Shown piece by piece: positions 1 through 35,093 of a stretch of DNA of 35,093 nt; the stretch's first letter is position 1; the number at the start of each line of letters is the position of its first letter. The notes below the pieces were generated by a model, which did no database searches, was not told the origin of the DNA, and saw only the letters and a list, made by a program, of their open reading frames with translations. The translations under genes and the position numbers were made by a program. Origin of the DNA: Methanobacteriota archaeon (GTDB taxonomy: Archaea; Thermoplasmatota; Poseidoniia; Poseidoniales; Thalassarchaeaceae); assembly GCA_014240285.1 (NCBI GenBank), contig JAAZXI010000012.1, forward strand, positions 1 through 35,093, read 5' to 3'.

Positions 1-1
1 G

Positions 2-46
2 GATATCCTTCAGCAGATAAATGCAAACATCTCTAACGAGGAGTAG
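2..46 (+). CDS. C-terminal tail of an upstream gene (partial)
   Basis: Frame 2 from the left edge stays open for 14 codons and reads DILQQINANISNEE before a TAG at 44-46, one base ahead of the next start codon at 48. The other two forward frames stop at 18-20 and 34-36. The residue mix looks like a protein C-terminus, and the tight spacing fits an operon. The stretch is far too short to identify a family. Confidence 0.35.
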   Translation, partial: DILQQINANISNEE

Positions 47-47
47 A

Positions 48-281
48 ATGGTATTCGAATGCAACATCGATGCTAGAGGCAAGGCGTATCGCCTCAAGCT
101 CGGAATCATGGGACTCGTAGCTGGATTGGTGTCAGGGGCAGCCTTCTGCTTAGCAGGGATTGATTGGGGTAATCTTTGGTTAATTCCTCTTGGAATCACC
201 GGTGGCGGAGCGTTTGCTATTTTCGAAGCCCGGACTGGATGGTGTCTTGCACGTGCTCTGGGATTCCGAACCCCCTTGTGA
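48..281 (+). CDS. Small YgaP-like (DUF2892-type) membrane protein
   Basis: The product is a 77-residue protein with two hydrophobic segments, roughly residues 19-37 and 42-58. It ends in a GWCLARALGF segment like the GWCPLYALLG end of YgaP/DUF2892-type inner membrane proteins; the N-terminal CNID..GK..RL lead-in also fits. The role of this family is poorly defined, although in bacteria such segments are often attached to rhodanese domains. The ATG at 48 is preferred over an in-frame ATG at 21 because GAGGAG precedes it and the upstream frame ends at 46. The stop lies 10 bases before the DUF971 start, so the two are probably co-transcribed. The family call rests on the short C-terminal motif only. 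Confidence 0.55.
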   Translation: MVFECNIDARGKAYRLKLGIMGLVAGLVSGAAFCLAGIDWGNLWLIPLGITGGGAFAIFEARTGWCLARALGFRTPL

Positions 282-291
282 GGAAGACATC

Positions 292-612
292 ATGACGAGT
301 GACATATTGACCGATTTGGAGCGCGGAGACGAGGACTGCGTCCTTCGATTTGCCGACGGAGCCGCATTCAGGGTCAGTTACCTGTCGATACGCAGTCGCT
401 GCCAGTGTGCCAAGTGCAAGCCGAGGCAGGAGAACCAGCAAAGACTCATCGAGTTCGAGGAAGAGGTCTCTCGCCTCAGGGTCGAGAAGCCCCGAGCCGA
501 GCCGGTAGGTCGCTATGGAGTCAGGTTCGATTGGCCGTCCGGCTGCTCAAGCGGAATCCACTCCTTCAGACATCTGAGGAGCGTTGCCGAGGACCTCGGT
601 TCAGCGCTGTAA
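292..612 (+). CDS. DUF971 domain protein (gamma-butyrobetaine hydroxylase-like N-terminal domain)
   Basis: This 106-residue protein consists almost wholly of a DUF971 domain. Diagnostic features are the early LSIRSRCQCAKC block, where the family has LR..C.CA.C, and the late VGRYGVRFDWPSG...GIHSF..LR block. In bacteria the domain occurs alone or fused to Mrp/ApbC-type iron-sulfur carriers, and in eukaryotes at the N-terminus of gamma-butyrobetaine hydroxylase, where it binds zinc. An iron-sulfur or metal-related role is therefore inferred, not shown. The ATG at 292 is chosen because the reading frame before it overlaps the upstream gene and GAGGAAG sits just ahead of it. Confidence 0.7.
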   Translation: MTSDILTDLERGDEDCVLRFADGAAFRVSYLSIRSRCQCAKCKPRQENQQRLIEFEEEVSRLRVEKPRAEPVGRYGVRFDWPSGCSSGIHSFRHLRSVAEDLGSAL

Positions 613-660
613 ATCTCCGGATTACCTATCCGAAGGGGTCAAAGGCGACTCTCCGGTCGC

Positions 661-668
661 AAATTTAT
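661..668 (+). promoter_or_regulatory. Probable TATA box for pus10
   Basis: AAATTTAT lies 40-47 bases before the pus10 ATG in an otherwise GC-rich 95-base gap. A start of transcription about 26 bases downstream would leave a short leader that still contains the GGTGGTGAT ribosome binding site. This is inferred from archaeal promoter spacing only. Confidence 0.45.
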
Positions 669-707
669 CGAAGACACGGGTAGCCCCGTGATTTCGGTGG
701 TGATACA

Positions 708-2132
708 ATGCAGTGGGATAGCCCCGATGGAGGCGAGCAGAAGCTCGACGAGGAAGATGAGTGGCAACTCTACGCCAGCGCCGGGTACGCCTCGGCAGAA
801 ACCACCGCTGAAGTCGATGAGGCTGAGAAAACTGATGAGGAGGAGTGGTTCGATGGCGACGATCTCGAGATCAACGGAGCCGCGATAGACTGGGACGCGC
901 CACCCTGCCCTGCTCCGCTGGGCGTTGCCCACATCATCAAGATGGGAACCTGCGATTTCTGCTTGCACAGGGTAGCTGGTCGTAGAACCAAGGCCCGTGG
1001 GGCCGAGGGCGGCCGAGAGATTCGCGAGGACGCCCAAATAAGGGACCCTGGGATAGTCAAGTTCGGGGCACCTGAGCTGTGCCCTCTTTGCGAGGATCTG
1101 TTTGACGACACCGACAACATCGTCAGTAGGGTCATAGAATCAACCAAGGGCATCGAGTATGGCACCATACAATTTGGAATCCATCTGCCGAAGGATCTAG
1201 TACAGGACGAGGACAAAATCCGAAGTAGGCACGGAGCTCCTGCTTCGAGACCACTAAAGGCGGCTTTTGCCGATGCGATACAGGAACAACTGTCCAAGGA
1301 CGTGCCTAACATCGAGTTCGTCAAGGAGAAGCCCGATCTGATGATTCTAATCGACGGCTTAACTCTCAGGATCGACATAGATATCAGACCAGTCTTTCTC
1401 TACGGCAGGTACCGAAAACTCAGCCGTGAGATTCCCCAGACCAGATGGCCCTGTCGGGCATGTAGGGGAAGGGCGCAGGGCTGTGAGTCCTGCCATGGCA
1501 CTGGACTGCAGTACCCCGACTCCGTACAGGATCTCATCGGTGAGCCAATCAGAGCTGCTTTGCAGGCCGAGGACACCTCGTTCCACGGCATGGGCAGAGA
1601 AGATATCGACGTCAGATGTCTTGGCTCAGGCCGCCCCTTTATCCTAGAAGTCAAGAATCCCCTACTCCGTAAGGCGAATCCCGTGGATCTCGTCGCAGCA
1701 GTCAACGAAAACTCCTCAGGGATGGTGGAGATTGATCAGCTAGACTGGACAGATAGGAAGCGGATTGGGAAGGTCAAGGAGACTCGTTCAGATAAGTCCT
1801 ACACGATTAGGTTCAGGGTCGACGACATCCCGGAAGAGGAGACGGTGATGGAAGCCATCTCGGGACTATCGGGTGTCGTACTGGAGCAGGAGACACCTAA
1901 GCGAGTTTCGCACCGCAGAGCTGCCAAGACGCGAAAGAGGAAGGTTGTCTCGATTAGTGAGGTGACAGTTGATGGTGACGAGGTCCAGGCGACCTTGCGT
2001 TGCGAGGCCGGTACTTACATCAAAGAACTCATCCACTCTGACGAGGGCAGAACGGTACCCTCGGTTAGTGGCGTGTTGGAGAGGGAATGCGAGGTGCTTT
2101 GGCTTGATGTTGAGGAGATTCACGCTGACTGA
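708..2132 (+). CDS. pus10: tRNA pseudouridine synthase Pus10 (Psi54/Psi55)
   Basis: Pus10 makes pseudouridine 55, and in many archaea 54, in the T-loop of tRNA. The 474-residue product has an acidic N-terminal extension of about 65 residues. It has a zinc-binding pair C82xxC85 with C125xxC128, a THUMP-like middle region, and a second cysteine set at C249xxC252 and C259xxC262. The family signature GREDIDVRCLGSGRPF (about 297-311) contains the catalytic aspartate. The conserved C-terminal block GTYIKELIHSDEGRTVPSV is also present. The first 65 residues are rich in Asp and Glu and are not a usual part of the family. The start is supported by GGTGGTGAT ending 5 bases before the ATG. Pus10 is confined to archaea and eukaryotes, so it anchors the taxonomic call. 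Confidence 0.96.
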   Translation: MQWDSPDGGEQKLDEEDEWQLYASAGYASAETTAEVDEAEKTDEEEWFDGDDLEINGAAIDWDAPPCPAPLGVAHIIKMGTCDFCLHRVAGRRTKARGAEGGREIREDAQIRDPGIVKFGAPELCPLCEDLFDDTDNIVSRVIESTKGIEYGTIQFGIHLPKDLVQDEDKIRSRHGAPASRPLKAAFADAIQEQLSKDVPNIEFVKEKPDLMILIDGLTLRIDIDIRPVFLYGRYRKLSREIPQTRWPCRACRGRAQGCESCHGTGLQYPDSVQDLIGEPIRAALQAEDTSFHGMGREDIDVRCLGSGRPFILEVKNPLLRKANPVDLVAAVNENSSGMVEIDQLDWTDRKRIGKVKETRSDKSYTIRFRVDDIPEEETVMEAISGLSGVVLEQETPKRVSHRRAAKTRKRKVVSISEVTVDGDEVQATLRCEAGTYIKELIHSDEGRTVPSVSGVLERECEVLWLDVEEIHAD

Positions 2133-2210
2133 GTCCAATACCTCATCCGAGCCCTTAAGAAGAATCGGCAGGTCGAACGCTCCCACGACCTGTGGTCGAA
2201 AGGTGATTCA

Positions 2211-2504
2211 ATGGCCAAGAGAGCACACGGTGGACGTCAGGGTACTCGTAGTATCCTGAAGAAGAAGAAGGCCGAGCGAAGTCGTGTTTTCATCAATCGT
2301 GTGATGCACCCTTACGCCGAGGGCGACCGCGTCGCAATCGTACTTGACGGAGCCCAACAGAAGGGTATGCCGCACCGCCGTTTCCAAGGCAAGACCGGTA
2401 TAATCTCCGGGATTCAGGGGCGTGCATATGTTGTCTCGGTCTTGGACGGTGACATGCAGAAGACTGTAGTGGCCAGGCCAGAGCACCTCAGGCCCATTGA
2501 GTGA
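2211..2504 (+). CDS. rpl21e: Large ribosomal subunit protein eL21
   Basis: The 97-residue basic protein matches archaeal and eukaryotic eL21, a 50S subunit protein absent from bacteria. Hallmarks are the basic N-terminus (AKRAHGGRQGTR), the YAEGDRVAIVLDGA segment, the GMPHRRFQGKTG block, which is the most conserved part of the family, and the final RPEHLRPIE. AGGTGATTCA directly precedes the ATG. The stop is followed by rpoF within 9 bases, the usual euryarchaeal order eL21-Rpb4-DUF655-KsgA. A CTTAAG stretch about 55 bases upstream could be its own TATA box, which is uncertain. Confidence 0.97.
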   Translation: MAKRAHGGRQGTRSILKKKKAERSRVFINRVMHPYAEGDRVAIVLDGAQQKGMPHRRFQGKTGIISGIQGRAYVVSVLDGDMQKTVVARPEHLRPIE

Positions 2505-2513
2505 GTGATTACA

Positions 2514-2867
2514 ATGTCTGATAGGGAATATGTCGACTTCGCCACCGTCCGCGATCTGCTGGAGCAGGCCAACGAGCGCCGTGGTGAACTCTCCTACGAA
2601 CAGCTCATGGCACTCGGCCATGCCCAGTGGGCGGCCAGCGAGAACCGTGGCGGCAGGAAGACCGATCCTGAGGTCTTCAGGGGGCTGCGGGACGCGCTGA
2701 TGGAGAACGAGAAACTTGCACCACATCCTGAGATATGCGCCAAGTTGGCCGAACTCTGCCCCCTAGTCGTGGCAGACGTCAGGGTAATCATCGCCAGCAA
2801 GAGGATTGCGATGGACACTCCGGAGATTGAAGAACTCATCACAATTATCCGCCAACACATCCTCTGA
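2514..2867 (+). CDS. rpoF: DNA-directed RNA polymerase subunit Rpb4 (RpoF)
   Basis: Rpb4 forms the polymerase stalk together with Rpb7. The 117-residue, strongly helical protein fits archaeal Rpb4 by length, by its C-terminal ELITIIRQHI segment and by its position between eL21 and DUF655. A GTG at 2505, directly after the eL21 stop, is also in frame. The ATG at 2514 is preferred because GTGATT at 2505-2510 then becomes its ribosome binding site, exactly as for eL21 (GGTGATTCA-ATG) and pus10 (GGTGATACA-ATG). Sequence conservation of Rpb4 is low, so much of the confidence comes from gene order. Confidence 0.9.
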   Translation: MSDREYVDFATVRDLLEQANERRGELSYEQLMALGHAQWAASENRGGRKTDPEVFRGLRDALMENEKLAPHPEICAKLAELCPLVVADVRVIIASKRIAMDTPEIEELITIIRQHIL

Positions 2868-2938
2868 TACAGCTTTTCGGAGCTTTTCGCCAACAATTTC
2901 ATTCAAGGGGGGGAACCGCTCTGAACAGTCCGAGAGAC

Positions 2939-3511
2939 ATGCAGTTAGGCGGCCCCGACGAGTCCGACGAGGAAGGCCCGGGCCCGTATGAATCCGAGAC
3001 CCACATCAGAATCCTAGACCTGATGGACAGACGTCCCATGGGGCATGAGATCCACGGCCTCACCGAGCCATCAATGCATCTGATTCGCGCCCGAGTGAAC
3101 GAGTCTGCGGAGATGTCCAAAAACTCGAGGATAGCAGCCGACTCGGAATCGATAGGACCTCTCTCTGAAATAAGGCACCGAGACCTCTCTCCGGCAGCTA
3201 TCAGTGAACTTACAGAGGCCCTACTGGCGACCATCTTTGAGAACCCCGAGAAGCACTTGGGATTCTACAACAGCGCCGGTCCGATGTCACTGAAGTACCA
3301 TGCCTTCCAGTTGCTCTCCGGCATCGGGAACTCAAAGGCACTGCAGATGGTCAAACTCCGGGGAATCTCCGGATGGAGCGACTTTGCAGCGGTCGATGAG
3401 GCCTGTGGGATTGATTCTGCTAGACTGCTAGCGGAACTCTATGTCAAGGAGATAGAGGACGATGCCCAGACACCCAGACTGCTCGATATCCTAGTTCGCT
3501 CCGATATTTGA
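2939..3511 (+). CDS. DUF655 protein (helix-hairpin-helix, translation cluster)
   Basis: The 190-residue protein is the archaeal DUF655 protein found between rpoF and ksgA. An N-terminal barrel-like part (EGPGPYESETHIRILDLM) leads into a helix-hairpin-helix part: FQLLSGIGNSKALQMVK is a clear HhH motif for nucleic-acid binding. Its function has not been established; the constant neighbours suggest a role with RNA or ribosomes. The start is uncertain. The ATG at 2939 lies 25 bases after a purine-rich run (AAGGGGGGG, 2906-2913), too far for a normal ribosome binding site. An in-frame CTG at 2921 lies 7 bases after it and would add six residues. Confidence 0.88.
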   Translation: MQLGGPDESDEEGPGPYESETHIRILDLMDRRPMGHEIHGLTEPSMHLIRARVNESAEMSKNSRIAADSESIGPLSEIRHRDLSPAAISELTEALLATIFENPEKHLGFYNSAGPMSLKYHAFQLLSGIGNSKALQMVKLRGISGWSDFAAVDEACGIDSARLLAELYVKEIEDDAQTPRLLDILVRSDI

Positions 3512-3524
3512 CCGGGGTAGGGCC

Positions 3525-4415
3525 ATGGACGATTTGGACACACGACTCCTAGTAGACCTGCTTAAAGACCGAATTAGACCTAGCAAGGAGCTGGGCCAAC
3601 ACTTCCTTATCGATGACTCAGTCATCTCCAGATCAGTATCTCTCGCTTCCTCCAAGACCCCGCTGGGAGAAGATTCGCACGTCATCGAGATTGGCCCCGG
3701 TCCCGGCTCGCTGACTCTGGCTCTGCTGAGGACCGGGGCCGCTGTGTCTGCCTTTGAGATTGACGAGGAGGCGGTAGTCCACCTGCAACGTGTCTTCGGG
3801 GACGCTGACGGGCGTCTCGAAGTGCTTCGTGCCGACGCCTTGGAGGTTAACTGGCCTGAGGATGCGACTCACGTGGTAGCGAATCTGCCGTACCAGATAT
3901 CCAGCCCCGCGATAGAGCGCATCCAGAGCCATCACTCCACTCACCCTCTCGTATCCATCGTCCTACTACTGCAGAACGAGTTCGCCGAGAGAATGACCAT
4001 TGGCAGGGACGATTCGGCCCTCAGTCCGTTGGCTTTGACGCTGTGGCTGGATTTCGATGTCGAACTAGACGCCAAAGTATCTCCTCACTCATTCAGTCCC
4101 TCTCCTCGCGTTAGTTCACGACTGGTCTCTCTGAAGCCTGTAGACAGAGCTCAGGGGGTGGACCGAAGGATGTTCCGAACCATCACCCAGCACTGCTTCG
4201 CCAACAGACGCCGCAAGATACGCACTTTGCTGTCTAGGTCACCTAGTCGCCTGAGTCGCATAAGAGGCTGGCACAAGAAGCGCTGGGCAGAGGCCGTCGC
4301 GAGTATCACCAATTCGGCCCCCGAAGCTCTGCCTGAGGGCTGGATGGAACTTAGGCCCGAAAATCTGCAGACTTCCCACTGGGTTGCAATCGTAGAGGCA
4401 ATTTCGTCTGAATGA
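3525..4415 (+). CDS. ksgA: 16S rRNA (adenine-N6,N6)-dimethyltransferase KsgA/RsmA
   Basis: This SAM-dependent enzyme dimethylates the two adjacent adenosines near the 3' end of 16S rRNA. The 296-residue protein shows the family N-terminus KELGQHFLIDD (21-31), the SAM-binding motif I EIGPGPGSLT (55-64), the acidic residue pair FEIDEEA (about 77-83), and the catalytic NLPYQI (120-125). The C-terminal helical domain contains F-x-NRRRKIRTLL. It starts 13 bases after the DUF655 stop, with GGGGTAGGG as ribosome binding site. Confidence 0.97.
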   Translation: MDDLDTRLLVDLLKDRIRPSKELGQHFLIDDSVISRSVSLASSKTPLGEDSHVIEIGPGPGSLTLALLRTGAAVSAFEIDEEAVVHLQRVFGDADGRLEVLRADALEVNWPEDATHVVANLPYQISSPAIERIQSHHSTHPLVSIVLLLQNEFAERMTIGRDDSALSPLALTLWLDFDVELDAKVSPHSFSPSPRVSSRLVSLKPVDRAQGVDRRMFRTITQHCFANRRRKIRTLLSRSPSRLSRIRGWHKKRWAEAVASITNSAPEALPEGWMELRPENLQTSHWVAIVEAISSE

Positions 4416-4516
4416 GCTGATTTGAGAGGCTTTTGTCAGCGCCTTGATAGAGGGCCCACGGTTCCGCAGGTCAGGGCAGCGGGTCACGCGACGGGCCCGG
4501 GCTGGGATGAACACTC

Positions 4517-5608
4517 ATGGCGAAGAAGGATACCTATCTCGCGTTGCTCAGACGCGGCATAGACGAGAACACCGCACACATTCTCTCTGACAGTGGGGTC
4601 AAGGTAGGGGATCTGAAGAAATTCGACGTTAGCACTCTGAGAAACAACTACGGCCTCAAGAAGAAGATCGCAGAATCCGTTCTCGACGCCGTGCGCTCGG
4701 GTCCGCGCGACTCCAGCAAACAGAGATTCCTAGCCGATGTCCTGTCTGACCGCGGCAAGAAGAAGGTCGACAAGATTGAGGAGCAGCGCTTCAAGCGAGA
4801 GCAGAAAGATCTGCACTCCGAACTACTCGAGAAGAAGGAGCAACTCAGGATAGCGAGGGTTGAGGCATTCCGCAACAAGAAGCTAGTGATGAACAGACTG
4901 GGCAAGACCATCGAACTAATCGTCAAGTTGGAGAACACCTTCGACGACGAGTCCAAGGACGAGCAACGATCCAAACTGCGCGACCAACTTGAGACTAGGG
5001 GGCTAGAGGCCGCAAGGGACCACGAGATGCTTGAATTGGTCGGGACACCGCAGGACATCGTCGATTTCCGAAGAAAGATCGCGCCTATTATATGCCTCCA
5101 TGCATGTCCTTCATGTGGAGAAGAAATCGACCCACTGGGGAGCAATGTGGTTGAAGATATGACTGATTACTCGCTGGCCTGTTGGGAATGCGAGCAGGAG
5201 TTCAGAGCCCCAATGGCCCAGATTGTCGAAGACCGCTTGGACAACGGCTCCAGAATCAAGATCGACCCCAAGAAGAAACCCCGGTTGCCAGTATCCCGGC
5301 AACCGAAGAAGAAGAAACCCCCCTCAGTCACCGAACAAATGCTACACGATCTCGAATCCACTGGCGCCTCGGCTGAAGAACTCGAGGCCGCAGTCGAGTC
5401 AAGCAAACTCTCTGGAGTGTTGATGAGTATAGACGACTGGATTGACCAAACCATAGCCGCGAAGGGCTACATTCAGGCTCAGGAGCATCGTGAGGAATTC
5501 ATCATAGCAACCGGTGCGGGCGCCACGAAATTCAACAAGTGGATGAAAAAGGCCGGTCTGGTCTTCAACAAGCAGACAGGCAGATGGACCCGCTGGGAAG
5601 ACCGCTGA
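4517..5608 (+). CDS. Unknown protein: HhH-like N-terminus, coiled coil, zinc ribbon, basic C-terminal domain
   Basis: No family is recognised. The 363-residue, highly charged protein appears to have four parts. Residues 1-60 resemble a helix-hairpin-helix or SAM-like fold (LLRRGIDENTAHILSDSGVKVGDL is longer than the core repeat). Residues 80-170 form a long charged helical region, probably coiled coil. Residues 193-232 hold a zinc ribbon with C197xxC200 and C222xxC225. The last 90 residues follow a lysine/proline linker and end in a compact helical part with TKFNKWMKKAGLVF and RWTRWEDR. Nucleic-acid binding is inferred. It follows ksgA by 101 bases and is 9 bases ahead of the ferredoxin gene. 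Confidence 0.8.
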   Translation: MAKKDTYLALLRRGIDENTAHILSDSGVKVGDLKKFDVSTLRNNYGLKKKIAESVLDAVRSGPRDSSKQRFLADVLSDRGKKKVDKIEEQRFKREQKDLHSELLEKKEQLRIARVEAFRNKKLVMNRLGKTIELIVKLENTFDDESKDEQRSKLRDQLETRGLEAARDHEMLELVGTPQDIVDFRRKIAPIICLHACPSCGEEIDPLGSNVVEDMTDYSLACWECEQEFRAPMAQIVEDRLDNGSRIKIDPKKKPRLPVSRQPKKKKPPSVTEQMLHDLESTGASAEELEAAVESSKLSGVLMSIDDWIDQTIAAKGYIQAQEHREEFIIATGAGATKFNKWMKKAGLVFNKQTGRWTRWEDR

Positions 5609-5617
5609 GGCAGGTCC

Positions 5618-5917
5618 ATGTCCGAAGAGACTCCGGTTATCCGGTTCTTCCGTGGCTCGAAGCCCCTGGGAACAGCCAGAGTGGTGCCAGATACCCCGAT
5701 TGTAGAAATCGCTGAGTTGGCAGGAGTGGAAATCCCAACCAACTGCACCTCAGGCAACTGCGGGACCTGTCTTGTCAGACTGATTAACGGGCAGGTCGAC
5801 CTGCCCGAGGAGCTTCCTCCTGGACTCGATGATGATCTAGTGGCCGCTGGCGGTACGCTCACATGCTGCATTCACCCTATAGGCTCGTGCGATATCGACC
5901 TGATACCCCCTCTGTAG
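5618..5917 (+). CDS. [2Fe-2S] ferredoxin
   Basis: The 99-residue protein has the plant-type ferredoxin cluster motif: C43-x4-C48-x2-C51, with the fourth ligand C83 (or the adjacent C84) in the TLTCCIHP segment. Length and layout match a stand-alone [2Fe-2S] electron carrier; no additional domain is present. Its redox partner cannot be read from the neighbours. It lies 9 bases after the unknown zinc-ribbon protein with CAGGTCC before the ATG, and is followed 8 bases later by a tiny membrane protein, so the three are probably one transcript. Confidence 0.92.
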   Translation: MSEETPVIRFFRGSKPLGTARVVPDTPIVEIAELAGVEIPTNCTSGNCGTCLVRLINGQVDLPEELPPGLDDDLVAAGGTLTCCIHPIGSCDIDLIPPL

Positions 5918-5925
5918 GTGCTTGA

Positions 5926-6093
5926 ATGGTAGATTGGACGGATACAGAGTTCCTCGCCGTCCTAGTTTTTGATATCGCTGCCATCGTGGTTGCAGTCTGG
6001 TGGATTTCAGGGCGTTTCACCTCGAAGATGCGTGAGGTAGAGGAGAGAATGTCACGTAAAGGTCTGGAAACGGCCGTGGAATCAGAGGAATGA
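5926..6093 (+). CDS. 55-residue single-pass membrane protein
   Basis: A short frame opens with ATG 8 bases after the ferredoxin stop and runs to TGA at 6091-6093. The product has an acidic N-terminus (MVDWTDTEF), one membrane helix at about residues 9-27 rich in Val, Ala and Ile and ending in WW, and a charged helical tail (SKMREVEERMSRKG). TAGGTG ahead of the start is an acceptable ribosome binding site. It matches no family known to me. Its position suggests co-transcription with the ferredoxin, perhaps as a membrane tether; that role is speculation. Confidence 0.6.
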   Translation: MVDWTDTEFLAVLVFDIAAIVVAVWWISGRFTSKMREVEERMSRKGLETAVESEE

Positions 6094-6097
6094 ACTC

Positions 6098-6119
6098 TTT
6101 ATTAATAATTATTAATAAA
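6098..6119. terminator. 22-bp perfect A/T palindrome between convergent genes
   Basis: TTTATTAATAA is followed directly by its reverse complement TTATTAATAAA, so the 22 bases read the same on both strands and contain no G or C. It lies in the 37-base gap between the tiny membrane-protein gene and the convergent MIP18-like gene. T-rich runs on both strands could serve as bidirectional archaeal termination signals. A protein-binding site is the alternative. Confidence 0.5.
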
Positions 6120-6130
6120 ATCAGTCAATA

Positions 6131-6424
6131 TTATTCGTTCACTGCCGCAGTCCATCGTTCTGCATGAGGTATTCCTACCACTTCAACATGGCATCCAATC
6201 ACTCCTTTCTGCGAGTTTATCTCATTCCTGAGGTTGATTAGGTCATCGAGGCAGCACGGACAGTGTGGATGAGGGGGTTTTACCCATAATTCCACTATTC
6301 CTGAGTCATCTACCTCCACCCCTCTCAGTATCGACTCGTCTGTAATCGGTTTTCCGTGTGGTTCGTTACGATCTCGCAGTACCCTAGCGAGTTTCGTCTG
6401 CGCGTTCCGTTTGGCTCTGCTCAA
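6131..6424 (-). CDS. MIP18/DUF59-like protein with a CPCC motif
   Basis: The 97-residue product resembles MIP18-type (DUF59) domains used in iron-sulfur cluster assembly. The layout is a beta strand (IVELWVKPP), a cysteine-containing loop HPHCPCC, a helix (LDDLINLRNEI), and the strand ending GVIGCHVEVVGIPHAERW. Two Cys pairs in the motif are more than the single conserved Cys usually seen. The likely start is TTG at 6424: GGAGGTG lies 8 bases ahead and the codon overlaps the previous gene's stop as TTGA. A TTG at 6448 has no such signal. The family call is moderate because the N-terminal third is not typical. Confidence 0.6.
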   Translation of the reverse strand: MSRAKRNAQTKLARVLRDRNEPHGKPITDESILRGVEVDDSGIVELWVKPPHPHCPCCLDDLINLRNEINSQKGVIGCHVEVVGIPHAERWTAAVNE

Positions 6425-6942
6425 AGTCCAAGCACCTCCGAAATCCAAGTATTTGCAGCCCTCACGTCCTCCAGATCAGTTACCTCATACCCTTCTCTGC
6501 GATAGTCCAGTTTGCTGCCTGCGAGTTCGGTGGCCCATCCCCCGGTACCTGACATAGTAGCGACTGGCTTGTTGAGCTGCCATGCGAAAGCAATCTCTGA
6601 CAGCGTTCCAGCACCGCCTCTTACAGCTATGCAAACATCCCCAGCGCGTGCCACCAGCATGTTCCTGAACAGCCCGAGGCCAGTTGGAATGACCACATCG
6701 ACATGAGGATTGGCTGCGTCGGCATCTTCCATAGGCAGGATTCCGATGGTATCTCCACTCTGGTAGCATTTGCTGCTCCTCGCGCCTTTGCATACTGCGG
6801 CCATTGAACCTCCTAGGCCGCCGCATGCAACTCTGCACCCAAGGTCCACTATGGTGCGACCGAGATCCTCGCACAAAACCTCGACCTCTGGGGCCTCATC
6901 GAGGTCGTGGGAGCCGAACACTGAGACGATAGGTTTCCTCAT
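6421..6942 (-). CDS. SLOG/LOG-family (TIGR00725-like) Rossmann protein
   Basis: The 173-residue protein has the single Rossmann-like domain of the SLOG/LOG superfamily. The first strand is IVSVFGSHDL, the GGLGGSMAAVCKGA segment matches the family GG..G.M.A...GA, and RGGAGTLSE (about 108-116) is the phosphate-binding PGGxGTxxE motif with Arg in place of the first Pro. Members bind nucleotide-type ligands, and some cleave cytokinin-type nucleoside monophosphates, but archaeal TIGR00725-like proteins have no assigned substrate. The ATG follows the M24 peptidase stop by one base, and its own stop overlaps the next start, indicating a coupled operon. Confidence 0.8.
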   Translation of the reverse strand: MRKPIVSVFGSHDLDEAPEVEVLCEDLGRTIVDLGCRVACGGLGGSMAAVCKGARSSKCYQSGDTIGILPMEDADAANPHVDVVIPTGLGLFRNMLVARAGDVCIAVRGGAGTLSEIAFAWQLNKPVATMSGTGGWATELAGSKLDYRREGYEVTDLEDVRAANTWISEVLGL

Positions 6943-6943
6943 G

Positions 6944-8197
6944 CTACCACTCCGTCAGCATAGGGAAGGATTCGCCCATCGTCAGGCACTCCATCCCATC
7001 TGCGCCACGCGCCCATGTGTCTTCAGTCCCAATGGCTCCATCGGGATAAACCACCTTCGGCTCGATGGCCATGGTACCTCCTCGTTTCAGGGGCCGGTCG
7101 AAGCCCCTTGCCACCACAGGCGTCTCGTCTAGCTCGAGGCCCACAGAATGGCCGAGGAACCTAGCTTGATCAGGAGGCATCCCCATCAGGTGACCGGCAT
7201 GACCCATCTCAGCAGCCATAGCACACCCTTCTTCCCAGATAGCCGAGCAATCCATTCCTTTTCCAAGACCGTCTATGACAAAGTCAGCGACTTCCGCCAT
7301 GTCATCGAGCTTCTGTTTCCATTCATCGGAGAGTTGTCCGGCGCTGAAGATTCGAGTGCAGTCCGAGACGTAGCCGCGGTGGACATGGACGATGTCCACA
7401 AGGACCGGCTCACCCTCGTCCACTCTGGCAAAGCCCGCACCCAGCGAGGCCATCGGACTGCCTCCGAGTCCGGCTACGCCCGAGTCGAAGTACGAGGGCA
7501 CAGCGCCCGAGCGCCCTGTAGCGATGACCACTCTGTCGCAGTCCATCGGCCAGGTTCTCATTCTGATTCTCCCACCGAATCCCGCGGCCCTGCTCACCTC
7601 ATCGGCAGCCCCAGCCATCTCTATTTCGGTCCGTCCGAGGCCACCCTGGTCGCGAATTACTTCAAACATCATCCGATTGATTCTCCCGCTCTCGCGGTGC
7701 ATCTCCAGTTCCCAGTCTGATTTGGTCTCCCTGAGTGCGTACAAGATGCCCGTGCAGTCCTCGCTTTCGCCACCTAAACCATCTATTTTCGATGACAGGA
7801 AGGACCACCTAGATTTTGGTACCTTGGCGGCCAGCATCCCTGGGGCCTGAGTGCACCCTGCTTCACTGAGAGAACCCTCAAACTCGTCCATTCCGATTCG
7901 GGCTACGATGGAGTGCGGCGAATCACTGCCCCCGGCTTCGTAGCGGGCTCGTTTCAGAGAGCGCCTAACCCATTGAGTATTCGATATTCCCGAGCCCTCA
8001 GCGCCGACCAGCAGCAGTGAACTCTGTCGACCGCCAGTCAGCCAGTAGAGCTCGACCGGATCGTCGATTAGTACTGATTCATGGCCTGCTCGGGAAAGTG
8101 CCTCAGACAGCCTAGATTGCCTAGCCTCTAACTCTGATACGGGAACCCTCCAGTCCTCGCCGTCCGGGCCTGAAATGCGCTCGGCATCCCAACTCAT
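6944..8197 (-). CDS. M24-family aminopeptidase P / Xaa-Pro peptidase-like protein
   Basis: The 417-residue product has the creatinase/aminopeptidase-P layout: an N-terminal domain to about residue 155 and a C-terminal pita-bread catalytic domain. Metal ligands can be matched as D268 (LVDIV), D279 (VSDCTR), H350 (LGHSVGLELDE), E379 (MAIEP) and E392 (GTEDTW). It probably cleaves peptides with proline at the second position in the cytoplasm; no signal peptide is seen. The start at 8197 is chosen because the longer open frame would run through the divergent pgk start region and coding sequence. It heads a three-gene unit with the SLOG and MIP18-like genes. Confidence 0.88.
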   Translation of the reverse strand: MSWDAERISGPDGEDWRVPVSELEARQSRLSEALSRAGHESVLIDDPVELYWLTGGRQSSLLLVGAEGSGISNTQWVRRSLKRARYEAGGSDSPHSIVARIGMDEFEGSLSEAGCTQAPGMLAAKVPKSRWSFLSSKIDGLGGESEDCTGILYALRETKSDWELEMHRESGRINRMMFEVIRDQGGLGRTEIEMAGAADEVSRAAGFGGRIRMRTWPMDCDRVVIATGRSGAVPSYFDSGVAGLGGSPMASLGAGFARVDEGEPVLVDIVHVHRGYVSDCTRIFSAGQLSDEWKQKLDDMAEVADFVIDGLGKGMDCSAIWEEGCAMAAEMGHAGHLMGMPPDQARFLGHSVGLELDETPVVARGFDRPLKRGGTMAIEPKVVYPDGAIGTEDTWARGADGMECLTMGESFPMLTEW

Positions 8198-8264
8198 GCT
8201 AGCGCTTCTAGAGCCACCCACGAAAGGCATTGTGGGGGCACGTGGAGCGTGTTCTGCACCCACA

Positions 8265-9569
8265 ATGGCCATAGAGGGGCCGCTGGTGCCGCCAAACGTG
8301 ACTACCGTCCTGTCGCTGGACGACGTCCGCCTTGCGGGACGGACTGTACTGTACAGAACCGATGTCAATTCTCCTCTCCATCCGTCGACAGGAGCCTTCC
8401 TCGACGACAGTAGGTTGCGCTCGACGCTAGAGACTCTCAGGGACCTGTCGGATGCACAGGTCGTTATCATGGGGCATCAGTCGAGACCTGGAAAGGAGGA
8501 TTTCACCGATATGTCGGGCCACTGTGATCGGCTGTCTCGCTTGCTCGGACAGCCGATACGATTCGTCTCAGACGTCTGCGGAGAAGAAACGCTGGAGACC
8601 ATCGAAGCGATGCAACCCGGTGAGAAGGTATTCCTAGACAACGTCAGAATGCACCCTGAGGAGTATGGTCCTGAGAAGGTTGGCGAGGATGACGAGCGCG
8701 ACTCCGAGATTGTCACCAAGCTTTCCTCCCTGGCTGATGTCTACGTGACTGATGCCTTCGGTGCATCGCACCGCAACTCCCCGACTCTGACAGGATTTGC
8801 TGAGGAGATGCCTTGCATCGCGGGTCGGCTGATGAACAATGAGATTAGGGCACTGAGTCTTGCTGTAAACGATCCACCGAGGCCCTACATAGCGATTCTC
8901 GGCGGGGCAAAGTGCGACGACTCGCTGAGAGTCGCCCTCAATCTGATTGACCGCGAAGTGGTCGACACCATTGTCATGGTAGGAGTCGTTGGAAACCTGA
9001 TGCTGTGGGCAAGTGGTCATGATATCGGAAGTGGCAACAAGGAGTTCATCCGTGGTACTATGGGAGATGAATTCGAGAAGACCTGGGAGATGGCCGAGAG
9101 GCTGGCCACAGACCACTCGGAACTGCTATTCCTGCCTCGTGACCTTGCAGTCGAGATTGACGGCCAGCGCCAGTCGTTGGAACTCAGCGCGCTGCCGACA
9201 CAGCACCCAATCTACGACATCGGACTCCAGACATTGATGGATATGCGCCCTCTAATCATGGATGCCAACTGTGTGCTGTGGAACGGTCCAGCCTCATATT
9301 TCGAACTGCCTGAATTCGCCTTCGGAACCATCGAGATTCTCAACATGTGCGCGGAGACTACAGGGGTATCTATTGTCGGTGGCGGACACACCAGCGCATT
9401 GGTGAATCAGCGTGGAATGGCTGGAGAGGTCAGTCATAACAGCACCGGGGGCGGCTCGGCACTGGGCATGCTCTCGGGCGATTCGATGCCCGTGATCGAC
9501 GCACTCGCACGCTCGAACGATAAGTTCAGGCCACTGCTCGGTGCTTTGGGTCTCGGACCAGTGGAGTGA
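8265..9569 (+). CDS. pgk: Phosphoglycerate kinase (archaeal type)
   Basis: PGK interconverts 1,3-bisphosphoglycerate and 3-phosphoglycerate with ADP/ATP in glycolysis and gluconeogenesis. The 434-residue product carries the substrate-binding block LYRTDVNSPL, GHQSRPGKEDFT, FLDNVRMHPEE, YVTDAFGASHRNSPTL, LGGAKCDDSL, NGPASYFE and the nucleotide-end motif GGGHTSAL. The GGGHT form in place of bacterial GGGDT, and HQSRPG, are typical of archaeal PGKs. The ATG at 8265 is preferred because about 20 residues precede the first conserved strand; earlier in-frame ATGs overlap the divergent M24 gene. Only 67 bases separate the two starts. Confidence 0.96.
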   Translation: MAIEGPLVPPNVTTVLSLDDVRLAGRTVLYRTDVNSPLHPSTGAFLDDSRLRSTLETLRDLSDAQVVIMGHQSRPGKEDFTDMSGHCDRLSRLLGQPIRFVSDVCGEETLETIEAMQPGEKVFLDNVRMHPEEYGPEKVGEDDERDSEIVTKLSSLADVYVTDAFGASHRNSPTLTGFAEEMPCIAGRLMNNEIRALSLAVNDPPRPYIAILGGAKCDDSLRVALNLIDREVVDTIVMVGVVGNLMLWASGHDIGSGNKEFIRGTMGDEFEKTWEMAERLATDHSELLFLPRDLAVEIDGQRQSLELSALPTQHPIYDIGLQTLMDMRPLIMDANCVLWNGPASYFELPEFAFGTIEILNMCAETTGVSIVGGGHTSALVNQRGMAGEVSHNSTGGGSALGMLSGDSMPVIDALARSNDKFRPLLGALGLGPVE

Positions 9570-9641
9570 GCCACTGGGGAGACTTGAACTCCCGACCTCC
9601 TGATTACGAATCAGGTGCTCTACCAACTAAGCTACAGTGGC
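9569..9641 (-). tRNA. tRNA-Thr (anticodon CGU)
   Basis: The minus strand folds into a full cloverleaf: acceptor GCCACTG pairing with CAGTGGC, D-arm GCTT...GAGC, anticodon stem CCTGA/TCAGG with loop TTCGTAA (anticodon CGT, reading ACG), and T-arm GGGAG/CTCCC with TTCAAGT. There is no intron and no encoded CCA. The discriminator U73 is the complement of the last base of the pgk stop codon (9567-9569), so the two genes meet tail to tail with a one-base overlap. U73 is acceptable for archaeal tRNA-Thr. Confidence 0.95.
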
Positions 9642-9665
9642 GTCAACGCGGCCACCTGAGGCACT

Positions 9666-9675
9666 CGCATAAGAG
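9666..9675 (-). promoter_or_regulatory. Possible TATA box for tRNA-Thr
   Basis: On the minus strand CTCTTATGCG lies about 30 bases before the tRNA 5' end, near the expected position for an archaeal TATA box. The match is weak and there is no other A/T-rich element in the gap. Confidence 0.35.
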
Positions 9676-9723
9676 AATCGGTGCCGTAGGTAATGCTAAG
9701 TCAACAATGTCCTTTGCAGCGCT

Positions 9724-10287
9724 ATGGAAGAGACTGACGAGGGCGCAGCCCCGGAAGGAACGACACTAGCAGGAACACCGAATGCCACCCCCACTGGCGA
9801 TGATGGCGGAGCGTACGGCCAACCCACTGTGATGGTTGGACCAAAGAGCTCTTTGCCCAAGATTATGGGAATTCTCATGATGATTTACGGTGCCATAATG
9901 GGGCTACTTTCGATTCTTGGATTACTCGCAATTGGTATGACTTTGGATAGTTACGCGGAAATGGGGATAGAGGTTAGCTCGGGATTCATGTATCTTGAAT
10001 CGATAACTGCGGTAGTCGTCAATTTCGTGGTAGCTTATGCCGGATATCAGGTCTTTAACTATCAGAGAAGCGGTGTCATGATGGGCCTCTACGCAATCGG
10101 GGCCAGCCTCGCCGTGTCGCTGATTGGTACTCTATTGTATGCCGATGCAATGGCTGAGATGGCCGGAGACAGTGCTCTCGGAGCAGCCATGGGAGGCATT
10201 GGCGCATTCTTCAGTATCTTCTGCGCTGCTATTTGCGGCCTTTTGGTGGCTCTGCCAATTCTCGCCTCTGCCGATTCCTTGGAATGA
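9724..10287 (+). CDS. Small four-helix membrane protein of unknown function
   Basis: The 187-residue product starts with about 40 polar residues rich in Gly, Thr and Asp. Four hydrophobic segments follow at roughly 46-70, 88-106, 113-135 and 150-178; helix-breaking Gly and Met are frequent (PKIMGILMMIYGAIMG). No catalytic or transport motif is visible and no family is recognised. The gene stands alone between tRNA-Thr and a convergent mutase gene: its TGA and the opposing stop codon are adjacent, forming TGATCA at 10285-10290 with no spacer. The ribosome binding site before the ATG is weak. Confidence 0.75.
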   Translation: MEETDEGAAPEGTTLAGTPNATPTGDDGGAYGQPTVMVGPKSSLPKIMGILMMIYGAIMGLLSILGLLAIGMTLDSYAEMGIEVSSGFMYLESITAVVVNFVVAYAGYQVFNYQRSGVMMGLYAIGASLAVSLIGTLLYADAMAEMAGDSALGAAMGGIGAFFSIFCAAICGLLVALPILASADSLE

Positions 10288-11673
10288 TCAACGCAGCGTG
10301 CTGAGATCCGTAAGATGCCCGATGCGGGCATTCACATCCGCGAGGATGCTCTCCAGCGCAGCCTCTGTACGACCCTCCGCTCGCATCACTAGGATGGCCT
10401 CGGTATTGCTCGGTCGGCACAGATACCAACCGTCGTCGTAACGCACCCTGATGCCATCCACCCTGGAGCACTCCATGTCCGAGAAGGCTTCCTGTACGGC
10501 TGTCATGACTTCTTCCCGCTCATTAGGTAGTGGGATCTTAGTCTCCCCCGTTGAAGGGTAGTCTGGCATGAATGAGAAACGCTCTGAGAAGGATTGACCA
10601 CCATCTGAGGGAGCAGGATCGCGTCCGATTATCTCTAGCAAGCGCGCGGAGTTGTAGAGTGAGTCGTCAAAGCCCGGCCAGCGGTCGTGCAGGAAGAAAT
10701 GCCCCGACATCTCACCCGCCATCGGGGCTTGGGGATTGTCCCGCAACTCTCTCTTCATGAATGAGTGACCGGTTCTCACCATTCTCGGCACACCGCCAGC
10801 AGAGGCGATTGCCTCTTCTAGTGCCATACTGCATTTGACATCGAAGTACACTGTTCTCTCGGCCTCCGTGGCATCTTCAGGGAGGTTGGACAGAATGTCT
10901 GAGGCGAATATTGCCATCAACCTGTCCGGGTGGATGAAGCGTCCAGCTTCGTCGACCACACCAATTCTATCCCCATCCCCATCCATCCCAATGCCGAACT
11001 CGGCTCCGTGCTCGACCACTGCAGCTGCTAGATCGGCCATGTTGTCTGGACGGGTCGGATCCGGAGGGTGGTTCGAGAAGTTGCTGTCCCACTCGCAGTA
11101 CAGCGGAATCGCATCGATTTCTAGGGCATCCATGAGTCTCACTGCTAGAGGACCTGGGACAGCGTTGCCGCAGTCCACTACGATACGAATCGGCCTAGCA
11201 GGCCTGCCGGCATTCTCAACTATCGTGCGAATGTAGTGGTCCTCAAAGCCACCCACTTCGACGTGAGTACCCTCGCCCTCGCGGAACTCGCCAGACTCGA
11301 AGGTCACCCTAAGCTCCTGCAGTTCATCTCCGGCCACCGGAAGCTTGCCGTGACAGATCTTGAATCCGTTGTACTCGGGCGGGTTGTGGCTCGCTGTGAT
11401 GGCCACAGCGGCCTGCACAGGGAGGTCGACCGTGGCGCGGTACAGCACCCCGGTAGTGGTCACACCCAAATCGAGGACATCCGCGCCGGTGCTGACGAGG
11501 CCCTCGGCGAAGGCGGCATGGAGCTCGGCCCCGGAATCCCTGATGTCCCTCGCAATGGCAACCGCGGAGGCACCGAGGTGAGTGGCCACGGCCCGACCTA
11601 GGGTGTTGGCGAATTCGGGCGTCAACTCACTGCCTGCGATGCCCCTGATGTCGTACGCCTTGAACACGCTCAC
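10288..11673 (-). CDS. manB: Phosphomannomutase/phosphoglucomutase
   Basis: This alpha-D-phosphohexomutase interconverts hexose 6-phosphate and 1-phosphate, feeding nucleotide-sugar synthesis. The 461-residue protein has all four signature sites: phosphoserine S95 in TASHNPPEYNGFK, the magnesium loop DGDGDR (231-236), the sugar-specificity loop GEMSGH (320-325), and the phosphate-binding RPSNTE (420-425). GEMSGH is typical of enzymes acting on mannose and/or glucose phosphates. The start is GTG at 11673; a second GTG two codons later is equally possible. It is the last gene of the HAD-UppS-Nudix-RidA-cupin run, 52 bases after the cupin stop. Confidence 0.93.
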   Translation of the reverse strand: MSVFKAYDIRGIAGSELTPEFANTLGRAVATHLGASAVAIARDIRDSGAELHAAFAEGLVSTGADVLDLGVTTTGVLYRATVDLPVQAAVAITASHNPPEYNGFKICHGKLPVAGDELQELRVTFESGEFREGEGTHVEVGGFEDHYIRTIVENAGRPARPIRIVVDCGNAVPGPLAVRLMDALEIDAIPLYCEWDSNFSNHPPDPTRPDNMADLAAAVVEHGAEFGIGMDGDGDRIGVVDEAGRFIHPDRLMAIFASDILSNLPEDATEAERTVYFDVKCSMALEEAIASAGGVPRMVRTGHSFMKRELRDNPQAPMAGEMSGHFFLHDRWPGFDDSLYNSARLLEIIGRDPAPSDGGQSFSERFSFMPDYPSTGETKIPLPNEREEVMTAVQEAFSDMECSRVDGIRVRYDDGWYLCRPSNTEAILVMRAEGRTEAALESILADVNARIGHLTDLSTLR

Positions 11674-11725
11674 AGCCCGGGCCAGATGCAGGCACTCCTA
11701 AGCGTTCCCGATTCGGGACAGCCTC

Positions 11726-12082
11726 TCAATCAGCGTACTTGTTGGCCCCTAAGAAGTGCAGTGAGACGTATTTCTCGTCGCCGACTACCCAACTGTCGTG
11801 CGGCTCGGGGCCGATGTAGAACAGATCGCCCGGGCCAAGGGTGTACACCTCGCCGTCTTTGAACGCACAGGTCGCCTGGCCTTCGAGTACCATCCCGAGG
11901 TGCTCGACTTCGCAGAAATCCGTATCAGTCAGTGGTGAGACATCCACAGACCACTTCCAACCGGGCTCGTAGGTAGCTCGTCCGATGGTCATACTATCGA
12001 AATGAATCACTTCGAACCGACCCTTCTCAAACTCTCGTAACTCATCAGACTCCTCAAAACGCTTCAGGATGATATCGTGCAT
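11726..12082 (-). CDS. Cupin-domain protein
   Basis: The 118-residue protein is a single cupin barrel. The first cupin motif is represented by EVEHLGMVLEGQATCAFKDGE, shortened here to its core HLGMVLEG, and the second by GPGDLFYIGPEPHDSWV with a retained His. Metal ligands are partly present (His in motif 1 and in motif 2). No substrate can be assigned; small cupins include isomerases, dioxygenases and sugar- or ligand-binding proteins. The ATG overlaps the RidA stop codon by one base (TAATG), so translation is probably coupled. Confidence 0.82.
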   Translation of the reverse strand: MHDIILKRFEESDELREFEKGRFEVIHFDSMTIGRATYEPGWKWSVDVSPLTDTDFCEVEHLGMVLEGQATCAFKDGEVYTLGPGDLFYIGPEPHDSWVVGDEKYVSLHFLGANKYAD

Positions 12083-12456
12083 TATGCTTCACCACAACCG
12101 CGAAATGCTTCACAGACAATTTCAATCAGAGCGCCGCCAGGTAGGTCCGCGACTCCATAGGTTGCTCTGGCAGGTGGCATCGAGTCCCCGAGCCACTCGG
12201 AGTAGATTTCGTTGATCGTAGAGAAGAATCCTATGTCGGCCAACAGGATAGTGACCTTGACAAGGTCCGATTTGGAGCTTCCGGCCGCAGCCAGCAGACC
12301 ATCTACCTTGGCCAGAGTGCCACGAGTCTGAGCCTCTATCCCTTCTACCGATACGTCCACCTGACCTGACAGCCAGACGTGCTCCTTTACGCTGATTCCC
12401 GGGCTATATGGTCCGAAGACAGCTCCGCCAGTATCGATCTTTAGTTTGCGAGTCAT
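12082..12456 (-). CDS. RidA family protein (YjgF/UK114)
   Basis: RidA proteins hydrolyse reactive enamine/imine intermediates released by PLP enzymes. The 124-residue product has the family length and pattern: WLSGQVDVS near the N-terminus, a repeated helix (AQTRGTLAKVDGLLAAAGSS is the conserved central helix), VKVTILLADIGFFSTINEIY, and PPARATYGVADLPGGALIEI with the arginine that binds the substrate carboxylate. The C-terminal family strand is slightly altered (IVCEAF for IEAIA), so it may belong to a divergent RidA subgroup. It lies 30 bases after the Nudix gene. Confidence 0.9.
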   Translation of the reverse strand: MTRKLKIDTGGAVFGPYSPGISVKEHVWLSGQVDVSVEGIEAQTRGTLAKVDGLLAAAGSSKSDLVKVTILLADIGFFSTINEIYSEWLGDSMPPARATYGVADLPGGALIEIVCEAFRGCGEA

Positions 12457-12486
12457 AACTCCCGCACAGGCTCTTCGATGATATGC

Positions 12487-12939
12487 TTACTCACCCAACA
12501 TCTCAATGATTCGGATATGGCTTCCAGCCACTTGATCGGCCGCCAGATCGGCTATTGGTACCCAAGCAGCATCTGCTGCATCATCTCCACCCCTCGGTAC
12601 CGCTTCAGGGTCCACGTCAACTAGGTAGAACATCGCTATGATGTGTTTTCTCGGGTCTCTGTTGGGGTCGCCGTGGATTGCGAGGGCGACCGGGTCGTGG
12701 CCTTCGACCCCGGTTTCCTCCTCAAGCTCGCGTAGGACTGCGTGTTCAGGATCCTCACCGTAATCTACGAAGCCACCTGGAAATGCCCATCTCCCCTTCC
12801 AGACTTCGGGCGCACCGCCTCTTCTGATTAGCAAAGCCTCGATGCCAGACTCGCCCTCTCTGAGGGCGACGGCATCCACAGCGACAGCCGGATTACTGTA
12901 ACCGTCGCGCCCGCAGGCATCACACACCTCACTCTCCAT
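12487..12939 (-). CDS. Nudix hydrolase
   Basis: The 150-residue protein carries a perfect Nudix box, G-x5-E-x7-R-E-L-x-E-E-x-G-V, at residues 56-78. It begins with a short CDACG Cys pair. The APEVWKGRWAFPGG lead-in is common in ADP-ribose- and NADH-type pyrophosphatases. The exact substrate is not readable. Its ATG lies 11 bases inside the end of the UppS gene, a sign of translational coupling. A house-cleaning role for nucleotide-sugar or dinucleotide by-products would fit the RidA neighbour. Confidence 0.93.
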   Translation of the reverse strand: MESEVCDACGRDGYSNPAVAVDAVALREGESGIEALLIRRGGAPEVWKGRWAFPGGFVDYGEDPEHAVLRELEEETGVEGHDPVALAIHGDPNRDPRKHIIAMFYLVDVDPEAVPRGGDDAADAAWVPIADLAADQVAGSHIRIIEMLGE

Positions 12940-13810
12940 AGCGACGCCTCCTGCTTTGGTAGGATTCGAGGGCCTCGTAGAGGTCGTTCTTGGAGAATGA
13001 GGGCCAGTGGACGTCGGTGAAGTGTAGTTCTGAATAGGCTATCTGCCAAAGCAGAAAGTTCGAGATTCTCTCTTCGCCACTAGTCCTGATGACGAGATCC
13101 GGATCAGGCAGATCAGCTGTGTACATCCTAGCTGAGATCTGAGCCGAGTCTATCGATTCCAGCGCGAGCTCACCCTTGGCGTGGTCCTCTGCGACTTCGC
13201 GCACCGCATCGATAATCTCCTCCCTCCCTCCGTAGGCCAGACATACTGTGAACAGGAAGTCGGAATGATCGGCAGTCCGGCTCTCGGCTCGGTCAATCGC
13301 CTCGCGCACCCTTGAAGGCAGGCTCTCCAAGCGACCAACGGCCTGCACCTTGACACCACGTGAGTGTATACGCGAATCTTCTGCAATCTCGTCGAGACCG
13401 GCGATATACAGGTCGTAAAGAGATTCAAGTTCATCCTCTGGGCGCTCGCGCATGTTCTCGGTTGAGAGTGCATACACAGTGAGGTATGGAATCCCTAGGT
13501 CGAGAATCCAGTCCATCACCTCCTTGAGCTTCTCCTTACCTTGGTGATGACCCATATCACGCCCTATGTTGCTTCCCCAAGCGAACCTCCGGTTGCCGTC
13601 CATGATGATGGAGACATGCTCGGGAAGATCACCTTCCTTCAACCGGTCACCCAGCCTGTTGGCCCGGATTCTGTCGGTCCTAGAAACGAAGCTCCATGCG
13701 TAGCTGGAGTTCGCAATCACCTTTGCTGGGGCCGAGATTATCCTGAACCCCAGCAACCACTTGGCCAAACCGTCGATACGACGTCCCAGCGACTTGCGCA
13801 TGCGCCCCAT
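12929..13810 (-). CDS. uppS: Cis-prenyltransferase (undecaprenyl diphosphate synthase family)
   Basis: The enzyme elongates an allylic diphosphate with isopentenyl units to the long cis-polyprenol that, in archaea, carries glycans for N-glycosylation. The 293-residue product has IIMDGNRRFA (D71 catalytic), GHHQGKEKL, VYALSTEN, VCLAYGGREEI, and the family C-terminal pattern DLVIRTSGEERISNF with YSELHF. About 60 residues precede the first conserved strand. The ATG at 13810 has GGTGAG four bases upstream; a TTG at 13855 would be longer but lacks a binding site. It follows the HAD gene by 49 bases. Confidence 0.94.
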   Translation of the reverse strand: MGRMRKSLGRRIDGLAKWLLGFRIISAPAKVIANSSYAWSFVSRTDRIRANRLGDRLKEGDLPEHVSIIMDGNRRFAWGSNIGRDMGHHQGKEKLKEVMDWILDLGIPYLTVYALSTENMRERPEDELESLYDLYIAGLDEIAEDSRIHSRGVKVQAVGRLESLPSRVREAIDRAESRTADHSDFLFTVCLAYGGREEIIDAVREVAEDHAKGELALESIDSAQISARMYTADLPDPDLVIRTSGEERISNFLLWQIAYSELHFTDVHWPSFSKNDLYEALESYQSRRRRYGE

Positions 13811-13859
13811 GCTCTCACCAAATGCTGACTGCGCTAAAGGGCGTCGCCTAGCCAAGCAA

Positions 13860-14405
13860 CTACTCGAAGACGATGTCCGCCCCGTCTTCGAGTTTGTCCA
13901 ACAGGCCCTTTTCAGGGTTGACGACGACTACTTGCCCAGCGTGCTCCCACACGGCAAGGTCGTGGTGACTGTTGCCTGCGTATCCGAAACCGTTCTCACC
14001 ATATCTGGAGACCAGAGCTTCGGCCTTGCGCTTGTCACGTAGATTGTATGTGGCGTCTGATGCCATCACATCAGAGAACAGCCCCACGTGGGCGGCCACT
14101 CTCTCGGCCACTATACGGTCGGATGCGGTTGCCAGCACCAGTGTGCGCCCCCTCGCTCGCTCTCCTGTGATCCAGTCGAGGAAAGCCTCGTGGTAGTCCA
14201 GCTCTGAGGGATCGAAGACCAGCCTCTCAGCGAGATCCCTCTTCCACTGTGCCCTTCTTCCTGTGAGTTCCTTCAGAATCATTCCAGGAAGTACCCAAGG
14301 ACGCCTAACTACGACCCGGGAGAAGCTAATCCTGCTCATATCTGAGAGAATTAGAGTACCGTCCATGTCAACGGCCAGTGGGATGTCCGACACAGCATCT
14401 CCCAT
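13860..14405 (-). CDS. HAD phosphatase, stand-alone form of the UbiA-associated HAD domain
   Basis: The 181-residue HAD protein has the nucleophile motif DMDGT (D13, D15), motif II LATAS (91-95), a conserved Lys-rich stretch LRDKRKAEAL, and GNSHHD (144-149) as motif IV. Its pattern resembles the N-terminal HAD domain of proteins in which HAD is fused to a UbiA prenyltransferase: DLAER, a YHEAFLDWI helix, RTLVLATAS, AAHVGLFSDVMASD. Here the UbiA part is absent and a cis-prenyltransferase follows, so a polyprenyl- or sugar-phosphate substrate is plausible but unproved. It is the first gene of the minus-strand operon, and its ATG overlaps a divergent ATG. Confidence 0.85.
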   Translation of the reverse strand: MGDAVSDIPLAVDMDGTLILSDMSRISFSRVVVRRPWVLPGMILKELTGRRAQWKRDLAERLVFDPSELDYHEAFLDWITGERARGRTLVLATASDRIVAERVAAHVGLFSDVMASDATYNLRDKRKAEALVSRYGENGFGYAGNSHHDLAVWEHAGQVVVVNPEKGLLDKLEDGADIVFE

Positions 14406-15744
14406 GGACCTCGCTGAGGGGGCTTGGATTCAAGGCTTCGCCGACCGATTCAATGAAGTTGACCACCACCTCGTGGTTCTGGGGGGGCGTGACGTGGCAG
14501 AGCAGGAGAGACCTTGGAGACCGGCTGCGATGGCCGAGTTTGAGTCCGATTCTGATGCTCCACCGGGATTCAATACGGTCAGTTTAGCGGGAATCGGAAT
14601 GACGGTTAGGATGCTGGAGCCGAATGATCTGTCGGAGCCAGCGGATTGGACATCACTTGTTGCGCACCTGGAGCCATGGGGGAATGTCCCCAATCCTGAT
14701 TCCATAGCTTCGATTTCAACTGCTGTCACCGACAGGGGATTGATAGCCGAACTGTCCGCTGAATCGGAGTGGAGCGCCGAGTTCCTCCCTTGGGGTTCGG
14801 ACGGACGGTTCAGGGCTCGGGCGAAAGCGGCTCCAGAAGGATCTCGTGTACCATTTGGAGGATACTCATGGGATGGCACCGACCTCATCATCATCAGGCC
14901 AAAAGAATCCCTCATGACGGATGCTGCCCAGGAGGTCGCGAGGGCACTTGAGGCAGATGACATGACCGCGGCCGAGGACGAGTTGCGCATGGCCGGAACG
15001 GTCTTGGGACTCTATCACGTCAGAGCCAAGGTTGCTAGGACCACACCACCCGATCCATCGCGCTGGAACGCCCGGACGCAGTGGCTGGAGGAGACTCTCC
15101 GGGCGACTTTCATCTGGCGCGCTAGGTACTCGAAGGACCAACCCTGCACACTCAGCCTTGGCGACGTCAGGCTGTCGGACATATCAGGAGACTCTCTCAG
15201 GATTGGCAGACCGAGGCTAGCAGACGCCCTGCGTACCCCTACCTGCGAGTTCCCCGCGATGCGTGACCTAGCGTCTCTGGTTCACGACCTGTCTAAGATT
15301 CATCACACATCGTCTACCAGTCTGGAGATGACTCCTCTGCGCTTGGCGCTGATTGATGGCTGGAGGTCGACAGCGCCGGAGGACTGGACCTCCGAAGAGG
15401 CATTCTACTCGCATCGAGGTGGGATGGCGATTTGGGAGTACGAGCAGTGCCTGCTCGACGTTCTGGAGGCCACTTCTAACCAGTCGGGAGCGCCTGAGCC
15501 GGCGGTGACGATATTGCTCTACGTCAAGGCGTATCAGAAGCGGATGTTCGGCAACCGCACCTTCGGTTCACTCTCGATGATGGCTGCGTTCTTCGGCATC
15601 GTCTCCTTGGTCAACACCTTCCCTCCAACATTAGTTGAAATCCCCCTTCCACTCGCCTTCATTGTAGCAAGCCTTCTGCTAATGAGGACTTACAAGCGGT
15701 TGTCACCGCCACCCGAGAGGCCGTTCACTGATCTCGGGAGATGA
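14404..15744 (+). CDS. Unknown protein with faint kinase-like motifs and two C-terminal membrane helices
   Basis: The 446-residue product is not a family I can name. Some blocks resemble small-molecule or APH-type kinases: a helix ending VLGLYH (200-205), a TLSLGD block (G253, D254) where kinases have HGD, then GRPRLADA, then MRDLASLVHDL (286-296) like the DLA segment after the metal-binding Asp. The catalytic HxD and DFG-like residues are not intact, so it would be a pseudokinase at most. Residues about 395-437 form two membrane helices with a short proline loop, followed by a short charged tail. Start: the ATG at 14404 shares bases with the divergent HAD start; earlier in-frame starts would lie inside that gene. 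Confidence 0.75.
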   Translation: MDLAEGAWIQGFADRFNEVDHHLVVLGGRDVAEQERPWRPAAMAEFESDSDAPPGFNTVSLAGIGMTVRMLEPNDLSEPADWTSLVAHLEPWGNVPNPDSIASISTAVTDRGLIAELSAESEWSAEFLPWGSDGRFRARAKAAPEGSRVPFGGYSWDGTDLIIIRPKESLMTDAAQEVARALEADDMTAAEDELRMAGTVLGLYHVRAKVARTTPPDPSRWNARTQWLEETLRATFIWRARYSKDQPCTLSLGDVRLSDISGDSLRIGRPRLADALRTPTCEFPAMRDLASLVHDLSKIHHTSSTSLEMTPLRLALIDGWRSTAPEDWTSEEAFYSHRGGMAIWEYEQCLLDVLEATSNQSGAPEPAVTILLYVKAYQKRMFGNRTFGSLSMMAAFFGIVSLVNTFPPTLVEIPLPLAFIVASLLLMRTYKRLSPPPERPFTDLGR

Positions 15745-16324
15745 CACCCTCTTCGTAGCTGTAGAGAATCGGCTCTCCTGTGGGTATCTCGAGTGAGACG
15801 ATGTCATCGGGGCTTATTCCATCAATGTGCATCACAATCGAGCGCAGCGAGTTGCCATGAGCTGAGACTAGGACATTCTTGCCGCTTACAAGGTCCGGTA
15901 CTATCTCCTCGGTGAAGTAGGGAATGGTCCTCTCGGCCGTCATCTCTAGACTCTCGCCATCCGGAGGAGCGACATCGAACGAACGGCGCCAGATGTGAAC
16001 CTGCTCCGCACCGTGCTTCTCCGCCGTTTCAGCCTTGTTCAGACCCTGTAGCGCGCCATAGTGGCGCTCGTTGAGCCTCCAGTCGTACTTCGTCGGCACA
16101 TCCCCAGAGGTCTTGTTGTGCCGCATGATGATCTCAGCAGTCCTTTGTGCTCTAACGAGGTCGCTCGTATGGACGATATCGATTCGAATATCTGCCAGTT
16201 GACGACCCGCATCCTCGGCTTCCTCAACGCCTTGCTCAGAGAGGTCGACATCTGTCCAACCTGTGAAGCGGTTGGAGGCGTTCCATACTGATTGGCCGTG
16301 ACGGACCAGAATGAGTCTGGCCAT
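15725..16324 (-). CDS. gpmA: 2,3-bisphosphoglycerate-dependent phosphoglycerate mutase
   Basis: The enzyme interconverts 3- and 2-phosphoglycerate. The 199-residue product begins with LVRHGQSVWN (catalytic H9), has FTGWTDVDLSE, the dPGM-specific ERHYGALQG (86-94), WRRSFDVAPP, and VSAHGNSLR with the second catalytic H156. The full dPGM signature separates it from general histidine phosphatases. It is shorter than the E. coli enzyme (about 250) because an internal segment is missing, as in other compact dPGMs. Its 3' end overlaps the convergent unknown gene by 20 bases. It lies 9 bases after the MscS gene. Confidence 0.94.
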   Translation of the reverse strand: MARLILVRHGQSVWNASNRFTGWTDVDLSEQGVEEAEDAGRQLADIRIDIVHTSDLVRAQRTAEIIMRHNKTSGDVPTKYDWRLNERHYGALQGLNKAETAEKHGAEQVHIWRRSFDVAPPDGESLEMTAERTIPYFTEEIVPDLVSGKNVLVSAHGNSLRSIVMHIDGISPDDIVSLEIPTGEPILYSYEEGVISRDQ

Positions 16325-16333
16325 GTCTGCAAC

Positions 16334-17431
16334 CTACATCTGGGCCCTGCGCCGCGGCTCGTGGAAAACCAAACCGCTCTCGTTGCCCCTAGCGCGGGCC
16401 ATCAGCAGGATGTCCTCAGTGAACTCTCTCTGGGTCCTTCCAGAGGAAGCACAGTAGAAGTTGGTTGAAACCGTAATCTTCGATGGAAGAGTCTCAGTGA
16501 CGCGAACCCACGAGTCCTCGCGCTTGGTAGATCTAGGATCTGCAATCACCTGCTCGCAGAGGGATTCACAGAACTGACGGAGCTGGGCAGCATCGCTATC
16601 CTCCTCAAACTCGAAACGCGGACGAATCCTACGGAATCTTCGGTGACTGAAGTTTTCAACCGGGGAGTTGGTGATGTTGGAGTTGGGGATTGTAATCATC
16701 GTGTCTGCCCCCGTCCTCAGCATGGTGGTGCGCAGGCCGATGGTGACGACCTCACCCTCGGCATCCTCGACGACAATCCAGTCACCGACATTGAACGGCT
16801 GGTCGATGATTATCGAAATAGCCCCGAAGACGTTCGCCACAGAGTCCTTCGCTGCAAGTGCCAGAGCCAGGCCAGTGATTCCAAGACCTGCGATGAGGCC
16901 GTTGAGGTTGACCCCGAACAGTCCTGCTATCACGAAGAACCCGACCACTACCACAGCGAGTCGCCCTATTGACTCGGCAACGCTAGCCAGCGAGCGGCGA
17001 GCCGCCATATCGTCTCCCTCGACCACGATGAAAGCATCGAGGTAGTCGACCAATCGGTATGCTGTCAGAAGCACGAGTAGAATGAATCCTGCCCATGAGA
17101 TTACCTCTACAGTGTCTATCAGATCGGCGTCCCAAACGGGTGCTGCGTTCACGTACTCTCCCATTTCGTCTGTAGCGGAGAGCCAATCCAGTGAGAGCCA
17201 CATTACAAAGAATACGACCATCCACCTAAGTGACTTGGGAGGAAGCACATTCTCGCTGCTTATCCTTTCAATTTTGGAGAATACATCCATCAGCCGCGGG
17301 AAGATCATCCGTCTGGAGAGTATTCCAGCTGCCATACTGAGTGCAGCACAAGCGATTACAACAACCAGAGTTCCCGTGGAGAAGCCACCAATCGTGGCTT
17401 CGCCAGCCATGAATTTATCGAGTTCGTTCAT
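16334..17431 (-). CDS. MscS-type mechanosensitive channel
   Basis: The 365-residue membrane protein has four or more hydrophobic segments. The glycine/alanine-rich pore helix runs through LNGLIAGLGITGLALALAAK, followed by the MscS beta domain with QPFNVGDWIVV, GLRTTMLRTGADTMITIPN and PVENFSHR. These are hallmark MscS features. It opens under membrane tension to release solutes during hypo-osmotic shock. The ATG at 17431 faces the divergent M14 carboxypeptidase gene across 100 bases, and gpmA follows 9 bases after its stop. Confidence 0.93.
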   Translation of the reverse strand: MNELDKFMAGEATIGGFSTGTLVVVIACAALSMAAGILSRRMIFPRLMDVFSKIERISSENVLPPKSLRWMVVFFVMWLSLDWLSATDEMGEYVNAAPVWDADLIDTVEVISWAGFILLVLLTAYRLVDYLDAFIVVEGDDMAARRSLASVAESIGRLAVVVVGFFVIAGLFGVNLNGLIAGLGITGLALALAAKDSVANVFGAISIIIDQPFNVGDWIVVEDAEGEVVTIGLRTTMLRTGADTMITIPNSNITNSPVENFSHRRFRRIRPRFEFEEDSDAAQLRQFCESLCEQVIADPRSTKREDSWVRVTETLPSKITVSTNFYCASSGRTQREFTEDILLMARARGNESGLVFHEPRRRAQM

Positions 17432-17469
17432 GGTGCGGCCGAGGACGCCCCCCTCAAAAAGGCACCCCC

Positions 17470-17482
17470 GGTCCTATGGACC
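17470..17482. promoter_or_regulatory. Inverted repeat GGTCC-TAT-GGACC in a divergent promoter region
   Basis: Two perfect 5-base arms flank TAT in the 100-base gap between the divergent mscS and M14 genes. The symmetry and placement suggest a dimeric regulator site, but 5-base arms can arise by chance. Confidence 0.3.
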
Positions 17483-17504
17483 GCTTCTCCGAGGGATTGA
17501 ATAC

Positions 17505-17526
17505 CGCCTCTATGGTCGCAGAGGCG
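17505..17526 (+). promoter_or_regulatory. Hairpin holding the M14 ribosome binding site
   Basis: CGCCTCT (17505-17511) and AGAGGCG (17520-17526) are perfect 7-base arms around an 8-base loop. The 3' arm contains the only purine-rich AGAGG before the M14 start at 17532. If transcribed, the hairpin would hide the ribosome binding site. The arrangement is visible; regulation is inferred. Confidence 0.4.
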
Positions 17527-17531
17527 TTCAG

Positions 17532-19709
17532 ATGTCATCAAGAGACACCACACATGACGAGCAAGCAGAAGCGCACTCCCGCCGAGTTCCCGTGACAGCA
17601 ATGCTCCTACCCTTCCTGCTGTCCATGCTCTCTCCAGTTGCACTAGCCCCAATCTCTACAGCCCAAGAAACTGGTCCAGGAGCTTCTCCAGAGGATATCT
17701 GGTCAGTTGAGTATGCAAACCAGATCTTCCCTTGGGAATCGCTGGCCCTACATGGCGATTTCGATCAACTCCAATTCCGATCCTACCATGACTACTTCTC
17801 TATGAAGGAGAGAATGCAGACTTTGGAAGCCCAGTATCCTGATTTTCTGCAATTCCACGAGGGTTTGCTTGGTGGAGTCAATGCCCGAGGTGATGAAATG
17901 ACCGCCACTGAGTATGAGGGATGGTTCTACAATCATCGAAGCCCATGGATCAAAATTACCGGCAATGTACAGGGAGGGGAATTCAATGATTTCAATGGCG
18001 ACGACGGAAACTACGCAGACCGACCAGACGTGATGTTGGTGGGAAACCACCATGCTAGAGAGTGGATGTCTTACGAAGTCCCGATGTTCTTTCTAGAGAC
18101 AATCGCCTTCTATTACGGCAAGGCAGGCATCGACAACGATGGAGACGGGAAAATCGATGAGGACGGCTGGGACGGCATTGACAATGACGGCGATTGCTTG
18201 CTGTTGAACGCAACCAATCAAGATAGCAATGGCGACGGCACCCCATGTGGACCCGGCGACTTAGGAGTCGACGAGGATTTCAGCGAGCAATTCATCACCG
18301 ACCTAGTCAACACCCGTGAGATATACCTCATCCCCATGCTAAATGTAGATGGGAACAGGTACGACCGAGAGGAGTATTGCGGCGAGACCGCATGGGAGAA
18401 CTGCAGGACTTCGGGATGGAGGAAAAACCTGCGCGACAACACCCATACAGGCACCACGCCTATCCCAGACATCGATGAAGAGGTTGACGAGGGTTGTGAC
18501 GGTGTAGATCTGAATCGAAATTATCAGTTCGAGTGGGGAGCTCCACTTGGCGCCACTGGACCTCTTTTCCCCGGTTTCTGCTATGCTAGTGGCCCTAACA
18601 ATGACGTCTACAACGGACCTGTGAACTATGAAGACAACGATGGCGACGGTTTCGTCAACGAGGACCACGTGGATGGGAAGGACGACGATGGGGATGGCCA
18701 GATCGATGAAGATTGGATGGGAGGTAACTCTGAGCCAGAGACGAAGTTCATCCAGGACATGACGGAGATGAACGACGACGACCTAGACGGCGCCTCTGAC
18801 TTCAAGGCAACACTGACATGGCACTCTTTTTCGGAGTTAGTGTTGTGGCCATGGGGTCACTGCACTAACTGCTACACTCCAGATGATGAGTACCTCGTAT
18901 ACCACGGCAACATGATGGGACAAATGACAGACTATGCTCCTATGCAGTCATCCGATCTTTACCCTACTACTGGCGATTTCTGCGACTGGCACTATGGAGT
19001 CCACAACTCATACTGCTACACCATTGAGATTGGGAACGCCTTCCACGAGCTTCCCGAAGACATCGCGCATATCGCGGTGCGAAACATCGGAGTCGCATTT
19101 TACATGACTGAGATTGCCGATGACCCCAGATACCGTGCCATCGTGGGAATAGAGAACACTACTGCTCGACAATGGCTTGCTGACCCTGCTAATGTAACGG
19201 TCCCGGACAAGGGAGACATCCCAATCGGGCTTTGCCTCGATCCCGCATTCCCATTCACTCCTGACATAAACAGAACCCACTTGATGTGGCGATTCGTAGA
19301 ACCGACTAGGCAGCAGAATGAGTTCGGTCCAACCGAGTGGGTGGACGTGCCTTGGAAGATGTCAGGGTTCTCTGAGTCGGAGGATGTATGCAGTTTGCTG
19401 GATGGCTCGAACGGAACCCTGCTCCACAGTCACATTCCACACCCCGATACCTTGGCTGGAAAGATCCAGTACAAGGCGATGTTAGGGACTATCAACGGCG
19501 CCTTCCCGTTCTCCTACCCTTCTCTAGATGAAGGAGGGAACTACTACGAGTTAGGAATACCCTACAGGGCTTCATTCGGTTCAACCATTTTGGCAGTGAT
19601 GATGTTCCTAGTGATAGCGAGCTTCGTCTGGGGTGGACTCGGCTACACCCTACGCGCTATGTTCGATGACGAACGAGGCGTAATCGGTTTGCCGGAGGAT
19701 GGCGGATGA
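17532..19709 (+). CDS. Secreted, membrane-anchored M14 zinc carboxypeptidase with internal calcium-type Asp-rich loops
   Basis: The 725-residue product has an N-terminal signal (hydrophobic core about 22-38, end near STAQ) and a C-terminal membrane helix (about 686-708). The enzyme should act outside the cell, removing C-terminal residues from peptides. M14 zinc ligands are H174 and E177 (NHHAREW), and H431 (TWHSF). DLNRNY (326-331) is the substrate-carboxylate block and E499 in TIEIG is the catalytic glutamate. Two Asp-rich loops of EF-hand/thrombospondin-3 style (DNDGDGKIDEDG from 201; DNDGDGFVNED and DDDGDGQIDED within 368-396) are inserted inside the catalytic domain. ATG 17532 is chosen because earlier sequence runs antisense into mscS. 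Its stop overlaps the NSS start as ATGA. Confidence 0.93.
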   Translation: MSSRDTTHDEQAEAHSRRVPVTAMLLPFLLSMLSPVALAPISTAQETGPGASPEDIWSVEYANQIFPWESLALHGDFDQLQFRSYHDYFSMKERMQTLEAQYPDFLQFHEGLLGGVNARGDEMTATEYEGWFYNHRSPWIKITGNVQGGEFNDFNGDDGNYADRPDVMLVGNHHAREWMSYEVPMFFLETIAFYYGKAGIDNDGDGKIDEDGWDGIDNDGDCLLLNATNQDSNGDGTPCGPGDLGVDEDFSEQFITDLVNTREIYLIPMLNVDGNRYDREEYCGETAWENCRTSGWRKNLRDNTHTGTTPIPDIDEEVDEGCDGVDLNRNYQFEWGAPLGATGPLFPGFCYASGPNNDVYNGPVNYEDNDGDGFVNEDHVDGKDDDGDGQIDEDWMGGNSEPETKFIQDMTEMNDDDLDGASDFKATLTWHSFSELVLWPWGHCTNCYTPDDEYLVYHGNMMGQMTDYAPMQSSDLYPTTGDFCDWHYGVHNSYCYTIEIGNAFHELPEDIAHIAVRNIGVAFYMTEIADDPRYRAIVGIENTTARQWLADPANVTVPDKGDIPIGLCLDPAFPFTPDINRTHLMWRFVEPTRQQNEFGPTEWVDVPWKMSGFSESEDVCSLLDGSNGTLLHSHIPHPDTLAGKIQYKAMLGTINGAFPFSYPSLDEGGNYYELGIPYRASFGSTILAVMMFLVIASFVWGGLGYTLRAMFDDERGVIGLPEDGG

Positions 19710-21502
19710 ATCCGCAGGAGTCCTCATCGGACCAGTTCAGCGGCCGAATGGGACTGATTTTCGCCACTATTGGTGCCGCTATAGGAACCGGTAACATCTG
19801 GCGCTTCCCTAGGATGGTAGGGGCCAACGGCGGCGGCTCGTTCCTAGTCCCCTGGCTGATTTTTCTATTCCTCTGGTCCATTCCACTAATCATAGCCGAG
19901 TTCGCCCTTGGGAAGAGGAGCAGGACTGGCACAGTGGGTACTTTCAGGTTATTCGCCGGTAACAACTTCGCCTGGATGGGGCTCTGGACAGCATGGATCT
20001 CCACTGCCATTGGGTTCTACTACGCCGTCGTAACAGGGTGGTGCCTGAACTACTTCCAGTCTGCCATTAGGGGCGGTCTCGGAAGCAAGGTAGACACAGT
20101 AGAGGTCTGGAACTCATTCCTACAATCATGGGAGCAGGTGGTATTCTTCCAACTCATAGCGGTATTGATCACCATGGCTGCAATTTGGAGGGGCGCCAAG
20201 GCGATTGAGAAGGTCAATGTCATTCTGATGGTATCGCTGTTCGTACTGCTCTTCTCCGCCTTGTTCCTCGCCTTCGTGATGGACTTCGAAGACGGAACCC
20301 TCGACGGCTTCGTCTACATGTTCAGCATCCAGCCTGAGTACCTCATGGAGCCAGAGACCTGGATCAATGGACTCTCACAATCAGCGTGGTCCTGCTCAGC
20401 TGGAATGGGCATGGCAATCACTTACTCGGTATACATGAGGAAGGACGAGGACACGACCCTCAATGCTGCCACCATGTGCCTCGCTAACAACAGCATAAGC
20501 ATCATCGCGGGACTGACTGTCATGATGGCGGTATTCGCAGTGGTGGACGACCCCCTGAGCGCCGTGGGGGCTGGTAGTTCTGCAATCACATTCCTAGTTC
20601 TGCCCGAGGTCTTCGCGCAGGCACCCGGGGGTAGCGTGGTACAACTCATCATGGTCACCGTATTCTTCCTCGCACTTTCATTCGCAGCACTCACCTCGAT
20701 GATATCCACAGTGGAGCTCTGCGTCAGGAACTTCGTCGACCACGGAGTGGACAGATCACAGGCAGTGGGATTCACGGCTGTCTCGATATTCCTCTTCGGT
20801 CTGCCCAGCGCTGGGTTGTGGATTCGCATGGACTCGGCAACTGGGGTCGCATTCCCGCAGTTCCTCGAAGTCCAGGATCACATCTGGGGCTACGGCCTGA
20901 TGTTCAGTGGACTCTTCATCGCCTACAGTATCTGGAAGTATGGATGGAGCAGGTACAAGGCGTGGCAGGCTGAGAACGACATCAGTGACTTCAGCATCCG
21001 CGACTATCTAGACAACGGGGTCTCCTCATTCCGTAACGATTTCATCAACACGGGTGATAACGACTGGTGGATAGGCCGCTGGTGGGACTACATCATGTAT
21101 CTGGGCTTCCCACTGATGTTTGCAGTACTGATGATATCCTACTTTGTCGACCTGCTAGTCAATGTCCACGATCCGTGGAACCCCTCGAACCCCCATGGAA
21201 TCTCGATTATCCTCCTATTCTGGGGGATAACCGCATCTCTTTTCATCGGACTCAACAGGTACGTCTTGGTTAATCGTGTAACTTCTATGAATGGATCTTT
21301 ATGGCCACAGAATTGGGACTTAGAACCACGTCCACTTTACAGGAACGTACCCGAGGGAGCGGATGCACCAATCGACATGCTGCCAGGAGGCGACGATCCG
21401 TTTGTCGTGCAGGCTGGCGAAGCACTTCCTGACACATTTATCGACGAGTATGGCGAGACCCAAAGCCATTCGACGGCAACTGTTGAAGCAGAACTCGTGT
21501 GA
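19706..21502 (+). CDS. Neurotransmitter:sodium symporter family (SNF) transporter
   Basis: The 598-residue multi-pass protein begins with the NSS signature FATIGAAIGTGNIWRFPRM in TM1, including the unwound GxGN segment that binds substrate and sodium. GGGSFLVPWLIF follows in TM2. About twelve helices are expected. NSS proteins import amino acids or related amines with sodium. The start overlaps the M14 stop by 4 bases (ATGA at 19706-19709), so the transporter and the carboxypeptidase are translationally coupled. The C-terminal 60 residues are polar and acidic. Substrate cannot be read from sequence; amino acids released by the peptidase are the obvious guess. Confidence 0.95.
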   Translation: MNPQESSSDQFSGRMGLIFATIGAAIGTGNIWRFPRMVGANGGGSFLVPWLIFLFLWSIPLIIAEFALGKRSRTGTVGTFRLFAGNNFAWMGLWTAWISTAIGFYYAVVTGWCLNYFQSAIRGGLGSKVDTVEVWNSFLQSWEQVVFFQLIAVLITMAAIWRGAKAIEKVNVILMVSLFVLLFSALFLAFVMDFEDGTLDGFVYMFSIQPEYLMEPETWINGLSQSAWSCSAGMGMAITYSVYMRKDEDTTLNAATMCLANNSISIIAGLTVMMAVFAVVDDPLSAVGAGSSAITFLVLPEVFAQAPGGSVVQLIMVTVFFLALSFAALTSMISTVELCVRNFVDHGVDRSQAVGFTAVSIFLFGLPSAGLWIRMDSATGVAFPQFLEVQDHIWGYGLMFSGLFIAYSIWKYGWSRYKAWQAENDISDFSIRDYLDNGVSSFRNDFINTGDNDWWIGRWWDYIMYLGFPLMFAVLMISYFVDLLVNVHDPWNPSNPHGISIILLFWGITASLFIGLNRYVLVNRVTSMNGSLWPQNWDLEPRPLYRNVPEGADAPIDMLPGGDDPFVVQAGEALPDTFIDEYGETQSHSTATVEAELV

Positions 21503-22938
21503 GTCGAGTCATGCGCGAGCCGGCATGCTGGGAAATGCTCTGGCCCGAGGTCGCAGTATTCGACGGCAATGCGAACACACTTGGCATCGAAGAAGCATCG
21601 CTGATGGATGCGGCTGGTAAGAGACTCGCTACTACTGCACGCGAAATGGCAGAAGGAGCGATAGTGATTGTGTGCGGCCCGGGCAACAACGGCGGAGACG
21701 GCTTCGTCGCCGCCCGTTACTTGCGTGAATGGGGCATCGATACCTCGGTCCTAGCCAGTCATACTGAATCACGTGGTGCCAGCGCGCGCGCCGCGCGCGA
21801 GGCCGCAGGCGAGACACGAATCTGGCCCGATGCACCCCTCAAATCTCACTCCCTTGTCGTGGACTGTCTGTTGGGGGCCGGGGCCATTCCCGGACAGAGC
21901 TTGAGGCCCCCTATTGGAGAGATTGCAGCATGGGCAGCCGAGTTTGGGATTCCAGTACTGGCCTGCGATATCCCGACTGGACTGGGAGGGCCGGATGTGC
22001 TTCCAGCTGACGTCACTCTAACGTTCCATAGTATGAAGCAGGGTCTGACCTCACCCGAGGCGGGGGAAGTCACAGTGGCTCCATTACCATGGCCAGCCGA
22101 GGTTGAGGATTGCGGACCAGGTGATGCGAGCCGGTATCCACCTCTCGCCGCGAACGCCCGTAAGGGGGACCGCGGACGATTATGGATAATCGGCGGTGGA
22201 CCCTATCACGGCGCTCCGATGCTTGCAGGAATGGCGGCCGCTCGCACCGGCTGCGATCTTGTACACATCGCGATACCTAGTGCGGCCGCGGCTAGAGTAG
22301 AGTGGCCTGCCACTCTAATTCCCGAGGTACTGCCAGACGAGGACATGCTAACCGACGCTTCTCTCGAACACATCTCCGAAGCCTTCGGGTCTCGTGAGGC
22401 TCAAGCGTTGGTCATCGGACCTGGACTGGGTCGCGACGATGCCACATTAAGCGCAGTGTTGGAGGTACTCAGAATATCTTCGAACAACGACATCCCTGTG
22501 GTGATTGATGCTGATGCCATCAGCGCCTTGCCCAGTGGATCATGGCCGGTTGGACTGAGTGGCGTTGCCACCCCTCATGCCAAGGAGGCCGAGCGTTGGC
22601 TCGAGACAACATCTCCAGCAGACGCCCTCAGTGACTGCTCAGGAGAGATTGCTACCATCGTGGTCACCGGTCCGGAGGATGTACTGACAGGTCCTGAGGG
22701 CCGCACCTGCCGTGCCTCAGGGGGCCACTCCCGCATGGCGGTGGGAGGCACTGGTGATTTACTGGCAGGCACGATTGGAGGGCTGTTGGCCCAGGGCATG
22801 GAGGCATGGCCAGCATCTAGGCTCGGCTGTGCGCTGCTGCGCGAAGCCGGTACCAGAGCAGCCGAGAGCACCGGCCCCGGACTTCTTGCAGAGGACGTTC
22901 CTGTTGAGATAGCTAGGGTACTGGCGGAGTGGATGTAG
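21499..22938 (+). CDS. nnr: Bifunctional NAD(P)H-hydrate repair enzyme (epimerase and dehydratase)
   Basis: Nnr repairs hydrated NAD(P)H: an N-terminal YjeF-type epimerase and a C-terminal ADP/ATP-dependent dehydratase. In this 479-residue fusion the epimerase shows VCGPGNNGGDGFVAARYL, VVDCLLGAG and ACDIPTGL; the dehydratase shows IIGGGPYHGAPMLAG, VIGPGLGRDD, VVIDADAI, ATPHAKEAERWL and VGGTGDLLAGTIGGLLAQG. The GTG at 21499 overlaps the NSS stop as GTGA; an ATG four codons later (21511) is an alternative start. Both domains look intact. The position behind a transporter probably reflects operon packing, not shared function. Confidence 0.95.
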   Translation: MSRVMREPACWEMLWPEVAVFDGNANTLGIEEASLMDAAGKRLATTAREMAEGAIVIVCGPGNNGGDGFVAARYLREWGIDTSVLASHTESRGASARAAREAAGETRIWPDAPLKSHSLVVDCLLGAGAIPGQSLRPPIGEIAAWAAEFGIPVLACDIPTGLGGPDVLPADVTLTFHSMKQGLTSPEAGEVTVAPLPWPAEVEDCGPGDASRYPPLAANARKGDRGRLWIIGGGPYHGAPMLAGMAAARTGCDLVHIAIPSAAAARVEWPATLIPEVLPDEDMLTDASLEHISEAFGSREAQALVIGPGLGRDDATLSAVLEVLRISSNNDIPVVIDADAISALPSGSWPVGLSGVATPHAKEAERWLETTSPADALSDCSGEIATIVVTGPEDVLTGPEGRTCRASGGHSRMAVGGTGDLLAGTIGGLLAQGMEAWPASRLGCALLREAGTRAAESTGPGLLAEDVPVEIARVLAEWM

Positions 22939-22945
22939 GGATAGC

Positions 22946-23419
22946 ATGTTGGTCAGTGAAGATTACCCGTGGGGCAAGTTGCTGCGTGAGTACGCGACTT
23001 ACTGCGCAGTGGGGTGCATCAATGTCGCCGTATTCTTCGTTATCTACGACTGGCTCTATGACATTGTCCTAATCGAGCAGTACCGGGCAGCGAGCGCCTG
23101 GGCCGTGGCTTACTTCATCAGTTCATGGCAGGCTCACTTTCTGCATCGCTGGCTGACCTTCGAATCTCCACCCGAATACACGAAAAGTCTCTATGTGATG
23201 CTACTGATATACACCGTTCTATGGGCGATTTCCACCACCACGATAGCTTACTTCAGTGACACCCTAGGCTACAACCACCTGTACACATGGGCTGCCAACA
23301 CGGCCGCCTTCGGCTTCCTCGCCTTCCTCGCACTACGCATCTTCGCCTTCCCTCTGTCGGATGGCCGAATCTCACGCAAAGAACGCCTTGAGGAGTACAA
23401 AGAGCGGCGTAGGTCTTGA
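22946..23419 (+). CDS. GtrA-like membrane protein
   Basis: The 157-residue protein fits the GtrA-like family: four membrane helices, the first in a REYATYCAVGCINVAVFFVIY segment split here as YATYCAVGCINV and a second containing AYFISSWQAHFLHRWLTF, where the family has a conserved N/H-aromatic-R-x-W-F motif. The C-terminal tail is strongly basic and helical. GtrA-type proteins are thought to help move polyprenyl-linked sugars across the membrane, which would suit an archaeon with UppS and ManB nearby. It starts 7 bases after nnr and hisS follows by 24 bases. Confidence 0.78.
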   Translation: MLVSEDYPWGKLLREYATYCAVGCINVAVFFVIYDWLYDIVLIEQYRAASAWAVAYFISSWQAHFLHRWLTFESPPEYTKSLYVMLLIYTVLWAISTTTIAYFSDTLGYNHLYTWAANTAAFGFLAFLALRIFAFPLSDGRISRKERLEEYKERRRS

Positions 23420-23443
23420 AGTGGACTTGTTCGTGGCGCGGCC

Positions 23444-24700
23444 GTGACCCAAGGCGTACGAGGCACCAGGGACTTCTATCCTGAGGATATGAGGATACGC
23501 AACTGGCTATTCGACAACTTCCGCAGTGCCGCCCGCAGCCACGGATTCGAAGAGTACGACGCCCCGGTGCTGGAGCACGAGGAGCTGTACACCCGCAAGC
23601 AGGGCGAGGAGATTACACAGCAACTCTACAATTTCGAGGACAAGGGCGAGCGCAGGGTCGCCCTTCGTCCCGAGATGACACCATCCCTCGCGCGCATGGT
23701 GATGGCTAGGGCCGGTGCCTTACCTACTCCAATCAAGTGGTTCTCTATCCCACAGTGCTGGCGCTACGAGCGCACGCAACGCGGGCGCGGGCGCGAGCAC
23801 TACCAGTGGAATGTCGACATCTGGGGCAGCGATGCCCTCGAGGCTGATGTGGAACTGCTCTCAGTTCTAGTGAACTTCTTCGAGGGTGTTGGACTGACAG
23901 CTGACGACTTGGTCATAAAAATCAGCAGCCGCAAGGTGCTGGAGGAGGTTCTCGGCTCGTTGGGAATCTCCGGCGACGCCTTTGCCGCCACCTGCATCAT
24001 TGTCGACAAGATGGACAAGCTGTCCGAGGATGTTGTCGCAGCGCAACTGGCTGAGCAGGGACTCGGCGCTGACGCAGTGGCTACTATCCAGTCCACACTA
24101 GGTGTGGACGATTTGGACTCTCTTGCAACCGCACTCGGTGGCGACAGCGCGGCCGTTTCTGAACTTGCAGGACTGTTCGATCTCATTGATGCCTATGGCA
24201 TCGCTGACTGGGTTACCTTCGATGCTTCGGTGGTTCGCGGTCTTGCGTACTACACCGGCCCTGTCTTCGAGGCACATGACCGAGCAGGACAACTTCGCGC
24301 CATTTGTGGTGGTGGCCGCTACGACATACTCCTGTCGAGCCTAGGTGGCAAAGACATGCCAGCGACCGGCTTCGGCTTCGGCGATATGGTCATCATGGAA
24401 CTACTGATGGACAAGGGACTGGTCCCCGACCTGCCTTCAGGCAACGAGGATATCGTTATTGCAATCAGCGAGGATCTGCGCTCGGCTGCGATGTCTGTAG
24501 CTTCTAGACTCAGGGCAAGTGGTCGCTCGGTCGACCTTGTACTGGAAGACAAGCGCATGAAGTGGGCCTTCCGCCATGCCGATCGAACTGGTGCACAGAG
24601 GCTCGTGATGGTGATGCCCGATGAGTGGGCTTCTGGCAATGTGAGAATCAAGGATCTCGAAAGCGGCGAAGAGTCAGATATCGCCGTTGGCGATTTGTGA
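23444..24700 (+). CDS. hisS: Histidyl-tRNA synthetase
   Basis: This class II synthetase charges tRNA-His. The 418-residue product starts with QGVRGTRDFYPEDM, has motif 1 in the dimer interface, motif 2 with QCWRYERTQRGRGREHYQW, the histidine-specific LAYYTGPVFEAHD block, motif 3 with GFGFGDMV, and a C-terminal anticodon-binding domain ending in LVMVMPDEWASGNV. The start is GTG at 23444; no in-frame ATG lies closer to the conserved N-terminus. It ends convergent with the PGF-CTERM protein gene, whose stop codon begins at the next base. Confidence 0.96.
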   Translation: MTQGVRGTRDFYPEDMRIRNWLFDNFRSAARSHGFEEYDAPVLEHEELYTRKQGEEITQQLYNFEDKGERRVALRPEMTPSLARMVMARAGALPTPIKWFSIPQCWRYERTQRGRGREHYQWNVDIWGSDALEADVELLSVLVNFFEGVGLTADDLVIKISSRKVLEEVLGSLGISGDAFAATCIIVDKMDKLSEDVVAAQLAEQGLGADAVATIQSTLGVDDLDSLATALGGDSAAVSELAGLFDLIDAYGIADWVTFDASVVRGLAYYTGPVFEAHDRAGQLRAICGGGRYDILLSSLGGKDMPATGFGFGDMVIMELLMDKGLVPDLPSGNEDIVIAISEDLRSAAMSVASRLRASGRSVDLVLEDKRMKWAFRHADRTGAQRLVMVMPDEWASGNVRIKDLESGEESDIAVGDL

Positions 24701-25525
24701 TTACTCTTCTCGAGTGAATCTGCTGGCACCGACTGCAGCTAGTGCGAGTGCGCCGATACCTGCTACCAGGCCGAAGCCGGGAACCGCATCGGAGACAGCA
24801 CCACCGATTCCGCCCCCGTTATCACCGCCACCTTCTCCTGGAATGGTCTGGTTAACTACAGGGAACTCGACTTCAGCACTGTCATTACCAGGTGTATGGT
24901 AATACATCCTAAATGAACCACCACAGTAGAAAGCAAAACAGGGCAAGATGTTGTCATAACCAGGATATGAATACTCAACCCTAAGTTGAGGCTCCTCAGT
25001 GCGATTGAATCTAGTCATATTATTGTCAATATTGATATCCCAAATCACAGTGTCATCCTGACCGGATCTATCAACCGATGGAAACTCTTGTCTCGCAACT
25101 TCAAAAGTCCCTTTGTACAATGTTAGATTCAGATTCTCGCACTTCCGATCACCTGTACAATCACCATCAGCATCAATATTGAAATTTAGTAAAATCTGAA
25201 TAGTTCCATTCGAGTTAAGATACATATCTTCCTTGAATGACTCCTCCATTTTGCAAGTGTAGTCCATCTCAATTTGCTGCCCATTCTGATTTGGCCACAC
25301 TTCTTCCCCGTATCCTTGTTCGGCTGAACCAGTGGTATCATTCCCATCAAAGTGAGCAAAACAATTGCTTAGGTCATCATTTCCATAGATGTGCATGTGA
25401 GGGTTATCGACAGAGGGCTGTTTGGGATCTTGGACCGCATCCTGCGCGCTCGCGGGAGCGGCTATGGCAGACAGAGCGAGTAACAGAGCGAGTCCGAAGG
25501 CCTGTGCAGTACGTTGTGTCTGCAT
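24701..25525 (-). CDS. Secreted surface protein with PGF-CTERM sorting tail
   Basis: The 274-residue product has a clean signal peptide (MQTQRTAQAFG then an Ala/Leu core ending ASAQ at 28). The mature part is acidic with about nine Cys and seven NxS/T sequons (NDT, NGT, NLT, NMT, NRT, NDS, NQT). A Gly-rich linker leads to a C-terminal PGFG motif (P249), a hydrophobic helix, and a basic RFTREE end. This is the PGF-CTERM pattern processed by archaeosortase A, which swaps the tail for a lipid anchor. The 24.9-25.4 kb stretch is visibly richer in A/T than its neighbours. The start at 25525 follows GGGGGCGAAACC; longer frames would overlap ftsZ. Function unknown. Confidence 0.88.
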   Translation of the reverse strand: MQTQRTAQAFGLALLLALSAIAAPASAQDAVQDPKQPSVDNPHMHIYGNDDLSNCFAHFDGNDTTGSAEQGYGEEVWPNQNGQQIEMDYTCKMEESFKEDMYLNSNGTIQILLNFNIDADGDCTGDRKCENLNLTLYKGTFEVARQEFPSVDRSGQDDTVIWDINIDNNMTRFNRTEEPQLRVEYSYPGYDNILPCFAFYCGGSFRMYYHTPGNDSAEVEFPVVNQTIPGEGGGDNGGGIGGAVSDAVPGFGLVAGIGALALAAVGASRFTREE

Positions 25526-25577
25526 GGTTTCGCCCCCAATCTCCCCTGTTTGAGACTTACCCCGTTCTGGTCCAACC

Positions 25578-26693
25578 TCAATCGAACCGATGAAATCCTT
25601 CTTCCGGTGCACTGCGCGCCTTCCTTGAGATATTGAGGGCCTCTCCAAGCATATCCGCGCTCATCATCTCGCTCTCGAGCCGGCTATTGGCAACTCCGGT
25701 GATTATTGACATCACCTTGATGGTATCTCCGAAGGCCGGATCTTGCCTTGCTCCGAAGATGACGTTGGCATCTGGAGAGAGTCTTGCCGTCATCAAATCA
25801 CAGACCTGATTGGCCTGCTCTAGCGTCATGTACGGACCACCCGTAACGTGGATGAGAGCACCGGTCGCACCGTCTATCTCGATGTCGAGAAGCGGGTGGT
25901 TTAGCGACTCGTGGACGACTTCCTCCGGCCCCTGATCACTCTCGCCATAGAGCATCATCGTCACGCCCCCTCCCTTCATGATGGCTCGGACATCTGCGAA
26001 GTCGAGGTTAATCAGGCTCGGCAGGGTAATGGTCTCGACCACTCCCTTGACAATCTCGGCGATGAGCTGGTCCATGATACTGAAGGCCTCATCGAGAGGC
26101 AGGTTGGGCACGAAGTGGAGAAGCCTGTTGTTGTCCAGCACCAACACTGCGTCGGCCGCCTTCCTGAGCAACTCGAGTCCCTCGAGCGCTCTCTGCATTC
26201 TCTGTCTACGCTCGACTGAGAACGGAGTTGTTACGACGGCTACGACTAGGGCCCCGGAGCGCTTGGCTTCTTCTGCCACAATCGGAGCGATTCCGGTTCC
26301 GGTACCTCCGCCTAATCCTGCGGTCACAAATACTAGGTCAGCCCCACCGACTATCTTCGTGATGACATCTCTTCCTGCCTCGGCGCAGCGCCGTCCGGTA
26401 ATTGGGTCGCCCCCTGCACCAAGACCTCGGGTGATGTGTCTGCCGACCAGCAACTTCTGCATCGCTCTGGTGTGATCTAGGTGCTGCTTGTCAGTGTTGA
26501 TTGCGACGGTGACCGCTCCCTCGACACCGATGTGGGTAATCCGATTCATCGTGTTGTTGCCAGAGCCTCCACAGCCGCAGACTAGGATGCGCGGGTCTGG
26601 AGGTCCGTACGACTCGAGCTCTCTGTCAGTTAGCGCTGTTGGAATCCTACCGTCGGGTATCTGATCAATTATTGATGCCGGCGCCTCAACCAT
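25578..26693 (-). CDS. ftsZ: Cell division protein FtsZ
   Basis: FtsZ is the tubulin-like GTPase that forms the division ring. The 371-residue product has the GTP-binding loop CGCGGSGNNT (39-48), AINTDKQHL, the tubulin signature GGGTGTG (128-134), and the T7 loop N229-x-D231-x-x-D234 needed for GTP hydrolysis. The C-terminal tail after the core is short (about 25 residues). A 30-residue N-terminal extension is normal for archaeal FtsZ. It is transcribed away from tRNA-Tyr, with 156 bases between; a GGTTAAGAAGG element on the minus strand near 26755-26765 could be its TATA box. Confidence 0.96.
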   Translation of the reverse strand: MVEAPASIIDQIPDGRIPTALTDRELESYGPPDPRILVCGCGGSGNNTMNRITHIGVEGAVTVAINTDKQHLDHTRAMQKLLVGRHITRGLGAGGDPITGRRCAEAGRDVITKIVGGADLVFVTAGLGGGTGTGIAPIVAEEAKRSGALVVAVVTTPFSVERRQRMQRALEGLELLRKAADAVLVLDNNRLLHFVPNLPLDEAFSIMDQLIAEIVKGVVETITLPSLINLDFADVRAIMKGGGVTMMLYGESDQGPEEVVHESLNHPLLDIEIDGATGALIHVTGGPYMTLEQANQVCDLMTARLSPDANVIFGARQDPAFGDTIKVMSIITGVANSRLESEMMSADMLGEALNISRKARSAPEEGFHRFD

Positions 26694-26818
26694 CCATCCT
26701 ACCCCAGTGCATCCCTAGCATTGCTGCCTACTTCACGAAGTGCGTTTCTCAGCCTTCTTAACCGTTGAGGGGTATGACGGCCTGACCGAGGCGATTATCG
26801 AAGGCTCTCCGGAAAGCG

Positions 26819-26826
26819 AGATAAGC
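26819..26826 (+). promoter_or_regulatory. Probable TATA box for tRNA-Tyr
   Basis: AGATAAGC, preceded by purine-rich GGAAAGCG resembling a BRE, is centred about 27 bases before the tRNA 5' end. This is the expected archaeal spacing. Confidence 0.5.
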
Positions 26827-26849
26827 AGGAGGGCACTCCACTGGCATAA

Positions 26850-26953
26850 CCGTGCTTAGCTCAGTTGGCTAGAGCACCTGACTGTAGACTGGAAACACTT
26901 GGTTGTAGGCAGCCATCAGGGGGTCCCCGGTTCAAGTCCGGGAGCGCGGACCA
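26850..26953 (+). tRNA. tRNA-Tyr (anticodon GUA) with a 27-nt intron and encoded CCA
   Basis: The mature parts form a cloverleaf: acceptor CCGTGCT/AGCGCGG, D-arm GCTC/GAGC, anticodon stem CCTGA/TCAGG, T-arm CCCGG/CCGGG. The anticodon GTA is at 26884-26886. The anticodon loop is interrupted after position 37 by 27 bases (26888-26914), the canonical archaeal intron site cut by the splicing endonuclease at a bulge-helix-bulge. CCA (26951-26953) is encoded, unlike tRNA-Thr in this window. The exact exon edges can shift by one base because A occurs at both junctions. Confidence 0.92.
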
Positions 26954-26970
26954 ATAACTCTCTCAGATGC

Positions 26971-26975
26971 TTTTT
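26971..26975 (+). terminator. T-run terminator after tRNA-Tyr
   Basis: Five consecutive T bases occur 17 bases after the encoded CCA and before the eL15 promoter region. T-runs act as archaeal termination signals; this one is short. Confidence 0.4.
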
Positions 26976-26992
26976 GAGCAATGTGGGCAGAC

Positions 26993-27000
26993 TGATAAAG
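26993..27000 (+). promoter_or_regulatory. Possible TATA box for rpl15e
   Basis: TGATAAAG lies 37-44 bases before the rpl15e ATG in an otherwise G-rich leader. Position and composition fit a TATA box with a short leader. Confidence 0.35.
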
Positions 27001-27036
27001 GGGGGTTTGGTCGGCAGGCCGCAACGGGGTCTGACA

Positions 27037-27624
27037 ATGGGTGTTCAACAGCATGTTAGGTCATTGTGGAAGACCCCAAAGGCATCATTGCCACCTAGGT
27101 ATCGGCGTGACCGCATGGCGAGCTGGAGGCGAGAGCCTGTGTACCAGAGAATCGAGAGGCCAACCCGTATTGACGCCGCTCGTCGGGTCGGCTACAAGGC
27201 CAAGCAAGGAGTTGTAGTCGTTAGGACCCGTGTGCGCCGAGGGGGACTGCGCAAGAGCAAGGTCCACATGAAGCGCAAGCCATCCAAGTCAGGCATCAAG
27301 AAAATCACGATGGGCAAGTCGATTCAGCGCATGGCAGAGGAACGAGTCAACAGGCGCTACCCGAACCTCGAGGTACTCAACTCATACTGGGTAGGTCAGG
27401 ATGGAAAGAACAAGTTCTACGAGGTCATCATGCTGGATCCGTCACATCCCGTCATCAAGTCAGACAAGCAACTCGGATGGGTGTCTAGCGGCAACAGCCA
27501 CCGTGGGCGCGCGTTCCGTGGAAAGACCAGTGCCGGCAAGCGCGGGCGCGGTCTACTCAACAAGGGCAAGGGAGCCGAGAAACTGCGGCCCAGCCTGAAG
27601 GCCAACAAAAACCGCGGCAAGTAA
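27037..27624 (+). CDS. rpl15e: Large ribosomal subunit protein eL15
   Basis: The 195-residue very basic protein matches eL15 of archaea and eukaryotes. Marks are RMASWRREPVYQRIERPTR, DAARRVGYKAKQGVVVVRTRVRRGG (split over the conserved core), the NRRYPNLEVLNSYWVGQDGK segment typical of the family, and a Gly/Arg/Lys-rich tail. It binds 23S rRNA. ATG 27037 is preceded by GGGGTCTGACA; longer frames run back through the tRNA gene. In many euryarchaea eL15 is linked to RNA-processing genes; here it is followed by a PRC-barrel protein. Confidence 0.97.
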   Translation: MGVQQHVRSLWKTPKASLPPRYRRDRMASWRREPVYQRIERPTRIDAARRVGYKAKQGVVVVRTRVRRGGLRKSKVHMKRKPSKSGIKKITMGKSIQRMAEERVNRRYPNLEVLNSYWVGQDGKNKFYEVIMLDPSHPVIKSDKQLGWVSSGNSHRGRAFRGKTSAGKRGRGLLNKGKGAEKLRPSLKANKNRGK

Positions 27625-27673
27625 GCCCCCTTCGGCCGTCAGATTGATGCCTGTTCATTCTCGGCCACAGCCG

Positions 27674-27928
27674 ATGGCAGACCGTCAGGTGTCCGAGATT
27701 CGCGGGCTTCCCGTCATCATGCCTAGCGGAAGGCTGCTCGGAACAGTCCACGACACGGTCATCGACACAGACGGTTGGACCTGCACGCACATCTTCGTGG
27801 CCGACCCTCCCGCTGATTTGGTCGAGGGCAGAATCCACGTCGCGATTCCCTGGAACTGGGTCAGATCGATAGGCGATGTCGTGCTCCTGCGATGGTTCCC
27901 TTCAACCCCAATTCCTCGTAACCCGTGA
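27674..27928 (+). CDS. PRC-barrel domain protein
   Basis: The 84-residue product is a single PRC-barrel-like beta domain: EIRGLPVIMPSGRLLGTVHDTVIDTDG has the family form in which a conserved Gly precedes a strand describing how a parameter is set, with VAIPWNWVRSIGDVVLL in the second half. Such small proteins in archaea are linked to RNA metabolism and, in some lineages, cell division (CdpB), but no specific role can be given here. ATG 27674 is chosen as closest to the fold; TTG 27644 and ATG 27647 would add about ten residues and have equally weak binding sites. Confidence 0.75.
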   Translation: MADRQVSEIRGLPVIMPSGRLLGTVHDTVIDTDGWTCTHIFVADPPADLVEGRIHVAIPWNWVRSIGDVVLLRWFPSTPIPRNP

Positions 27929-28031
27929 AGCTACATCGCTCTACTCAGGCGTCTACCACTCTCTGAATCGCTTGAGCATAGGATGAACGCGACTGCGATA
28001 CGATTCAAAAGCAGGGGGTGAACCGTTCTGC

Positions 28032-30419
28032 GTGCGCCGAGCGTCCGCCACCCTACTAATCGCCCTGCTGCTGGTCAGTTCAGCACCTCTTACGCAGGCT
28101 GACTCGAAAGGCATCATCTCATGCATAAATGCAGACCTGTCGATGATGCCGGCAAGTTGGGATGCCGATGACCAGTCGTGCGTCAGGCTAGATCTGGGAG
28201 AACTGGAGCCCGGCGATACCCTGTCTTTCGATCTTACCACCAATTTGAATATCGACATACTCATGTTCTCTGTCAACTCAATATCAGTATACCAGAATGA
28301 GCAGGCCTACCGAAGCGACTCGATATGGGAGAGAAACTCCGTCTTTGAGGACTTCAATGGAACCGGTTCCTGGCACTGGACGGTACCTGACGATAGGGAG
28401 ATGACACGATGGTACCTCGTCCTCGACAACCTAGCTCACCCCCAAGACGCAGGTGGCGGCGCTCAGGGTGGCTCAATCGCAACCATCACACTTGACTCGG
28501 GAACAATCACTCCCGGGCCATTCACTCTTGCCGACACAATCGTCAGACTCGACCCCGGAGAGCACGCGGTTATGCACGGTCCGTTCGTGGTGGATGCGGG
28601 CACTCAGGTCAGGATGGAGGCCAACACCATGGAAGGCGCTCCCGACGTTTTCCTGATGACCTCATCGCAGGTGGCTCTGTACGAACAGGGCGGCACCACT
28701 GCAGCACGCGTCGAGGGCACAGACATGCTACTCATAATTCAGGACCGCGACATGGTCTGGATGGCCACAGAGAACTACGAGGGCGAGGACCTCTATCTGG
28801 TGGTTGATAATAGAGCAGGCCCCGCCGGGGGAGGTGCTGGAACTGGGGATATCGCAGTCACGGTGACACTCTCACTGACTCCGATTTTGGAACCGGTGAT
28901 TAGCAGCGATGTTTCACTCGAGATAGTCAACGTAGGCGACATCGTCACTCTAGACGCTACGCAGACACCGAACAACTCTGAGCAGATTCCCGAGTCTGGC
29001 TTCCACTGGGACACTAACGGAGACGGAACCGACGACACTGTAGGGTCGTCGGTGAATGTCAGCTGGTCGGACCCGACCAATGTCACCATCAGACTCACTG
29101 TAGTGGCGATAGATGCGCGCAGCTCCAGTTCGTACCAAATGATCGAAATCTCTGACATCTCCGAGCCTGAAGTGAGCATCGGTGTCTCTGCTATTTTGGA
29201 GCGCACTTACGGAGACGACGTAGTTCTAAGCGGGCAAGTGAGCGATAACTGGGGCATCTCTACGATCGAATGGCTCGTCGATGATGTTCTGATGCGAACC
29301 AACTCTGACAGCGACGAAGGAGCAACAGTGTTCAATCATCTGTTCAACTCCAGTTACACCGCTGGAATCCATACCATCACCCTGCGGGCCACCGACAACT
29401 CAGGCATGGTTTCCGAGGACAGTGCTACCATCAATCTGTACGACTCCACTCCCCCTGTCATCGGCATCTATCAGGAGGAGGTGACCCTGCTGATAGGGCA
29501 GACCTTCCGCTTCGAGGCCAACGTTAGCGATGGCGAGTCGAACAACCTACTGTTTTCTTGGGACTTCGATGACAGCACCGACTCTGATTCCGACGGCGAT
29601 CCGAGGAACGACGATGACGGCTTTGGCGACTCGGTGCTGTGGAGCTACGACGCCTCAGGCCCCGTGACCGTAGTTTGTCAGGTCGAGAACGATGCCGGCC
29701 TAGTTGCCGAGTTCGAGGTACTGGTCAATGTGCTCAGCGGCAATGAGGGTGATGAATCTGATCTGATGCAATTGGGAATCATGGCCGCAGGTGCCCTCAT
29801 AGTGGTGATTCTGATTGCCCTGGTGGCTTGGCGCGTCATGTCCAATCGAAGACTCGCAGCGATGATTGCCGAGGAAAATCAGTCCGAGCAGCCTGCATCC
29901 GCGCCGCCTTCGGCCGAGGAGCAGAAGGCCATGTGGGGTGGAGCAGAGTCCGCCGTGCAGATAGAGCAGCCCGCCCAGCAAGTCTTCGGCGATTTCTCAA
30001 GCGGGATGTCGGGGTCGACCCAAGGAATCTCCACTGCCATGGGAGAACCCGAGGGAGAGGAACTGGATCCTGACATCGCTGCGCTGCTGCAGTCATCAGG
30101 GGAATCAGCCTCTTCCGGTTCCGAAGTTGCGAGCAATCTACTCTCTGAGTTCGAGGATGAAGATGATGCGGTCGAGAGAGAGGACGTCGATTTCTCGCAT
30201 GATTCCCAGACAGATGAGACTGGCTCCAACTGGTCCCCTAGTGAGGACGAGGCCGAGGTCTTCCACCCGGAGGAGTCTGAGCCAGAGCCGAACCGCACCG
30301 TACGTCAGAACTGCTCTTCGTGCGATAAGAAGTTCGAGATTGAAATGCCACCCGGGGTCGACACTGCCAGGACGGCATGCCCTCACTGCGGCTCAATAGA
30401 GTCAGTTAGTTTGGAATGA
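28032..30419 (+). CDS. Membrane-anchored PKD-type surface protein with a cytoplasmic zinc ribbon
   Basis: The 795-residue product has a signal peptide (1-23), about 280 residues of beta-rich extracellular sequence, and three immunoglobulin/PKD-like domains (Asp-rich turns at D327 and D511). One membrane helix (about 582-604) is followed by a 150-residue acidic, Ser/Gln/Glu-rich cytoplasmic linker. The linker ends in a zinc ribbon C761xxC764-x18-C783xxC786 of the MJ0042 type. This topology places a possible nucleic-acid or protein-binding finger inside the cell under an extracellular adhesion-type region. The start is GTG with AGGGGGTG 11 bases upstream; signal peptide Arg residues follow at once. 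No homolog with known function is recognised. Confidence 0.85.
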   Translation: MRRASATLLIALLLVSSAPLTQADSKGIISCINADLSMMPASWDADDQSCVRLDLGELEPGDTLSFDLTTNLNIDILMFSVNSISVYQNEQAYRSDSIWERNSVFEDFNGTGSWHWTVPDDREMTRWYLVLDNLAHPQDAGGGAQGGSIATITLDSGTITPGPFTLADTIVRLDPGEHAVMHGPFVVDAGTQVRMEANTMEGAPDVFLMTSSQVALYEQGGTTAARVEGTDMLLIIQDRDMVWMATENYEGEDLYLVVDNRAGPAGGGAGTGDIAVTVTLSLTPILEPVISSDVSLEIVNVGDIVTLDATQTPNNSEQIPESGFHWDTNGDGTDDTVGSSVNVSWSDPTNVTIRLTVVAIDARSSSSYQMIEISDISEPEVSIGVSAILERTYGDDVVLSGQVSDNWGISTIEWLVDDVLMRTNSDSDEGATVFNHLFNSSYTAGIHTITLRATDNSGMVSEDSATINLYDSTPPVIGIYQEEVTLLIGQTFRFEANVSDGESNNLLFSWDFDDSTDSDSDGDPRNDDDGFGDSVLWSYDASGPVTVVCQVENDAGLVAEFEVLVNVLSGNEGDESDLMQLGIMAAGALIVVILIALVAWRVMSNRRLAAMIAEENQSEQPASAPPSAEEQKAMWGGAESAVQIEQPAQQVFGDFSSGMSGSTQGISTAMGEPEGEELDPDIAALLQSSGESASSGSEVASNLLSEFEDEDDAVEREDVDFSHDSQTDETGSNWSPSEDEAEVFHPEESEPEPNRTVRQNCSSCDKKFEIEMPPGVDTARTACPHCGSIESVSLE

Positions 30420-30436
30420 TTCGCTTACGATCCTGA

Positions 30437-30443
30437 TTTTTTT
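30437..30443 (+). terminator. T7 run after the PKD gene
   Basis: Seven consecutive T bases lie 17 bases after the PKD gene stop codon, the usual form of an archaeal intrinsic terminator. It implies that the following large gene has its own promoter. Confidence 0.5.
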
Positions 30444-30462
30444 GATGCAGAGCAGGTTCCAG

Positions 30463-30499
30463 TAGGGCAATACCCTATAGCGCACCTCTAGGAGGTGCG
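30463..30499 (+). promoter_or_regulatory. Tandem stem-loops burying the ribosome binding site of the 1461-residue protein
   Basis: TAGGG (30463-30467) pairs with CCCTA (30473-30477) around five bases. Three bases later CGCACCTC (30481-30488) pairs perfectly with GAGGTGCG (30492-30499) around TAG. The second stem contains the whole GGAGGTG ribosome binding site, and the ATG is at 30503. CCCTATAG at 30473-30480 could instead be a TATA box for a leaderless transcript. The pairing is visible; the mechanism is inferred. Confidence 0.5.
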
Positions 30500-30502
30500 A
30501 GC

Positions 30503-33500
30503 ATGGACAGCACCGGTGTCCGACTGGTTTACAGGGCACCAAGGGCGAACAATTCGCATACCCTGCTGATAGCTCTACTGTTCCTTCTCCCCATCCTCTC
30601 TCCCTTCTCTGCGGTGAGCGCCGAGGCGAGAATCGAATCTCAGGACTTCGAGATACTAGGCCAACTGTCCGAAGTCCTCGAGGAGCGCCAAGAGATGTTG
30701 GACAGCAATTCTGTCGCTCAATTGGCCCAACCAACCATCGATGGAATCAGCAACTCGGTAACGCCAACCGGACCCTCCGACCCTCTCGCCAATGTGGATG
30801 AGACCATAGTTGGGGCGAGCATGGTGGTGACCACCCCTCCGCAACCCCAGCATCCGGGCCCCTACAATCTACTGATTGACCCCAGCAGCAGCCCCCCCGG
30901 ACAGGTCGACAACATCTGGCAGACTCTGGTGAACCTGACCGATTACGTAATTTGGACAGAGTACACTGATCTCGAGGGTAACACGATTCAGAGCTACGAG
31001 GTTGTAACATTCTCCGCTAACCTGATTTCGCTACTTGACATCAACTCAGACCCACTTCTGCACGAGGTCGACATCGACAACGACGGGGACGATGACATCG
31101 AAGTTGGACTAAAAATCGCCTGGGAGTTCCTAGGTGGCTGGGGGGTCGAGGACGGCGTACTGTGGATCGAGCCCGGCATCTCCTACTCGGTCAAGGTACT
31201 CGACTCCAGCCAGAACGACCCAGATTGGAATCAGCTGGACTCACTACAGGTATCTCTGATCAAAGCCTTCGCATATTCTGGCCAGGACTCCATACTGGCC
31301 CTCGGAGAGGGCGAATCCTACATCTGGGTAGTCGACTCGAGATTCACAACCCAACCGAACGACTTCACTCTCCGAATAGGAATCGAGAGATTCTACTTCG
31401 ACATCTCGGGAGCAGGCTCCGATCTGCTGTTCTCCCTAATTCAGGCACTTACTCTAGGCATTATCAACTCGGGAGTCGACGAATCCGGCATCACCTTCGC
31501 CTCGATCTCAGCGCCCTACGCCATCGAGATTAGGAACCCGGGTCAGTCCGACTGCCCCGATCGCTATTCTCCAGACGAGTTGCTGTACGCCACGCACACA
31601 GAGTTGAACTGCGGGGTAGCCGCCGGCTTCGGATACCTCCATTTCTCCCCTCCAGACGATAACGGTGACAGGGACCTCTGGGAGTTAGCCTACATCGAAC
31701 TTTCATTCCACCCCAACAAGGACGCTGTCATTATCCCAGAGGAGGTCGACATCATCATCAGAACAGACAGCGTGCTGCCGGAGAACGGTCTGGTCGACGG
31801 CGAGGACGGACTGACTACCATCGAGTACTGGGCCGATCAGAGGACCGATTTGCACATCCACTTCCACGAGAATCGCTCCGAGCTCCCACCTTCGGAGTCC
31901 GATGGCGGGAGTAGGGGCAATGTGACCGACTCCGTCGGTTGGCTCCGCGGAATGCCCGCAGGATCGTTGTCACCCGGTGAGATTGAGCGCGTATTCAGGA
32001 TGCTCGGCTCGGACGGTTCGCAGTCGCAGTTGCCCGGACAACTCCCTTCGAGACTGGGGTTGATTATAGGAATCAAGAACTTCAGTCGAGACAACAGTGA
32101 GAATGTCGATGACCCTACGCTGCCAGTTAATCCTGCCAATCCTCCGAAAACCCTGATTCTCCTGCGCTCTGTGCAGTCCGTGGAGGAGATTGACTACGAC
32201 TCTTGGTTCCTGCGCGAGGGTGCTCCTGGAGACCACCGTAGAATCCACATTTCTGCAAGAGACGTCCCCACTGCCATCGTCTTGTATGGCTCATTCGAGT
32301 TAGGTGGAGGGGGTGCGGTCGACAACAGCTTAGATTCTGAGGACAGCTTAGATTTCGTCTCAAAGATAGTCGACAACGTACTAATCAACATAGTCGACCT
32401 GTTCCTAGATATCGGTAACGTGCTGAACGACATCCCTTCCGCGGTTGTCGATGTCATCAGCGGGGGCGTCGATGGGACTAGCGGCTTGGAGGGGCGCACG
32501 TTTCATCTGCTGCTGACAGACAATTGGCTGGTGACCCGGACCGACATGCCGATTCAGTCCATTTCGGTTCAGACAGGCTCCAGCTCGCATCCGGTCATGC
32601 CAGGCGATCACCTCCTTCTAGCAAAAGACAGAGAAATGGAAACTGTGAGCGGACGGAATGGCCCCGTCGATCCCCTGGTTCCGGTAGCGGCCAGCATCCG
32701 CTTCAGCGGGCTGGTGGCATTCTCATTGGTCGACGACGACGAGCTAGACGAGCAACTAATGAGTATGCGAACCTCCTCAAACGAAGCATTCCGCTTCACT
32801 TACATCGAGCACCCTTCTGGAATGCTCGAGGGGGCCTCCTTCGAGGCCCTGACACTCAGTGATATCCCTGACAACCTATCCCTACAAATCTCGCCCAGCG
32901 GAATGGAGTACCTCGCTTCGTCCGGAATCGAGTCGATTGCCTACGCAGGTATGGATGGCACACAGCGCCAAGCGGCTACCATAATTGGCGTGCCCGACTC
33001 GTTCAACACTACTTCAGGAATTGTAACCGGGTGGTCATCCTCCACTCCCATATCATCCATCGAGGCGCAAATCAGCAATTCGACTGAACCGGTCAGGATG
33101 ACGGGAGATCATTTCCTCTTCCATCATGATCAGGAAACTGGGACCTCTACCATATCGGCCAGACTGACCGGACTCAGCGAGGTCAGTTGGATGGAGCCGA
33201 TCGAGGAGGGAGCCTCAGGTCCGGCCGGTAGAGGAACTGCCCAGATTTCGGTTTCTGGCGACCGGGCCCTGAATATCAACGTCGACCACGCTCCCACTTT
33301 AGATGGTGATTCATTATCGGTACTGGCGTCTATCGACCCACTCCCCTCCACTGTGGGAATCCAGATTCCGACTGGGGCAGATTCCGGTTCCAGCCTCGAT
33401 GTACCCGAGCTCAACACGTCGAACGGACTTTCTGGAGTCGCTTTCTTCATCAGCGGATTCGCTGATCTCGGCAGGTCTGTTAACAGCGTCCTGTCTGGGA

Positions 33501-34888
33501 TAACCTCAGACATTTCGACCAGTTCCGAGAGCGATGAGGATTTCTCCTTTGGTTTACAGTTGGAGGCAGATTCGGCATTCGATCTTACTGTGGAGGCAGT
33601 GCACGGTGATGGCTCTGTCAAGGCACCCGTTTGGGTTCATGGATTCGCTTTCCAATCGTCTCCCACAGGGATAGCAGATGGCTTCCATCTGAGGATTTGG
33701 TTGCCTGAGCTACCTCCTCTGATTGACCTCTCGGTCACTAGGTCGAACAAAGTCAACGGCCAGGACTGGAGCATCAGTCTAGGGCTCGACGGCTGGGTAC
33801 CGGCTCACAGTGAGTTCATGTTCCAGATATACGGGATAAACGGTCAGGACTTGTTACTGACTCTACAGGGTTTGACCGTAGGAGCGCCGACAAATCTCGG
33901 TCTCGACGCGATTTTCGAAATTAGAACAATTGGCGAAATCACAGAGGTCACCACCTCGACTCATTATGTCCTCTCCGAGAGGCTGGACTGGGTGCACATC
34001 CTACTCATTAACAGAGAGGCTGGAAGCAGAACAGAGGTGATGATTCATGACATTCCTGAGACAATCGATATACAGGCCAGCTTAGGCACCGCGATATCCA
34101 TCGATATGACAGTCCCTGAGCAATACAGGCGCGACGGCTCGGCCGTCGGTGCCATCATGATGCAGCAAATGCAGTGGCTGGATTCAGCATGGTGGCCAGC
34201 AACGGTATTCCTGACCGATGTGCCTGGTTGGATAAATCTGACAACGGCCCCCACTCTAGATTTCGATATTACGCAGAACATAGCTTTCCAAGGCACCCCA
34301 ACTCTCGACTTCAGGGCCTCTGAGGAGGGCATGTCACTGTACATAGAGGCCTTTGGTAAGGCGATAAACAGGAGAGGGGACACGATTTTACTGGCCGAGG
34401 GAATGACCGATTTCATGTCTATCAAGACCACACAGACCTTCGGTCTCGCAATCAGATCTGGTGGTGACGGCGTCGAACGCATGTATATCCGAATGAGCAA
34501 CGTTCCAGTCAGTCCGCCAATGGTACTCGAGGAATTGGAGGCCCTTGGTGAGAACTTACAGCGGGCCACAGTAAACATCAGAGAGATTGTTGGCCCATAC
34601 AGCATTATCGAACTTGATGATGTTAAGGGTGAGAGAATCATCGTTTCGGCCCGTGCCTCGGCTGACATTGAGGGCACTGAAATAGACCTCAGGGGTGTTC
34701 TCCTAGATGCTCAGATTACTGATGGAATTCCGACAGGTACCACGCTAGGGGTCAACGGACTGGCTTCCGACCTCTCATTGCTCAACATGTTCCCCGGTCT
34801 TAGTGGCTCGACCAAACACGTGATGGTCATCGAGCCGTTCTCCTCGGCTGTTCTGACTATACTCGCAACGATATTGGGAGGTGATTGA
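30503..34888 (+). CDS. Large secreted protein of unknown family (1461 residues)
   Basis: The product has a signal peptide (hydrophobic core about 20-36, end near VSAE at 41) and is otherwise acidic and beta-strand rich, with few Cys. An Asp-rich DIDNDGDDDIE loop lies near residues 190-200. From about 580 on, a weak recurring pattern [DNG]-[IVM]-P followed by alternating hydrophobics appears (587, 681, 787, 829, 1183, 1239, 1333; LP variants near 947 and 1070), suggesting degenerate beta repeats. The tail SSAVLTILATILGGD is only weakly hydrophobic, so the protein may be released or held by its neighbour. No enzyme motif is visible. GGAGGTG six bases before the ATG is the best ribosome binding site in the region. 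Confidence 0.82.
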   Translation: MDSTGVRLVYRAPRANNSHTLLIALLFLLPILSPFSAVSAEARIESQDFEILGQLSEVLEERQEMLDSNSVAQLAQPTIDGISNSVTPTGPSDPLANVDETIVGASMVVTTPPQPQHPGPYNLLIDPSSSPPGQVDNIWQTLVNLTDYVIWTEYTDLEGNTIQSYEVVTFSANLISLLDINSDPLLHEVDIDNDGDDDIEVGLKIAWEFLGGWGVEDGVLWIEPGISYSVKVLDSSQNDPDWNQLDSLQVSLIKAFAYSGQDSILALGEGESYIWVVDSRFTTQPNDFTLRIGIERFYFDISGAGSDLLFSLIQALTLGIINSGVDESGITFASISAPYAIEIRNPGQSDCPDRYSPDELLYATHTELNCGVAAGFGYLHFSPPDDNGDRDLWELAYIELSFHPNKDAVIIPEEVDIIIRTDSVLPENGLVDGEDGLTTIEYWADQRTDLHIHFHENRSELPPSESDGGSRGNVTDSVGWLRGMPAGSLSPGEIERVFRMLGSDGSQSQLPGQLPSRLGLIIGIKNFSRDNSENVDDPTLPVNPANPPKTLILLRSVQSVEEIDYDSWFLREGAPGDHRRIHISARDVPTAIVLYGSFELGGGGAVDNSLDSEDSLDFVSKIVDNVLINIVDLFLDIGNVLNDIPSAVVDVISGGVDGTSGLEGRTFHLLLTDNWLVTRTDMPIQSISVQTGSSSHPVMPGDHLLLAKDREMETVSGRNGPVDPLVPVAASIRFSGLVAFSLVDDDELDEQLMSMRTSSNEAFRFTYIEHPSGMLEGASFEALTLSDIPDNLSLQISPSGMEYLASSGIESIAYAGMDGTQRQAATIIGVPDSFNTTSGIVTGWSSSTPISSIEAQISNSTEPVRMTGDHFLFHHDQETGTSTISARLTGLSEVSWMEPIEEGASGPAGRGTAQISVSGDRALNINVDHAPTLDGDSLSVLASIDPLPSTVGIQIPTGADSGSSLDVPELNTSNGLSGVAFFISGFADLGRSVNSVLSGITSDISTSSESDEDFSFGLQLEADSAFDLTVEAVHGDGSVKAPVWVHGFAFQSSPTGIADGFHLRIWLPELPPLIDLSVTRSNKVNGQDWSISLGLDGWVPAHSEFMFQIYGINGQDLLLTLQGLTVGAPTNLGLDAIFEIRTIGEITEVTTSTHYVLSERLDWVHILLINREAGSRTEVMIHDIPETIDIQASLGTAISIDMTVPEQYRRDGSAVGAIMMQQMQWLDSAWWPATVFLTDVPGWINLTTAPTLDFDITQNIAFQGTPTLDFRASEEGMSLYIEAFGKAINRRGDTILLAEGMTDFMSIKTTQTFGLAIRSGGDGVERMYIRMSNVPVSPPMVLEELEALGENLQRATVNIREIVGPYSIIELDDVKGERIIVSARASADIEGTEIDLRGVLLDAQITDGIPTGTTLGVNGLASDLSLLNMFPGLSGSTKHVMVIEPFSSAVLTILATILGGD

Positions 34889-34889
34889 A

Positions 34890-35093
34890 ATGGGACTTTT
34901 GGAGAAGCTTAGGAGTGGGGATGAGGAGGCCGACTCTGAGATCGCCCATGAGGTGCTTGAGAGGATTGAGGAGGGAGCAAGGAGGTACATCTCACCCACT
35001 CGGGTGATTTTCGCCTCTGTAATGGTCATACTCTTACTAGCCGGAGTAGATGAGCGGGGAACCGAGATCCTGTATGCTGTTAGGGTCAGGGGA
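34890..35093 (+). CDS. Small membrane-associated protein, 3' end outside the window (partial)
   Basis: The frame opens with ATG one base after the stop of the large secreted protein and is still open at the window edge (68 codons). GGAGGTGATT precedes it by three bases and overlaps the end of the upstream gene, a sign of coupled translation. Residues 1-35 are a highly charged amphipathic helix (GLLEKLRSGDEEADSEI), followed by one membrane helix at about 38-54 (VIFASVMVILLLAGV). No signal peptidase site is seen, so the N-terminus is probably cytoplasmic. Function unknown. Confidence 0.75.
   Translation, partial: MGLLEKLRSGDEEADSEIAHEVLERIEEGARRYISPTRVIFASVMVILLLAGVDERGTEILYAVRVRG

Follow-up and report, generated by a model that had tools for sequence, protein, structure and literature searches.

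A Widely Conserved Poseidoniales Membrane Protein with a Predicted Cytoplasmic Zinc Ribbon

The window, a stretch of 35,093 nucleotides on contig C9 of a 1.33-Mb genome from a Poseidoniales archaeon of the MGIIb family, encodes a 795-aa protein predicted to run from an extracellular rod through one membrane helix to an acidic linker and a zinc ribbon in the cytoplasm. Orthologs were found in 59 of the 60 Poseidoniales (Marine Group II) genomes searched, spanning 18 genera and two families (f1 and f2), and a profile of the N-terminal region matched 48 of 194 Thermoplasmatota genomes, all of them Poseidoniales, which together point to a lineage-specific core gene. We take the anatomy of the protein, but not its function, to be as secure as prediction allows. 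Our favored reading, to which we give an even chance, is that the tail is a docking device that ties a surface complex to a cytosolic partner.

Domain Architecture and Topology

The features of the protein are as follows (window coordinates, strand, evidence).

28032..30419, +: gene for the predicted type I membrane protein (795 aa, GTG start, TGA stop)
28032..28100, +: putative signal peptide, residues 1–23 (read by eye; helix 4–16 in the model)
28122..28505, +: jelly-roll domain 1, GOLD-like, residues about 31–158, with conserved C31 and C50 (model of residues 22–286; VIA-align)
28509..28889, +: jelly-roll domain 2, GOLD/PPC-like, residues about 160–286 (model of residues 22–286; fold comparison)
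28890..29156, +: Ig-like β-sandwich 1, residues about 287–375 (structure model and fold matches)
29157..29444, +: Ig-like domain 2 (Big_7/PKD-like), residues about 376–471 (Pfam Big_7, domain scanned alone; fold matches)
29451..29741, +: PKD domain, residues about 474–570 (Pfam PKD_4 and PKD above cut-off on the whole protein; model)
29763..29831, +: predicted transmembrane helix, residues 578–600, basic residues on the tail side (hydropathy and charge; model)
29832..30296, +: disordered acidic linker, predicted cytoplasmic, residues 601–755 (low pLDDT; composition; pN/pS 0.34)
29916..29942, +: linker motif 1, EEQKAMWGG, residues 629–637 (72/72 orthologs)
30132..30164, +: linker motif 2, SNLLSEFEDED, residues 701–711 (51/72 orthologs; short helix 699–705 in the model)
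30297..30416, +: C-terminal zinc ribbon, residues 756–795, with C761, C764, C783, and C786 (orthologs, tail alignment, model, pN/pS)

An earlier note on this DNA had described a signal peptide, PKD-like domains, one helix, an acidic linker, and a terminal finger; every one of these elements is present, and the four cysteines lie at exactly the positions that it gave. Its account of the ectodomain as Ig/PKD-like has to be revised, because two jelly rolls, at residues about 31–286, stand before the three Ig/PKD-like domains. The N-terminal segment, VRRASATLLIALLLVSSAPLTQA, reads by eye as signal-peptide-like.

All structures of the protein used here are predictions. Residues 22–286, modeled alone, gave the two jelly rolls. 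With VIA-align, the first matched the GOLD domain of p24 (5azw; Z 9.6, rmsd 2.4, 89 aligned), and the second matched the GOLD domain of SEC14L (4tlg; Z 9.7) and a PPC domain (5sv5; Z 8.9). Since the matches to p24 and SEC14L GOLD domains, PPC domains, and carbohydrate-binding modules were all ties at Z 8–10, we claim a fold class and no particular family. A Pfam scan of the separate domains found no GOLD match, and the GOLD likeness stands at the level of fold. Matches to capsid proteins and to Vip3 toxins were put aside as common jelly rolls, and neither the tail nor the jelly-roll region gave an informative match in sequence searches of the PDB. C31 and C50 are invariant among orthologs, and no match to the jelly-roll region was found outside Poseidoniales. 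Between residues 284 and 570, the model holds three Ig-like sandwiches that resemble many Ig, Fn3, and adhesin chains. In the whole-protein Pfam scan, residues 474–559 matched PKD_4 (27.2 bits; cut-off 27) and PKD (24.2 bits; cut-off 23.5), and the PKD match reached 57.4 bits in the ortholog from genome G037. The domain N-terminal to it matched Big_7 when scanned alone (26.8 bits; cut-off 24.1).

Topology was assigned from hydropathy, the positive-inside rule, and the signal peptide as read by eye. The single hydrophobic stretch at residues 581–599 is followed by WRVMSNRR, and in all orthologs the strongest hydrophobic stretch beyond residue 400 has 2–5 basic residues after it vs. 0–2 before it. 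Hydropathy and charge thus agree throughout on a predicted type I single-pass layout with the ribbon inside, and the cytoplasmic C terminus proposed in the earlier note fits the predicted topology across the whole order. Even with the N-terminal hydrophobic segment retained as an uncleaved anchor, the tail would lie inside. In the AlphaFold model, a helix spans residues 578–608, most of 607–751 is of low confidence, and four strands at 756–793, predicted to make up the ribbon fold, have block pLDDT values of about 74–86. The linker (∼160 aa in the window protein, with 37 D/E vs. 7 K/R) varies from 106 to 238 residues across orthologs and is acidic in most of them.

Conservation of the Gene and Its Tail

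The gene is usually present in a single copy per genome. The exception among the 60 genomes, G010, has a weak PKD match only, and the copies in G023 and G045 are truncated; the listed genomes that have no match to the N-terminal profile start at the sister lineage of the class. A search for paralogs in the window’s own genome gave only weak matches to the PKD domain and marginal matches to the ribbon. The comparisons below used 72 distinct complete orthologs from both families, drawn mostly from incomplete metagenome-assembled genomes.

The pattern CxxC-x18-CxxC occurs at the C terminus of all 72 orthologs (x17 once), with 8–12 residues past the last cysteine. The near constancy of the spacer and of the position relative to the chain end argues that the four-cysteine pattern is not due to chance. 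Loss of the cysteines in close relatives, which the earlier note had named as counting against its interpretation, was not seen. In the tail alignment, four cysteines and two prolines (CxxC and CPxC) are invariant; elsewhere, the ribbon differs between the two families. Two CxxC knuckles on β hairpins, by which the zinc ribbon fold group is defined, are found in the alignment, in 72/72 orthologs, and in the four modeled strands, and we infer that the ribbon binds zinc.

Of the proposal of an MJ0042-type finger, the zinc ribbon stands and the MJ0042 type does not clearly do so: the window protein was not matched, and its tail alone scored 18.0 bits vs. the curated cut-off of 30.3 for Zn_ribbon_4. 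TIGR02098 (MJ0042) matched 15 of 25 tails (best E 7e-5), the window’s tail not among them. The best family for the ribbon is Zn_ribbon_8/FmdB; FmdB-type ribbons (Zn_ribbon_8, TIGR02605) were matched by 25/25 tails, but the scores lie under the curated cut-offs (window tail alone, 29.1 bits vs. 34.4 for Zn_ribbon_8 and 22.5 vs. 31.3 for TIGR02605).

Among eight relatives in the genus, pN/pS was 0.133 for the ribbon, 0.150 for the jelly rolls, 0.215 for the PKD/Ig domains, 0.340 for the linker, and 0.523 for the helix, values of which only the ranking is to be trusted, as synonymous change is near saturation. By that ranking, the ribbon changes no faster than the most slowly evolving part of the ectodomain. 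Within the linker, motif 1 (EEQKAMWGG in f1, AEMxSIYG-type in f2) occurs in 72/72 orthologs (shuffled means, 6.9/50 and 2.8/22) and motif 2 (LLSxFxDD) in 51/72 (shuffled means, 4.7/50 and 0.9/22); the regular expressions were composed after inspection of the alignment, so that these counts, set against shuffled sequences, overstate significance. Most f2 orthologs (L072–L090) have an additional helical-looking juxtamembrane segment, RGLSxxEAxxHM..., which is absent from f1 and in two sequences tested gave no Pfam match.

Genomic Context

Conserved neighbors lie on both sides of the gene within the window.

27644..27928, +: PRC-barrel gene, upstream conserved neighbor (Pfam; compared loci)
30503..34888, +: next cassette gene, a 1461-aa ectodomain protein with a hydrophobic C terminus and almost no cytoplasmic tail (ORF; compared loci)

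The gene order L15e, PRC-barrel, sometimes RNase Z (which we take to be such from our own reading of the sequence), 795-aa protein, and 1461-aa protein is kept in both families. A Pfam scan of the 1461-aa protein found no domain. The 795-aa gene stands first in a surface cassette conserved across the order. The cassette common to both families continues with genes for proteins of about 187 aa, a subtilase, and a protein of about 900 aa; the window stops just past the 1461-aa gene, and these later genes are known from relatives only. Beyond the ∼900-aa gene lie what we read as genes such as occur in respiratory complex I operons. The ∼187-aa protein is a small type II membrane protein with one helix, and the subtilase (identified by Pfam; about 1500 aa) has CARDB domains and one helix.

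In most genomes, the subtilase ends in a cytoplasmic tail of the form CxxC...CxxCGARYH...C...CxxC, with weak matches to Prok-RING_1 below cut-off; this Cys-rich tail is a feature of the neighbor and not of the 795-aa protein. Such membrane-anchored subtilases with the RING-like CGARYH tail are found in both families (L148:8587-13122, L215:5948-10474, and equivalents). In genome G028, the subtilase (L219:4803-9269, − strand) bears instead a Trp-rich aromatic tail, YPGWLWDPSKQEWVPDPD, without cysteines.

PRC-barrel proteins are archaeal division factors. A link to cell division was dropped: ftsZ is a divergent neighbor in f1, but it was not found near the gene in the f2 loci compared. The PRC-barrel gene was also dropped as evidence of a division role, since it sits between L15e and RNase Z.

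Similar Tails on Other Surface Proteins

The earlier note had suggested looking for the same helix–linker–finger tail on other ectodomains in related genomes, and such tails were found on unrelated ectodomains. In eight genomes of the order, weak matches to the tail profile led to membrane proteins that end in a ribbon (L107, L111, L119, L122, and L124); one of these (L107, contig C11) is another surface-type protein of the window’s own genome, and L122 carries the ribbon layout on a CARDB ectodomain. Elsewhere in Thermoplasmatota, the ectodomain–helix–ribbon layout occurs in L254 (a PKD array with three ribbons), L248 (PKD), L242 (M14 peptidase), and L252. The PKD, CARDB, and M14 proteins (L254, L248, L122, and L242) share with the 795-aa protein an ectodomain, one helix, a low-complexity linker, and cytoplasmic ribbons mostly reaching the C terminus; they differ in that they often have two to four ribbons and in that their ectodomains are unrelated or otherwise arranged. 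This recurrence on unrelated ectodomains indicates that the layout is a lineage habit of Thermoplasmatota and not a one-off. The statement that it belongs to no known class was too strong, as ribbon- or RING-like tails recur on many surface proteins of the phylum, peptidases included, a pattern that speaks for docking or anchoring no less than for signaling.

In 1.2 Mb of genome G037, surveyed with mechanical ORF calls and with type-I-like proteins chosen by hydropathy, a C-terminal ribbon was found in 4 of 60 such proteins, most others being without one. Related ribbons cap soluble proteins too, among them Hsp70 (DnaK) homologs in genomes G107 and G092 (L250:1020-3560, + strand, and L253): the first has three C-terminal ribbons and is an Hsp70 by Pfam, and the second, with two, is probably another Hsp70.

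Function of the Tail

In the docking reading, the ectodomain, with its pair of GOLD/PPC-like jelly rolls and its three Ig/PKD-like domains, would form a rod fit to bind glycans or other surface proteins. One helix would cross the membrane, and inside, a disordered acidic tether displaying short motifs would end in the folded zinc ribbon. The motifs and ribbon may bind a cytosolic partner, and through it a surface complex comprising also the 1461-aa ectodomain, the small type II protein, and the subtilase with its RING-like tail would be tied to the cell interior, with the outcome that the complex is placed or clustered. Complex formation, the partner, and the docking purpose are what we infer. 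The order-wide retention of the ribbon, its constraint similar to that of the ectodomain, and the conserved motifs favor a tail that binds something, and its recurrence on peptidases and adhesin-like proteins favors general docking or placing over a dedicated contact receptor. Against docking, the cysteine-free tail of the G028 subtilase means that the finger is dispensable in at least that neighbor. The linker motifs could instead be processing or turnover signals.

A contact or ligand receptor, the role that the earlier note had proposed, would bind particles or polysaccharide, change its clustering or conformation, and relay this through ribbon and motifs to a cytosolic effector. Ectodomain folds typical of binding proteins, a conserved and constrained tail with motifs, and the RING-like tail of the cassette’s subtilase suit such a role. 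However, no transducing domain (kinase, HAMP, methyl-accepting, or other) was found in the protein or the scanned cassette genes, nor was a partner gene identified, and the cassette holds no regulator gene. A single helix with a long flexible tether would transmit conformation poorly, and peptidases bear the same tails. We therefore regard the receptor as one of several readings and an unlikely one.

A zinc ribbon can serve as nothing more than a structural cap at a chain end. The one here might likewise be a compact stop or stabilizer that has no specific partner, keeps the tail folded and protease resistant, and prevents the helix from slipping out of the membrane. That varied ribbons cap many proteins of the phylum, soluble ones and Hsp70 included, would fit a generic role, as would the divergence of the ribbon between families at all but the invariant positions. 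We nevertheless find this explanation rather improbable, because the ribbon is as constrained as the ectodomain within the genus, the conserved linker motifs are left unexplained, and many other surface proteins of G037 have no ribbon.

Least probable, and quite doubtful to us, is an envelope scaffold or S-layer-type anchor, in which the cassette encodes a cell coat, the 795-aa protein is its membrane stalk, and the tail merely positions it: the order-wide core gene, the adjoining gene for a giant conserved ectodomain protein, and the precedent of SlaB, the S-layer membrane anchor of Sulfolobus (PMC6805947), speak for it, but no coat protein of Poseidoniales was identified in this analysis, and the idea overlaps with the docking reading.

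Relation to Known Proteins and Significance

Searches of open-license papers found no description of the protein or its layout. The p24 (emp24/gp25L) proteins have one helix and a cytoplasmic tail with binding motifs, which binds coatomer. The 795-aa protein resembles them in the GOLD-like fold outside, a fold-level match only and tied with other jelly rolls, but it is far larger and has a zinc ribbon in place of a coatomer-binding tail. TcaA has a cytosolic ribbon at its N terminus, one helix, and an extracellular part. It too is a zinc-ribbon membrane protein, but it is bacterial, of reverse polarity, and its ectodomain is unrelated. TcaA is a zinc-ribbon domain-containing protein of Staphylococcus aureus linked to the glycopeptide response (PMC10611510).

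Archaea of Marine Group II rank with the most common in the plankton, and in the literature consulted they have no cultured representative (PMC6461757). Their envelope is little described, and the 795-aa protein, as a core surface protein whose inner tail is conserved, gives a practical bait for whatever links envelope and interior in archaea. Ribbon- and RING-like cytoplasmic tails are a habit shared among Thermoplasmatota surface proteins, which means that tests can also be made beyond this uncultured group. It is conceivable, though we think it unlikely, that C-terminal ribbons, RING-like fingers, and aromatic WW-like ends make up a tail code in Poseidoniales and the wider Thermoplasmatota that sorts surface proteins or couples them to a cytosolic scaffold. 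If true, such a code would provide outside–inside linkage across the membrane in a role comparable to integrin-type coupling.

As a separate observation, several of the ribbonless type-I-like proteins of G037 end in aromatic or acidic tails. The aromatic ones, such as GLPPGWTDEQWQWYG (e.g., contig positions 284263, 836462, and 952972), are possibly another shared tail module, and their EQW..YG resembles motif 1 of the 795-aa protein.
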